The notes beneath the pieces are model-generated. The model had not been told where the DNA came from, ran no database searches, and saw only the letters and a program-made list of their open reading frames with translations. Positions 1-60,583 of a stretch of 60,583 nt of DNA are shown piece by piece. Position numbers and translations under genes: made by a program. Position 1 is the stretch's first letter; the number at the start of each line of letters is the position of its first letter. This DNA comes from an uncultured Gammaproteobacteria bacterium (GTDB taxonomy: Bacteria > Pseudomonadota > Gammaproteobacteria > Arenicellales > JAANXG01). The stretch spans positions 1 to 60,583 of the forward strand of contig CAMYKW010000012.1 of the NCBI GenBank assembly GCA_947259175.1, read 5' to 3'.

Positions 1-321
1 CTGGTTCTCCTCTTTGATTCAACAAGTTATCGCAAAACTCATTGTATCAATGACGGATGAATCAGGCCTTCTTATTTGCCCGTTAACGGGACAGCAGTGT
101 TCCCGGATACTGATGCAATATGCGGGCTAGTTTGAAAATACGAGTGGCACAACGCGATGTTAGTGGCTTTGTGCGGGGGCGGTTTTCAACCGCGATCATG
201 CTGTCGTCGATGGGTTTATTCGCGGCTGAAAGCCGCTCCGATAGGTGTCGAGTTGCAAAGTGCATTATCTGATAATTAACAATTAGTTATATCGGAAACT
301 TAATAAGAAAACTCAGCCTTT
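1..321. other. Intergenic region with a paired hairpin repeat
   Basis: No gene with convincing coding character is visible here. The stretch is downstream of the minus-strand nucleotidyltransferase gene and contains two inverted copies of a short hairpin repeat (176-239), followed by an AT-rich tract at about 265-310. No clear terminator or precursor-like peptide could be found. Confidence 0.5.
176..239. repeat. REP-like hairpin pair (two inverted copies)
   Basis: Copy 1 at 176-195 reads GGGGCGGTTTTCAACCGCGA. Copy 2 at 220-239 is the reverse complement of GGAGCGGCTTTCAGCCGCGA. Each folds into a 6-bp hairpin with a TTC loop. The two copies differ by a compensated pair (C-G to T-A), which suggests selection for the hairpin. 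Copy 2 is identical to 22473-22492, and a diverged copy lies at 8141-8160. The head-to-head pair resembles a BIME. Confidence 0.7.
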
Positions 322-1473
322 TTATTGATCGTCACGGCCGCGATTCGGCGCCGGTCGTATCCCCATCGCGATGCGCTTGAGGTAAGCCCATAGCCATGGT
401 GCGCGGCCGGGTGTCAGGCCCTGCAGCTGGAGATAGGACTTGGGGGGGAACAGGCTGGCCCGCAGCATGCGCAGACGTTGTCGCCACCCGGGCAGGGCGC
501 GAAATTCGGCACACCGTCGCGCCAACGTGCTCCCGGCGCGCAGCAGGCGCGCGGCGGGCTCGGTGCGCTCGGATATGGCTGCGCGGAGCGCGCTCAGGAT
601 GCCGGGATCGACCTCGCTGGCGAACGCGTCGCGGGCCGCCGTCAGGCCGTCCAGCACGATGCATGCCAGGCCGCGCTCGACGGCGATCCCGACCGCTTGC
701 GCGATCTGCTCGCCGGCGGATTGTTGCAGCAACAGGTGGATGTCGTAGATCCAGATCAATCGATCCCGGTCCGCTTCGCTGATGCGGTGCATGCAGGCGA
801 TGAGCAGGGAGTGCATCGGATCCGGCGCGTGGATCGTCGTGGTCAGGGAACTGATGGGCGCGGCGCTGTGACACAACTCGTCAAACTGCAGCTTGTTGGC
901 GAATAACGGTGAATTGCTGATCCGCCAGTGGGCATCGACGAACCGGGGCGGTTGGCCGTCCACAGACCGGCGGCAGGTGAATTGGGTCGTCAAGAACAGC
1001 GCGTGCTCCAGGGGCGTCACCAGCGGCTGACAACGGTAGCCAAGGTGGATCAAGCACTCCCGCGCGGCGGCGATGTCGGATTCAGCGAACAACAAGTCGA
1101 TGTCCGCCCGCGGCCGCAGTGCGGGGGACGGATAGATTGAGTAGGCCAGGGGGGTGCCCTTGAGCGCCACACAGCGCAATCCGCTTTGCCGCAGGGCGGC
1201 GTCCACGCGCTGTAACTCATGCTCTTGCAGCAGACTGCGCCCCGCCTCGCGGTGGGACAAGCGCTGCAGCGTCGCTAACAACCCCGCGTCAACGGTGGCG
1301 GCTGGTTGGTGCTGCAGCGCATCGTAGAGCAGACCGTGAATACCCTGATCGATGAAGTATCGTGTCAGTCCGGGCAGCGACGCGCCGCGGGCGAGATCGA
1401 GCAGCGGTCCCGGATCGTGGTTGATCGCCCGTGCGCAGGCACCGCGGAGCGCGGTATCGGTGTTGGCAGTCAT
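322..1473 (-). CDS. Nucleotidyltransferase family protein (PF14907-like)
   Basis: A 383-aa protein of the uncharacterised nucleotidyltransferase family often found near lasso-peptide and surface-polysaccharide genes. The N-terminal half is helical. The nucleotidyltransferase signature is visible as KGTPLA at residues 105-110, followed by RADIDLLF at 122-129, whose two Asp residues are the expected metal ligands. In known lasso clusters with a kinase (paeninodin, pseudomycoidin) a homologous nucleotidyltransferase acts on the phosphorylated peptide, so a tailoring role here is a reasonable inference. It is separated from the set 1 genes by two plus-strand genes, so it is not in their operon. 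The gene is divergent from the GspC-like gene at 1617. Its exact substrate cannot be read from the sequence. Confidence 0.8.
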   Translation of the reverse strand: MTANTDTALRGACARAINHDPGPLLDLARGASLPGLTRYFIDQGIHGLLYDALQHQPAATVDAGLLATLQRLSHREAGRSLLQEHELQRVDAALRQSGLRCVALKGTPLAYSIYPSPALRPRADIDLLFAESDIAAARECLIHLGYRCQPLVTPLEHALFLTTQFTCRRSVDGQPPRFVDAHWRISNSPLFANKLQFDELCHSAAPISSLTTTIHAPDPMHSLLIACMHRISEADRDRLIWIYDIHLLLQQSAGEQIAQAVGIAVERGLACIVLDGLTAARDAFASEVDPGILSALRAAISERTEPAARLLRAGSTLARRCAEFRALPGWRQRLRMLRASLFPPKSYLQLQGLTPGRAPWLWAYLKRIAMGIRPAPNRGRDDQ

Positions 1474-1616
1474 GCCCTAGGGGCGGTCCGCGCCATGCCC
1501 ATAATTTACCGTCGAATTCCAAAAAATTTCACGCAATTCTGTTATATTTCTTTATGTTATCGATTGATACACCGGCGCGAGGGGCGACCGCAGGGTGGTG
1601 CAGCGCCTATCATACA

Positions 1617-2318
1617 ATGAGCTATAGAAATTACTTACCGACCGTCTCGATCTTGGCTGCGATTCTGATTCTCGGCTGGGTGCTTTACGATATCGCCGAG
1701 AGATTCATTCCTGGGTGGACCCCGGCGGGGGATACCGCGCCGGCGCAGGTGAAACCCGACACACGGGCGGCCGCGGAGGATTACCGTTTGAACCAGATCA
1801 TCGCGGCGCATTTGTTCGGGATCGCGCCGAAAGCGCAGCCGGTAGTGCAGCAGGCCCCGGAAACCCGGCTGCGGCTGACGCTGCTGGGCGTCATGGCCAG
1901 TAACCGTGACGACAAGGCGCGGGCGGTGATCGCCTCCGAAGCGGCTTCGGACCGCAGTTATTCGATCGGTGATCGCATCAATGGCACCGACGCGAAGCTG
2001 TATGCGATCGAGACCAATCGGGTGATCATCGAACGGGGCAAACGCCTGGAAAAGCTGAGTCTGGAGCGCCCGGACCTGTCCGCGGTGCCATCGGCCGCGC
2101 CGGCATCGATGGCCGCGCCGAGGACGCGGTCGACCCGCGGACGTCATCCGGCGCGGATGCGCCGCCCGCCGAAGCGGTCCGCGCCGCGCGCGCAAGCACC
2201 GCAGGCCGGCGCGACAGGAAGACCGCTGCGCGACGCGCAACAAGCGCAATCTGCGCAGCCGGCCGAATCGGGTTCCGAAGGCGCGCCCGGCCCGGAACAA
2301 CCGCGAATACCGTTCTAG
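1617..2318 (+). CDS. GspC/PulC-like type II secretion protein N-terminal region
   Basis: A 233-aa membrane-anchored protein. One transmembrane segment lies near residues 10-28. A segment typical of the GspC homology region follows: LFG, then RLRLTLLGVMAS, then an SYSIGDRI-type strand and a VIIERG strand at about residues 60-150. In type II secretion this region binds the secretin GspD. The last roughly 80 residues are rich in Pro, Arg and Ala, and there is no PDZ domain. No other gsp gene lies in the window, so it is either an orphan or works with genes elsewhere. I chose the ATG at 1617, just before the membrane segment; an in-frame ATG at 1554 would add 21 residues. The next gene follows after 21 nt and is probably co-transcribed. 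Confidence 0.7.
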   Translation: MSYRNYLPTVSILAAILILGWVLYDIAERFIPGWTPAGDTAPAQVKPDTRAAAEDYRLNQIIAAHLFGIAPKAQPVVQQAPETRLRLTLLGVMASNRDDKARAVIASEAASDRSYSIGDRINGTDAKLYAIETNRVIIERGKRLEKLSLERPDLSAVPSAAPASMAAPRTRSTRGRHPARMRRPPKRSAPRAQAPQAGATGRPLRDAQQAQSAQPAESGSEGAPGPEQPRIPF

Positions 2319-2339
2319 GCTAAGCAGACAGGAAGCGCC

Positions 2340-3167
2340 GTGTCGAACCGTTCCAGGTGGAAAATTTCAATAATCGTTTCTCTGTGCGCGGTCGTGAGCG
2401 TCGTGCACGCGGATGCGGCTTTGCATTTCGAGTCATTGAATCCGGATAACACCGTGCGCGGGCAGGACCTGAGCGTGTATGCCGGTGGCGGCAAAGTGGC
2501 CATGGTCTCGAGGGAGAATGATTCTCCCCGCTTTACCGTGATCTACGACGACGACAAGAAAGGCTTCACGTTGTTGGATCATGTCAAACGGACTCGATAT
2601 TACGTTGATGTTCCCATGGTCCGGGAGGCGCAGCAGGGCCGGCAGAATATCGAATCGCAAGTGGCGTCGAAAGCGCGTACCGTTCAAAAAAAGTACCGGG
2701 ATGCTTATCGCCGCCGCGCCCTCGAGATGCAGGATTGGATGATGGGCGGCGCTCCGCTGCAGGACATCCGCCATAGAGCGGCGGGCTCCGGCGGCAGTGA
2801 GCCATTCCGCTGTAATGAATTCCATGTGTATCAGGGCGAGTCCCAGTTACGCAGTGTATGTATCGCCGCCTACGCGGATCTCGAACTCGCGTCCGCCGAC
2901 GCCGATCTACTCGATCAAATGCGAGTCGCGGCGTTGGAGATCGCGACGTCGACTCCCCGCTACGCCCAGTTGATCCCGCAGTTGCCGGTGGATTTCGTCG
3001 ACGGCGTTCCGGTGCGGATCGAATATCGCGGAAAGCGCAAGGCGGAAGAGGCCAGGGCGATTCGGCTGAGCAAGATCGATCAATCATCCGCCGACAAGCG
3101 GATTTTTCGCATACCCGAAAGCTACCGGGAGAACGCGCCGGTGCACACGAAAGGGGGGGTATTTTAA
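2340..3167 (+). CDS. Exported protein of unknown function
   Basis: A 275-aa protein starting at GTG. A signal peptide is clear: a basic N-terminus, a hydrophobic stretch at about residues 9-22 and a cleavage site near VHADA. The mature part has a beta-rich N-terminal half, a charged helical stretch around residues 100-140 and two cysteines 18 residues apart (FRCNEF and RSVCIA) that could form a disulphide. I do not recognise the family; the pattern loosely recalls DUF4412-type periplasmic proteins. It follows the GspC-like gene closely. Its last 4 nt overlap the end of the convergent lasso peptidase gene. Confidence 0.65.
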   Translation: MSNRSRWKISIIVSLCAVVSVVHADAALHFESLNPDNTVRGQDLSVYAGGGKVAMVSRENDSPRFTVIYDDDKKGFTLLDHVKRTRYYVDVPMVREAQQGRQNIESQVASKARTVQKKYRDAYRRRALEMQDWMMGGAPLQDIRHRAAGSGGSEPFRCNEFHVYQGESQLRSVCIAAYADLELASADADLLDQMRVAALEIATSTPRYAQLIPQLPVDFVDGVPVRIEYRGKRKAEEARAIRLSKIDQSSADKRIFRIPESYRENAPVHTKGGVF

Positions 3168-3619
3168 GTGTTCAAATACGCGGAGTGCGAGGACAAATCA
3201 ACGATCGTATACGCATCCGCAATGTCCTGCCGGTCGTTCAACACCCGCTGACCCATGGTCAGCCAGGCGTGTCCTTCCATCGTTTCATCCTGTTTGCGAA
3301 TGCCCATGCGCAACCGCACGGGAATATTGCGCCGCCGGTAAAGCCGCAACAGGGCGATGGAGCGGTGCAGGCAGGTGAGGCGGCACGGGTGACGGTTTGC
3401 CGCGATGGCAAAACAGCGGGCAATCCGCTTGATCTTGCCTTCGTCGGCGTTTTCGTCGGCCCCGGATTCGGGGCTCAGCAACAGCCGGTACCAGGTGGAA
3501 AACGGCAGTCCGCGGATCAGCAGAAAAACGTAAAGGGCGGTAAACCAGGACTCGGCGATCAACCACCAGTCGGCGAGCGACAAGCGTGCGGCTTGTCGCA
3601 GCGTGCGGCTAATCGGCAT
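3164..3619 (-). CDS. Lasso peptide leader peptidase B2 (transglutaminase-like)
   Basis: A 151-aa protein matching the lasso B2 family, the cysteine protease that removes the leader peptide from the precursor. The papain/transglutaminase triad is visible: Cys83 in TCLHRSIAL, His117 in EGHAWL and, 12 residues later, Asp129 in VLNDRQ, a spacing like that of McjB. A hydrophobic stretch lies near residues 18-40. Its start overlaps the end of the RRE gene by 11 nt, so the two are translationally coupled. No second B2 gene is present in the window, so this enzyme probably serves both lasso precursors. The cleavage sites it must accept have Ile rather than the usual Thr at position -2. Confidence 0.9.
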   Translation of the reverse strand: MPISRTLRQAARLSLADWWLIAESWFTALYVFLLIRGLPFSTWYRLLLSPESGADENADEGKIKRIARCFAIAANRHPCRLTCLHRSIALLRLYRRRNIPVRLRMGIRKQDETMEGHAWLTMGQRVLNDRQDIADAYTIVDLSSHSAYLNT

Positions 3620-3875
3620 GTTTTATCAGCTCGTGTCTTTCGAGTTCGTCGAGCAGGTCCTGCATGTCCCGGTTCAATGTCTCCGCGCCGACGTCGTACT
3701 CCTGTTGCAATTGACTGAGCACCGCTTCGACGTCGCGGAGTTCCTGCAGTAGTTCGACGATGCGGCAGCCCACATCATTGAGTCCGTAATACTGCCCATT
3801 GTCGAGGTTCAGCACCACCATTTCATCGCCGACCTTTTGCAGCTTAGCTGATGGTGACAGCACGTATGCGGTCAT
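3609..3875 (-). CDS. PqqD-family RRE protein, lasso B1
   Basis: An 88-aa stand-alone RiPP recognition element. It shows the PqqD fold pattern: three beta strands with LNLDNGQYYGLNDVG, then helices ending in DLLDELERHELI. In split lasso systems this B1 protein binds the leader motif Tyr-x-x-Pro-x-Leu/Ile and hands the precursor to B2. Both precursors in the window have this motif. The kinase gene stops at 3876-3878 and this ATG follows with no gap, so the two are tightly coupled. Confidence 0.9.
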   Translation of the reverse strand: MTAYVLSPSAKLQKVGDEMVVLNLDNGQYYGLNDVGCRIVELLQELRDVEAVLSQLQQEYDVGAETLNRDMQDLLDELERHELIKHAD

Positions 3876-4898
3876 TCAATCGACTCCGTCGCCATCGCGA
3901 GGCGGTTCCCGTTGATCACGTAATACGGCGCCGACCACGCAATCCAGGTTGTCAAAACCGCTGTCATAAACCAGCCGTAACACCGGCGTGCGATCGAGCA
4001 CCGAGGCCAGCAACTGCATCCGACCGTGTTGTTCATTGGCGTGTTCGATCATGGTGGACAAGTAGGAATGACGCAACAGGCTGAACAGGCCCTGGTGAGC
4101 CGGCAGCGACTCAACATCGGCGGCCGCGACGGATGTTTGCGCAGAACCGCGCCGCTCACAAACATAGATGGCGCCGATCGGCAAGGATCGGTGTTCGAAG
4201 CGGACGAACTCTGCTTCATTTGCGGCCAACAGACGCTTGGAAAAACCCGCATTCACCAGCGGCAACTGAACTTCGTGTCCAAGAAAATAATCGCAGGCAT
4301 CGGGCTCCAGCCGGAGGTGGGGGAAACTGGGATTGGCCACGGCGACGCCGTGGCGCGTTTCGATCGGGATCACGTCGTCACTCAGCATGGCGTAACCGCT
4401 TTTCAGCCAGGCGGCCGCCAAGGCGCTTTTACCTGTTCCTCGATCCGCCAAAAACAGCAGTGCGCGCCCGTTGACGTTGATTGAACAGCCGTGCAGCACG
4501 GGGATTCCGCGCCGTTCGCACCATAGAGAAAGCACCACGCCCAACAACCTCAGTTCCAGCAGCTCCGGCGGTGTTCCCGGCGCGGCGACGCAATGAATCA
4601 TGTTCCCACAGACATAGAAATCCGCGACGCCGGGAAACTGTAAAACGTCGGTGTCGCCGTCACGGTACAAACGCAGTCGTGATTGTTCATCGCCGTCCCG
4701 GAACGGGCTTTCGTAGACGGGCTGGGATGTTTTCCAGCGCGCCGGCGCCGGCGGCTGGTCCGTCATTTCGAACCTGACATCGGCGCTCACGCCGGAGACC
4801 GCAGACAGGTGCGATAAAGGCAGCGTCGATTCCACGGCGTAGCCGTACAAAACATACGTGACCGCTGAATCCGCGGTGTCCACACGTCTAGCCCGCAT
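3876..4898 (-). CDS. HprK-like kinase of lasso gene set 1
   Basis: A 340-aa P-loop protein related to the kinase domain of HPr kinase/phosphorylase and to lasso precursor kinases. A roughly 130-residue N-terminal domain is followed by LHG (His136), the P-loop ADRGTGKS at residues 151-158 and SDDV at 173-176, matching the catalytic Asp region of HprK. Related enzymes in paeninodin-type clusters phosphorylate a C-terminal Ser of the precursor. The set 1 core ends in Phe, with its only Ser three residues in from the end, so the acceptor site is uncertain. The kinase lies between the phosphoribosyltransferase and B1 genes. A possible SD (GGTGAG) precedes its ATG. Confidence 0.85.
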   Translation of the reverse strand: MRARRVDTADSAVTYVLYGYAVESTLPLSHLSAVSGVSADVRFEMTDQPPAPARWKTSQPVYESPFRDGDEQSRLRLYRDGDTDVLQFPGVADFYVCGNMIHCVAAPGTPPELLELRLLGVVLSLWCERRGIPVLHGCSINVNGRALLFLADRGTGKSALAAAWLKSGYAMLSDDVIPIETRHGVAVANPSFPHLRLEPDACDYFLGHEVQLPLVNAGFSKRLLAANEAEFVRFEHRSLPIGAIYVCERRGSAQTSVAAADVESLPAHQGLFSLLRHSYLSTMIEHANEQHGRMQLLASVLDRTPVLRLVYDSGFDNLDCVVGAVLRDQREPPRDGDGVD

Positions 4899-4961
4899 TT
4901 CTCACCAGGATCCCGGATGCTGGCGCAGGAGTCGTGCGGCTGCGTGCTGTGCCTGGAGCGA

Positions 4962-4983
4962 GACCCATAGCGAGCTATGGGTC
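4962..4983. repeat. 22-bp perfect inverted repeat with 4-nt loop
   Basis: GACCCATAG at 4962-4970 and CTATGGGTC at 4975-4983 are exact reverse complements separated by CGAG. On the coding (minus) strand the hairpin contains the TAG stop of the phosphoribosyltransferase gene and sits 76 nt before the kinase start. It lacks a following T run, so it is not an ordinary terminator. It could be an mRNA processing or stabilising hairpin, or the core of a small inserted repeat. Confidence 0.75.
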
Positions 4984-5889
4984 GAGTGAAGGCCAAGCGC
5001 AGGTGTGCGAGGACCAGCCAGGGCCGGGATAGAACAGTACATCGTAGCTCGCCTCGTATCGCGTGCGCATGTGCTCCACCGCCGCCCGCAGATCGCCGTA
5101 GCCGACCAATGCGCGCCACATGTCGCGGGCGGTATGTTTCAGCGAATAGATGCGGCCGTCACCTTGATGCAACAATTGAATTTCGTCATCGAGGATGCGG
5201 TAAGCAATGTGGTCGCCCAAGCGATAGGCCGGCTTGTCAACGACTTTGGGCGGCAAGTCCAAGGCCGCCCAGTTTTTGAGGCATGCGGACGGCGGCGCCG
5301 TGCGCCAACCCGGCTCTATCTCTCCGGATTCGACATTCCATTGCAGAAAATCCGGTTCCGACCACGGCAGGTAGATGCGTTCCGGAAAACCGATGAAGTA
5401 GCGTTCCGGCAAACGCTCGCGCCAGCGGGTCTGCCAGGCGCCGTATTGCGATGGGTCGTCGAACATCTCCGGCGCTCGATCGGTGAGCTCGAAGGCGCTG
5501 ACGCACTTGGACACGCGTTGGTCCTGCGCCAGGATGCCGCGCAGCGTTTCGGGCACGGCGAACAGGAAGCCGAGGATTAAGCGTTCGAACGGCAAGTCGG
5601 CAAGAAATCTTCGCACCCGGGCGCCGGAGATGCAGCAGTCATCGACAATCACCGCCACCGTCGCCCTGGGGTCGTGTCGCAGGTTCTCGGCGCCGAGGTT
5701 AAGGAAGTATGAGACGAAACCGAGGACAAACAGACCGCCGCGGGGGATGGCGAGAAACTGGTGGTCTTGAAGCTGTTTCCGTCCGCAAACGGATTCGAGT
5801 TTTTCCGCCAGGCGCCGCGCCGCCTGTTCGGCTTCGTGGTGAGATACCGCCTTGGTTGTGAAATTAGGACGGTCGATAGCTGCAGCAAT
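4975..5889 (-). CDS. Phosphoribosyltransferase fused to a PqqD/RRE domain
   Basis: About 304 aa if read from the codon after the precursor stop. The N-terminal half is a type I phosphoribosyltransferase: LAIPRGG at about residues 46-52 and the PRPP loop VIVDDCCISG at about 80-89. The C-terminal half, about residues 220-285, is PqqD-like (YRLGDHIAYRIL, then GRIYSLKHTARDMW), an RRE that would bind a lasso leader. A modification of the peptide using PRPP or a related reaction is inferred, not shown. The start is odd: no ATG, GTG or TTG precedes the conserved PRGG motif. The first codon after the precursor's TAG is ATT, and there is no SD. The GTG at 5658 would delete the PRGG region. The C-terminus is also odd and ends in the 4962-4983 palindrome. 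Another frame carries a helix-like tail to a TGA at 4902. Confidence 0.75.
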   Translation of the reverse strand: MAAAIDRPNFTTKAVSHHEAEQAARRLAEKLESVCGRKQLQDHQFLAIPRGGLFVLGFVSYFLNLGAENLRHDPRATVAVIVDDCCISGARVRRFLADLPFERLILGFLFAVPETLRGILAQDQRVSKCVSAFELTDRAPEMFDDPSQYGAWQTRWRERLPERYFIGFPERIYLPWSEPDFLQWNVESGEIEPGWRTAPPSACLKNWAALDLPPKVVDKPAYRLGDHIAYRILDDEIQLLHQGDGRIYSLKHTARDMWRALVGYGDLRAAVEHMRTRYEASYDVLFYPGPGWSSHTCAWPSLDP

Positions 5890-6057
5890 CTAGAAGAAGA
5901 ACGAACCGCCGGCGCCGTCGCCTACGTTGCCTGCAGCGCCGTTGATGATGTCGGACACGCGGCCATGTGCAACGATCTCGGGTTTGCGGTAGGCTAATTT
6001 CTTGTTTTTTTGGTTGGGTTTCCGCTTTTGGTTTATGTTCTCACGATTTCGCTTCAT
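5890..6057 (-). CDS. Lasso peptide precursor A1 (55 aa)
   Basis: A short gene between cyclase 1 and the phosphoribosyltransferase. The leader is Lys/Asn-rich and ends with the lasso motif YRKPEIVAHGRVSDIIN (Tyr23, Pro26, Ile28, Gly32). The predicted core is GAAGNVGDGAGGSFFF, 16 residues: Gly1 would join the side chain of Asp8 in an 8-residue macrolactam, leaving an 8-residue tail whose bulky Phe residues could act as plugs. The start is an ATG with an ideal SD, GGAGG at 6065-6069, 7 nt upstream, and a TATAAT box at 6087-6092. Ring and core limits are inferred from the family. Position -2 is Ile38 where most leaders have Thr. The stop is a single TAG in the same frame as the next gene. Confidence 0.88.
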   Translation of the reverse strand: MKRNRENINQKRKPNQKNKKLAYRKPEIVAHGRVSDIINGAAGNVGDGAGGSFFF

Positions 6058-6086
6058 AACCCGACCTCCAGCCTAGATTTGCCTTG

Positions 6087-6092
6087 ATTATA
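6087..6092 (-). promoter_or_regulatory. Consensus -10 box (TATAAT) for precursor A1
   Basis: A perfect TATAAT lies on the minus strand between the end of cyclase 1 and the precursor, 29 nt upstream of the precursor ATG. The -35 region is poor. It could give the precursor and downstream genes extra transcription compared with the cyclase. Confidence 0.5.
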
Positions 6093-6094
6093 CG

Positions 6095-7993
6095 TCAGTC
6101 TGCATGCGAAAAGTAGGTGTCCCGCAGCCACGCCTCCAGACTCAGGGAGGGCAGAAATTTCTCGATTTCCTGATCCTGATTCCGCCCGACACAAGCCAAA
6201 TGCTCTTCGAAGACGGCGGCATCGATGAATCCCAAAGCCGCAGCGTGCGGATTGCTCGCCAGCGCCGCGATACGGCGGCGTTCCTTATCGAAACCGCGGA
6301 ACACCAGAGCTCTTTGATCACCTTGTCCCTTGAGCCGCGAACAAATAGCGGCAGGCAGGATGTCACGCAGGCCTTTCCGCAAAATCACTCGATTGATGCC
6401 GCCGTCGCACGCCAGATGTTGCGGCATGCCCATCGCAAATTCTACGATGCGGCGGTCCAGAAACGGCAGCCGCATTTCGACGCCTGCATGCGCACAGGCG
6501 GTGTCCAGATTGGCGAGCCGGGCGAGGTCGAAAAACTTGCGCACGTAGCGATGAATGATGCGGCCCGACAGCGAGGCATGTCGGGCTTCGAAGAAGCGCG
6601 GATCGATTGTGTGCTGGGTCGGCGCCGAAGACGCATGCCGGGGCTTCAGCCACGGCACCGAGTCGTTGCTGAAGCCGGCCGCCGGCTGCGACCGGCTCCG
6701 GTACCGTTCCATCACGCGCTGAGGCAGGAAGGCGCGTAAAAACAAACCCAGCCAGCTCACGTTGCGCGGCGCCTTGTAGTGACGGGCTTCCTGAAACACC
6801 CGCGAAGCGGGAACCCCCCGCAGCGCCTCGGGGTGACAATAGATCGTATCGCCCAGGGAACAGTTCGCCATGTCACCGGTGACGACAATGCGGCAACCGT
6901 CCGCGGCCGCGCGGTGCAACAGCGCCGAAGTGTTGGCGCGGGTGACGTAGACTTCGGGCTCATCCAACGGGAAGCCGTCGTCACCGCCGAATTCGCGAAA
7001 CGCCCAGTGATCGTCGCTGATTACGTGCCGGCTGTCGAATCCGGGGCAGACTTTTTCCACTAGCGCGATGTATTCCCGTTCGTCCGCAAGCGGAGTGTCG
7101 TCAAACACCGAGGCATACAATTTGATATCGGCGTCTAACCGATCCCGCGACACCAGGTCATGGGCGGCACAGGCGAGGGACGAGGAGTCCAATCCACCGC
7201 TGAGCCATATACCGACCGGGGTGTCACTCCTGAATTGTTCCCGGATGACAGTATCGAAAAGACCGCGAAACGCCTCCACCCACTCGGTGTCGTTGGCGAA
7301 GGATTCCGGTGATGATGAACCCAGCGCATAATACAGTTCCTGTTTGAGTCGTCCGTTTTCCCAAATGAGTTGATGGGCCGGCGGCAGACGCTGGATGCCG
7401 GCGTACACCGTCTCGGATACCAGCGGCCTGTAGGACTGGCGCAGGAACGCCTCGATCACGGGCCGGTTGAGTTCCGGCCGCGACGCCAGGCCCCGGACGA
7501 TGGCGCCGATGCTGGTGGCCAGCATCAGCGTGTCTTGGTTAACCGTAAAAAACAACTGTCTCATACCCATCGGGTCGCGGGCGGCGAACAGGCGCCGATT
7601 CGGCTGATCCCATAGCGCGAACGTGAAATCACCGATCAACCTGGCGACGCCCTGTTGCCCCCATCTCCGATAGGCGGCGAGGATGATCTCGGCGTCGGTG
7701 GATTGCGTGTTGGCCAGTAATCCCGAGCGGCGAAGTTGGGGGATGAGTTCGGCGCGGTTATCGATGCGCGCGTCAGCCACCAGATACAGCCGGCCGTCGT
7801 CGCTGGTGACCGGTTGCCGTTCGCGCCGGGACTCAGGGGTGGTGTGCAGGGCGAGGTGGGCGAGGGCGGCGTGTCCATCGTGCCAGCAGGCGACCCCGTC
7901 GGGACCGCGATACGCCTGCGCCCGGGTCATGCGCTCCAGCCTGTCCTGGATTGGTTGTGGGTTTGTCTGGGCGATGCCTGCGATGCCGGCCAT
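6095..7993 (-). CDS. Lasso peptide cyclase C1 (asparagine synthetase-like)
   Basis: A 632-aa AsnB-like protein. Lasso cyclases adenylate the ring Asp/Glu side chain and close the macrolactam with the core's N-terminal amine. Residues 1-200 form a glutamine-hydrolase-like domain (YRGPDG at about 28-33), but the catalytic Cys expected after Met1 is Ala, as is usual in lasso cyclases, which need no ammonia. The synthetase domain has the ATP-pyrophosphate loop SGGLDSSS at 265-272 and a C-terminal LPFLDRRIVEFA motif. I start at the ATG at 7993, which gives the family-typical MAGIAGI N-terminus; upstream in-frame codons lack homology. It stops 37 nt before the precursor. Confidence 0.9.
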   Translation of the reverse strand: MAGIAGIAQTNPQPIQDRLERMTRAQAYRGPDGVACWHDGHAALAHLALHTTPESRRERQPVTSDDGRLYLVADARIDNRAELIPQLRRSGLLANTQSTDAEIILAAYRRWGQQGVARLIGDFTFALWDQPNRRLFAARDPMGMRQLFFTVNQDTLMLATSIGAIVRGLASRPELNRPVIEAFLRQSYRPLVSETVYAGIQRLPPAHQLIWENGRLKQELYYALGSSSPESFANDTEWVEAFRGLFDTVIREQFRSDTPVGIWLSGGLDSSSLACAAHDLVSRDRLDADIKLYASVFDDTPLADEREYIALVEKVCPGFDSRHVISDDHWAFREFGGDDGFPLDEPEVYVTRANTSALLHRAAADGCRIVVTGDMANCSLGDTIYCHPEALRGVPASRVFQEARHYKAPRNVSWLGLFLRAFLPQRVMERYRSRSQPAAGFSNDSVPWLKPRHASSAPTQHTIDPRFFEARHASLSGRIIHRYVRKFFDLARLANLDTACAHAGVEMRLPFLDRRIVEFAMGMPQHLACDGGINRVILRKGLRDILPAAICSRLKGQGDQRALVFRGFDKERRRIAALASNPHAAALGFIDAAVFEEHLACVGRNQDQEIEKFLPSLSLEAWLRDTYFSHAD

Positions 7994-8140
7994 GGGAATC
8001 GGATGAGGTTTTGCGATGTTGGGCGGCGTGAACCCGCAATCTAAATCGGATTGAATTTTCGCATGGATTGATGCACGAGCTCTAGAATGCTGCAGCGAGT
8101 CGCGCGGGGAAAGCGTCGTTGCATCAGACGAATTCCTGTT

Positions 8141-8160
8141 GGAGCGGGTCTTAACCGCGA
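8141..8160 (+). repeat. REP-like hairpin, diverged copy
   Basis: GGAGCGGGTCTTAACCGCGA. It shares the GGAGCGG...CCGCGA frame with the copies at 176-239 and 22473-22492, but the stem has one mismatch. It lies upstream of cyclase 1, in the gap between that gene and the end of the large repeat-protein gene. Confidence 0.5.
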
Positions 8161-8216
8161 TAGAAACGATCGCCGAAGGCATTCATTGCCGACTACCGCA
8201 AAGCGGAACTGCATCG

Positions 8217-8252
8217 AAAAAACGGCCTCCCGGGGAACATCCGGAAGGCCGT
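8217..8252 (-). terminator. Rho-independent terminator of the SdrD-like gene
   Basis: Read on the minus strand, ACGGCCTTCCGG pairs with the later CCCGGGAGGCCGT arm to give about 12 bp (one T-G pair, loop of 6-7 nt), followed at once by a run of six T. It lies 37-72 nt beyond the stop of the 1529-aa protein gene, which is also on the minus strand, and separates that transcript from cyclase 1. Confidence 0.85.
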
Positions 8253-8288
8253 GACAATAATTTTATCCCTGAAGCACGTCCGCGGCGA

Positions 8289-11200
8289 TTACCAGCCCGA
8301 CCAGCCGCCGTAGCGGCTATATCTGCTGCTGAATTTACTGCCGCTCTTGTGATCGTTGCTGGCGCCATCACCGCTGCTGTCGTCGTCGCCGCTGCTGGCG
8401 TCGTCCGGCCCCGGGCCGCAGAAGGCGTTGGGATAGTAGTCGCTGCTGGCGCCGTCGCGGCTGCTGTCGTCGTCGTCGCTGCTGGCGTCATCGTAACGAT
8501 GATAGTAGCTGGTCCGGCTGGCGCCGTCGCCGCTGCTGTCGTCGCCGTCACTGCTATAGTCGTCATAGTCGTGTGGACACGCGCAGGGATTGCGTTCACC
8601 GCTGGCGCCGTCGCCGCTGCTGTCGTCGCCATCGCTGCTGTCGTCGTCGGACTTGCCGTCACCGCCGGACTTGCTGCCTTCGGAGCGGCTGTCGTGATCG
8701 TCCTTGCTGGAGCTGGACTTGCTGCCGGACTCGCTGCTGGACTTGCTGCCGCTGTCCTCTTCGGACTTGCTGGCGCCGTCGCCGCTGCTGTCGTCGCCGT
8801 CGCTGCTGTCGTCGTCATGCTTGACGACACACTCCACCGGACACAGCGGACCGCCGTGCAGGCTTTCTCCGGCGATGACCTCGAAATGACCGAACACCAG
8901 CCCCGGCCCGATGGGTTGCGAGCAACTGGTGTGGATCTTGGTGTCGAGTTTCCAGTAATAGGAACTCTTAATGTAGACCAGGATCTCGGTGCCCAGGGTG
9001 CCTTTCCAGGTGCCCCAGAAGGTGAAGCTGTCACCGGGCTGCACGATGCCGTCGAAAACCACATCGCCGTCCTTCTTCTGCTTTACCTTAATGCGGGCAT
9101 TCACCTTGTCGCCGAGGTATTTGAGCGTCAGCGTGGTGACCTTGCCCTCGCACTTAGCGCAGGGCCGATCGGGCACGAAGTAACCGAAGTCGAAGGTGTC
9201 GTCGTCGGTGACCACGGTGCGGCTGATCTCATCACCGCCGGTGGTGTTGGCGAAGTCCTCCAGCTGGCCGGTGGGGGCATAACCGAAGTTGATGCCGTTC
9301 ACGTCGGCATTGGTCAACGCGACCGGCAGCCCGTTCACCGCAGGGTCGGTGGTCGGCAGCAAGTCGGCCAGATTCCCGTCGACATCGGTCACCGCCAGCC
9401 GGTAGTCACCCGGGGGCAGACCGGCAAAACTGAAATCACCGTTGGCGTCGGTGGTGGTCTGTGCGATGACGAAACCGGTGTCGTCGAGCAACACCACGGT
9501 GACGCCGGGGATACCGAGTTCGCCGCCGTCCTGGGACCGGTTGCGGTTGTCATCGGCCCACACCCGGTCGGCAATCGAGTACAGCGGGTCGCTGCGGTAG
9601 CCGAAGTCGACGTTGAGATTGATCTCGCTCAATCCCAAGGGAACCGGCGCCGGGTCGACGCCTCCCGACATCGTCAAGCCCTCCAAGGCACCGCCGGGAC
9701 CGAAGTTGCTGGAAGCGATGTCCACGGTGTAATTGCCCGCGGGCAGTCCGGCGAACAGGTAGTAGCCACCCGCCGTTGAGGTCGTGGCGATCGGTACACC
9801 GCCGCTGAGCAGGTTGACGACGACGTTGCTGATACCGGACTCGCCGGGATCCTGTAACGCGTTTCCGTTGCTGTCGAACCACACGAAGTCGCCGATGGCC
9901 CCCTGACCCGCGGTGCCGTAGCCAAAGTCAAGACCGTCAAAGGTCTCGCCGGCGTTGGTGATGGTCACCGGCGGCGAGCTTGGGTTGGTGCTGCCGGGAG
10001 TAAGCGACAGTCCCGCCGGCAGGGTGCTTTCCACGACGTTGGTGTAATAGCTGCCCGGCAGCAGGTTGTTGAAGCTGTACAAGCCGTTGCCGTCGGTGCT
10101 GGTAGCGGCGAGCACGGCGTCGGTGGCGGCGTCACGCAGCACTACGCTGGCATTGGGCAGGCCCGGCTCCCCGGGATCCTGGACGCCGTCGTTGTTCAGA
10201 TCCAGCCACACCCGGTCGCCGACCCGGCCCAGCGGATCGCTGGACAGGTTGCGGTCGCACACCTCGACGGTGTAGTCGCCCGGCAGTACCGTAAACGCGT
10301 AACTGCCGTTGGTGTCGGTGGGCGTGCGGGTGATCAAATTGCCGGCGCCGTCGCGCAGGTTCACGCATACGCCCGGTATCCCCGGTTCGCCGGGATCCTG
10401 CACCCCGTCGCCATTGGTGTCGCTGAACACGGTGTCACCGATGACGATCAGGTTTGACGTGTAGCCGAAGTCGTAAGTGAGAATATTGACGTCGACCACG
10501 GTGTCGGTCTGCGAGGTGGCCGTGGTGGCACTGTAGTCGGTCAGCTGCCCCTGCAGGTTGTAGCCGAAGTTGTTGCCGGACACATCGATGTCTTCGATCT
10601 CCACCGGATGACCACAACAACCGGCCTGTGTGGTCGGCAGATGACCGTCCAGCACGCCCTCGAAGTCGGTCACCACCAGGCGGTACGCATCGTGGATCAA
10701 GCCGTCGAAACTGAATACGCCGTTGGCGTCCGAGGTGGTGGAGGCCAGATAGTCGCCGTCCTCGTTCAACAGGCTTACGGTGACGCCGGCAAAGCCGACT
10801 TCACCGCCGTCGCGCACGCCGTCGCGGTCGCTGTCCAGCCACACCGAATCGGTGAGCGTATGCGGGTCGGGATTGAAGTAGCCGAAGTCCTTGTCCAATA
10901 TGACTGTGCTGGTACCCGCGGGGATCACAATGGTAAACGGATCGGTGGGCTCGGGTATCGGCGCAAGGGTCGGCGAGAGGGACAATCCGGCGAGCACGCC
11001 GCGGACGTCGGTGACGTCCACCTGATAGGTGCCCGCCGCTACGCCGGTGAACAGATACTTGCCGTTGCCGCTGGTGGTTGTGGTGGACACCACCGTGTCG
11101 GCATCGGGCCCGCTGCCGCCGGGAAGACCGTCGGCGCCGAGGTCAATCAAATCGAGCGTCACGCCGATGATGCCCGGTTCGCCGGGATCCTGTACACCGT

Positions 11201-12878
11201 TGTCGTTGACGTCATTCCATACCCGGTCGCCGACCGACGCGGTGTCGACAGCGTCGGTATAACCGAAATCCAGATCGTCGAACACCTCGGTCGCGGTGAT
11301 GCTGCGGGTGGCGCTGGGGCTGGTGCCGGTGGACAGCGTCAGGCCGGCGGGGATGTCGTTACTGTCGATGACTCGCACGTAGTAGGTGCCCGGAGCCAGG
11401 TCGGTGAAGCGGTAGCGGCCGTTGACGTTGGTGGTCACGGTGGCCACGAACACGTCGTCATAGAGCGGGTCGGTGGGGTCGGGGTCCGGTACACCATTGG
11501 GGCCGACCAGCAGCAGGTTGACGGTAACGTTGCCCAGGCCGGGCTCGCCGGGGTCCTGAACGCCGTTGTCATTGACGTCGTGCCACAGCAGGTCGCCGAT
11601 CTTGCCGCCGGGGGTCGGCGGGGTGCTGTTGGCCGGGTCCACCTCAATCGTATATTGACCGGTGTCGGTTTCGAAGTCGTAGCTGCCGTTGGGATCGGTC
11701 GTGGTCTGCTCGATCAAGCCGCCCAGCGCGCCGCGCAGGTTGAGCACCACGCCGGGGATGCCGGGTTCGCCGGGATCCTGGACCCCGTCGCCGTTCAAGT
11801 CCTCCCACACAAAGTCTCCGACCAGAAATGGATCGCAATTGACAACGCACACGCGGATGAACAGGTCGCCGTCCACCAGCAGGCTGTACACGTTGTTGGC
11901 GTCGACGCCGAACCAGTGCCAGCGATAGGATCCAGCCTCTACCGGCGTGACGTTGAAATCATTATTTACCGAGTTACCAGAGGGTTGGGTCTCGAATACC
12001 AGCAAGTCACCGAGCGGATTGAACAGCTCGTAGCGGATGTCCGGGGAGATCGTCTTCGGGTCATCCGGCGCGCCGTCGTCCTCGGGAAAGGCGCCATCGG
12101 GGGAGCCGACCCAATCGGCGTCGTTGTCGGTGAAGTCCGCGCCAAGCGGAATTGCATTGGGCGCAACATAGAAAAAGTCCCAGTCGCCGGTGTAAAAGTT
12201 GCCCGGGGTGTTGAAGTCCGGATCGTATATCGGATTCACCGGTACGCCGACGACGCTTGCGTTCTGGAACACGCTGATCTGTGCCTGACTGGTCTCGCTG
12301 TCGCTTTTGACGCGCACCATGAAACCGTTGCCGAACTGATAGCCGGGCATCGCCCCGACATACTTCACGTTGACGCGGTAAAAATAAACCCCAGACGGCG
12401 ACTGGGCCGCCGGGTCGACCGCCCGTCCGGTAGTGGCGCCGTCGCCGATCCAGTTGGACCACGTCGAGTCGGCGAAGGCGGCGTCGGTTGTGGTCAGCGC
12501 GGCGATCTCGGCCGTGCTCTGATCCTTGAGGGGATCGGCGGCAATGGTGTATTCGAAATTCCCCGGCGTTGCACCCGGGCCGCCGCTCACATCGTAGTTT
12601 TTCGAGGCATCGAGAAGCTCGCTGTTGTCGCCGTCGAACACCTGTACGTGAAACTGGGTGGCGTCGGGGGGCAGCGCGAGATAGATCACCGGTTCGATGA
12701 GCGGAGTGCTGAAGAACGGCCCCGATATGATCAGCATCTTGCCGTCTTCGTTGTCCGCCGACGGCCAACCCGCCCAATCCAGGTGACCCGCCTGCGCAGG
12801 CGCGGACACGAGAAAGGAAATCGAAACCAGGAACGCGGCACATCCGCCGCGGATGAATTTTGCAAGCATCTCAGTCAT
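8289..12878 (-). CDS. Large secreted protein with eight SdrD-like B repeats
   Basis: A 1529-aa protein. The signal peptide is residues 1-30, ending APAQA. An N-terminal domain of about 340 residues precedes eight SdrD-B-like (prealbumin-fold) repeats, each beginning VGDxVW or similar followed by a Ca-loop-like DxNxDGxQDPGEPG. They start near 11830, 11600, 11240, 10860, 10445, 10225, 9900 and 9575. After about 9180 comes a Cys-containing beta domain (CAKCEGK, later TSCSQP; DUF7467-like). A Ser/Asp/Gly-rich tail contains repeats of SSDGDDSSGDGAS. No LPXTG or PEP-CTERM signal is visible, and the protein ends GGWSGW. A surface adhesin or matrix role is inferred from the domains and from the cyclic-di-GMP riboswitch-like leader. 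I start at the ATG at 12878, after the leader RNA; an ATG at 12869 is also possible. Confidence 0.85.
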   Translation of the reverse strand: MTEMLAKFIRGGCAAFLVSISFLVSAPAQAGHLDWAGWPSADNEDGKMLIISGPFFSTPLIEPVIYLALPPDATQFHVQVFDGDNSELLDASKNYDVSGGPGATPGNFEYTIAADPLKDQSTAEIAALTTTDAAFADSTWSNWIGDGATTGRAVDPAAQSPSGVYFYRVNVKYVGAMPGYQFGNGFMVRVKSDSETSQAQISVFQNASVVGVPVNPIYDPDFNTPGNFYTGDWDFFYVAPNAIPLGADFTDNDADWVGSPDGAFPEDDGAPDDPKTISPDIRYELFNPLGDLLVFETQPSGNSVNNDFNVTPVEAGSYRWHWFGVDANNVYSLLVDGDLFIRVCVVNCDPFLVGDFVWEDLNGDGVQDPGEPGIPGVVLNLRGALGGLIEQTTTDPNGSYDFETDTGQYTIEVDPANSTPPTPGGKIGDLLWHDVNDNGVQDPGEPGLGNVTVNLLLVGPNGVPDPDPTDPLYDDVFVATVTTNVNGRYRFTDLAPGTYYVRVIDSNDIPAGLTLSTGTSPSATRSITATEVFDDLDFGYTDAVDTASVGDRVWNDVNDNGVQDPGEPGIIGVTLDLIDLGADGLPGGSGPDADTVVSTTTTSGNGKYLFTGVAAGTYQVDVTDVRGVLAGLSLSPTLAPIPEPTDPFTIVIPAGTSTVILDKDFGYFNPDPHTLTDSVWLDSDRDGVRDGGEVGFAGVTVSLLNEDGDYLASTTSDANGVFSFDGLIHDAYRLVVTDFEGVLDGHLPTTQAGCCGHPVEIEDIDVSGNNFGYNLQGQLTDYSATTATSQTDTVVDVNILTYDFGYTSNLIVIGDTVFSDTNGDGVQDPGEPGIPGVCVNLRDGAGNLITRTPTDTNGSYAFTVLPGDYTVEVCDRNLSSDPLGRVGDRVWLDLNNDGVQDPGEPGLPNASVVLRDAATDAVLAATSTDGNGLYSFNNLLPGSYYTNVVESTLPAGLSLTPGSTNPSSPPVTITNAGETFDGLDFGYGTAGQGAIGDFVWFDSNGNALQDPGESGISNVVVNLLSGGVPIATTSTAGGYYLFAGLPAGNYTVDIASSNFGPGGALEGLTMSGGVDPAPVPLGLSEINLNVDFGYRSDPLYSIADRVWADDNRNRSQDGGELGIPGVTVVLLDDTGFVIAQTTTDANGDFSFAGLPPGDYRLAVTDVDGNLADLLPTTDPAVNGLPVALTNADVNGINFGYAPTGQLEDFANTTGGDEISRTVVTDDDTFDFGYFVPDRPCAKCEGKVTTLTLKYLGDKVNARIKVKQKKDGDVVFDGIVQPGDSFTFWGTWKGTLGTEILVYIKSSYYWKLDTKIHTSCSQPIGPGLVFGHFEVIAGESLHGGPLCPVECVVKHDDDSSDGDDSSGDGASKSEEDSGSKSSSESGSKSSSSKDDHDSRSEGSKSGGDGKSDDDSSDGDDSSGDGASGERNPCACPHDYDDYSSDGDDSSGDGASRTSYYHRYDDASSDDDDSSRDGASSDYYPNAFCGPGPDDASSGDDDSSGDGASNDHKSGSKFSSRYSRYGGWSGW
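8358..8815 (-). repeat. Imperfect repeats encoding SSDGDDSSGDGAS
   Basis: About five units of roughly 39 bp are scattered through the 3' end of the large secreted protein gene, near 8360, 8445, 8520, 8605 and 8775. They are separated by variable Ser/Lys/Tyr-rich segments. The biased codons (GAC, GGC, AGC) keep the opposite strand open, which produces long false ORFs there. Confidence 0.7.
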
Positions 12879-12920
12879 TACGCACACCCCATCTGTGAAC
12901 ACACTCCGTACCACCTTCTC

Positions 12921-13012
12921 GTCCCACTTGGCGGCCCGGCTGTCTGCGAAAATGCGTAAGACCCGCGGCTTTCCGTCCCTGTCTTGCGACAGGTTTGGCT
13001 TTGGCAAGTGAC
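12921..13012 (-). promoter_or_regulatory. Class I cyclic-di-GMP (GEMM-I) riboswitch, predicted
   Basis: The minus strand between about 13012 and 12921 matches the GEMM-I aptamer. The outer stem is CACTTG (13010-13005) with CAAGTG (12930-12925). Inside it are the conserved AAACC, then a TGTC-GCAA-GACA hairpin with a GNRA tetraloop. GGGACGGAAAGCC follows (consensus GGGACGCAAAGCC), then a second stem with GTCT paired to AGAC. The base aligned to Vc2 G20 is G, which favours cyclic-di-GMP over cGAMP. The one change in the conserved block is matched by a G-to-C change in its pairing partner (21-46 pair). The aptamer ends 43 nt before the ATG at 12878; no clear terminator lies between, so translational control is more likely. 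Confidence 0.82.
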
Positions 13013-13112
13013 CTCAACTACTGTTCCATTACCGCCCGGCCATTTACGACATGGTTAACGGCTGGTCGGTCGCAGCAGCCCAGTCGTCAGCTGCGGCTCG
13101 ACAATTGTACTA

Positions 13113-13148
13113 TTTGTGATCTCAGAAGGAAAACGCATCGGTCACAAA
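13113..13148. repeat. Imperfect inverted repeat in a divergent promoter region
   Basis: TTTGTGATC at 13113-13121 and GGTCACAAA at 13140-13148 are complementary at 8 of 9 positions, with an 18-nt spacer. It lies in the AT-rich gap between the riboswitch-led gene and cyclase 2, so it could be an operator. The spacing is too wide for a CRP site. Confidence 0.3.
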
Positions 13149-13295
13149 AATGCTAGAAAATTCGGTGAAAGAGTTAATAAAAACGCAATATTGAGTGATT
13201 ATGTCACCAACCATCCCGTGTTTCGATCCATGGATCCGGCGCAGCCGCGCGCCCAGCGGCGCCGAGAGCGCAACTCGAACAATTAGACGCACGCA

Positions 13296-15149
13296 GTGAG
13301 CGGCTTCGCCTTATGTTTTCACCGCGACGCGCGTCCCGCCACGGCCGCCACGGTCGCCGAGATGCTTGCGGCGATGGATTATCTCGGCCGTGACGGCCGG
13401 CGTATCGAGACGCGGGGATCCGCGGTGCTGGGTCATCTGCACTTCTGGACCACCCCGGAGGAGGTCGGTGAACGGCAACCGCTGGTGCATGCGCAGGCCG
13501 CCCTGACCTTGGTGTGGGATGGGCGCCTGGACAACCGGCGCGAAGTGTATCGACAGCTCGGCGGCGATCTGCCGCCGCTGGCGCAGTTGTCCGACGCGCA
13601 GCTGGTGCTGCAAGCCTGGGCGCAATACGGCCCCCGCTGCGTACCGCGGTTGCTGGGGCCGTTTGCGCTGGCGGTATACGACCATGCGCAGCGCGAGTTG
13701 GTGCTGGCCTGCGATCCCATGGGCGGACGCAATATTTATTACGCGCTCTCGGGCCGCGTGTTGATTGCGGCCTCGGAACCGGGCGGGGTGTTGGCGCATC
13801 CGGAGCTCGAGGTGGCGCCCGACCCGGGGCCGCTGGCGATGTATTTTGCCTACAGCGAGCGCAGCGGCGCGGACACATTTTTTGCCGGGGTCAGGGTGCT
13901 GCTCCCGGCGCAAGTGCTGCGCGTGATCCCGGACCGGGTGCGCTACGAATCATTCTGGCCGTTCGATCCCGCCGCGCGGCTGCGCTACCGCAACGAAGAT
14001 GAATACGCCGAGCAGTTCCACGAGTTGCTGAGCGACAGCGTCGCATGCCGTTTGCGCACCCAGCATGAGCCCGCGGTGGCGATGAGCGGCGGCCTCGATT
14101 CCGCGCCGATTGCCGCACTCGCCGCACGCCATCTGAGCGCACGGGGGCGCCGGCTGATCGCCGCATCGTGGGTGTTCGATCGGTTTTCCGCGTGCGACGA
14201 GCGCGAGTATCTCGAGCCGATGTATCGCGCCCACGGGCTCACGCCGCTGCAGGTGAATTGTGACGCGGCATGGCCGTTGAGCGACTTCAAGTCGTGGCCG
14301 ATTCACCCGTTTGCGCCGTTTCAGAATCCGTACCGGCGCTTCCACCAGGAACTCTACCAAGCGCTCCAGCAACGCGGCGTGGGCGTCGCCTTGACCGGGC
14401 TGATGGGAGATCATCTGTATCGCGGCAGCGAGCGATGGCTTGCGGATCTGCTGCGCGAGGGCCGCCTGGGGAACGCCTTCGCCGAGGGCCTGTGGTTCGC
14501 CGGCCAATACGGTTGGCGCGCGCTGTTGCGGCGGGGATTGGTGCGCGGTCTGGTTCCGCACCGCGTGTATCGTCGGCTGCGGCCGCGGGCGGTCCCCCCC
14601 TGGTTGACGCCGTTCGCCCGGCGCCATCTCAACCGCGGCGATGCCTGGCCCGGGGATTCGCCGCGCGCGCGGCGCCCGGAGCAATACTTCGGTGTATTGG
14701 CGCTGGTTGCCGGCGTGGGATTCCAGGAGCGGTTTTTTTGTAACCCCTACGGCATCGAGTTGCGTTACCCGTTCCGCGACCGGCGGTTGGTGGAATTCAT
14801 GCTCAAGATTCCCACCGATCAATTGGTTTCCCGAGGCATCACCCGCCCCATCATCCGCCGCGGCTTGCGCGAGGTGGTGCCTGAGGCGATCCTGTCACGG
14901 CGGCACAAGACGTCCTTCGGACCGGTGTATGCCTATGGCATGTGTGAACAAGAGTTAACCCGGGTGAATCAGTGGCTGGATCCCGGTAATAATGCCTGGT
15001 CGCGTTACGTGGATCCCGGCTGGCTGGCCGCGCATCGCGAATGCCGGGGGGAAAACGCTTATATCGCGTGGCTGTGCGTTTCACTGGAAATGTGGAGCAG
15101 GTATACTCCCGCCGGCTTCGCGTTTCGCGACACCGCCGGTCCATGTTGA
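13296..15149 (+). CDS. Lasso peptide cyclase C2 (asparagine synthetase-like)
   Basis: A 617-aa second lasso cyclase. It starts at GTG with MSGFALCF, so Ser replaces the glutaminase Cys after Met1. The N-terminal glutaminase-like domain runs to about residue 210. The synthetase domain shows SGGLDSAP at 264-271 and a C-terminal LRYPFRDRRLVEFML motif. It is clearly diverged from cyclase 1, so duplication, if any, is old. The precursor gene follows after 31 nt. No good SD precedes the GTG; a later start would cut into the conserved N-terminus. Confidence 0.9.
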   Translation: MSGFALCFHRDARPATAATVAEMLAAMDYLGRDGRRIETRGSAVLGHLHFWTTPEEVGERQPLVHAQAALTLVWDGRLDNRREVYRQLGGDLPPLAQLSDAQLVLQAWAQYGPRCVPRLLGPFALAVYDHAQRELVLACDPMGGRNIYYALSGRVLIAASEPGGVLAHPELEVAPDPGPLAMYFAYSERSGADTFFAGVRVLLPAQVLRVIPDRVRYESFWPFDPAARLRYRNEDEYAEQFHELLSDSVACRLRTQHEPAVAMSGGLDSAPIAALAARHLSARGRRLIAASWVFDRFSACDEREYLEPMYRAHGLTPLQVNCDAAWPLSDFKSWPIHPFAPFQNPYRRFHQELYQALQQRGVGVALTGLMGDHLYRGSERWLADLLREGRLGNAFAEGLWFAGQYGWRALLRRGLVRGLVPHRVYRRLRPRAVPPWLTPFARRHLNRGDAWPGDSPRARRPEQYFGVLALVAGVGFQERFFCNPYGIELRYPFRDRRLVEFMLKIPTDQLVSRGITRPIIRRGLREVVPEAILSRRHKTSFGPVYAYGMCEQELTRVNQWLDPGNNAWSRYVDPGWLAAHRECRGENAYIAWLCVSLEMWSRYTPAGFAFRDTAGPC

Positions 15150-15165
15150 GCTGATAAATAATTAC

Positions 15166-15171
15166 TATAAT
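15166..15171 (+). promoter_or_regulatory. Consensus -10 box (TATAAT) next to precursor A2
   Basis: A perfect TATAAT in a short AT-rich island, 9 nt before the precursor ATG. If used, transcription would begin only 2-3 nt before the ATG, giving a nearly leaderless mRNA; no SD is visible. The -35 region is poor. The same arrangement of a TATAAT between cyclase and precursor is seen in set 1. Confidence 0.45.
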
Positions 15172-15180
15172 TAGCATTAG

Positions 15181-15363
15181 ATGATAAAGTCAGTCGAGCA
15201 CACTCGCAGCCACCGGCATCCGCGACGCGCCAGCGACCGGGCGCCGGCCAAAAAACCCTACCAGCCGCCGCGCCTGACGGCGCATGGCGACGTCCGCGAC
15301 CTCATCTTGGGGCCTTCGCTCGGTACCGAGGAAAGCGCCGGGGACGTAGTCTTTAAGGTCTAG
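15181..15363 (+). CDS. Lasso peptide precursor A2 (60 aa)
   Basis: The leader is basic and His-rich and carries the motif YQPPRLTAHGDVRDLIL (Tyr27, Pro30, Leu32, Gly36). It aligns closely with precursor A1 (shared AHG, V, D, I and the residue before the core). The predicted core is GPSLGTEESAGDVVFKV, 17 residues: Gly1 with Glu8 would make an 8-residue ring, and Glu7 is the alternative acceptor. Position -2 is Ile rather than Thr. It lies between cyclase 2 and kinase 2. Core limits and ring size are inferred from family rules. Confidence 0.87.
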   Translation: MIKSVEHTRSHRHPRRASDRAPAKKPYQPPRLTAHGDVRDLILGPSLGTEESAGDVVFKV

Positions 15364-15387
15364 CGATCCCCCGCGACCTGCCGGCTC

Positions 15388-16293
15388 ATGCCCAATGTAT
15401 TCGTCCGCTTAGCGCCGTTCCGGCAGGAAACGGAATCGGCGGTGCGCGCCTACCACATCGCCGGATGCCGCTTTTGGATCGACGCCGATGTGCCGGTGCT
15501 CGAGGCGTTTCGCGAACGCCGCCTGCCGACACCGCGGTTCGCCGCCCGGGTGCTGCCCCGGGCGCCGGTCGACGCCGCCCGGGGCGCTGGCGAACGGCGG
15601 GTTTCGGGTTGGGTCGGCGGCCGGCGCGAAGCGGTGCGCTGCCGACAGCTCGCGGACGGTTATGTCATCCAGGTCAAGTCGGTGCGGTTTTTTGTGCGCG
15701 ACGACGGCAAGTGGATCGAGCGCCTGGATCCCGGCCCGAGCGATGCGGACACGACGCACCTATTCCTCGGCCCGGTGCTGGTGCTGGCGTTGGCGTTGCA
15801 GGGGCGCTGGTGCCTGCACGGCGGCGCGGTGATCCGCGAAGGATCGGCGCTGGTGTTCGTCGGTGAATCCGGCTTGGGCAAATCGACCATTGCCGCGGAG
15901 TTGGCCGGAACCCGCGCGGCGATGCGGCGCCTCGCCGACGATGTCGTTCCGGTGGCCATGAACGGCCGCTTGCACAGCCTGCCGCCGTTTCCGCAGCCCA
16001 AGCTCAGCGATGCGCAGCAATACGCGGAGAGCGCCCCGGTCGGCGTGGCGCACATCTACGTGTTGCGGCCCGGAACCGACGAAACCCCGGTGGCCCACGG
16101 TCTATCCGCCGCTGAGGCGGCGTTGGCGGTCGCTCGGCACACCGTATCGGCGCAGCTATTCCCACAAGCCCTGTTAGCGGGACATCTTGCATTCTGCGCG
16201 CGGGTCGCGGAAACCACCCGTGTCACGGCGTTGGAGTACCCGCATACCCGGGAGTCCCTGGACACGCTGACCGAGATGATCGCGCACAGTTGA
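15388..16293 (+). CDS. HprK-like kinase of lasso gene set 2
   Basis: A 301-aa relative of the set 1 kinase. LHG (His144), P-loop GESGLGKS at 159-166 and ADDV at 183-186 correspond to the HprK catalytic core. The N-terminal about 130 residues are poorly conserved between the two. It starts 24 nt after the precursor stop, with no clear SD, and its stop overlaps the next ATG by one base. The substrate is probably the neighbouring precursor, whose core has Ser3, Thr6 and Ser9. The C-terminal residue is Val, unlike the Ser used in paeninodin. Confidence 0.82.
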   Translation: MPNVFVRLAPFRQETESAVRAYHIAGCRFWIDADVPVLEAFRERRLPTPRFAARVLPRAPVDAARGAGERRVSGWVGGRREAVRCRQLADGYVIQVKSVRFFVRDDGKWIERLDPGPSDADTTHLFLGPVLVLALALQGRWCLHGGAVIREGSALVFVGESGLGKSTIAAELAGTRAAMRRLADDVVPVAMNGRLHSLPPFPQPKLSDAQQYAESAPVGVAHIYVLRPGTDETPVAHGLSAAEAALAVARHTVSAQLFPQALLAGHLAFCARVAETTRVTALEYPHTRESLDTLTEMIAHS

Positions 16294-17654
16294 TGCTTGC
16301 AGCGACGAACTGCGAACCGAACCGTGCGGGGTTGCACGTCGTATGGTTACTGGTGTGCGTGGCAACCCTCGCCAACGGCGCGACTTTCTGGTTGAAGCGC
16401 ACCGGCTGGCTGGAAACGCCCGCGTACCACGATCACCTGATCGAAAAAGCCGGTATCAAGGTCGTGCCACGATCCGGCCCGCTCTATGAAGAGATTCAAG
16501 ATTTTTTTTGGCGGACCAAGACGCGGCTGTACGCGGTCGCCGGTCACCAGGTCTTCGCCAAACTGGCGAAATTCGGTGTGGTGATGCTCATCGTCGGCGT
16601 CTCCCTGTGGAGCGGGTGGCGCGCGCGTCAGTGGCCGCCGGCGGCGACGCAGCCGGCGGTGCTCGGGTTCGCGGCGCTGGTGAGCTGCGCGGCGCTGGTG
16701 TCGTGGCTGCGGTTTGGCGGGGAGCTGCTGATGCCGGGGATGCGCGCATTTGCGTTTCTCGCGGTGGCCCTCGCCGCGTCTCGATTGGCATCAACTCAAA
16801 GTTTAGCTTTATTTTCGAACTATCTGATTGTGTTGGTTTTTGTGCAGCTGATTCTGGTACCGCTGGAGATGGGGTGGGGGCTGGTGCTGTTTGCCGGCAA
16901 GGGCCTGTCGCTGCTGCCGGGGGACCGGGTCACCGGCGCCTTCCTGCAACCGACCACCCTCGGCTTATTCAGTGTCATCGCGCTGACGTGCTACCTGCGC
17001 TGTGCAGACCCGTCGCTGCGCATGCGCGTGTTAGCGGCGGTCGCGGTCGGCGTCGTGGTGATCGCCGCGGCATCGGCGGCGGCGTTGCTGCTGTACCTGG
17101 TCGTGCTCGGCCAAGGATTCGCGCGGGCCATTGCCCGTTCGAGCCGCGCACGGTGGTTGGTGCTGTTGATTGCCACGGTCGCGCTGACGCTGGCGTTGCC
17201 GTGGCTGACCGGACGCGAGGAGATATTGACGTCGGTGTTCGGGCGCATGGACAAGATTCAGCGCGTGATCATCGAGGCGCCGGGGCCGCTCACGCTGCTG
17301 TTCGGGGAAGGCCTGGGGGTCGGAACCAATGCGGCGGTTCACTGGCGCGTGTTCGTCGCGGCCGAGGTCGCCGAACTTCCTTCGACGTGGTGGTTCGCGG
17401 GCAGCGACTCCACGGTGCACAGCTTGATTGGCCAGATCGGCCTGGTAGGTGGCGCCGGCTTCTATGCGCTGCTCGCCTGGGCGGCTTGGCGCGACGCCCG
17501 CGCCAGGCCGCTGTACGCGGTGATCGCCCTGGCGAGCCTGGCGATCAATATCGTGGAATTGTTTCCTGTCAACCTGCTGCTCGGGCTGTTGCTGGCGCAC
17601 AGTGCGGGCAAAGCGCCGGCCAAGATTGACAAAAACACCTCTCACAGCGGTTAA
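16293..17654 (+). CDS. Polytopic membrane protein, O-antigen ligase-like
   Basis: A 453-aa inner-membrane protein with about ten hydrophobic segments. A long loop follows the first, and a GEGLGVGTN-type loop lies near residues 345-355, resembling the WaaL/Wzy-like family. It overlaps the kinase stop by one base (TGATG), so it is coupled to lasso set 2. It is not an ABC exporter. A ligase or polymerase role is a weak inference; it could also be an export or immunity factor, since none of the usual lasso exporters is present. Confidence 0.6.
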   Translation: MLAATNCEPNRAGLHVVWLLVCVATLANGATFWLKRTGWLETPAYHDHLIEKAGIKVVPRSGPLYEEIQDFFWRTKTRLYAVAGHQVFAKLAKFGVVMLIVGVSLWSGWRARQWPPAATQPAVLGFAALVSCAALVSWLRFGGELLMPGMRAFAFLAVALAASRLASTQSLALFSNYLIVLVFVQLILVPLEMGWGLVLFAGKGLSLLPGDRVTGAFLQPTTLGLFSVIALTCYLRCADPSLRMRVLAAVAVGVVVIAAASAAALLLYLVVLGQGFARAIARSSRARWLVLLIATVALTLALPWLTGREEILTSVFGRMDKIQRVIIEAPGPLTLLFGEGLGVGTNAAVHWRVFVAAEVAELPSTWWFAGSDSTVHSLIGQIGLVGGAGFYALLAWAAWRDARARPLYAVIALASLAINIVELFPVNLLLGLLLAHSAGKAPAKIDKNTSHSG

Positions 17655-17719
17655 TGATAAGCGCACAACGTGATGATTTGACATAGATAATTACCCGGAA
17701 TGCAGCGTAACCCCGGTCT

Positions 17720-17748
17720 TTGCGTACGCACGGGATTTCCACTACAAT
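17720..17748 (+). promoter_or_regulatory. Candidate sigma-70 promoter of rpsF operon
   Basis: TTGCGT at 17720-17725 and TACAAT at 17743-17748 with a 17-nt spacer. It would give a 5' leader of about 67 nt before rpsF. A strong SD, AAGGAG, lies at 17812-17817. Confidence 0.5.
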
Positions 17749-17822
17749 CGCGCCGCGTCTTAACGCCAACTCCTTGCCTCACCGCGATGACGGGAGGCTG
17801 TAATCACCCATAAGGAGCACAC

Positions 17823-18542
17823 ATGCGACATTATGAAATCGTATTTCTGGTCCATCCGGACCAGAGCGAGCAGGTGCCGGCGATGATCGACCGCTATCGG
17901 GCGATGATCGAGAATGGCGGTGGATCGATCCATCGCCTCGAGGACTGGGGCCGCCGACAGCTCGCTTTTTCCATCAATAAAGTTCACAAGGCCCATTACG
18001 TGTTGTTGAACGTAGAGTGCGACAAACCGGCGCTGGACGAGATCGAAAACGCGTTCCGCTTCAGCGATGCGGTGTTGCGCTCCCTGGTGCTGCGGCGCGA
18101 CCACGCGGTTTCCGAACCCTCGCCGATGATGAAGGAGGTGGAGGAAGAACGGGAGCGCGAGGCCGCCGCCCAAGCCCGCGAGGCCGAGATGGCCGCCGCG
18201 GCTGAGGCCGAGGCCGAGGCCAAAGCCGAGAAGGCCGGCGAGCCTGCCGTGGAAGAGGCGACTGACGAGTCCGCGGAAGCCTCCGACGCCGGCGAGCCTG
18301 CTGTGGAGGAGGCGGTTGACGAGTCCGCGGAAGCCTCCGACGCCGGCGAGCCTGCTGTGCAGGAGGCGGTTGACGAGTCCGCGGAAGCCTCCGACGCCGG
18401 CGAGCCTGCTGTGGAGGAGGCGGTTGACGAGTCCGCAGAAGCCTCCGATGCCGCGGAGTCGAGCGAGGCGCCGGTCGAAGCCGAATCCGCTGCCGAGGCG
18501 CCTGAATCCGACCCCAAAAACAAGGACAACCCAGATGGCTAG
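17823..18542 (+). CDS. rpsF: Ribosomal protein bS6 with long repeat tail
   Basis: A 239-aa protein. Residues 1-100 are a normal bS6 ([33 protein letters not shown]), which binds 16S rRNA with bS18. The usual length is about 100-140 residues. Here a Glu/Ala-rich helical stretch is followed by four 18-aa repeats of the [18 protein letters not shown] type, giving a strongly acidic tail. It is preceded by a strong SD and overlaps rpsR by 8 nt. E. coli bS6 also has a short Glu tail, added after translation by RimK, so acidity as such fits, but the length does not. Confidence 0.97.
18237..18452 (+). repeat. 54-bp tandem repeat, four copies, in rpsF
   Basis: Units begin at 18237, 18291, 18345 and 18399, are almost identical and keep frame (18 codons). 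The first copy differs most. The near identity suggests recent expansion or ongoing length change. Confidence 0.95.
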
Positions 18543-18762
18543 ACCCTACCGACGACGTAAATACTGCCGCTTCACGGCGCTGGGCGTCGATGAGATCGAC
18601 TACAAGGATCTCGCGACGCTGAAAAACTATATTACCGAGACCGGGCGTATCATACCCAGCCGCAACACCGGCACCCGGGCCCGCTATCAACGGCAGTTGG
18701 CGCGCGCGGTGAAACTGGCGCGATACCTGGCGTTGCTGCCTTACACCGATGGACACGGTTAG
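18535..18762 (+). CDS. rpsR: Ribosomal protein bS18
   Basis: A 75-aa protein with the bS18 pattern RRRKYCRF near the start, then [17 protein letters not shown] and [16 protein letters not shown]. It forms the bS6-bS18 pair on the 30S platform. The ATG lies inside the end of rpsF (8-nt overlap). Confidence 0.98.
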
Positions 18763-18777
18763 TCCGGGAGGTTCGCC

Positions 18778-19227
18778 GTGGAAGTGATATTGCTGGAAAA
18801 GATACAGAACCTGGGTGACCTGGGCGACCTGGTGAAGGTCAGGGCGGGGTACGCTCGCAACTACCTCGTGCCCCAGGGCAAGGCCGCACCGGCGACCCCG
18901 GAAAACCGTGAGAAGTTCGAGCAGCAGCGCAAGGAGCTGGAAAAGACCGCCGAGGAGAAACTCGACCAGGCGCAGCAGCGTGCGCAGGCTATGGCCGGCG
19001 CCAGCGTCGAGATCGCGCGCCGGGTGAGCGAGGAAGACAGGCTGTTCGGGTCGGTGACCACCAGTGACATCGCCGAGGCAATGCAAAACATCGGGCACGA
19101 GCTGCAAAAATCCGAGATCCATCTCTCCGAAGGTCCGCTGAAGACTATCGGCGAACACGAAGTCGCAGTGAGCTTGCATCCGGAGGTGCACTGCACGGTG
19201 ACCGTGGTCATCGTGGCGGAGGAATAA
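18778..19227 (+). CDS. rplI: Ribosomal protein bL9
   Basis: A 149-aa protein of normal length starting at GTG. The N-terminal RNA-binding domain shows VILLEKIQNLGDLG and VKVRAGYARNYLVPQGKA, followed by the long helix and the C-terminal domain ending VTVVIVAEE. It completes the rpsF-rpsR-rplI operon, 15 nt after rpsR. Confidence 0.98.
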   Translation: MEVILLEKIQNLGDLGDLVKVRAGYARNYLVPQGKAAPATPENREKFEQQRKELEKTAEEKLDQAQQRAQAMAGASVEIARRVSEEDRLFGSVTTSDIAEAMQNIGHELQKSEIHLSEGPLKTIGEHEVAVSLHPEVHCTVTVVIVAEE

Positions 19228-19595
19228 CGGGCGCGATCCTTAAACCGCGCGTGGGTTGTATTCCGCACGTCAATGGGTTCGCTCCGTGCGTTGAAGTGAT
19301 CGATTAAATACGCGCGACAACTCCTGGAAAGCATTGCAAGCAAACGCGGAGACTGCGCGTAAACACGCCGCTCAACTCACGTTGCCGCTAGCGGCGGTTT
19401 TACGTTAACCTGCTTCGAGCAGCATGAGGTGGTCAAACCGCGACCGAACCCGCCGCGCCGAGCACCGGAACGCCGAGCCGGGCGTTCTCCTCGAGCCCAT
19501 GTTGCCAAGCCGATGCACCCGGACTTCGCCGAGCGGCGAGGATTGCGGATGAGTCGATCTCCAACGAGAGTTGCCGACGTCTGAGGAACGATTGC
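19228..19595. other. Gap between rplI and dnaB
   Basis: No gene is apparent in these 368 nt. A 12-bp palindrome, GCCGCTAGCGGC at 19384-19395, followed by TTTT at 19398, may be a weak terminator for the ribosomal operon. No clear promoter for dnaB was identified. Confidence 0.4.
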
Positions 19596-20993
19596 ATGAG
19601 TACACCGACTCTGTCCACCCGCGCCGAGCAGATCAGCGATCATTTACGCTTGCCGCCGCAGGCGATCGAGGCAGAACAATCCGTGCTCGGCGGTTTGATG
19701 CTGGACAACCAGTTGATCGACGAGGTCAGCGGTATCATCGGCGGCGATGATTTTTATCGTAACGATCACCGGCACATATTTCGCGCCATCTGCGCCCTGA
19801 ATGAAAACAGTGATCCCGCGGACGTAGTGACGGTGTCGGAGTGGCTGAGCAACGTCGGAGAACTCGACGCCACCGGGGGGTTGGCCTATCTGGGATCGCT
19901 GGCGCAGAACACGCCGAACACCGCCAACGTCACTGCCTACGCCCGCATCGTCCACGAACGCGCGATCCTTAGACGGTTGATAGACGCCGGCAACGACATC
20001 GTGGGACGCGCCTACCATCCGGAGGGCCGGAGCCCGGGGGAGGTGTTGGACCACGCCGAGCAGGTGATTTTTGAAATTGCGCAACGCGGCGTGCAACGGG
20101 GCGGCAGCTTTCAGCCCATCAAGGGTTTATTGAAACAGACGCTCGAGCGGGTCGAGGAATTATTCGCGTCGAAGGAGCTGGTGACCGGCCTGGCCACCGG
20201 GTTCGCCGATCTCGACGAGATGACCGCCGGACTGCAGGCCGCCGATCTGATCATCATCGCCGGACGCCCGTCCATGGGTAAGACCGCGCTGGCGATGAAT
20301 CTCGTCGAGCACGCGGCGATCGACAAGAATCTGCCGGTGGCGATATTCAGCATGGAGATGCCCGGACAACAGTTGTCGATGCGCATGTTGGCTTCCTTGA
20401 GCCGGGTGAACGCGCAGAAGTTGCGCACCGGCCGCCTCGACGATGATGACTGGCCGCGCATCACCGGCACGCTCAGCATGCTGGCCGACAAGCCGATTTA
20501 TGTCGACGACACCCCGGCGCTCACGCCGCTGGATCTGCGCACCCGCGCGCGCCGCCTGGCGCGCGAACATGGCCTCGGCCTGATCATCGTCGACTATCTG
20601 CAATTGATGCAGTCCAACGACGGCTCGAGCGCGGAGAATCGCGCCACCGAGATTTCCAGTATTACGCGGTCATTAAAGACCCTGGCCAAGGAGCTCAATG
20701 TACCGCTGGTGGCCCTGTCGCAGCTCAACCGCAGCCTGGAAAACCGTCCGAATAAACGCCCGGTGATGTCGGACCTGCGCGAGAGCGGTGCTATCGAGCA
20801 AGACGCGGATGTGATCTTTTTCATCTACCGCGACGAGGTCTACGACGAGGACAGCCGCGATAAGGGCACCGCCGAGATCATAATCGGCAAACAGCGGAAC
20901 GGCCCGGTGGGGACGGTGCGCTTGACCTTCATGGGGGAGTACACCCGGTTCGAGAATTTCACCAACACCGATTTCGACGCGCTGTATGGCTGA
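19596..20993 (+). CDS. dnaB: Replicative DNA helicase
   Basis: A 465-aa hexameric 5'-3' helicase of the replication fork. The N-terminal DnaB domain begins LRLPPQAIEAEQSVLGGLML. The RecA-like domain has the P-loop AGRPSMGKTALA, the Walker B segment LIIVDYLQLM and the AELNVPL-type/QLNRSLENRP motif. Length is normal. radA follows; the alr gene often found between them in gammaproteobacteria is not present. Confidence 0.98.
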   Translation: MSTPTLSTRAEQISDHLRLPPQAIEAEQSVLGGLMLDNQLIDEVSGIIGGDDFYRNDHRHIFRAICALNENSDPADVVTVSEWLSNVGELDATGGLAYLGSLAQNTPNTANVTAYARIVHERAILRRLIDAGNDIVGRAYHPEGRSPGEVLDHAEQVIFEIAQRGVQRGGSFQPIKGLLKQTLERVEELFASKELVTGLATGFADLDEMTAGLQAADLIIIAGRPSMGKTALAMNLVEHAAIDKNLPVAIFSMEMPGQQLSMRMLASLSRVNAQKLRTGRLDDDDWPRITGTLSMLADKPIYVDDTPALTPLDLRTRARRLAREHGLGLIIVDYLQLMQSNDGSSAENRATEISSITRSLKTLAKELNVPLVALSQLNRSLENRPNKRPVMSDLRESGAIEQDADVIFFIYRDEVYDEDSRDKGTAEIIIGKQRNGPVGTVRLTFMGEYTRFENFTNTDFDALYG

Positions 20994-21066
20994 GCGTCCG
21001 GGTGTGTGCCTCGACCGCCTGCGCGGCGCCGCGTGCGGGTCACGCTGATTGCTCGAGGTCCCGGGG

Positions 21067-22437
21067 ATGGCGGCCAAGAATAAGCCGGTCTTTACCTGCA
21101 CCAGCTGCGGCGCACAGTCACCGAAATGGGCGGGCCAGTGCCCGGAGTGTCAGGCCTGGAACGCGTTGATGGAGACGGCGGCGCCGGCCGCCGCCGATGC
21201 CTCGCACCGCTACGCGGGCTACGCCGACCCGGACCCGGTGCGTCGCCTGGCGGCGGTGGAGATTCAACATGAGGACCGCATGTCCAGCGGTATTGCGGAG
21301 CTCGACCGGGTGTTGGGAGGCGGCCTGGTGGTGGGCTCGGTGATTCTGCTTGGCGGGGATCCGGGTATCGGGAAGTCTACGCTGCTGCTCCAGGGGCTCG
21401 CCGCGATCAGCCGGCAAGTCGGCGCCTTGTACGTAACCGGTGAGGAATCCGCGCAGCAGATTGCGCTGCGCGCCAGTCGACTGGGCGTCGACGGCGCGGA
21501 GCTGGAGTTGCTGGCCGACAACTGCCTGGAGACCGTCATCGCCGCCGCCGCCCAACAACGGCCCCGGGTGCTGGTCATCGACTCGATTCAAACCTTGTAT
21601 ACGAACGCGCTGCAGTCGGCGCCGGGCAGCGTCGCGCAGGTGCGGGAAACCGCGGCGCAACTGGTGCGGTACGCCAAGCAAACCGGCACCACCGCGATTC
21701 TTATCGGACACGTGACCAAGGAGGGGGTGCTCGCCGGGCCGCGTGTGCTCGAGCATATGGTGGACACGGTGCTTTACTTCGAGGGCGACCGGTCCAGTAG
21801 TTTCCGCCTGATCAGATCGTTCAAGAACCGGTTCGGTGCGGTCAACGAAATCGGGGTGTTCGCAATGACCGATCGCGGGCTCAAGGAAGTGGCGAACCCG
21901 TCGGCGATGTTCGTCGGCCGGGACCGCGACAAGTCCCCGGGCAGCGTGACCCTGGCGACCCAGGAGGGGACGCGGCCGTTATTGGTGGAAGTACAGGCGC
22001 TGGTCGACAGGAGCCCGCTGGCGAATCCACGCCGTCTCACGGTGGGCCTGGATGCGTCGCGATTGGCGATGTTGCTGGCGGTCCTGCATCGGCACGCCGA
22101 CTGTGTGCTGTACGATCAGGACGTCTTCGTTAGCGCGGTGGGCGGCGTACGCGTCGTCGAACCGGCGGCGGACCTCGCCATCTGTATGGCGGTGGTTTCC
22201 AGTCTCAGGAACCAGGTGCTGCGCGGGGACACCGTGGTGTTCGGGGAAGTGGGTCTATCCGGGGAGGTGCGGCCGGTGCAGCGCGGCGTCGACCGGGTTC
22301 GCGAGGCGGTGAAGCTGGGATTCGCGCGCGCAATCATCCCCGACGCCAATGCCAGTAAACACCTGCCCGAGACCGTGTCGGTGATACCCGTGCGCCGCAT
22401 CAGCGATGCACTGAAACATGCATTCGCATCGCCGTAA
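21067..22437 (+). CDS. radA: DNA repair ATPase RadA
   Basis: A 456-aa RecA-like protein that promotes branch migration of recombination intermediates. The N-terminal C4 zinc finger (CTSCG and CPEC), P-loop GGDPGIGKST, the RadA-specific KNRFG motif and a C-terminal Lon-protease-like domain are all visible. The ATG at 21067 gives the standard MAAKNKPVFTC start; a TTG six codons earlier has no support. Confidence 0.97.
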   Translation: MAAKNKPVFTCTSCGAQSPKWAGQCPECQAWNALMETAAPAAADASHRYAGYADPDPVRRLAAVEIQHEDRMSSGIAELDRVLGGGLVVGSVILLGGDPGIGKSTLLLQGLAAISRQVGALYVTGEESAQQIALRASRLGVDGAELELLADNCLETVIAAAAQQRPRVLVIDSIQTLYTNALQSAPGSVAQVRETAAQLVRYAKQTGTTAILIGHVTKEGVLAGPRVLEHMVDTVLYFEGDRSSSFRLIRSFKNRFGAVNEIGVFAMTDRGLKEVANPSAMFVGRDRDKSPGSVTLATQEGTRPLLVEVQALVDRSPLANPRRLTVGLDASRLAMLLAVLHRHADCVLYDQDVFVSAVGGVRVVEPAADLAICMAVVSSLRNQVLRGDTVVFGEVGLSGEVRPVQRGVDRVREAVKLGFARAIIPDANASKHLPETVSVIPVRRISDALKHAFASP

Positions 22438-22472
22438 CGTCGCAGCAACAGTGTTGATATCAGCCGTCTGTA

Positions 22473-22492
22473 GGAGCGGCTTTCAGCCGCGA
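22473..22492 (+). repeat. REP-like hairpin copy
   Basis: GGAGCGGCTTTCAGCCGCGA, identical to the inverted copy at 220-239. It sits in the 116-nt gap between the convergent radA and FHA genes and could help end transcription from both sides. Confidence 0.7.
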
Positions 22493-22553
22493 TTACATTG
22501 CGCGCCCGCTCGTGCAGCGCATTGCACGCAGGGCAAGGGGGGCTGATTGCCGC

Positions 22554-23249
22554 TCAATCCGTTTCGTGGGAACCGTCAATGGTGAAACGCAGACTCACGT
22601 CATCCACCAGCAACTCGTCCTGGTCGCACAGCACCACCGGTTTGTTCAACGGCTTGCCGTTGAGCGCTGCGGCTGACGCGTCCGGCAAGGACGACACCAG
22701 GAATTCGTGACCTACCGGTTCGATGACAACGCTGCGCTTGTGATCCCTGCCTAGCACCAGCCGGTCGCGGGTCAAGTTGATGACGGCGCCCTGGTTGACA
22801 CCGTTCAGCACCAACAACTGTGCGCCGTTGGCGACAGACGCCGGCTCGTGTTGATCCGCCGTGGATACGAACGCGGCTGGCGCCGCGGGCATTTCGCCGA
22901 CAGGCGGCACCGCCTCAGGTTCCGGCGCAGCGGCGGCGGTCGGCGCCGCGCGTTCGCCGCCGTCGTGCTGTAAATATTTAAGCTTGTAGCTGCCGATGAG
23001 AATCAAGTCGTTATCGCGCAAGTCGCAGCGCGTGACGGATCTGTCGTTGACAAATGTGCCCAGGGCACTGCTCAGATCCTTGATTACGGACCCGGAGTCG
23101 GAGGTGAATATCCGTGCATGCCGTTCGCTTACCGAAGGCGACTTCAGTCGGATTTCATTGACCGCAGAGCGGCCGATCCCGACGCCGCCCGCCGGGAGAT
23201 TGAATTGGGTAATAACTTCTCCTTTTTTTATCAACAGCAATCTGGCCAT
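22554..23249 (-). CDS. Protein with two FHA domains
   Basis: A 231-aa phosphothreonine-binding protein. FHA 1 spans about residues 1-80 (GIGRSAVNEIRL, SVSERHARI). A Pro/Ala-rich linker follows, then FHA 2 in the C-terminal half (LVLGRDHKRSVVI). It follows the PP2C phosphatase gene by 14 nt, so the two probably act together in Ser/Thr phosphorylation signalling. The partner kinase is not in the window. Confidence 0.88.
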   Translation of the reverse strand: MARLLLIKKGEVITQFNLPAGGVGIGRSAVNEIRLKSPSVSERHARIFTSDSGSVIKDLSSALGTFVNDRSVTRCDLRDNDLILIGSYKLKYLQHDGGERAAPTAAAAPEPEAVPPVGEMPAAPAAFVSTADQHEPASVANGAQLLVLNGVNQGAVINLTRDRLVLGRDHKRSVVIEPVGHEFLVSSLPDASAAALNGKPLNKPVVLCDQDELLVDDVSLRFTIDGSHETD

Positions 23250-23263
23250 GGGATTTCAAAAAT

Positions 23264-24031
23264 TTATAGTCGAGACGGCCTCGCGAGAATCACCGAAATA
23301 TTGTCGGGACCGCCGTTATTGTTGGCGGCGGCGATCAAGCGTTCCACCTTGCACTGTAACCCAATATCATCCTGTTGCAGCAAGTTTTCGATCTCGGCGT
23401 CAGCCATGGCCTCGGTCAAACCGTCCGAACACAACAGGAATAGATCATCGCTGCTCACCGGGCCCTGGTTGATGTCGGGGGTGACGGTTTCGTCCGTGCC
23501 CAGTGCCTTTACTAGAATGTTTTTTCCATTCCACCGCGTTGCCTGCTGGCGGGTGATGAAGCCCTGGCGCATGTACCGCTCCGCGAGGGTATGATCCACG
23601 GTCAATTGCTCCAGGCGGCCTTCGGCGAAGCGATATAAACGGGAATCTCCGATATGGGCCGCGATGTAATGCTGGTCGTGAAAACACACAACCACAACCG
23701 TCGCGCCCATGCCGGAACAATCGGCTTGTTCGCGGGCGACATTGAGTATCGCGGTATTTGCGTTGAGGAGGGTTTCGGCCAGTGTCTGCGGACTCACCGG
23801 TAATCCGTTGCCGGCGTGGCTACCGCGGGGGCCGCAGCCGAGCTGAGAGGCAATCACCTCGACCGCCATGCTGCTGGCCACGTCACCGGCGCGATGCCCG
23901 CCCATGCCGTCGGACAGAATAACGATACCTTGTTGCGGAAAAATGCGCACAGCATCTTCATTGCGGATGCGTATCAGCCCGATATCGGTACCGGCCGCCA
24001 TCTCCCAACTGGTGCTGCTATCTTGTGGCAT
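23264..24031 (-). CDS. PP2C-family Ser/Thr phosphatase
   Basis: 255 aa from the ATG at 24031. PP2C metal-binding motifs are all visible: RIRNEDA, LSDGMGGHRAGD, AHIGDSRLYRF, LCSDGLTEA and GGPDNISV. A start further upstream at 24142 would overlap dapE by 73 nt and add non-homologous residues, so the internal ATG is preferred. It lies at the end of the dap gene string and next to a double-FHA gene. Confidence 0.92.
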   Translation of the reverse strand: MPQDSSTSWEMAAGTDIGLIRIRNEDAVRIFPQQGIVILSDGMGGHRAGDVASSMAVEVIASQLGCGPRGSHAGNGLPVSPQTLAETLLNANTAILNVAREQADCSGMGATVVVVCFHDQHYIAAHIGDSRLYRFAEGRLEQLTVDHTLAERYMRQGFITRQQATRWNGKNILVKALGTDETVTPDINQGPVSSDDLFLLCSDGLTEAMADAEIENLLQQDDIGLQCKVERLIAAANNNGGPDNISVILARPSRL

Positions 24032-24069
24032 TGCGTAATTCGCCGTGGCTGCGCGCAGATCCTTCGTGC

Positions 24070-25200
24070 TTAGAACAACAATTTCTCCATAATGCTCAAA
24101 TAGACTCGAGACAGCCGGTGCGGGTCCCGGGCGTCCAGACATTCGTTCACTTTGTGTATGGTCTCATTCGTCGGTCCGAATTCCACGACCTGCGCCCCGG
24201 TGGGAGCGATAAAACGGCCGTCCGAGGTGCCGCCGTCGGTGGATACGCATGGGTCGATATCCAGTTCCTCGCGCACCGCTTGCTTTACGACATCCAGCAA
24301 CGGACCGGCCGCGGTAAGGTACGGAAGCCCCGACGCATTCCAATCAATATCATAGTGTAGATGATGTTTGTCGAACGTCGACCGCACCCGGGCCATCAAC
24401 TGCTCCGGGGTTAACTGCGAGGAAAAGCGAAAGTTGAAATCCATTTCCAACCTTTCAGGAGTGATGTTGACGGCACCTGAATCCGCATGCAGCCTGGTGA
24501 TCTGAAAGCTGGTCGGTGGAAAATGCTCGTTACCGGTGTCCCATTCGGTCGCTGTCAAAGCCTGGACCACGGGCGCCATCTGGTGTACCGGGTTGGCCGC
24601 CAGATGGGGGTAGGCGACATGCCCCTGCACGCCATAAACGGCGGCCCTGCCGGACAGCGATCCACGGCGCCCGTTCTTGATCGTGTCGCCGGTGCGCGCG
24701 CTCGAAGTAGGTTCCCCGACCACGCAGTAATCGATATTTTCGTTGCGGCGCCGCAATGCATCGATGACCTTGACCGTTCCGTCGACGGCGGGTCCTTCTT
24801 CGTCAGATGTAATCAGCAGCGCCACCGAGCCTGGGTGATCCGGCCGCCGCGCCACGAAGGCTTCCGCCGCCGTTACGAACGCCGCCAGGGATGACTTCAT
24901 GTCCGCGGCTCCGCGCCCGTACAACATGCCGCCGTCGATGGTGGGGGTGAAGGGATCGTATTTCCATGCCGCGGAATCACCCGGTGGCACGACGTCGGAG
25001 TGCCCGGCGAATACCAGTAGTGGAGCGGAGTCTCCCCGGCGGGTCCAAAGGTTGTCTACACTGCCGAAGCGCAGGTTTTCGACATGGAAGCCCAGGGCCC
25101 GCAACCGCGCGGCGATGAGCTGCTGACAGCCATGATCGTTTGGAGTGATCGACGGGCGTCGAATCAACGCCTTGGCGAGTTCCAGCGTCGCGTCATCCAT
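24070..25200 (-). CDS. dapE: Succinyl-diaminopimelate desuccinylase
   Basis: A 376-aa M20-family zinc hydrolase that makes LL-diaminopimelate and succinate in lysine and peptidoglycan synthesis. Visible motifs are GHSDVVPPGD (metal His), GRGAADMKSSLAAF (bridging Asp) and the catalytic SDEEGPA. The start at 25200 (MDDATLELAKALI) matches the family; the upstream in-frame extension would run into dapD. It is 7 nt after dapD. Confidence 0.97.
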   Translation of the reverse strand: MDDATLELAKALIRRPSITPNDHGCQQLIAARLRALGFHVENLRFGSVDNLWTRRGDSAPLLVFAGHSDVVPPGDSAAWKYDPFTPTIDGGMLYGRGAADMKSSLAAFVTAAEAFVARRPDHPGSVALLITSDEEGPAVDGTVKVIDALRRRNENIDYCVVGEPTSSARTGDTIKNGRRGSLSGRAAVYGVQGHVAYPHLAANPVHQMAPVVQALTATEWDTGNEHFPPTSFQITRLHADSGAVNITPERLEMDFNFRFSSQLTPEQLMARVRSTFDKHHLHYDIDWNASGLPYLTAAGPLLDVVKQAVREELDIDPCVSTDGGTSDGRFIAPTGAQVVEFGPTNETIHKVNECLDARDPHRLSRVYLSIMEKLLF

Positions 25201-25207
25201 GTTCACG

Positions 25208-26029
25208 CTAGTCGGCGCGCAACAATTCATTGATGCCGACCTTGGCCCGCGTCTTGGCGTCCACGCGCTTGACGATTACCGCACAGTAGAGGCTGTGAGA
25301 GCCGTCCGTCGCGGGCAGGGAGCCGGAGACGACCACCGAGCCGGACGGGATGCGCCCGTAGATAATCTCTCCGCTTTCGCGGTCCAGAATTTTCGTGCTT
25401 TGACCGATATACACGCCCATCGATATTACCGATCCTTCTTCTACGATCACGCCCTCGACAATCTCGCTGCGCGCGCCGATAAAACAGTTGTCCTCAATAA
25501 TCGTCGGTGCGGCTTGAATCGGTTCCAATACTCCGCCGATTCCCACGCCCCCCGATAAATGAACATGTTTGCCGATTTGCGCGCAGGACCCCACCGTAGC
25601 CCAGGTGTCGACCATTGTGCCCTCGCCGACAAACGCGCCGATGTTGACGTAGCTCGGCATTAGCACCACGTTGGGGCCGATGAACGCGCCTTTGCGCACC
25701 GTCGCGGGAGGCACCACCCGCAGCTCCGACTGCTCGAAGTCATGGCGCTCGTATTGTGCAAATTTGAGCGGCACTTTATCGAAATATCGCGTCCAGTTTC
25801 CCGCCACGGATTCGTTGTCGGAAATGCGAAAGTAAAGCAACACCGCTTTTTTCAGCCACTGGTTCACGACCCACTTTCCATTGACGGGTTCGGCCACGCG
25901 TTGACGCCCTGAATCGAGCATCTCAATCGCGCCGGCCACCGCGTCTTTGACTTCGTTAGAGACATTCTCCGGAGTGATCTCGGCGCGATTTTCGAACGCC
26001 TGATCTATCACCGTGCTCATGTCGTTCAT
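25208..26029 (-). CDS. dapD: Tetrahydrodipicolinate N-succinyltransferase
   Basis: A 273-aa left-handed beta-helix acyltransferase using succinyl-CoA in the diaminopimelate pathway. It has an N-terminal helical domain, then hexapeptide repeats ([35 protein letters not shown]). Length is normal. The start may be Met1 or Met4. It is upstream of dapE and downstream of glnD in one minus-strand string. Confidence 0.97.
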
Positions 26030-26068
26030 GAACGCTGCTCCTATATATCGTTTGGTTTGTGTCGCGGG

Positions 26069-28759
26069 TTAGAGCGATACCGCCTTAGGCGCTTTGCTTT
26101 CGGAATCCGGCGACAGAGCCTGTTGAATTCGATGCGCCAGACAGGTCTGTTGCGTGTGCTTTGTCACCAGATTTCCGTCGCGATCCGTGATAAAAAAGAC
26201 GTCCTCAGCGCGCTCGCCGTAGGTCGCGATTTTAGCAGTTGCCAACTTCACCTTGCACTCGGAGAGGCAGCGGGCCACCTCATGCAACAGACCGGGCTGG
26301 TCCTGGGCTACGACCTCCATCACCGTATGTTGGCCGCTGGGTGATTGTGAGAAACTCACCCGCGTGTCGATTGGGAAATGTTTCAAGGTGCGGGGGACGC
26401 GGGCCTGTACTCGCGGCCGATCCACGGCCGGGTTGACAATTTCGTTGCGCAGCCGGTGCTTCAGTCGGTTCAGGGTCTCCGCATCGCTGGCCTGCCGGTC
26501 GCCTTTCTCGAGGGCGATGAACGTGTACAGGGCGAATCCAGCCGGTGTGGTGTGGATCCGGGCGTCGACGATGTTCAAATTCATCCGCGCGAAGCCGCCG
26601 GTCACCAAACTAAGCAGCCGTTCGGTTTCCGGCGCGTAGACCAAAAACACATTGGCCGCCAGATTGGAATCATGCTGCACCTCGACCAGCGGAAGCTGGA
26701 TGGCGGAGGTTGATGCGATCATGTTGATATGCAGGGCGATCTCCCCGGCGCTATAGCGTAGAAAGTAGTCGTTGGGAAACGATGCCCAGTGCTGGCTGAT
26801 CGCCTCCGGAGCGACGCGCTCTTTCGCAACGAGCTCCAGCGCCTGCTCCTTTACATCGTTGATGCGTTGTTCGACGCGGGTTGGTTCGGTGTGGCCGCGC
26901 CGCAACACCTGAGTGGTGATGTAATAAAGATCGTCCAACAGCCGGCCCTTCCAGGCATTCCACACATGCGGGCTGGTGCCGCGAATATCGGCGATCGTCA
27001 GCAGGTATAGGTTATTCAATCTTTCCTGATCTCCCACCTTCCTGGCGAACTCGAGCACAACGCCCTCGTCGGTGATGTCCTGACGCTGGGCGGTCCAGGA
27101 CATCAACAAGTGGTTGCGGACCAGCCAGGCAACGAAGTGGGCGTCGTAATTGCTCATTTCATGGGCTTTGCAGAACTCGAAGGCATCCCGCTCCCCAAGC
27201 ACGGAGTGGTCGCCTTTGCGACCCTTGGCGATGTCATGAAACAAACCGGAGAGATACAAGCGCTCGGGTTTGAATGTCTGCGACATGATCCGGCTGGCGC
27301 GCGGAAATTCGTCGCGGTGTTCGGGAACCGCGAATCGCCGCAGGTTGCGTAATACGAACAGCGAATGCGCGTCTACTGTGTACACGTGAAACAGGTCGTA
27401 TTGCATCTGTCCGACCACGGCGCCGAATTGCGGGATATAGGCGCCTAGAACACCGTAGGCATTCATCTTGCGCAGGGTGTGTGTCTGACCGTGCGGTTGA
27501 CGCATAATCTCCATGAATAAACTGCGGCACCGGATGTCATTACGAAACTCTTGATCGATGCGGTGCAGGTTGGCGCGAATCTGGCGTATGGTTACCGCGC
27601 GGACACCTTTCAGTTTGGGGTTTTGTTGCAGGATGAGGAACAATTCCAGTAGCACGAGGGGGCGCTTTTCAAACATATCCTCGTCGATGGTTTCCAGATA
27701 GCCGTTGTAAGCACGAAAGCGCCGATTGATGTTTTCGATGTGGGCCGATGCCGGCGATAGATTTGTCTCTTCATAGTGCTGCAGCAGGATTTCATTCAAC
27801 AATCGAAGCTCTTTAACCGTTCGATAGTAACGCTTCATCAATTGTTCCACCGCGAGACGGCCGTCATCATCCCGGTATCCCATTTGTTCCGCGAGCACGC
27901 GCTGGTGGTCAAACAGCAGTCGATCCTCCCGCCGGTTGGAATTGAAATGCAGGCCGTTGCGCAGCTTCCAGATAAAATTCCGTCCGCGGATCAAGGATCG
28001 ATACTCATCCGCGGTCAGGAAACCGAGTTCGATCAGGTCTCTGAGCTGGGTGGCCCCATATCGGCGTTGCATCACCCATAATACGGTTTGGATGTCGCGC
28101 AGCCCCCCCGGACCCTCCTTGATATTGGGCTCGAGATTGTAGGCGGTGTCGTCAAACTTATCGTGCCGGACGTCTTGTTCTTCGAGTTTCGCCTTGTAAA
28201 ACGACTCCGCACGCCATTGTGCGGATCCGGAAGTCTTGCTTTGCATTTGCGCGATCAGGGTCTCGCTTCCTTCGAGCAGGCGCGCCTCCATGATGTTGGT
28301 GGCGACAGTGAGGTCATTTTTTGCTTCGCGCACACAGTCTTTGATCGAGCGTACGCTGTGGCCGACTTCGAGCCCGATGTCCCACAGGAAGCTCAGCAAG
28401 GACTCGGTAAACGAACGGATCTTCTCATAACGCTGAGTGTTTACCAGCAACATCAAGTCCACATCGGAATGGGGATGCAGCTCGCCTCGCCCGTATCCTC
28501 CCGCCGCGACCAGCGCCACGTCGATTTTTCCGGGAAGCAGATGACGATGATGGAGCCAGGCGAGATGCAGCACCTGATCCACCAGCCACGCGTGATGGTG
28601 CACAATGTCCTGCGCCGGGGCGCCTTGCATGTGATAGTCGCGAAGTTGTTGCCGCGCTTCGCTGAGCGCGGTGCGCAACAAAGCGACCGGGTCGTCAATT
28701 TTTTCGAGCCGAGATTGAAGGCCCGGCACATCGATCAACTTGGTATTCGCCAGATACAC
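26069..28759 (-). CDS. glnD: PII uridylyltransferase/uridylyl-removing enzyme
   Basis: A 896-aa nitrogen-status sensor that uridylylates PII when glutamine is low. Domain order is standard: nucleotidyltransferase (GGYGRGELHPHSDVDLM, about residues 86-102), HD domain (FHDIAKGRKGDHS) and two C-terminal ACT domains that bind glutamine. The GTG start follows the map stop with one base between. Confidence 0.97.
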   Translation of the reverse strand: MYLANTKLIDVPGLQSRLEKIDDPVALLRTALSEARQQLRDYHMQGAPAQDIVHHHAWLVDQVLHLAWLHHRHLLPGKIDVALVAAGGYGRGELHPHSDVDLMLLVNTQRYEKIRSFTESLLSFLWDIGLEVGHSVRSIKDCVREAKNDLTVATNIMEARLLEGSETLIAQMQSKTSGSAQWRAESFYKAKLEEQDVRHDKFDDTAYNLEPNIKEGPGGLRDIQTVLWVMQRRYGATQLRDLIELGFLTADEYRSLIRGRNFIWKLRNGLHFNSNRREDRLLFDHQRVLAEQMGYRDDDGRLAVEQLMKRYYRTVKELRLLNEILLQHYEETNLSPASAHIENINRRFRAYNGYLETIDEDMFEKRPLVLLELFLILQQNPKLKGVRAVTIRQIRANLHRIDQEFRNDIRCRSLFMEIMRQPHGQTHTLRKMNAYGVLGAYIPQFGAVVGQMQYDLFHVYTVDAHSLFVLRNLRRFAVPEHRDEFPRASRIMSQTFKPERLYLSGLFHDIAKGRKGDHSVLGERDAFEFCKAHEMSNYDAHFVAWLVRNHLLMSWTAQRQDITDEGVVLEFARKVGDQERLNNLYLLTIADIRGTSPHVWNAWKGRLLDDLYYITTQVLRRGHTEPTRVEQRINDVKEQALELVAKERVAPEAISQHWASFPNDYFLRYSAGEIALHINMIASTSAIQLPLVEVQHDSNLAANVFLVYAPETERLLSLVTGGFARMNLNIVDARIHTTPAGFALYTFIALEKGDRQASDAETLNRLKHRLRNEIVNPAVDRPRVQARVPRTLKHFPIDTRVSFSQSPSGQHTVMEVVAQDQPGLLHEVARCLSECKVKLATAKIATYGERAEDVFFITDRDGNLVTKHTQQTCLAHRIQQALSPDSESKAPKAVSL

Positions 28760-28760
28760 G

Positions 28761-29528
28761 TCAACTCGTTCGCGACGATGAGTTGGTCAACACTTCGTGT
28801 CCGTCTTCTGTGACCAGCACGGTGTGTTCCCACTGCGCGGAAAGACTATGGTCCCGTGTGACCACGGTCCAGTTGTCGGACAACAGCCTGGTTTCCTTGC
28901 GTCCGGCATTGATCATCGGTTCGATCGTGAACGTCATACCCGGCACCAGTTCGACGCCGGTGCCACGTTCGCCGTAGTGTAAGACCTGCGGCTCTTCGTG
29001 GAATTCCTTGCCGATCCCGTGGCCGCAGTACTCACGAACCACGGAGAAATTATGCCCCTCCGCGTGGTTTTGGATGACATGGCCGATATCGCCCAAGCGG
29101 GTGCCGGGCCGCACAATGTCGATGGCACGAAGCAAACACTCGCGGCTCACCTGGGTAAGCCGCTTCGCCAGAATCGACGGCTTACCGACGAAGAACATTC
29201 TGCTGGTGTCACCGTGATAGCCGTCTTTGATCACGGTGATGTCGATATTGATGATATCGCCGTTCTTCAGCTTCTTATCTCCGGGAATGCCATGGCACAC
29301 CACATGGTTGACGGAGGTACAGATAGACTTCGGGAAACCACGGTAATTCAATGGTGCGGGCACCGCTTTGAGGTCGTTGACGATGTAATCGTGGCAGATC
29401 CGGTCGAGTGCTTCGGTGGTCATCCCCGCCGCCACCCTGGGCCCGACCATATCCAGGACCTGAGCCGCAAGGCCTCCGGCGACGCGCATTTTGTCCATTT
29501 CTTCAGGAGTCTTAAGGGTGATAGCCAT
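28761..29528 (-). CDS. map: Type I methionine aminopeptidase
   Basis: A 255-aa metalloenzyme that removes the initiator Met. Metal ligands lie in NIDITVIKDGYHGD, HGIGKEFHEEP and FTIEPM. It is divergent from rpsB, the usual gammaproteobacterial arrangement, and followed by glnD. Confidence 0.98.
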   Translation of the reverse strand: MAITLKTPEEMDKMRVAGGLAAQVLDMVGPRVAAGMTTEALDRICHDYIVNDLKAVPAPLNYRGFPKSICTSVNHVVCHGIPGDKKLKNGDIINIDITVIKDGYHGDTSRMFFVGKPSILAKRLTQVSRECLLRAIDIVRPGTRLGDIGHVIQNHAEGHNFSVVREYCGHGIGKEFHEEPQVLHYGERGTGVELVPGMTFTIEPMINAGRKETRLLSDNWTVVTRDHSLSAQWEHTVLVTEDGHEVLTNSSSRTS

Positions 29529-29625
29529 TAAATTCCGGGTTAGGTATCGGGGCGCACATGCTACACGATTTTTGACGCCGGGCGCAGGCGATTGCGGCCT
29601 GCCGGCGGTCTTCCCGGGGCCAAGA

Positions 29626-29654
29626 TTGCCCGCGATTTAGGGCTGTGTTATAAA
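29626..29654 (+). promoter_or_regulatory. Sigma-70 promoter of rpsB-tsf
   Basis: TTGCCC at 29626-29631 and TATAAA at 29649-29654 with an exact 17-nt spacer. Transcription would start near 29661, leaving a leader of about 113 nt before rpsB. In E. coli a leader of this kind allows feedback by uS2; whether this one does cannot be seen here. Confidence 0.65.
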
Positions 29655-29774
29655 GCGCGGTCAATTTTTAACTTCGCACGCAGGTCGGCACATCCGCCCG
29701 GGTGCCTCGCGGGTCGTCCGCTGGGGTCGGCGGTTGGGGTCTGCGTAAGTGTAAACCCGAACGGAGAAGATTCG

Positions 29775-31010
29775 ATGGCAAATGTCACCATGCGCCAGAT
29801 GCTCGAAGCTGGCGTGCATTTCGGTCACCAGACCCGATACTGGTCCCCCAAGATGCGCCCGTATATCTACGGTGAGCGCAACAAAATCTACATCATAAAT
29901 CTGGAACACACCTTGCCGCTGTTCGCAGAGGCAATGGCGTTTCTGAAGCAGCTTGCGGGGAACGGTGGAAAAGTGCTGTTCGTCGGTACCAAGCGCTCGG
30001 CCGGCAAAGTAATCAAGGAATCCGCCGAGATCTGCGGATCCCCTTACGTGAATCACCGTTGGCTCGGGGGGATGTTGACCAATTTCAAGACCGTCAAGAA
30101 CTCGATTCAGCGGCTGAAGGACCTGGATATACAGGTTGCGGAAGGGGGGCTGGAAAAACTGAGCAAGAAAGAAGCGCTGCAACTGGAGCGCGAGCGCGCC
30201 AAGCTTGAAAGAAGCCTGGCGGGCATCAAGGACATGGGGGGGCTGCCCGATGCACTGTTCGTCATTGATGTGAAGCAGGAATACATAGCGGTGGCCGAGG
30301 CGAACAAGCTCAAGATACCGGTTGTGGCCGTGGTCGACACCAACTGCGAACCGGACAATGTGGACTATGTGATACCCGGCAACGACGATGCGATCCGTGC
30401 GATACGGCTGTACGCAACGGGTGCCGCCGATGCGATCCTCGACGGCCGCCAGATCGCCGCCGAGCAGCTGGTGCCGCAGGCTGGGGAGTATGTTGAGGTG
30501 GATGAAAGCGGTCAGGCGGTAGCGGCGGCGACGGTGGATACCACGGTGGAACCGGCGGCCCCGGCAGCCGGGGAAGCGACCGAGGCGGAGGCGGCCGAAG
30601 CCGCACCGGCGAGCGTGAAACAGGACGAAGTCGCCGCTGCCGGGGTGACCGGCACCGCCGGGGCTGATCAGAGCGGTGAATCGGCATCACCCGCTGCCGA
30701 GGCTGATCAGAGCGGTGAATCGGCATCACCCGCTGCCGAGTCGAAAGCAGGCGAGACCGAGACTAAAGCGGTAAAAAAGACCAAGAAGAAGGTGACCAAA
30801 AAGACGGTGTCGAAAAAGACGGTGACCAAGAAGACGGCGTCGAAAAAGGCCGCAACCAAGAATCCCGCATCAAAAAAGACGACAACTAAAAAGCAAACAG
30901 CCGTGAGCGGCGACAGTCAGACCGCGGCTGAACCGGAGGCGCCCGACGCCACGCAGGCCGCGGCCCCGTCCGACGCCGAGACCGCCGAAGCTGCTAAAGA
31001 GCAATCCTGA
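29775..31010 (+). CDS. rpsB: Ribosomal protein uS2 with Lys-rich tail
   Basis: 411 aa from the ATG at 29775 ([20 protein letters not shown]). Residues 1-235 are a normal uS2 ([50 protein letters not shown]). The family is usually about 230-260 residues. Here about 170 extra residues follow: an acidic Ala/Glu region with a duplicated 13-aa unit, then a basic Lys/Thr/Ser tract of [13 protein letters not shown] type resembling histone H1 tails, then an acidic end. Nothing in the reading frame suggests an error, and tsf follows normally. Confidence 0.97.
30663..30740 (+). repeat. 39-bp direct repeat, two identical copies, in rpsB
   Basis: The 39-bp unit at 30663-30701 is repeated exactly at 30702-30740 and encodes the 13-aa unit [13 protein letters not shown]. 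Exact identity suggests a recent in-frame duplication. Confidence 0.95.
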
Positions 31011-31045
31011 GCAAAACGACTAGCACATCTCCTGGAGACAACGAA

Positions 31046-31933
31046 ATGGCAATTAGTGCCGCTATGGTGAAAGAACTGCGAACGCGCACCGGGGCTGGAA
31101 TGATGGAGTGTAAAGGCGCCCTCAAGGACGCAGACGGTGACATGGAAGCGGCGGTTGAGCTGTTGCGAAAAAAAGGCGCGGCCAAAGCGGACAAGAAGTC
31201 TGGCCGGATTGCGGCAGATGGCGTGATCGTCGCATTGGTGTCCGACGACGGGAACAGCGGCGTTTTGGTAGAAGTCAATTGCGAAACGGATTTCGTCGCC
31301 AAAGACGATAGTTTCTCGGCGTTCGCCCGAGCCGTGGCGGAAACGGTTATGGAGCGGCGACCGGCGTCGGTGGCCGCCTTGGGAGACTCGGTGCTGAGCG
31401 GCGGCGGCGGGACCGTCGAGGAGGCGCGACGCGAGCTGATCACCAAAATCGGGGAAAACATCAATGTACGCCGCTTCCAGGCTATCGCGGCGGGACCGGA
31501 TGCGCAGATCAGCGCGTATGTGCACGGAAATCGCATCGGTGTGCTGGTGGCCAGCCAGGGCGGCCGTGCCGACTTGGGTAAGGACATCGCTATGCACATC
31601 GCCGCCAGTCGGCCGCTTTACCTTTCGAAACAGGCGATACCGGCGGAAGTGATGGAGAAAGAGCGGGAGATCTTCGCCGCGCAAGCCGGCGAAAGCGGGA
31701 AACCGGCGCAGATCGTTGCAAAGATCGTCGACGGCCGGCTGCATAAGTACTGCAACGAAATCACGCTACTGGGGCAGCCGTTTGTCAAGGACCCGGATCA
31801 GAGCGTCGAGAAGCTGTTGAATTCTGAGGGCGCAGTGGTAGAAGAGTTCATTCGATTCGAGGTCGGAGAAGGGCTGGAGCGCCGTGCCGATGATTTCGTT
31901 GCGGAGGTTATGGCACAGGCCAAAGGAGCGTAA
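31046..31933 (+). CDS. tsf: Elongation factor Ts
   Basis: A 295-aa nucleotide exchange factor for EF-Tu. The N-terminal UBA-like domain shows ELRTRTGAGMMECKGAL; the core has NCETDFVAKDDSF. Normal length. It is 35 nt after rpsB, with SD GGAGA. Confidence 0.98.
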   Translation: MAISAAMVKELRTRTGAGMMECKGALKDADGDMEAAVELLRKKGAAKADKKSGRIAADGVIVALVSDDGNSGVLVEVNCETDFVAKDDSFSAFARAVAETVMERRPASVAALGDSVLSGGGGTVEEARRELITKIGENINVRRFQAIAAGPDAQISAYVHGNRIGVLVASQGGRADLGKDIAMHIAASRPLYLSKQAIPAEVMEKEREIFAAQAGESGKPAQIVAKIVDGRLHKYCNEITLLGQPFVKDPDQSVEKLLNSEGAVVEEFIRFEVGEGLERRADDFVAEVMAQAKGA

Positions 31934-31939
31934 CAACCC

Positions 31940-32671
31940 ATGGGCGCCGAGGGCGGGGTCTCCCATGGTCGGGTGTTGCTGAAACTCAGCGGAGAAGCCC
32001 TGAGCGGAGGTGGCGGGAACGGAATCGATCGCACGACAATGGAAGAAATTTGTGCGCAGATCGCTTCCGTCACGAGCCTCAACGTGCAGTTGGCAATCGT
32101 CATCGGCGGTGGAAATTTTTTCCGCGGTGTCAACGCCTCAACCATGGGTGTGGACAAGGTCACCGCGGATTACGTTGGGATGTTGGCAACGGTAATGAAC
32201 GCCCTGGTGCTACAAAGCGCCCTGCAGGCAGCCGGAGTAGCGGCCAAGGTACAGTCCGCCATTCCGGTGACCCCGATTGCAGAATCGTATAAGCGCGACC
32301 AGGCGTTGAAAGATTTGGAAAATCGTTGTGTTGTGATTTTTGCAGCCGGCACGGGAAATCCTTTTTTCACCACTGACACCGCGGCAAGTTTGCGAGCGAT
32401 AGAAGTTGGCGCCGACATGATGCTGAAGGCGACAAAGGTCGACGGAGTGTACAGCGAGGATCCCGTTACCAATCCCGATGCCACCAAGTACGAACAGATC
32501 AGTTATGATGAGGTCCTGGAAAAGCGTTTGGCGGTGATGGACGCCACTGCCGTTGCGCTGTGCCGCGAGCACAACATGCCGTTGCGGGTGTTCGCCATTT
32601 CCCAGCCCGGAAGCTTGATGCGAATCATCAAGGGTGAAAACGAAGGTACGCTGATCCTGAACGAGGCGTGA
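31940..32671 (+). CDS. pyrH: UMP kinase
   Basis: A 243-aa amino-acid-kinase-fold enzyme converting UMP to UDP. Motifs are [20 protein letters not shown] and [16 protein letters not shown]. It lies 6 nt after tsf and 3 nt before frr. Confidence 0.98.
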
Positions 32672-32674
32672 TCC

Positions 32675-33232
32675 ATGACAAAAGAAATCAGAAAAGACGC
32701 GGAAACTCGCATGAAAAAGAGCGTCGATGCGCTCATTCATGAACTGGCCAAGATTCGAACCGGACGCGCCAACACCGCGCTGCTCGACCATTTGAGAGTT
32801 GATTACTACGGCAACCCGACTCCGATCAATCAGGTTGCCAGCGTGAGCGTGTCGGACGCCAGGAGTCTGGCGGTTACACCTTGGGAAAAATCTATGATTC
32901 CTGCAGTCGAGAAGGCGATCCATGAGTCGGAGCTGGGACTCAATCCGGTGACGTCCGGAGATACGGTACGTATACCTATTCCACCGCTCACCGAGGAACG
33001 CCGTCGCGAAATGGGCAAACTGGTTCGTGCCGAAGGGGAGCATGGAAAAGTGGCTGTTCGCAATATCCGACGTGACGCCAACAATCATCTGCGTGACATG
33101 CTGAAGGATAAAGAGCTGGCTGAAGACGAAGAGAAGCGCGCGTTGGACGAGATTCAAAAACTCACCGACCACTATGTGGAAGAAATCGACAGGATCATCG
33201 TTGAGAAAGAGAAAGAAATATTGGAAGTGTGA
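32675..33232 (+). CDS. frr: Ribosome recycling factor
   Basis: A 185-aa tRNA-shaped protein that splits post-termination ribosomes with EF-G. Diagnostic stretches are ELAKIRTGRANTALLD and RIPIPPLTEERR. Normal length and place. Confidence 0.98.
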   Translation: MTKEIRKDAETRMKKSVDALIHELAKIRTGRANTALLDHLRVDYYGNPTPINQVASVSVSDARSLAVTPWEKSMIPAVEKAIHESELGLNPVTSGDTVRIPIPPLTEERRREMGKLVRAEGEHGKVAVRNIRRDANNHLRDMLKDKELAEDEEKRALDEIQKLTDHYVEEIDRIIVEKEKEILEV

Positions 33233-33255
33233 GGTTGCCTACCTGACAAGATACG

Positions 33256-34044
33256 ATGCCTGACGAAAAACATATTGCAGATAACGAGGAGGACGTGTCC
33301 TCGTACCCAAGCTTGCCGACACACATTGCGGTAATAATGGATGGCAACGGCCGATGGGCCAAACGTCACGGCTTACCCCGCATTTCCGGTCATCGCCGGG
33401 GGCTTGAATCGGTGCGTACTATGGTGAAGGCCTGCGCAGATTATAAGATCCCGTATTTGACCCTGTTTGCATTCAGTAGCGAGAACTGGAGACGGCCGCC
33501 GGCGGAAGTAAATTTGTTGATGGATCTTTTCGCCAATGCCCTGGAACAGAAAGCACGGAGGCTACATGAAAATAATGTCTGTTTGCGGATAGTGGGTGAT
33601 ACATCGCGCTTCAGCCCCAAGATTCGCATGTTGATACAGCGGGCTGAAACCCTGACCCGTAACAATGACGGCTTGAAACTGACTATCGCGGCCAACTACG
33701 GCGGTCGCTGGGATGTGACCCAGGCATGCCAACGCATCGCACGCGATGCCGCCGCGGGTAACTTGAAGGCGGAGGATGTAACTGAGGATACTATCGCGCA
33801 ATGCCTGGCGACTTCCTTTTTGCCCGAGCCTGATTTATTCATTCGCACCGGCGGCGAGCGGCGGGTAAGCAACTTCCTGTTGTGGCAGCTGGCGTACACG
33901 GAATTGTACTTCACCGAGACATTGTGGCCGGCATTCGACGGCGAGGAGTTTGAACAGGCGCTGGCATCATTCGCAAAGCGCGAACGGCGTTTCGGGAGGA
34001 CCGGCGACCAGATCGTTAATCAGCGCCAAATACGTAATGCTTAA
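33256..34044 (+). CDS. uppS: Undecaprenyl diphosphate synthase
   Basis: A 262-aa cis-prenyltransferase making the C55 lipid carrier for peptidoglycan and O-antigen. Motifs are IMDGNGRWAKRHGLPR (catalytic Asp), FSSENWRRP and DLFIRTGGERRVSNFLLWQ. It overlaps cdsA by 8 nt. Confidence 0.98.
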   Translation: MPDEKHIADNEEDVSSYPSLPTHIAVIMDGNGRWAKRHGLPRISGHRRGLESVRTMVKACADYKIPYLTLFAFSSENWRRPPAEVNLLMDLFANALEQKARRLHENNVCLRIVGDTSRFSPKIRMLIQRAETLTRNNDGLKLTIAANYGGRWDVTQACQRIARDAAAGNLKAEDVTEDTIAQCLATSFLPEPDLFIRTGGERRVSNFLLWQLAYTELYFTETLWPAFDGEEFEQALASFAKRERRFGRTGDQIVNQRQIRNA

Positions 34045-34864
34045 ACATCGAGTGCTTACTGCAGCACTACTGATACCAATATTTGTCGTCTCCGTTTTCT
34101 TATTATCCTCGCGTCAATTCGCGCTGCTCCTTGGAATCGTCGTGGTGCTTGCAGCCTGGGAATGGAGTGCGCTTGCCGATATTCATTCGCCGCCGGCAAA
34201 AATTGCATACGTCGGTGCTGTGTTCGTGACGGGCGCCGCCTCATTCGCGTTTCCCGCGTTAATCCTGCCGATCGCGGTAATTGGCGTTATATGGTGGATC
34301 GGCGCGTGCTTCAGATTGTTCCAGGCGCGGTCCTCTATATCGATCGGGCCTGAGTGGATGACGCTCGTAAGCGGGCTATTGGTGCTGGTGCCGGCGTGGT
34401 GTGCGCTGTACGGCCTGCATCAAGGTCCGCGGGGACCGGCAATGGTGCTGATACTGATGTCGATCGTGTGGATTGCAGATATTATGGCCTATTTTGCGGG
34501 CCGGGCCTGGGGAAAGATCAAGCTCGCGCCGGTGATCAGCCCCGGAAAAAGCGTAGAGGGTTTGCTCGGCGGGCTGGCCGGGGTTATCGTGTTTGCTACG
34601 GTAGTAGGAGTCTGGTACTTGCAACTTTCTGCCTGGACGTTGCCGCTATGGCTTGTGTTGGCTTTGATCGCCGCTTTATTGTCCGTGTGTGGTGATCTTT
34701 TTGAGAGCCTCATCAAGCGCCGCGCCGGCGTCAAGGACAGCGGAACGATTCTGCCGGGGCACGGCGGGGTTCTCGATCGAATTGATAGCGTCAGCGCCGC
34801 GTCACCGGTTTTTTTTGTCGGCGTACACGTGTTGCCGGCGCTCATGACATCCAAACCGACATGA
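34037..34864 (+). CDS. cdsA: Phosphatidate cytidylyltransferase
   Basis: A 275-aa membrane enzyme making CDP-diacylglycerol. It has about eight membrane segments and the CTP signature KRRAGVKDSGTILPGHGG followed by DRIDS. The start at 34037 inside the uppS end gives a normal N-terminus; the longer reading frame upstream overlaps uppS in another frame. Confidence 0.97.
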   Translation: MLKHRVLTAALLIPIFVVSVFLLSSRQFALLLGIVVVLAAWEWSALADIHSPPAKIAYVGAVFVTGAASFAFPALILPIAVIGVIWWIGACFRLFQARSSISIGPEWMTLVSGLLVLVPAWCALYGLHQGPRGPAMVLILMSIVWIADIMAYFAGRAWGKIKLAPVISPGKSVEGLLGGLAGVIVFATVVGVWYLQLSAWTLPLWLVLALIAALLSVCGDLFESLIKRRAGVKDSGTILPGHGGVLDRIDSVSAASPVFFVGVHVLPALMTSKPT

Positions 34865-34880
34865 TCCGAAATAGCACAAC

Positions 34881-36152
34881 ATGAACACCACGAAACAGTC
34901 GCTCGGGGTGGTGGTCCTGGGGTCGACGGGGTCTGTCGGCGTCAACACGCTCGATGTCCTGTCACAGCACGAGTCTCGTTATCGGGTGCTCGCGTTAGCC
35001 GCGCATCGCAACGCGGCGTTGTTGCTGGAGCAATGCCGCAAACACCGGCCGCAGTTCGCGGTCCTGGCGGACGCGGTTGCCGCGGATGAGCTCAGCCGAC
35101 TGGTGCAGCAAGCGGGTTTGGATACCGAAGTATTGAGTGGCGAAGCCGGGGTGCGGCGGGTCGCGGCGCTTGCGCATGCCGATGTGATCATGGCGGCCAT
35201 CGTCGGCGCCGCCGGTTTGATGCCGGCCCTGGATGCGGTAAAGGCCGGGAAGAAAGTGCTGATTGCGAACAAAGAGCCCCTGGTTATGCTGGGGAATATG
35301 TTTGTTGCCGAGGCGCGCCGTTCCGGCGCGACGATCTTGCCCATCGACAGCGAACACAACGCCATATTCCAGTGTCTGCCGGCATCCTGCGGAAGCGGCA
35401 TACCGATCCCCGACGAACCTGGTGACCACGGTATTAGCCGAATCATATTGACTGCTTCCGGTGGCCCGTTTAGAAACTGCACCGTTGAAGAGCTGGAGTA
35501 CGTCACCCCTGCCCAGGCATGTTCGCACCCGAACTGGAATATGGGTAAGAAGATCTCGGTAGATTCGGCGACAATGATGAACAAGGGTTTGGAAATTATC
35601 GAAGCAACTCGCTTATTCAACGTCGGCCCGGAAAACGTCGATGTCGTGATTCATCCGCAAAGCATCGTGCACTCGATGGTGGAATATGTCGACGGGTCGG
35701 TGCTGGCGCAACTCGCGAGTCCCGACATGCGCATTCCCATTGCCCACGCACTGGCGTGGCCGGAGCGCATGTCCTCCGGCGCACAACGGCTGGATTTGAG
35801 TGCCTCCGGGGCGCTCGAATTCGAGCCACCTCGGTTGGACCGATTTCCATGTCTGCGTATCGCCGGAGAGGTCGCAAAGAGAGGAGGCACCGCCCCAAGT
35901 ATCGCCAATGCCGCCAATGAAGTGGCGGTGGACGCCTTTCTGAACGGAAGACTCGGATTTACAGACATACCCTGGCTTATATCCACCACCTTGGATCAAG
36001 TCGCTGCCGTGGATGAGTGCGATCTGGAGTCGGTGCTGGCCGCCGACGAACACGCCCGGAATTATGCGCGGGACAAAGTCGCCGTGGCATCGCGCCGTCG
36101 GCGCAGCGGGAATCGGCAGGCGGCCGTGACCCAATCCGTGGGCGGGAATTAG
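34881..36152 (+). CDS. dxr: DXP reductoisomerase
   Basis: A 423-aa NADPH enzyme forming methylerythritol phosphate, the committed isoprenoid step that supplies uppS. Motifs are GSTGSVGVNTLDV (NADPH), ANKEPLVMLG and DSEHNAIFQCL (metal and substrate). About 20 residues longer than usual at a basic C-terminus. Confidence 0.97.
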   Translation: MNTTKQSLGVVVLGSTGSVGVNTLDVLSQHESRYRVLALAAHRNAALLLEQCRKHRPQFAVLADAVAADELSRLVQQAGLDTEVLSGEAGVRRVAALAHADVIMAAIVGAAGLMPALDAVKAGKKVLIANKEPLVMLGNMFVAEARRSGATILPIDSEHNAIFQCLPASCGSGIPIPDEPGDHGISRIILTASGGPFRNCTVEELEYVTPAQACSHPNWNMGKKISVDSATMMNKGLEIIEATRLFNVGPENVDVVIHPQSIVHSMVEYVDGSVLAQLASPDMRIPIAHALAWPERMSSGAQRLDLSASGALEFEPPRLDRFPCLRIAGEVAKRGGTAPSIANAANEVAVDAFLNGRLGFTDIPWLISTTLDQVAAVDECDLESVLAADEHARNYARDKVAVASRRRRSGNRQAAVTQSVGGN

Positions 36153-36154
36153 TC

Positions 36155-37519
36155 GTGGTGGAGCTACTATATAGCATCGGTGGATTTGTCGTCGCCCTGG
36201 GGATACTGGTGACGGTCCATGAGTTCGGCCATTTCTGGGTCGCCAGGCGCCTGGGCGTCAAGGTGTTGCGGTTTTCGGTGGGCTTTGGCCGGCCGTTGTG
36301 GCTCAGGCGCGGCAAAAGGGATGACACCGAATATGTGGTCGCGGCAATTCCCCTCGGGGGCTATGTGAAAATGCTCGACGAGAACGAGGAGGAGGTGCCG
36401 GAACAGGAACGGCACCGTGCGTTTAACCGACAAGTCTTGTGGAAACGCGTGGCCATTGTGCTTGCCGGGCCGATGTTCAATTTTCTGTTTGCAATACTGG
36501 CCTACTGGATGGTTTTCGTTGCCGGGGTGGACGGCATCAAGCCGGTGGTGGGGCGGGTGGTGGAAAACTCCATCGCCCAGCAAGGGGGTTTCCAGGTGGG
36601 GGATGAGATAGTGGCGATAGACGGCAAACCGAACCGTAGCTGGGATGAGCATCGGCTGTATTTATTCAATCAAGCGTTCAAACAGCGGCAGATCCCGGTG
36701 GAGGTCATCGCTACCGACGGCGTCCAGCGCACGAGGGAAATCGACCTGCGTAAACTGCCGTTATCAGAAATCAACTCCGCGCTGTTGGAACGAGGAATCG
36801 GACTGATGGGGTATATCCCCGAGGCTGAACCCGTCATCGGCAAAGTACAGGCCGGCTTACCCGCTGACATAGCCGGTCTTCGAGCCGGTGATCGCATCGC
36901 GGGTATTAACGGCCGACCGATTGCATCGTGGTTGGAAGTGGTGGAGCTGATCCAACCCCTTGGGGGACGGGAGGTCACCCTGGAGGTATCGCGCTCGGGT
37001 GAGGTCATGTCATTCGAGCTGGTTCCCGAGCGCGTGCAGATTGACGGCAAGGAGATCGGGCGAATCGGTATCCAGCCGGCGCCGCTGGAGATTCCGGAGG
37101 GTTTGCGGGTGAAAATTCGCTACGGCCCCGGCGAGGCCTTGATCAACAGTCTGCAGAGTACCTGGACGATGTCCGTTCTGACGATAAAAATGCTTGTGAA
37201 GATCGTCCAGTTGGAGGTTTCCACAAAGAACATCAGTGGACCGCTCACCATAGCTCAATACGCGGGGCACACCGTGCGCATCGGATTTATCCAGTTCATG
37301 GTATTCCTTGCAGTGGTCAGCATCAGCCTGGGGGTCCTCAACCTTCTGCCTATCCCGATCCTGGACGGCGGTCATCTTCTGTACTATCTGGTCGAAGCCA
37401 TTACGGGGAAACCCCTTTCCAAGGAAATGTTGGTTTGGGGACAACAAGTTGGCATCGTGCTGTTGTTCGCACTTATGAGCCTGGCTTTTTATAATGATAT
37501 AGTTCGGTTGCTCCAGTGA
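36155..37519 (+). CDS. rseP: Site-2 intramembrane protease RseP
   Basis: A 454-aa inner-membrane zinc protease that cleaves anti-sigma-E and signal-peptide remnants. HEFGHFWVARRLG lies in the first membrane segment, two PDZ domains follow, and the second zinc-ligand motif is PIPILDGGHL. The start is GTG at 36155 or 36158, just after dxr; the upstream frame lies inside dxr. Confidence 0.96.
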   Translation: MVELLYSIGGFVVALGILVTVHEFGHFWVARRLGVKVLRFSVGFGRPLWLRRGKRDDTEYVVAAIPLGGYVKMLDENEEEVPEQERHRAFNRQVLWKRVAIVLAGPMFNFLFAILAYWMVFVAGVDGIKPVVGRVVENSIAQQGGFQVGDEIVAIDGKPNRSWDEHRLYLFNQAFKQRQIPVEVIATDGVQRTREIDLRKLPLSEINSALLERGIGLMGYIPEAEPVIGKVQAGLPADIAGLRAGDRIAGINGRPIASWLEVVELIQPLGGREVTLEVSRSGEVMSFELVPERVQIDGKEIGRIGIQPAPLEIPEGLRVKIRYGPGEALINSLQSTWTMSVLTIKMLVKIVQLEVSTKNISGPLTIAQYAGHTVRIGFIQFMVFLAVVSISLGVLNLLPIPILDGGHLLYYLVEAITGKPLSKEMLVWGQQVGIVLLFALMSLAFYNDIVRLLQ

Positions 37520-37583
37520 CGCGCTTTATGCCCGTTCGTATCGCCGAGAGCGAGACATCTTTTCAAATATAATATTGCAAAAA

Positions 37584-39866
37584 ATGAAAAAGCTATTGGT
37601 TGGCTTATGTGTGTTGTTCGCATTTGCTAGGCTTGCGACGGCTATCGAGAGTTTTGTCGTCTCGGATATTCGCGTTGAAGGATTGCAGCGTATTTCCGCC
37701 GGTACGGTGTTCAATTATTTGCCCGTAAAGGTCGGTGATCGAATCGATGATGAGACCGCCCAGCAATCGATACGCGCTCTTTATCAGACCGGGTTCTTCG
37801 AAGATGTGCAATTGGAGCAAGAAGGAACCGTGTTGATTGTGGTTGTGAAGGAGCGGCCATCGATAGCGAAGATTGAATTCAAGGGCAATAAAGCCCTGGA
37901 TAAAGACACCCTCGCGGAGGGGATGAAGCAGATCGGATTTGTTGAGGGCCGTGTGTTCAACCAGTCTATTCTCGATCGAGTCGTCCAGGAACTGAAAAAT
38001 CAATATTTCGCCCAAGGGAAATACGGAGCCGAGATCGAGACCGTCGTCACGCCTCTGGAAAGGAGCAGGGTGTCGGTCACCGTTGACATCACCGAGGGAG
38101 AAACTGCGAAGATCAAGCAAATCAATATTGTCGGAAACGAGGCATATTCCGAAAAGGAACTTCAAAAGCGCTTCAAGCTGAGCACGCCGACCATATTCAG
38201 TTTCTTGTCCAAGAAAGACAGGTATTCCAAACAAAAACTATCCGCCGATCTGGAATCCTTGCGCAGCTTCTATCAGGACCAGGGTTATCTCGACTTCGAT
38301 ATCGAGTCTACCCAGGTTTCAATCTCCGCCGATAAACGCGACATATTCATTACGATAAATATCACCGAGGGCGACAAGTACACGGTATCGGATTTTTCCA
38401 TTAAAGGAAGATTGGTGGTCCCGGAGCCCGAACTTATTTCTCTGGTTACCATCAATCCCGGCGACACCTATTCACGCAAAGAAATCAGTGCCAGTCGCAA
38501 GATAATTGCGGATCGCCTCGCCGACGAGGGCTACGCATTTACAAACGTCCGGGCGGTTCCGGAAATCGACAAGGAAAATCAGACCGTCTCGTTCACCTTT
38601 GTTGTCGATCCGGGACGACGAATTTATGTGCGTCGAATCAATATCAGCGGCAACACCACTACTCGGGATTCCGTAATCCGCCGTGAGATGCGGCAGCTCG
38701 AGGGAGCCTGGTACTCGGCCGCAAAAATCCAGCGGTCGCGGGTTCGCCTGCAGCGGCTTGGATTTTTCGACGATGTTAAGATCGACACGCCGACGGTGCC
38801 CGGCAGTCCGGATCAGGTGGATGTAAATGTGGAAGTGAAGGAGCGGTCCACCGGCAGCGTGCTGTTCGGTGTCGGCTATTCAGATGCGGACGGTCTGCTG
38901 CTTCAGGCGAGTGTCTCACAGCGTAATCTGTTCGGCACCGGCCGCGAATTGAACCTGAGTTTCGACAACTCGTCGGTGACGCGGGTTATCAACCTACAGT
39001 ACCTGAATCCGTATCACACCATTGACGGCATCAGCCGGGGATTCAACCTGTTTCGCCGCGAAGTCGATGCCGAGGAGGCGAATACTGCGGAGTACGTAAC
39101 TGACACTACGGGACTTGGGGTCAACTACCGATTCCCATTGAGCGAGTTTAATTCTTTGAATGCCGGGCTGTCTTTCGAGCGGGTGGAACTCGAAGCAACC
39201 CCGGAAACACCGCCGGAAATATTGAGTTTCATCGAAACAAGCCCTTCCAACGACATCGCCCCGTTCAAAGGCAGCGTCGCTCACGACACACGCGACAGCA
39301 TCCTTTACCCGACAACCGGACTGCTGAATCGGTTATCATGGGAGTTGGCATTACCGGGGCTCGACCTGGAATACGCGAAATTGAATTACCGGCTCTCTTG
39401 GTATCGGCCGGTGACCGACAATATGGTATTCAAGGCGGCGGGCGAACTCGGCTACGGAAATGGATATGGGGATACGGAAGAACTTCCGTTTTTCAAAAAC
39501 TTCTTTGCCGGCGGCGCCGGAACCGTGCGCGGCTATAAAGCCAGATCCTTGGGACCGCGGGATACCGGTGAAACTCCTGCACCATTGGGGGGCAGCCGCC
39601 GGGTCTTGACCAACGTGGAGTTGTTGTTTCCGATACCGGGTACCGAGGCGCGCGACAAGCGATTCAGCATCTTTATAGACGGTGGACAAGTCTACGGTTC
39701 GGATGAAAATGTTGACTTGTCCGAGATGCGATTCTCCACCGGACTTGCGTTTAATTGGTTCTCGCCGTTGGGGCCGCTGTCGGTCAGCTATGGTGTGCCA
39801 ATTAATGATAAAGAAGGAGACGAAACCGAGAACGTGCAGGTAACCATAGGCAGATTCTTTCGTTAG
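37584..39866 (+). CDS. bamA: Outer-membrane assembly factor BamA
   Basis: A 760-aa core of the BAM complex. A signal peptide (residues 1-20, ending LATA) precedes five POTRA domains to about residue 425 (first: VSDIRVEGLQRISAGTVF). A 16-strand barrel follows, with GGAGTVRGYKARSLGP, the conserved loop 6 motif, and a terminal Phe-Arg. The ATG at 37584 is chosen over a TTG three codons earlier. Confidence 0.97.
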   Translation: MKKLLVGLCVLFAFARLATAIESFVVSDIRVEGLQRISAGTVFNYLPVKVGDRIDDETAQQSIRALYQTGFFEDVQLEQEGTVLIVVVKERPSIAKIEFKGNKALDKDTLAEGMKQIGFVEGRVFNQSILDRVVQELKNQYFAQGKYGAEIETVVTPLERSRVSVTVDITEGETAKIKQINIVGNEAYSEKELQKRFKLSTPTIFSFLSKKDRYSKQKLSADLESLRSFYQDQGYLDFDIESTQVSISADKRDIFITINITEGDKYTVSDFSIKGRLVVPEPELISLVTINPGDTYSRKEISASRKIIADRLADEGYAFTNVRAVPEIDKENQTVSFTFVVDPGRRIYVRRINISGNTTTRDSVIRREMRQLEGAWYSAAKIQRSRVRLQRLGFFDDVKIDTPTVPGSPDQVDVNVEVKERSTGSVLFGVGYSDADGLLLQASVSQRNLFGTGRELNLSFDNSSVTRVINLQYLNPYHTIDGISRGFNLFRREVDAEEANTAEYVTDTTGLGVNYRFPLSEFNSLNAGLSFERVELEATPETPPEILSFIETSPSNDIAPFKGSVAHDTRDSILYPTTGLLNRLSWELALPGLDLEYAKLNYRLSWYRPVTDNMVFKAAGELGYGNGYGDTEELPFFKNFFAGGAGTVRGYKARSLGPRDTGETPAPLGGSRRVLTNVELLFPIPGTEARDKRFSIFIDGGQVYGSDENVDLSEMRFSTGLAFNWFSPLGPLSVSYGVPINDKEGDETENVQVTIGRFFR

Positions 39867-39904
39867 TGTCATCGGACGTAACCTTAGGGCGGGTATATCA
39901 AGTG

Positions 39905-40429
39905 ATGTGTTTAAAGAAATTCGTTGTCGGTGTATCGGGCATTGCAGCCCTGGTTGTTGTGTCTGTCTGTTGGGCTCAGCAGCCTAAAATCGGATATGTC
40001 AATGTCGTCAAGGTGATCGAAGAGGCCCCCCAAGGTGATGCGGCTTTAAAAAAGCTGGAGTCCGAATTCGGACCTAGAGATCGCCAGTTGCGTGTTACCG
40101 GGGACAAGGTAAAGAAACTCGAGGATGAGCTCGAGAAAAACGAATTGGTGATTAAGGAATCTGAACGCCGAGAGAAAGAAAGGGAACTGCGTGATCTCAA
40201 GCGTAAATTAAAGCGACAAACGCAAGAGTTTCGAGAAGATTACAGTGTTAGAAGAAACGAGGAGCTGCGCGAACTGGAGAAGATCGTGCATAAGGCAATT
40301 GTCGAGATTGCCAAAGTCGATAAATATTCCCTGATTATTCATCAGGGAGTGGTTTATGCCGACGATACGATGGACATCACGGAACATGTGCTCAAGAAAC
40401 TGGAAACCGCGCGAAAGAGTACTAAATGA
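39905..40429 (+). CDS. skp: Periplasmic chaperone Skp/OmpH
   Basis: A 174-aa holdase that guards unfolded outer-membrane proteins for BamA. It has a signal peptide ending CWAQ, then KIGYVNVVKVIEEAPQG and a long charged coiled coil (about residues 55-130). The ATG at 39905 gives the signal peptide directly. The next gene is fabZ; lpxD, expected here, is absent. Confidence 0.92.
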   Translation: MCLKKFVVGVSGIAALVVVSVCWAQQPKIGYVNVVKVIEEAPQGDAALKKLESEFGPRDRQLRVTGDKVKKLEDELEKNELVIKESERREKERELRDLKRKLKRQTQEFREDYSVRRNEELRELEKIVHKAIVEIAKVDKYSLIIHQGVVYADDTMDITEHVLKKLETARKSTK

Positions 40430-40503
40430 TGCATCGTGACGGTACGTCCTCAATCGCGGTTGCCGTCAAGTGGGCGCCGTTATGTGTAAACGGGAGAGCA
40501 TAG

Positions 40504-40947
40504 GTGGAAGGAATAGACATCCACGAAATCAGAAACTATCTCCCGCATCGATATCCCTTTCTGCTCGTTGACCGAATCGTCGACCTGGTCGCGGGAGAGT
40601 CCCTCACTGCGATCAAGAATGTGACGATAAACGAGCCGTTCTTTCCCGGACACTTTCCCAATCGGCCGGTAATGCCTGGAGTTTTGATCGTAGAGGCGAT
40701 GGCGCAAGCGGCCGCGATCCTCGCAAGTTATGGCCTGGATATATCGGGTGGCGAGAAACGGATTTACTATTTTACCGGAATCGACAAAGCACGTTTCAAG
40801 AGACCGGTTGAACCCGGCGACCAACTTCGAATCGACGTCACGATATTGCGCCGCATAAAAAATATGTGGCGCTGCGGCGGTGAGGCCAACGTGGATGGTA
40901 TTTTGTGCGCCAGCGCAAACCTGATGTTTACGTACAAGGACCTATAA
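40504..40947 (+). CDS. fabZ: 3-hydroxyacyl-ACP dehydratase
   Basis: A 147-aa hot-dog-fold dehydratase of fatty acid synthesis. LPHRYPFLLVDRI and the active-site FPGHFPNRPVMPGVL with AMAQAAA are visible. GTG start. It draws on the same hydroxyacyl-ACP pool as the adjacent lpxA. Confidence 0.97.
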   Translation: MEGIDIHEIRNYLPHRYPFLLVDRIVDLVAGESLTAIKNVTINEPFFPGHFPNRPVMPGVLIVEAMAQAAAILASYGLDISGGEKRIYYFTGIDKARFKRPVEPGDQLRIDVTILRRIKNMWRCGGEANVDGILCASANLMFTYKDL

Positions 40948-41718
40948 GTGATCGATGACCGTGCGGTCATAGCGGCCGGCGCCCGGTTGGGTGCAAATGT
41001 CAGTGTCGGACCGTACTCAGTTATTGACGAAAACGTCGTTATCGGCGATGGGACGGCGGTAGGTCCCCATGTGGTGATCACGGGCCGTACCACCATCGGT
41101 CGCGATAATAGACTCTTTCAATTCTGTTCGATCGGAGAAGCGCCGCAGCATCTTGCTTATGCCGGCGCCGACACGCGTTTGGAGATAGGCAACGGCAACA
41201 TCATCCGCGAGTACTGCACGATAAATCGCGGTAGTGAGGAGAAAGAAGGCGTCACGCGCCTTGGTGATAACAATTTCTTAATGGCCTACGTCCATATCGC
41301 CCATGACTGTCAACTGGGTGACAACACGATATTTGCAAACTGCGCGAGTCTTGCGGGACACGTAACCGTTGGGGATTACGCCGTTCTTGGCGGGTTTTCA
41401 CTTGTGCATCAGTATTGCCGAATCGGCGCTCATTGTATTACCGGAATTGGTACAGTTTGTTTGCAGGACGTGCCTCCTTACATCATGGTGGCTGGAAACC
41501 GTGCCGAGCCGCACGGCATCAACGTCAAGGGCCTGCGAAAGAGGAGTTTCTCCAGCCACGACATTTCCGAATTGAAACAGGCGTATAAGCTGGTGTACCG
41601 CAGCAACCTCCCGCTGAAGGAATCGATCAGCCGTTTGGACGCTGATGAATGGCAAAGTCCGGAAGTTCGTAAATTGGCTCAGTTCCTGAAAAATACCCAT
41701 CGCGGCATTGTTCGCTAG
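40948..41718 (+). CDS. lpxA: UDP-GlcNAc acyltransferase
   Basis: A 256-aa hexapeptide-repeat trimer for the first lipid A step. Repeats such as GARLGANVSVGPYSVID and HVAHDCQLGDN-like AYVHIAHDCQLG (catalytic His) are present. GTG start directly after the fabZ stop. Confidence 0.97.
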   Translation: MIDDRAVIAAGARLGANVSVGPYSVIDENVVIGDGTAVGPHVVITGRTTIGRDNRLFQFCSIGEAPQHLAYAGADTRLEIGNGNIIREYCTINRGSEEKEGVTRLGDNNFLMAYVHIAHDCQLGDNTIFANCASLAGHVTVGDYAVLGGFSLVHQYCRIGAHCITGIGTVCLQDVPPYIMVAGNRAEPHGINVKGLRKRSFSSHDISELKQAYKLVYRSNLPLKESISRLDADEWQSPEVRKLAQFLKNTHRGIVR

Positions 41719-41866
41719 CAATTCCAAGTCAATACGCCGGCCTCGCAACGGCCATTCCCGCAGCTGCGGCGTGCATCGTGAAGCTCAACGAACTTTTAAC
41801 CACCGCCGGCGCGCTCATGATTCGCAGTCGCCCGGCAACAGTAACGGCGGGGCACCGTGACGGGAA

Positions 41867-43015
41867 ATGCGGGCTAAACCGCAAGTACTGAAGATCGGTG
41901 TTGTCGCCGGTGAGGCGTCCGGCGACATACTCGGCGCGCGACTGATTGACGTGATAAAAACGCGGCAGCCCGACGCCTCGATCAGCGGCATATGCGGACC
42001 TCGGATGACGGCGCTTGGAGCAGTGAGCATGTTCCCGATGGACAGTATCTCGGTGATGGGTCTGGATGATCTGGCCGCCAGATTGCTGAATATCATGCGT
42101 ACGCGCCGGCAGTTGGCGGAACACTTTATCAGCAATCCTCCGGACGTGTTTGTCGGTATTGATGTGCCCGATTTTAATCTTGGCCTCGAGGTCAAGCTGC
42201 GCCAGCGGGGCATCCGTACCGTCCATTACGTGAGTCCGACGGTTTGGGCGTGGCGGGGTTACCGAATACACAAAATCCGACGCGCCGTGAATCATATGTT
42301 GACGTTGTTTCCATTTGAAGCCGAGTACTATCGCAAGCACTCGGTTCCGGTTACCTTCGTCGGACATCCGATTGCAGATGAAATCGACCCGAACGTGGAT
42401 GTAACCGCGTTGCGCAACGGCTTCGGGGTGCAAGCCGATCAGTTAGTGGCGTTGCTGCCGGGCAGCCGAAAAAGTGAACTGAACGCCCTCGGATCATTGT
42501 TCATCGACGTTGCCAAGAACCTGTGTGAGCAGCGTCGCGATATTGAGTTTGTTGCGCCGTTCGTCGACGATGACACCAAGTCCTATTTCGGCAAGCTACT
42601 ACAGGACAGCGGTTATAATCTTCCCATCAAAGTGGTCACGGGCAGATCACGGCAGGCGATCGCCGCTAGCGACGTCGCGCTGCTGGCGTCCGGTACCGCC
42701 GCTCTGGAAGCCGCACTGTTCGCCAAGCCAATGGTAGTGGCCTACAAGGTTTCGTGGTTAACCGGCGTGCTGGTGAAGCTGTTCGCTCACGTTCGATATT
42801 TTTCCATGCCCAACAATCTTCTTGCACAACCGGTAGTGCCTGAATTGTTGCAGCGTGATGCAACAACGCAGAATCTGACCGCTGCTGTGGCCGAATTTCT
42901 GGACGATCCTGCGTTACGCAGCGATGTCTCAAGGCGCTTGGCCACCATCTACGATACGCTGAAGATGGGCGCCAGCGAACGCGCAGCGGACGTCATTTTG
43001 GGTCTCCCCGGATGA
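41867..43015 (+). CDS. lpxB: Lipid A disaccharide synthase
   Basis: A 382-aa GT19 enzyme joining two acylated glucosamines. VVAGEASGDILGARLI, VSPTVWAWRGYRIHKI and LLPGSRKSEL are family motifs. It is separated from lpxA by 148 nt with no gene seen; it overlaps rnhB by 4 nt (ATGA). Confidence 0.97.
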   Translation: MRAKPQVLKIGVVAGEASGDILGARLIDVIKTRQPDASISGICGPRMTALGAVSMFPMDSISVMGLDDLAARLLNIMRTRRQLAEHFISNPPDVFVGIDVPDFNLGLEVKLRQRGIRTVHYVSPTVWAWRGYRIHKIRRAVNHMLTLFPFEAEYYRKHSVPVTFVGHPIADEIDPNVDVTALRNGFGVQADQLVALLPGSRKSELNALGSLFIDVAKNLCEQRRDIEFVAPFVDDDTKSYFGKLLQDSGYNLPIKVVTGRSRQAIAASDVALLASGTAALEAALFAKPMVVAYKVSWLTGVLVKLFAHVRYFSMPNNLLAQPVVPELLQRDATTQNLTAAVAEFLDDPALRSDVSRRLATIYDTLKMGASERAADVILGLPG

Positions 43016-43629
43016 ACGTGGAGTACCAAGCCGCCACCGGGGACAGCGTCCGGCAAGCGGGGGTGGACGAAGCCGGCCGCGGACCCCTTGCGGGTCCGGT
43101 GGTCGCGGCAGCGGTGATACTGCCGGCGCATTATTCCCTCACCGGACTTGGTGACTCGAAACGAGTGAGCCGAACAATGCGCGAGCATTTGGAACGCGAG
43201 ATCAAACACCAGGCGCTTTGCTGGGCCATCGGTGAGGCCGGTGTCGATGAAATCGATATGCTGAATATTCTGCAGGCCACGTTGTTGGCTATGTACCGCG
43301 CCGTCAGCTCCCTGGCAATCGATCCGGAGCTGGTGTTGATCGACGGCTGTCATGCGCCTGAGTTGGGCTGTAAAGTACACACCGTGACGAGAGGCGATGC
43401 GTTGGTGCCATGCATATCGGCCGCGTCGATACTTGCGAAGGTGCACCGGGATAACATAATGACAGGGCTGCATAACGACTATCCGCAATACGGTTTCGCC
43501 ACGAATATGGGGTATCCAACGCGTCGGCATCTGCACGCCCTGGCAAAGTTCGGAGCGAGTGAGGTGCACAGGAGAACTTTCGCCCCGGTTCGCACGGTGA
43601 TCAGAGAGAATTCGGGGCGCGCCAGGTGA
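43012..43629 (+). CDS. rnhB: Ribonuclease HII
   Basis: A 205-aa nuclease removing ribonucleotides from DNA. VDEAGRGPLAGPVVAAAV holds the catalytic Asp-Glu pair and LVLIDGCHAP a further Asp. Linked by 4-nt overlaps to lpxB and dnaE. Confidence 0.97.
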   Translation: MNVEYQAATGDSVRQAGVDEAGRGPLAGPVVAAAVILPAHYSLTGLGDSKRVSRTMREHLEREIKHQALCWAIGEAGVDEIDMLNILQATLLAMYRAVSSLAIDPELVLIDGCHAPELGCKVHTVTRGDALVPCISAASILAKVHRDNIMTGLHNDYPQYGFATNMGYPTRRHLHALAKFGASEVHRRTFAPVRTVIRENSGRAR

Positions 43630-46600
43630 ATCATTCTTTCGTACATCTTCATTTGCATACCGAATATTCTCTCGCCAATAGCGTGGTCAGGATCAACAAG
43701 CTCGTAAAAAGTGTCTTGGAGCTTGGAATGCCGGCGGTTGCCATCACTGACTTGGTCAATATTTACGGAATGGTCAAGTTCTACCGCAGCGCGCTCAACA
43801 CCGGGGTCAAGCCGATTATCGGCGCCGATATGTGGGTGGTGAATCCCTCCAATCTCAATGCGCCCCACCGCCTGGTTCTTCTGGTGCAGAGTCAGACGGG
43901 ATATCAGAATATTTGCAGCCTGGTCAGCCGCGCCTACCAGGAATCCCAACACCACGGTCGAGCCTGTGTGCACAAGGAATGGCTGCAACAGGCAAACGAA
44001 GGATTGATCGCGCTGTCGGGCGCCCAGGAAGGAGATATCGGTCAGGCGCTCAACGCGAGCGCGTCCGCGCGCGTAGATCAGTTGGTCGATGAATACAGTC
44101 GGATTTTCGATAATCGATTCTATATAGAACTTCAGCGCGTGGGCCGCCAGCTCGAAGACGATTACATACATGAAGCCGTAGATCTCGCGGCTCGCCGCGG
44201 GTTGCCGGTCGTAGCGACCAATGATGTGCATTTCCTTTCAGAGCAGGACTTCGGTGTTCATGAAGTTCGTGTTTGTATTCACGAGGGCAGGGTGTTGGAT
44301 GACCGGCGCAGGCAGCGCCGATTCACACCGCAGCAGTATTTACGCTCCGCGGATGAGATGATCGAGCTGTTTTCAGATATCCCCGAAGCGATTCAGAATT
44401 CTGTGGAGATCGCTAAGCGATGTAACTTTTTTCTCGAGATCGGCGACTATTATCTTCCAAATTTTCCGGTTCCCGGAAACCTCGCACCGGAACAATATCT
44501 GCGGGAGAAGTCGCGACACGGGCTGGAGCAGCGGCTCGAGTTGAAAGAGGTGGAAGCGGTTGCAGCCTACCGTGATCGGCTGGAACTCGAGCTGGATGTA
44601 ATCGCACAAATGGGTTTCCCCGGGTACTTTCTGATTGTCGCCGACTTCATCCAATGGGCGAAAGACAACGGAATCCCGGTGGGTCCGGGGCGTGGTTCAG
44701 GCGCCGGTTCTCTTGTGGCGTACGTGCTCGGGATTACCGAATTGGACCCGATTCAACACGGACTTTTGTTTGAAAGGTTCCTAAATCCGGAACGTGTGTC
44801 GCTGCCCGATTTTGATATCGACTTTTGTATCGAGGGCAGAGATCGCGTTATCGACTATGTAGCTGATAACTACGGCCGGGAAAAGGTTTCCCAGATCATT
44901 ACCCACGGCACGATGGCGGCCCGAGCGGTGGTCCGCGACGTTGGAAGGGTCATGGGTATGGCGTACGGGTACGTGGATAAGATCGCAAAGTTGATCCCTT
45001 TCCAGGTCGGAATGACTCTGGATCAGGCGCTCAAACAAGAAGAGCTGCTCAAAGAATACTACGACAAGGACGATGATGTGCGCCAGTTGTTGGACATCGC
45101 GAAGGCGCTGGAGGGCCTGTCGAGAAATGTAGGGAAACACGCCGGCGGCGTCGTCATTGCGCCGACGGCGCTTACGGAATTTACCGCCCTTTATTGTGAT
45201 CAGGGCGGCGATCAAACCGTTACCCAACTCGATAAGGATGATCTGGAAGCAATCGGTTTGGTTAAGTTCGATTTTCTGGGACTGCGAACACTAACCATAA
45301 TCGACAAAACGCTGACAAAGGTGAATCAACAGAGGAAGGAACACGGTGAAGAGCCGATAGTCCTCGATAAATTGGATATCGGTGATGCGCAGACGTATCA
45401 ATTGCTGAAGTCGTGCCGCACAACGGCGTTATTTCAGCTGGAATCCCGCGGCATGAAAGATTTGATTCAACGCTTGCAACCGGATCGTTTTGAGGATTTG
45501 GTTGCCCTTGTCGCCCTTTATCGCCCCGGCCCTTTGCAGTCCGGCATGGTCGAGGATTTTATTGACCGTAAACACGGCCGCGCCCGCCTGTCGTATGCAC
45601 ATCCTGCGTTGGAACCGATTCTACAACCCACTTACGGCGTGATTCTTTACCAGGAACAGGTCATGGAAATCGCCAGGGTGCTGGCCGGTTACTCCCTGGG
45701 TTCCGCGGACTTGTTGCGGCGGGCAATGGGCAAGAAAAAACCCGAAGAGATGGCGCGCCAACGGGAGGTGTTCCTGCATGGGGCCCACGAGCGCGGCGTG
45801 GAACAATCGACTGCCAGCAGCATCTTTGATCTAATGGAAAAATTCGCGGGCTACGGATTCAACAAATCACATTCCGCGGCCTATGCGTTGATCACCTATC
45901 AGACGGCTTGGTTGAAGGCGCATTATCCGGCTCAATTTATGGCCGCGGCGCTGTCCGCCGACATGGAGCACACCGACAAAGTGGTGACGCTGATTGCCGA
46001 ATGCCGAGAGATGGATCTGGAGGTGCTGAGCCCGGATGTCAATCAATGCAAGTTCGCCTTCGAAGCCACCAAAGACGGCAAGATCTTGTATGGGTTGGGC
46101 GCGGTTAAAGGCATCGGTTACGCGGTCATCGAGGCTATAGTGGAGGCCAGGGCTCAGGGCGGGACATTTCGAGACCTGTTCGATCTGTGCAAGCGCGTCG
46201 ATATCAAGCGCGTCAATCGGCGCGCACTCGAGTCGCTGGTTAAATCGGGAGCCCTGGACGGCTTGGGCGCCCACCGAGCAAGCTTGATGGCGAGTGTATC
46301 CACTGCTTTGAATGTCGCGGGCCAGCGATCGAGCGATATCAGCGCGGGACAATCGGACATGTTCGGCGTTAGCGCACCGCCCCAGGCGGTAAGTAACTAT
46401 CATGAGGTACAGCCATGGAGCGACGATCAGGTGCTGTCCGGAGAAAAGGAAACTCTCGGACTCTATTTGAGCGGACACCCCATCGATGCCTACCGGGATG
46501 AACTGGCGCAGGTTACCGATGCGTGCCTGTCTGAGTTGCGGCCGTCGGAAGATCGAAACATCGTCGTGGCCGGATTGGTGGTGGGGTTGCGTATGATGAA

Positions 46601-47105
46601 CACCCGCCGCGGTGACCGTATGGCTTTCGTCACATTAGACGACAAAACCGCGCGACTGGAAATTGCGGTGTTTTCAGAATTATTTTCCAAATCCCGCGAC
46701 GCACTGCGTAAAGACAATTTGCTGATTGTCCAGGGATCCGTGAGCGTGGACGAGTATACAGGCGGATTCAAGATGGCAGCCGAGCACATCTATGATCTGG
46801 AAGAGGCACGCAGTATCTTTGCGGACAGGTTGGTGATCCGGCTTACGCCGGATGAAGTCAAAGGTGATGTATGCGCGCGCCTGGGAAACGTGCTGGAGAA
46901 CGGAGCTGCGGGGCGTTGCCGGGTTATTTTTCAATATGTCACGTCCTCTGCCCAGGTGACTCTGCCTGCGGGACAGCGTTGGCGGGTGAGTCCTACCGCT
47001 CGCTTGTTGAGTGAAGTCGAGGATCTGGTGGGTAAAGATGCAGTGCGTCTGGTCTACAAACCGTTTACCATCGCCGAGGTCACGCCGATAGCATCAACCG
47101 GATAG
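43626..47105 (+). CDS. dnaE: DNA polymerase III alpha subunit
   Basis: A 1159-aa replicative polymerase, normal length. The N-terminal PHP domain begins FVHLHLHTEYSL. Catalytic Asp residues lie in LPDFDIDFCIEGRDR (around residue 395). An HhH region and an OB-fold (NIVVAGLVVGLRMM) lie near the C-terminus. GTG start overlapping rnhB. In the PHP domain the normal Asp/His pattern is only partly kept, as in E. coli. Confidence 0.98.
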   Translation: MNHSFVHLHLHTEYSLANSVVRINKLVKSVLELGMPAVAITDLVNIYGMVKFYRSALNTGVKPIIGADMWVVNPSNLNAPHRLVLLVQSQTGYQNICSLVSRAYQESQHHGRACVHKEWLQQANEGLIALSGAQEGDIGQALNASASARVDQLVDEYSRIFDNRFYIELQRVGRQLEDDYIHEAVDLAARRGLPVVATNDVHFLSEQDFGVHEVRVCIHEGRVLDDRRRQRRFTPQQYLRSADEMIELFSDIPEAIQNSVEIAKRCNFFLEIGDYYLPNFPVPGNLAPEQYLREKSRHGLEQRLELKEVEAVAAYRDRLELELDVIAQMGFPGYFLIVADFIQWAKDNGIPVGPGRGSGAGSLVAYVLGITELDPIQHGLLFERFLNPERVSLPDFDIDFCIEGRDRVIDYVADNYGREKVSQIITHGTMAARAVVRDVGRVMGMAYGYVDKIAKLIPFQVGMTLDQALKQEELLKEYYDKDDDVRQLLDIAKALEGLSRNVGKHAGGVVIAPTALTEFTALYCDQGGDQTVTQLDKDDLEAIGLVKFDFLGLRTLTIIDKTLTKVNQQRKEHGEEPIVLDKLDIGDAQTYQLLKSCRTTALFQLESRGMKDLIQRLQPDRFEDLVALVALYRPGPLQSGMVEDFIDRKHGRARLSYAHPALEPILQPTYGVILYQEQVMEIARVLAGYSLGSADLLRRAMGKKKPEEMARQREVFLHGAHERGVEQSTASSIFDLMEKFAGYGFNKSHSAAYALITYQTAWLKAHYPAQFMAAALSADMEHTDKVVTLIAECREMDLEVLSPDVNQCKFAFEATKDGKILYGLGAVKGIGYAVIEAIVEARAQGGTFRDLFDLCKRVDIKRVNRRALESLVKSGALDGLGAHRASLMASVSTALNVAGQRSSDISAGQSDMFGVSAPPQAVSNYHEVQPWSDDQVLSGEKETLGLYLSGHPIDAYRDELAQVTDACLSELRPSEDRNIVVAGLVVGLRMMNTRRGDRMAFVTLDDKTARLEIAVFSELFSKSRDALRKDNLLIVQGSVSVDEYTGGFKMAAEHIYDLEEARSIFADRLVIRLTPDEVKGDVCARLGNVLENGAAGRCRVIFQYVTSSAQVTLPAGQRWRVSPTARLLSEVEDLVGKDAVRLVYKPFTIAEVTPIASTG

Positions 47106-47166
47106 CGATCGATTGACTCAGTCGGCCACTTTGATAACCACCGCGCCACACGTGTAAACTGTTTCC

Positions 47167-48129
47167 ATGGACCTGAATTTTCTGGATTTTGAACAGCCCA
47201 TCGCCGAATTGGCGGCAAAAATCGACGAACTTCGCCATGTAGGCGTGGGCGATGAGATCGACATCAACGACGAAATTGCGCGCCTGCAGAAAAAAAGCGA
47301 AAAACTCACCGAGAGCATTTTTTCGTCATTATCGCCCTGGCAGACAGCGCAATTAGCGCGCCATCCCCAACGGCCGTACCCGCTGGACTACATCCCGCGC
47401 ATATTCGCCGGCTTCGAGGAGCTGCACGGAGACAGAATGTACGCTGATGATCATGCCATCGTCGGTGGACTGGCGCGGTTGGAGGAACGGACGGTGATGG
47501 TGCTCGGCCATCAGAAGGGCCGGGATACCAATGAAAAAGTGTACCGTAACTTCGGTATGCCACGGCCGGAGGGTTATCGTAAGGCGCTGCGGCTGATGCG
47601 TATGGCGGAGCGGTTTCATATACCATTGATTACCATGATCGATACCCCGGGGGCATATCCTGGAGTAGGAGCCGAGGAGCGCGGTCAAAGTGAAGCCATC
47701 GCGCACAACCTTTACGTAATGGCGCAACTCGAAACACCAATCGTTTCCACCGTGATCGGCGAAGGTGGATCGGGGGGCGCATTGGCGATCGGTGTATGCG
47801 ATCGTTTGCTGATGCTGCAGTACGCCACGTATTCGGTCATTTCACCGGAAGGATGTGCCTCCATATTGTGGAAGAGTTCCGAACGCGCCGCGGACGCCGC
47901 CGAAGCCATGGGAATGACCGCGGACCGCCTGCAGAAACTCGGTCTGATCGACCAGATTGTCCCCGAACCACTGGGCGGCGCGCATCGCGATGTCGATCGA
48001 ATGGCACAGACCCTGAAGCACGCCCTGGTCAAGGAGCTGGATGAATTGTCGGGCCTTTCAAGCGACGTGCTCATTGAAGAGCGTTACGACCGGCTGATGA
48101 AACAGGGCAAGTTTCAGCAACAAGGATGA
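47167..48129 (+). CDS. accA: Acetyl-CoA carboxylase carboxyltransferase alpha
   Basis: A 320-aa subunit transferring CO2 from biotin to acetyl-CoA. [17 protein letters not shown] at the start and [20 protein letters not shown] plus [12 protein letters not shown] are diagnostic. It overlaps tilS by 4 nt. Confidence 0.98.
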
Positions 48130-49520
48130 CCGGCCTGTTCAAGAGCAGCCGGAGAAAACTCGATGCACAGGCGCTGTACCGCAAGCTGTTTCACACGCTG
48201 CAAGTCCCCCGCGACGCCCGGATCTACGTCGGACTCAGCGGCGGCCTGGATTCCGTGGTTCTGTTACACGTTTTAGCCGAACTTCGACGTTGTACCGATA
48301 TTTCACTGACCGCGCTTCATGCCCATCATGGGATACATCCGAACGCCGACGAGTGGCAGGGGTTTTGTGGGGGTTTGTGCGCAGCGTGGTCCGTAGGTTT
48401 CAAGACCCGCAAGCTCGATGTCGGCGCCACGCGAGGAGAGGGCCTGGAAGCGAGCGCGCGCAAAGCCCGGTACCGTTGGTGCCTGTCGATGTTGCAAACG
48501 ACAGATTATCTCCTGCTTGCACACCACCGCGACGACCAAGCCGAGACGCTGTTGCTCAATCTGTTGCGCGGCGCTGGTGTCCGCGGGCTCTCCGGCATGA
48601 GCCCGGTATCCGAGTTCGAACAGCGAATTATTGTAAGGCCGTTGCTGGATTACGATCGGCGCCAGCTGCGAGCCTACGCCGAGGCCCACGAACTGCAGTG
48701 GATCGAGGATGCGTCGAATCGCGATATTGCATATTCCAGGAATTACCTGCGCCATCAAGTGGTACCGCTATTGCAACAACGCTGGCCGTCGGTGAACGAT
48801 GTTTTGGCGGATACTTCAGGGCGCATGCGGCGCACTCAATTGTTGTTGGAGGAAGTCGCGACCGCCGATTTGCAGCTTACGGAGCAGCAGGTTCTGGACG
48901 CCGTCACAGGGACCGGCTACAGACTCAATCTATCGGCCCTGTACGATCTGTCCGACGGGCGAATGGCGAATCTGGTGACAGCGTGGCTGCGACAAACAGG
49001 ATTCAGTCCACCGTCGCAACGACAACTGCAGCAGGTGACGGGTGTATTGATCCGCCGCCGCACGCCAACCAATGCCATTATCCGCTGGCCCGGCGCCGAA
49101 CTGAGGAAATATGACGATTGGTTGTATGCGCTGCAGCCGCTACCGCGGCGGATTGAACCGGAAGCACGGATCTGGGATATAGAGCAGCCATTGACCGTTC
49201 CGGAACTCAACCTCACAATCGCTGCAATTCCGGCGCGCGGCGCCGGGTTGGCGCGATCGCGGATCAAGGCGCCGCTGATCGTAAAATGGCGGCACGGCGG
49301 TGAGCGCTGCCTGGTGGCGCGTCGCGCCCATCATAAAAAGTTGAAGAAATTACTTCAAGAACACCGCGTACCACCTTGGGTCAGAGAGCGTATTCCTTTG
49401 CTGTACATCGAAGATGAGATCGCGGCCGTAGCCGATTACTGGTATTGCGCGCCGTTTGCCGCCGCGCCGGACGAGCCGGGCATGGCGATCGAGATCCGTG
49501 CGCTGCAAGCGCATTTGTAG
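48126..49520 (+). CDS. tilS: tRNA(Ile)-lysidine synthase
   Basis: A 464-aa enzyme that makes lysidine in the tRNA-Ile2 anticodon. The PP-loop [13 protein letters not shown] and the [20 protein letters not shown] motif are clear. The C-terminal TilS domains follow ([19 protein letters not shown]). Position after accA is the standard one. Confidence 0.97.
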
Positions 49521-53420
<3,900 letters not shown>

Positions 53421-53507
53421 ACCGTATGATTCGAGTAACGAGCCGGTAGATCCCCTCAAGCGAACGTCTAATATGTGCCTGTACTGCAACCAGGATGCCT
53501 CGCGGTG

Positions 53508-53822
53508 ATGAAAATATTAATCGGTTTGTTGGTGGTGCTGCTGCTTTATCTGCAATATTCCTTGTGGCTCGGCAACCACGGCGTCATCAAACTGTGGCAA
53601 CTGGAAAAAGCCATCAGTTCACAAGAACAAGTGAATAAACAGCTACGGGAGCGAAATCAGATTCTGCACGCCGAAGTGGTCGACCTCAAGCAAGGCACCG
53701 ATGCCCTCGAAGAACGTGCGCGATCCGAATTGGGAATGATCAAAAAGGGCGAGATCTTTTATCAGGTAATCGACGAAAAATCGCCGCCGAAGCCGCAGGC
53801 AAGGGAATCAGTCAATCAGTAG
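53508..53822 (+). CDS. ftsB: Cell division protein FtsB
   Basis: A 104-aa bitopic protein of the FtsQLB complex. A membrane segment at residues 2-20 is followed by a coiled coil (residues 28-65) and the short GTDALEERARSELGMIKKGE motif. ATG at 53508. It follows eno as usual; ispD, the common next gene, is not here. The 3' end overlaps the convergent ygfZ by 11 nt. Confidence 0.95.
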   Translation: MKILIGLLVVLLLYLQYSLWLGNHGVIKLWQLEKAISSQEQVNKQLRERNQILHAEVVDLKQGTDALEERARSELGMIKKGEIFYQVIDEKSPPKPQARESVNQ

Positions 53823-54738
53823 GTACGGTGTAGGGCAAGTTTTCCGGTGTCAATACGGGTCCGTCGGTGGCGTTCAGATTCAATTCACCCGTCTGATACG
53901 CCGATAACTGCACTACCGCCAATACATCGAAGCAATCCGCGCCCGCTTGTTGCGCATCCACGATCGTTCCAGCGCTCTGTTCGCCGAAAGCGCGTGAATA
54001 GACCTTGTCGCCGGGTTCGGGTGCTGTGGAATTCTTCACTCGCGCGAGAATCATGCGTTGTTTGAGTTTTCCCAGGTAGTGCATCCGCGCCACGATCTCC
54101 TGGCCGGGATAGCAGCCTTTCTGAAAGCTGACCCCCCCGATAAGGTCCAGATTAACCATTTGCGGCACGAAAGCCTCGCTGGTGGACGGGAATATTTGCG
54201 GAATACCGGAAAGGATGTCCAGGCGCGGCCAGGTCCAGGGCTGTTGCGGGAGTGGCGTTGAACTGAGCGATTCCCACAGCGGTTGGATCTGCGACACAGG
54301 CCCAACGATCTGATAACGCGGGATCGGTCCCGGCAAGCCGTAAATGCCGAGTTCCGAGCGCCGCAGGTAACCATTGTCGAAATCCGGCAGCGCCTCGAGC
54401 TGTTCGCCTAACGCTGCGACGGCGGCGTCTCCGGCGATGCCGATGCCGACGACGCCGTCGGCGGTGTCCAGCGCGACTTTGGCGCGTAACACGTACCGCC
54501 GCAGCCGCGTGACGATGGCGTCGCTGAGCGCAATCGGTAGCTGCAATAGGAAACCTCGCGCGTGACGCACCACGCGGGTGATACACAACAATCGGCCTTT
54601 GGGATTGCAGTAGCCGTGTAACTGACTGTGCGCCGCATCGAGCGCGGCCAGGTCGTTGGACAGTTGCCCCTGCAAGAACTCTTCGACGTCCTCACCCGCC
54701 GCGAGCACCCATGTCTGGTCTGATAATTTGCATAACAT
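53812..54738 (-). CDS. ygfZ: Folate-binding Fe-S assembly protein YgfZ
   Basis: A 308-aa GcvT-like protein needed for some Fe-S enzymes. The family hallmark KGCYPGQEIVAR with its conserved Cys is present. It is close to the Fe-S-containing succinate dehydrogenase genes but divergent from them. Confidence 0.95.
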   Translation of the reverse strand: MLCKLSDQTWVLAAGEDVEEFLQGQLSNDLAALDAAHSQLHGYCNPKGRLLCITRVVRHARGFLLQLPIALSDAIVTRLRRYVLRAKVALDTADGVVGIGIAGDAAVAALGEQLEALPDFDNGYLRRSELGIYGLPGPIPRYQIVGPVSQIQPLWESLSSTPLPQQPWTWPRLDILSGIPQIFPSTSEAFVPQMVNLDLIGGVSFQKGCYPGQEIVARMHYLGKLKQRMILARVKNSTAPEPGDKVYSRAFGEQSAGTIVDAQQAGADCFDVLAVVQLSAYQTGELNLNATDGPVLTPENLPYTVPTD

Positions 54739-54767
54739 ATTAGATGTATCACTATGTTTTTAAGAAT

Positions 54768-54773
54768 ATTATA
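54768..54773 (-). promoter_or_regulatory. -10 box (TATAAT) upstream of ygfZ
   Basis: A perfect TATAAT on the minus strand in an AT-rich stretch, 29 nt upstream of the ygfZ ATG. The -35 region is poor. Confidence 0.45.
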
Positions 54774-54888
54774 GTTTAGCGGACGTAGCACGATGCGCCG
54801 TCAACCTGTGACGGCTTGCCGCGCGGCGATGCCGTTGCCTCGCCGTCCGCTGCGACCACGGACCGCCGCACCGTGTGTCGCGGGTTGC

Positions 54889-54918
54889 TTGTCACTCGTG
54901 CCTATTTCGGTACAGAAT
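54889..54918 (+). promoter_or_regulatory. Candidate promoter of the sdh locus
   Basis: TTGTCA at 54889-54894 (5 of 6) and CAGAAT at 54913-54918 (4 of 6) with an 18-nt spacer, 29 nt before the SDHAF4-like gene. Confidence 0.4.
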
Positions 54919-54947
54919 AACAAACATTTTGCACTGCACCATACAGG

Positions 54948-55115
54948 ATGAGCGAAAACAAACGCCAGAAAACCGTTCGCGATGCCGAGTCCCCCGATGA
55001 TTCAGCGCCGCGCAAGAAAACTAACAAACGGCCACGGGAAATCGGCGGCCCGCAAGGCCCGGAACCGACCCGCTACGGCGATTGGGAACGCAAGGGCCGC
55101 TGCGTGGATTTCTAA
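54948..55115 (+). CDS. SDHAF4-like (DUF1674) succinate dehydrogenase assembly protein
   Basis: A 55-aa protein. The N-terminal half is charged and probably unstructured. The C-terminal half is the DUF1674/SDHAF4 signature: EIGGPQGPEPTRYGDWE, then KGRCVDF at the very end. In eukaryotes SDHAF4 binds flavinylated SdhA and protects it before assembly with SdhB. A SdhE (SDHAF2) gene lies at the other end of the same locus. The stop is 124 nt before the sdhC start. ATG with a short AGG SD. Confidence 0.88.
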   Translation: MSENKRQKTVRDAESPDDSAPRKKTNKRPREIGGPQGPEPTRYGDWERKGRCVDF

Positions 55116-55239
55116 CTTGGCGGCTGTTGCGCCGCCGGCGCAGGTGCGCGGATTTCCTTGGCGGCAGTGCTTGCTTCATGGGCGCTCCGTAGGTAGCTTA
55201 TCACCTCTATAAAACAGATTTATGGGATACTATCTGGCT

Positions 55240-55638
55240 ATGTCAACCGATAATCGTCCTTTGTCGCCGCACTTGCAGGTATACCGCCCGCAACTCACGT
55301 CGCTACTCTCCATAACGCACCGCGGCACCGGCATGTTCCTCGCCTTCAGCTCGCCGGTATTGGTGTATTGGCTGTGGTCCATTGCCGCCGGTGCGGAAAG
55401 TTACGCCGCGGCGCAGCACTTGCTTGGTTCCAATCTTGGCCGCTTCGTTTTGTTTTTCTGGTCGTATTCTCTGTTCTATCACCTATGCAATGGTGTTCGC
55501 CATCTGGCGTGGGATATCGGCGCGGGTTTGGAAATTACCACGCTTTACAAAACCGGCTGGTGGGTGGTCGTAATCTCGTTTGCGCTGACTTTGCTCACCT
55601 GGGTGATCGGCTACGCGGCGCGAGGTACGGGCGTATGA
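55240..55638 (+). CDS. sdhC: Succinate dehydrogenase cytochrome b subunit
   Basis: A 132-aa membrane anchor with three helices. RPLSPHLQVYRPQLTSLLSI is the family start and SITHRGTGMFL the quinone/haem region; a later His in LFYHLCNGVRHL is a likely haem ligand. I start at 55240 (MSTDNRP); an ATG at 55222 is possible. It overlaps sdhD by 4 nt (ATGA). Confidence 0.95.
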   Translation: MSTDNRPLSPHLQVYRPQLTSLLSITHRGTGMFLAFSSPVLVYWLWSIAAGAESYAAAQHLLGSNLGRFVLFFWSYSLFYHLCNGVRHLAWDIGAGLEITTLYKTGWWVVVISFALTLLTWVIGYAARGTGV

Positions 55639-56018
55639 AGGGGCTACGTACGCCTTTGGGACGCGCCATCGGCTTGGGCCCGGCCAAGGAGGGAATCGGC
55701 CATTGGTGGTGGCAGCGCGTGACCTCGGTAGCACTTATTCCCCTGAGTTTGTGGTTCGTGTTTTCAGTGGCCTCGTTGGTGGGTGCCGAATATCAAACAG
55801 TATTGGACTGGATGCGTTCGCCGGTGATTGCGGCATTACTCATCATGTTCGTGATTTCTTTTTTCTATCATCTGCAACTGGGTATCCAGGTCGTGATCGA
55901 GGACTACATTCATACCGAATGGTTGAAAATCGCCAGTTCGTTGACGCTGAATTTCGTCGCCGCATTCCTGGCTCTTGTGTCCGTGATACTGGTGCTACGC
56001 GTGGCGTTAGGAGGCTGA
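55635..56018 (+). CDS. sdhD: Succinate dehydrogenase membrane anchor subunit
   Basis: A 127-aa three-helix protein. HWWWQRVTSVALIPLSLW and FYHLQLGIQVVIEDYIH are typical SdhD stretches, the latter holding haem/quinone site residues. Three nucleotides separate it from sdhA. Confidence 0.95.
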   Translation: MKGLRTPLGRAIGLGPAKEGIGHWWWQRVTSVALIPLSLWFVFSVASLVGAEYQTVLDWMRSPVIAALLIMFVISFFYHLQLGIQVVIEDYIHTEWLKIASSLTLNFVAAFLALVSVILVLRVALGG

Positions 56019-56021
56019 TCG

Positions 56022-57809
56022 GTGTCCGAACCGTATACCATTATTGATCATACGTACGATGTTATCGTCGTGGGAGCCGGCGGGGCCGGACTACGCGCGA
56101 CATTTGGGATGGCCGCTGCGGGATTGTCTACCGCATGTATCACCAAGGTTTTCCCCACCCGCAGCCACACAGTGGCGGCACAAGGGGGGATGAGCGCCGC
56201 ATTGGGAAACATGGGTGAAGACGACTGGCGCTGGCATATGTACGACACCGTAAAAGGTTCCGACTGGCTTGGCGACCAGGATGCCATCGAATATATGTGC
56301 CGGGAAGCGCCGGAAGCGGTAATTGAACTCGAGCACTACGGCGTTCCTTTTTCGCGCACTGAAGATGGGCGGATCTATCAGCGCGCTTTTGGCGGGATGA
56401 CGACACATTTTGGTCAGGGACAAGCGATGCGCACCTGCGCCGCCGCCGATCGCACCGGACACGCCATACTGCACACCTTGTATCAACAGTCGCTCAAGCA
56501 CAATGCCACTTTTTATATCGAATACTTTGCCCTCGACCTCATTATGGAGGAGGGTGAATGCCGTGGCGTGCTCGCCTGGTGCCTCGATGACGGCAGCCTA
56601 CATCGGTTTCGAGCGCAGCTCGTGGTGCTGGCGACCGGAGGCTACGGGCGAGCTTATTTCTCTTGTACGTCGGCACACACATGCACCGGTGACGGTAATG
56701 CGATGGTGCTGCGCGCCGGCCTACCACTGCAGGACATGGAGTTCGTGCAGTTCCACCCCACTGGAATATATGGATCCGGCTGTTTGATTACCGAAGGCGC
56801 GCGTGGAGAAGGCGGCTACCTGACCAATTCAGAGGGTGAACGTTTCATGGAGAGGTACGCTCCGAATGCCAAGGATCTGGCCTCACGTGACGTGGTGTCA
56901 CGGTCGATGACTATGGAGATCCGCGACGGCCGCGGTGTGGGCGCCGAGCACGATCATATTCATCTGCACCTCGAACATCTCGGGCCCGACTTGTTGGCTG
57001 AGCGCTTGCCCGGTATTTCTGAAACCGCCAAGATTTTCGCGGGGGTCGATGTCACCAAAGAGCCGATACCGGTGCTGCCGACGGTACACTACAACATGGG
57101 CGGCATACCGACGAACTATCATGGCGAAATGATCACCAAGAGCAATGGAGATCCGGACCATGTCGTTCCCGGTTTGATGGCGATCGGTGAGGCGGCCTGC
57201 GTTTCGGTGCACGGTGCAAACCGCCTGGGATCGAACTCCCTGTTGGATCTGATCGTGTTTGGACGTGCTGCCGCTCATCGCGCCGCGGAGGTTGTAAAAC
57301 CCGGCGCAGCGCAAAAACCGCTGGAAAAGGACTCCACTGACCACGCCATCGACCGGCTGGATAAATTGCGTCATGCCGACGGATCTACGCTCACGGCGGA
57401 TATCCGCTTGGCGATGCAGCGTACCATGCAGAGCAACTGCGCGGTTTTTCGCACCGGTGAGATCATGGAAGAGGGGATCGATAAGCTGGCGCAGGTTTGG
57501 GAATCATTCAAGGATGTCAAAGTCGTGGATCGGTCCATGATCTGGAACACGGACCTGGCGGAGGCCCTGGAATTGGAGAATCTGCTGCGGCAGGCGTTGG
57601 TGACCATCGCATCGGCGAACAATCGCAAGGAAAGCCGAGGTGGACACGCGCGTGAAGATTGCCCGGAACGTGACGACGACAACTGGATGAAACATACACT
57701 GTCATGGTTGGATGAGCACGGCAGCACGCGCATCGACTATCGTCCGGTGCACGACTTCACGTTAACCGATGAAGTTGAGCCCATCCCGCCAAAGGCGCGG
57801 GTCTATTAG
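56022..57809 (+). CDS. sdhA: Succinate dehydrogenase flavoprotein subunit
   Basis: A 595-aa catalytic subunit. [14 protein letters not shown] binds FAD. The His of [16 protein letters not shown] is the covalent flavin site. [19 protein letters not shown] closes the FAD domain. GTG start with SD GGAGG nearby. Confidence 0.98.
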
Positions 57810-57862
57810 TGCTGATGTAACCAAACAAGCGCCAATAACCATCAACAAGCAAGGTTGCGTAT

Positions 57863-58642
57863 ATGGTCGAATTCACATTACCGGCGAACTCAAAAATAAA
57901 GAAAGGCATTACTCACCCAAGATCGGAGGGGGCCGATAAGGCCAAACCGTTCAAGATCTATCGCTGGGATCCGGACAGTGGCGAAAATCCACGCACCGAT
58001 ATCTACGAGTTGGATCTGGATCGTTGCGGTCCAATGGTATTGGACGCTCTGATCAAGATAAAGAATGAGATCGACCCAACGCTTACGTTTCGCAGATCCT
58101 GTCGCGAGGGGATTTGTGGATCGTGCGCCATGAATATCGACGGCACCAACACCCTCGCTTGCACTAAACCGATTGAAGACGTTAAGGGCACCGTAAAAAT
58201 TTATCCATTACCGCATATGCCGGTAGTGAAGGATTTGGTGCCTGATCTAACACATTTTTATGCGCAATATGCGTCCATAAAACCTTGGTTGCAATCCAAG
58301 ACACCGGCGCCGCCCGATCGCGAGCGATTGCAGTCCAAGGACGAGCGGGCTCGCCTGGATGGCCTGTATGAATGTATTTTGTGCGCGTGTTGTTCCACGA
58401 GTTGCCCCAGTTACTGGTGGAACAGTGACCGCTACCTGGGTCCGGCGATCTTGTTACAGGCGTATCGATGGATCGTGGACAGTCGCGATGAGGCGACCGG
58501 GGATCGTTTGGATGAACTGATTGATCCGTTCCGGTTGTATCGCTGCCACACGATTATGAACTGCAGCAAGACATGCCCCAAGAGTTTGAACCCCGGAAAA
58601 GCCATTGCGGAAATAAAAAAACTGATCATGGCGAGACGCTAG
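57863..58642 (+). CDS. sdhB: Succinate dehydrogenase iron-sulfur subunit
   Basis: A 259-aa protein with the [2Fe-2S] motif CREGICGSC plus a distal Cys, and the [4Fe-4S]/[3Fe-4S] motifs [17 protein letters not shown] and [17 protein letters not shown]. About 20 extra N-terminal residues compared with E. coli. It is 53 nt after sdhA. Confidence 0.98.
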
Positions 58643-58768
58643 CCGCATGCCGTATCGTGATATCGAAAATTCGTTGATCGTTTGCTTCGCAACCGAAAAC
58701 GAAGCCGCAATTCGAAGGAAGACACGGGCATTCACAACTGAACCAGGCCGTGCGTGTTATCGCGCGGT

Positions 58769-59041
58769 ATGCGGATCCGCGGGATTGTGATTGATTCGCG
58801 GGTTCGATGGCGGTGCCGCCGCGGTACGCGTGAGTTGGATATTGCGCTGCAAAACTTCTTGGACAGCGAGTACCAGGGTCTGTCGCCGGGGCTCAAGGGT
58901 AAGTTCGATGAACTTTTGGAAACGCCGGATCCGGTGTTGATGGACTGGATTTACGGCAGGGAGACGCCTGCTGACCAGGAGTTGATTAACTTTGTCGAAT
59001 GGATTCGAAAAGCCGCTAGTAATCCCACTAAGATTCGATAG
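58769..59041 (+). CDS. sdhE: Succinate dehydrogenase flavinylation factor SdhE
   Basis: A 90-aa protein of the SDHAF2/CptB family that aids covalent flavin attachment to SdhA. The hallmark RGTRELD (RGxxE) is followed by LDSEYQGLSP and LMDWIYGRETP. ATG at 58769. It overlaps ygfX in another frame. Confidence 0.93.
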   Translation: MRIRGIVIDSRVRWRCRRGTRELDIALQNFLDSEYQGLSPGLKGKFDELLETPDPVLMDWIYGRETPADQELINFVEWIRKAASNPTKIR

Positions 59042-59444
59042 GCGCTTAACATGGGCGAACCATCTCGCGCACCTGGCGTCCGTTGTTGTGCTTGGTTTTG
59101 TCGACGTGCCGAATTGGTCGCTGGCGATGACAATGTGTGGACTAATCGCCAGTCATCGATACTGCTCTTCGCGGCATGTGCACCGGAAGCATCCGGAGGC
59201 GATCGTGCGCTTGGTGCTGGAGTCCGATGGCACTTGGACGCTGCATCGTAGGTGCGCAACGCCGTTATATAACGCACACCTGGAGTCGTATTTTGTGAGC
59301 GCCGACTGGGTCGTGGTTCGGTATGTAGCGAACGGATGGAGCGGCAGGTCCGTTATAATCTCGGCAACGAGCACAGAGCCGGCCGCCTTTCGCCGTTTGA
59401 AATTTCTGCTGCGCGCCAGTAGGCCGGTGAAATTCGAGACCTGA
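58992..59444 (+). CDS. ygfX: YgfX/CptA-like inner-membrane protein
   Basis: A 150-aa protein with two hydrophobic segments near residues 24-55, then a domain with DGTWTLHRR and the C-terminal FRRLKFLLR typical of YgfX. In E. coli the sdhE-ygfX pair is the cptBA locus, once proposed as a toxin-antitoxin system. The start is uncertain: TTG at 58992 gives a 50-nt overlap with sdhE. Confidence 0.8.
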   Translation: MSNGFEKPLVIPLRFDRRLTWANHLAHLASVVVLGFVDVPNWSLAMTMCGLIASHRYCSSRHVHRKHPEAIVRLVLESDGTWTLHRRCATPLYNAHLESYFVSADWVVVRYVANGWSGRSVIISATSTEPAAFRRLKFLLRASRPVKFET

Positions 59445-59522
59445 GTTGTTGCTACGGAGACGATTTCATCCCGGTAGGATCGAGGCCCGCATCCCAGCGG
59501 GAGACGGTCGCAGAAATGCATT

Positions 59523-60576
59523 CTAGTGTACTGTCTCTAAAATAGCTTTGCATTTGCCGACCTTACGCAAGATGTCCTCGACTTTTGCATTCCAGACGAA
59601 AGGTTTGGGATCGTTGTTGTACATCTTGATGAATTGTTTGATCGAGTTGGTCAAATCCTTGACGCTCGTGAACGCGCCGCGGCGGAGTTGTTTTGCGGTG
59701 AGTTGGCCGAACGCTGGTCGGGGTGAAATGCAGATGGAATCTTGGGTGCTTCTCAAGCCATGCTTTGACGTTGGGGTGCGTATGGGTCCCGTAGTTGTCG
59801 AGGATCAAGTGCAAGGGTTTGGTTTTGGGAAATTCACGATCTAGGCGACGCAGGAATTTCAGAAACTCCTGATGACGATGCCGTTCATAACAGTTTCCGA
59901 TGATGGTGCCCTCCAGGACATTGAGGGCAGCAAAAAGGGATGTTGTGCCATGGCGTTTGTAGTCATGAGTCCGGGTACCGCAGCGTCCCCGTTTCATCGG
60001 CAGCCCGGGCTGGGTTCGATCCAATGCCTGAATTTGGCTTTTCTCATCGACACAGATAATGGCTGCTTTATCTGGAGGATTGAGGTATAGACCCACAATG
60101 TCTGTCAGCTTGTCGACAAACTTGGGGTCCGTGGACAGCTTGAAGGTCTTAACTCGATGGGGCTGTAATCCGTGCGCATCCCAGATCCGCTGCACCGTGG
60201 CAGAGCTTACCTTGTGGCGGTCCGCCATGGTGCGACAGCTCCAGTGCGTGGCGCCCCGGGGCTTCACATGAAGCGTATCGTGGACAATACGCTTGACCTT
60301 CGCGGCGCTAATCTCCCGCTTGCGTCCTCGCCCGGGTCTGATCTCGGTAAGCGAGTCGATGCCTTCGTCTTCAAATCGCTTTCGCCATTCACGCACCGTC
60401 ACCACGGTCACCCCCACTTCATCAGCGATACGCGTGTTGGGCAAGCCTTCGGCCGCATGCAGAATGATTTGGGCTCGCCACACCAGCGCTTGGGGGGTGT
60501 TGTGAGCACGCAGCCAGGACTCGAGTCGGCTACGTTCCTGGACGGACAGGTGGAGCGCTTTCGCAGGACGATTCAT
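59523..60576 (-). pseudogene. IS630-family transposase, disrupted
   Basis: The reading frame from 60576 encodes an N-terminal HTH region (TRIADEVGVTVVTVREWRKR) and the first two DDE acidic residues (ICVDEKSQ and LILDNYGTH). After HFTPTS (near 59725) the frame shifts. The family C-terminus (FGQLTAKQLRRGAF to the TAG at 59523) continues in another frame. The segment normally holding ASWLN-VERFF is missing, about 29 nt by comparison with the family. This removes the third catalytic acid (Glu), so the enzyme should be inactive. One terminus of the element lies near 59520-59545; the other is beyond the window. Confidence 0.88.
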
Positions 60577-60583
60577 GGCAACA

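Follow-up and report, generated by a model that had tools for sequence, protein, structure and literature searches.

A PRT-RRE frame and its neighbours in a lasso peptide operon

The window, by which we mean the whole stretch of 60,583 nucleotides that was analysed, carries a lasso peptide operon on its minus strand. Family models identify a lasso cyclase, C1, in the open frame 6095..8182 (-). Since these matches set in only near residue 64, translation probably starts near 7993. C1 matches NF033535 best (334 bits, under the cut-off of 525 for this model; 322 bits for C2, the cyclase of a second lasso set). Next comes the lasso precursor A1 (5890..6057 (-)), recognised from its sequence, with a leader running YRKPEI...DIIN and the predicted core GAAGNVGDGAGGSFFF, in which G1 and D8 would close the ring. 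Pfam and NCBIfam scans of A1 gave no family match. The core register of A1, like that of all precursors discussed below, places the leader Tyr at -17 and was adopted from the part of PMC10368454 available to us. Further along lie an HPr-kinase-like gene, K (3876..4898 (-)), whose matches stay below curated cut-offs, the stand-alone RRE protein B1 (3609..3875 (-)) with a complete PqqD domain (64.9 bits), and the leader peptidase B2 (3164..3619 (-); NF033537, 80.3 bits with a cut-off of 33). Precursor, B1, B2 and cyclase, the set by which we recognise a lasso operon, are all present.

Between A1 and gene K lies a frame of 304 codons plus a stop when read from stop to stop (5889-4975 (-)). The TAG stop of A1 immediately abuts this frame and the two are in phase. 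The single frame spans the core of a type-I phosphoribosyltransferase (PRT) with both signature loops, followed by a PqqD-like RiPP recognition element (RRE). We take AIPRGG (5734..5751 (-)) to be the PPi-loop motif of a type-I PRT and VDDCCISGAR (5617..5646 (-)) to be the PRPP-binding loop. In an alignment of 16 rows, made up of the window copy and 15 relatives and leaving out the split gene of genome G914, AIPRGG was found in 15 rows and TIPRGG in one, and DDC..[ST]GxR was found in all 16. Residues 239-281 of the frame (5047..5175 (-)) match positions 4-46 of the 67 positions of the Pfam PqqD profile (PF05402) with 26.1 bits, above the cut-off of 23.4. Pribosyltran (15.4 bits, cut-off 26.3) and PRTase-CE (15.6 bits, cut-off 27) stay under their cut-offs. 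The coding remnant proper, comprising the PRT core, the linker and the strands and helices 1-2 of the PqqD/RRE domain, covers 5033..5889 (-). Its GC content at the three codon positions (0.66/0.44/0.73) is close to that of C1 (0.64/0.48/0.72). An artefact of a high-GC frame was ruled out, since the product shares 42% identity with that of an intact gene occupying the corresponding slot in another lasso operon.

The frame is damaged at both ends. Its first in-frame ATG, GTG or TTG, at 5658, falls between the two signature loops, after AIPRGG and a little ahead of the PRPP loop, and some 80 N-terminal residues of the relatives, conserved positions among them, are absent. A profile of the N-terminal part, searched across the window, found nothing (best E 1.1), which rules out that the lost N-terminus is sited elsewhere in the window. 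At the other end the PqqD match breaks off at profile position 46 of 67, compared with position 66 or 67 for the PRT-RRE in 15 of 15 genomes holding relatives. The missing part is the last helix (helix 3), which corresponds to residues 384-400 of the model of an intact member, L100, and the window copy does not possess a complete PqqD-like RRE. In RREs the leader cleft is formed by alpha3 and beta3, according to the available part of PMC12710340. The window copy keeps 32 of the 41 columns that are invariant across the other 15 rows, where each other row keeps at least 32 of 34; for columns conserved at 80% it keeps 54 of 92 (59%), compared with 82-98% in the other rows. Folded alone, the window protein reached a mean pLDDT of 41.2.

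What stands in place of RRE helix 3 is sequence of a dispersed repeat. Genome-wide matches and a comparison of boundaries delimit a truncated copy of 145 bp at 4888..5032 (-). The genome holds 62 matches to the repeat including the window copy, 17 of which comprise only the 22-25-base ends. When the 227-aa ORF starting at 5658 was used as query against its own genome, 19 further matches turned up, confined to residues 199-227 and belonging to the repeat. Seven distinct full copies of 247-271 bp end in 22-bp terminal inverted repeats (CTAGCCCGCATTTCTCACCAGG) that differ by 0-4 bases. The right 145 bp is alike among copies and the left part is variable, and in form the repeat is MITE-like. The window carries the right 145 bp only, with one 22-base end; a 15-base near match to the repeat end at 41862-41876 lies far off. 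The idea that the repeat is the end of a larger unit containing the PRT-RRE gene was ruled out on account of this single end. The repeat supplies the final codons of the PRT-RRE frame, its stop (4975-4977) and the ATG of the kinase gene (4898); an alternative GTG start of gene K at 4883 lies outside it.

On this sequence evidence the window copy looks like a damaged, decaying PRT-RRE gene. Its decay appears to be recent or incomplete, as the frame has no internal stop and its codon positions are still coding-like. Sequencing or assembly error may be the source of some defects. The first-pass annotation had described a PRT-RRE fusion in a lasso operon, and the fusion itself is confirmed, with both loops and a PqqD match; the N-terminus and RRE helix 3 of such an enzyme are missing.

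Several other features of the window were noted. A second lasso set at 13296-16293 (+) comprises cyclase C2, precursor A2 and another kinase-like ORF, so called for its resemblance. A2 (15181-15363) ends in ...DLILGPSLGTEESAGDVVFKV and shares with BsfA an Ile at -2 and a Ser as third core residue. The second set has no B1 or B2 of its own, and the genome search recovered a single B2. Between the two cyclases lies a large repeat-containing ORF (8289-13007 (-)); in five genomes of the same genus, too, long ORFs adjoin the cyclase of the lasso locus.

Intact relatives and the fold of the PRT domain

In a sample of 398 genomes of the phylum there was one strong relative (E 3.4e-36; next best match E 0.0014), a protein of 407 aa with 42% identity over residues 3-192 of the 201-aa query. 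It is encoded by genome G837, Litchfieldella qijiaojingensis of the Halomonadaceae, in an operon that reads NTP_transf_5 protein, ABC transporter, cyclase, precursor, PRT-RRE, kinase-like gene, B2 and B1. Within this family of salt-loving bacteria 15 of 250 genomes carry the gene, 14 as a single frame and one (G914) as a split gene. A further copy is found on a contig of a spirochaete MAG; because the cyclase on that contig groups with those of Halomonadaceae, gene transfer or mis-binning is possible. The relatives are 401-426 aa long in 15 copies and split in one. As a separate observation, the split locus (L116:8965-10175 (-)) is a second damaged PRT-RRE, made of two abutting frames and without an adjacent kinase.

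Searches elsewhere recovered no further member with a PRT part. Neither the 109 genomes of the window's order nor a 369-genome sample of its class yielded a relative with a PRT; the former gave two further matches to PqqD only, and in the latter the profile matches elsewhere begin at position 295 or beyond, at the PqqD end. No PRT-bearing relative was detected on the plasmids searched or on the genome contigs searched with the single window sequence. Within the order to which G837 belongs, 105 genomes were searched with a profile; only G837 had the PRT, and G1132 gave a PqqD-only match. A scan of viral contigs returned one stand-alone 144-aa PRT.

All 15 intact relatives share one layout, in which a conserved N-terminal domain of some 85 residues (with a shorter start in L102) is followed by a type-I PRT, a linker holding a WCxP-like motif, and an RRE. 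Eight relatives were scanned for PqqD and all eight scored above the cut-off (36.8-43.2 bits), in agreement with the earlier reading of the C-terminal domain as an RRE. The PRT models of Pfam stayed under cut-off in all nine members scanned, i.e. the window copy and eight relatives; the best score among the eight was 24.8 bits with a cut-off of 27, and two of them (L112, L114) had no Pfam PRT match at E up to 1.

A lasso cyclase homologue lies close by in 16 of 16 PRT-RRE loci, with at most precursor and kinase intervening. Five PRT-linked cyclases were scanned and all matched the lasso cyclase model best (276-306 bits, below the cut-off of 525). A kinase-like gene adjoins PRT-RRE in 12 of the 16 loci, the exceptions being L108, L109, L111 and L116; these kinases fell below cut-off with the HprK-related model in 4 of 4 scanned, and none of three exceeded the cut-off of the Pfam HPr kinase model. 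NTP_transf_5 protein homologues were present in 9 of 16 loci. Every one of the 15 PRT-RRE genomes also encodes a B2, a single one in 14, and a separate short PqqD protein, showing that PRT-RRE does not replace B1. B2 was found in 38 of the 250 family genomes, all 15 PRT-RRE genomes among them (hypergeometric 3e-14, uncorrected for kinship). The expectation that relatives would be found near RiPP genes was thus borne out.

The fold of the PRT part was assessed on an AlphaFold2 model of the intact member L100, built from a four-row alignment. The mean pLDDT of 48.5 marks low confidence, with better values in residues 101-220 (ten-residue means of 48-82), where the order of strands and helices, as read by eye, is PRT-like. 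The PRPP loop DDC..[ST]GxR comes after a predicted strand (residues 162-167). Among 50 Foldseek matches listed for this model, 45 are named PRTs or PyrR and the remaining five carry a title on phosphonate inhibitors; E-values in that list were 0.014-0.091, none under 0.001. In VIA-align the best match of the low-confidence model was HGXPRT (Z 12.1, 113 residues, rmsd 3.0), and 47 of the 50 matches listed are named PRTs, UMP synthase, PurF or PyrR, leaving three whose titles name no PRT (5vog, 8w7d, 1wd5). By sequence, query P0001 had no match among PDB chains at E up to 10. The model suggests a type-I PRT-like fold for the middle part of PRT-RRE, which we file only as PRT-like because the Pfam PRT scores are under their cut-offs. 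Such a fold is no proof of transferase chemistry, since the VIA-align matches listed include the regulator PyrR and a ppGpp-bound protein.

Cyclase clade and precursor class

We compared 42 cyclases in a tree that included the 16 PRT-linked sequences and 17 PRT-less ones from the same bacterial family. All 16 PRT-linked cyclases form one clade (100/100) and the 17 PRT-less cyclases form another group; three of the latter come from genomes that also hold a PRT-linked cyclase. The window cyclase falls outside the PRT-linked group, with at most 29% identity to any other sequence in the tree; it sits on a long branch and its placement is unsure.

In the PRT-linked precursors Thr occupies position -2, and the cores take the form X1-G2-x-[TS]4-x-[PG]6-x-x-D9, in 18 of 18 cases. 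For comparison, 25 PRT-less cyclase loci were inspected (17 of these cyclases had entered the tree); 14 had recognisable precursors and 11 had none, giving 20 recognised precursors, some of them nearly or wholly alike. Thr or Ser at core position 4 occurs in 18 of 18 PRT-linked precursors but in only 1 of these 20. A 'GS' tail was dismissed as a mark of the PRT class: it is found in 18 of 18 PRT-linked precursors but also in 14 of 20 PRT-less ones. Near their PRT-linked cyclases, L109, L111 and L116 also contain three small precursor-like ORFs of a different type; they end in PGS[TV], are unlike the main precursor class and were left out of the precursor count.

Given its distribution, we consider the hydroxyl of the core-4 Thr/Ser the best candidate for an acceptor. 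The association may also reflect descent, since Thr/Ser4 follows one cyclase clade that is compared with others. By analogy, Thr/Ser4 may instead mark a kinase site: BsfK of Bradymonas phosphorylates Ser3, which lies in the ring (PMC10368454, available part).

A1 differs from the PRT-linked precursors in having Ile at -2 and in lacking Thr/Ser4. Its Ile(-2) leader is of the rare type that the accessible text of PMC10368454 describes for Bradymonadales. The predicted A1 core contains a single Ser/Thr, the Ser of GGSFFF, which the neighbouring kinase might target. The window copy is homologous to the PRT-RRE family over the PRT and part of the RRE. Having neither the N-terminal domain, nor the clade-specific cyclase, nor Thr/Ser4, it is classed here as a truncated relative and not as a family member.

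Five genomes of the same genus have a lasso locus with an NTP_transf_5 homologue, a kinase, a cyclase and a large ORF as in the window; B2 was recognised in all five genomes, and B1 together with B2 in four of the five regions. The window PRT had no match in these five genomes. Given the unlike cyclase and precursor beside it and the lack of a match in these genomes, the most likely history is that the window lineage took over the PRT-RRE of another lasso system, or retained one that has disappeared from its kin, and that this gene is now decaying.

Predicted reaction, alternatives and related systems

It is reasonable to predict from these sequences a reaction that depends on PRPP and is directed at the precursor. 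The RRE of an intact member, we infer, most probably docks on the YxxP leader of the cognate precursor class, whereupon the PRT domain would move 5-phosphoribosyl from PRPP, with PPi as leaving group, to a nucleophile of the core. The best candidate for this nucleophile is the ring Thr/Ser hydroxyl at core position 4; as a kinase gene adjoins PRT-RRE, a kinase-made phosphate may be the acceptor instead. Transfer would precede leader removal, and phosphorylation, methylation, hydroxylation and epimerization of lasso peptides act on linear precursors (PMC9266682, in the part available). The window copy has lost both its N-terminal domain and its start codon, and the repeat, together with an associated deletion, has taken the place of RRE helix 3, so that the reaction probably no longer takes place in this strain. 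We therefore keep from the first-pass annotation the proposal of a precursor-targeted PRPP enzyme for the class, where sequence supports it, and drop it for the window copy, which has no early start, no N-terminal domain and no helix 3.

We hold, with slightly better than even confidence, that PRT-RRE is a leader-guided, PRPP-dependent tailoring family and that the window copy is decaying beside a non-cognate cyclase. More tentative, and in our judgement somewhat more apt to be wrong than right, is the specific proposal that leader-guided PRTs carry out O-phosphoribosylation of ring Thr/Ser4, or of its kinase-made phosphate, in a lasso class with a nine-residue ring from X1 to D9. This would constitute a new class of RiPP tailoring enzyme and a first for PRPP in lasso peptide modification.

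PRT-RRE might alternatively modify no peptide and act, as PyrR does, as a PRPP- or nucleotide-sensing or scaffold part whose RRE hands the precursor to its own cyclase. The separate clade of PRT-linked cyclases, the additional PRT-less cyclase in some genomes, the single B2 in 14 of 15 genomes and the presence of PyrR in the list of PRT folds would suit such a role. However, both loops are kept family-wide, which a mere scaffold would not need, and a separate short PqqD protein is available in each of the 15 genomes, and we regard this account as unlikely.

Doubtful to a greater degree is the possibility that the window copy still works. Translation would have to begin at a rare start codon, ATT 5889, which follows the A1 stop without a gap and in phase with it, or to reach the frame by read-through of the TAG, with a dispensable N-terminal domain and with B1 binding the leader in trans. 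The open frame of 304 codons with its coding-like composition, the retention of both PRT loops, the phase shared by A1 and the frame across a single TAG and the complete B1 in the operon are what one would expect of a working gene. Yet agreement in phase has a one-in-three chance, the first ATG, GTG or TTG comes only after the AIPRGG loop, the N-terminal domain of 15 intact relatives was not found in the window, and repeat sequence occupies the place of RRE helix 3. Finally, the PRT could use PRPP to phosphoribosylate a small molecule or amine, which would then be attached to the peptide by kinase K or the NTP_transf_5 protein, a route that would fit the adjacent kinase-like gene in 12 of 16 loci, the NTP_transf_5 homologue in 9 of 16 and the hexose added to phosphoserine by a nucleotidyltransferase-like protein in pseudomycoidin (PMC9266682, PMC8498205, available parts), but which we consider very improbable given that the RRE on the PRT itself points to the peptide as direct substrate and that 4 of 16 loci (L108, L109, L111, L116) are without an adjacent kinase.

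Our preferred reading, a leader-guided PRPP-dependent tailoring family, has partial counterparts. Type-I PRTs such as HGPRT/XGPRT, OPRT and PurF share the core fold and the two signature loops. Their usual loop reads TGxT/S, whereas that of the PRT-RRE family reads [ST]GxR, and the family further differs in its extra N-terminal domain, its WCxP-like linker, its RRE and its sub-cut-off Pfam scores. The pseudomycoidin pathway (PsmK, PsmN) is similarly a lasso operon with a kinase and a sugar-adding transferase; PsmN, however, is annotated as a nucleotidyltransferase and places hexoses onto a C-terminal phosphoserine, and the parts of PMC9266682 and PMC8498205 available to us make no mention of an RRE on it. 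The present family, in contrast, is a PRT-RRE fusion with a candidate site in the ring. The Bsf pathway of Bradymonas (BsfK, BsfB1, BsfB2) also has a kinase-containing lasso operon, and the Ile at -2 of its leader is common to A1 and A2 of the window; it differs in that the available part of PMC10368454 mentions no PRT and assigns the RRE function to B1. RRE-glycosyltransferase and other fusions found with RRE-Finder likewise join an RRE to a predicted transferase (PMC7470986, as far as available).

The first-pass annotation had supposed that no PRPP-using modification of a lasso peptide was described, and none was met in the literature searched. The word 'phosphoribosyl' is absent from the main texts of two RRE papers (PMC7470986, PMC12710340) and two lasso reviews (PMC9266682, PMC8498205). 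Papers in which lasso peptides or PqqD occur together with phosphoribosyl terms are, to judge by their titles, genome or unrelated studies. No publication joining lasso peptide, phosphoribosyltransferase and PqqD was found in a search that took in few subscription papers, nor did the searches return one joining RiPP recognition element with phosphoribosyltransferase, joining Litchfieldella with lasso peptide, or naming PRTase-CE. PRT-RRE is thus apparently an undescribed predicted tailoring enzyme of lasso operons.

If intact members do phosphoribosylate a peptide, lasso chemistry would gain a sugar-phosphate decoration drawn from a cell metabolite, and the built-in leader-targeting domain would be useful in engineering and in finding related products. 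For genome mining the family marks a precursor class with G2, [TS]4 and D9 in 18 of 18 cases. The window copy, in turn, suggests how such a tailoring step can disappear, with a repeat severing the targeting domain and the lasso core genes still left as open frames.
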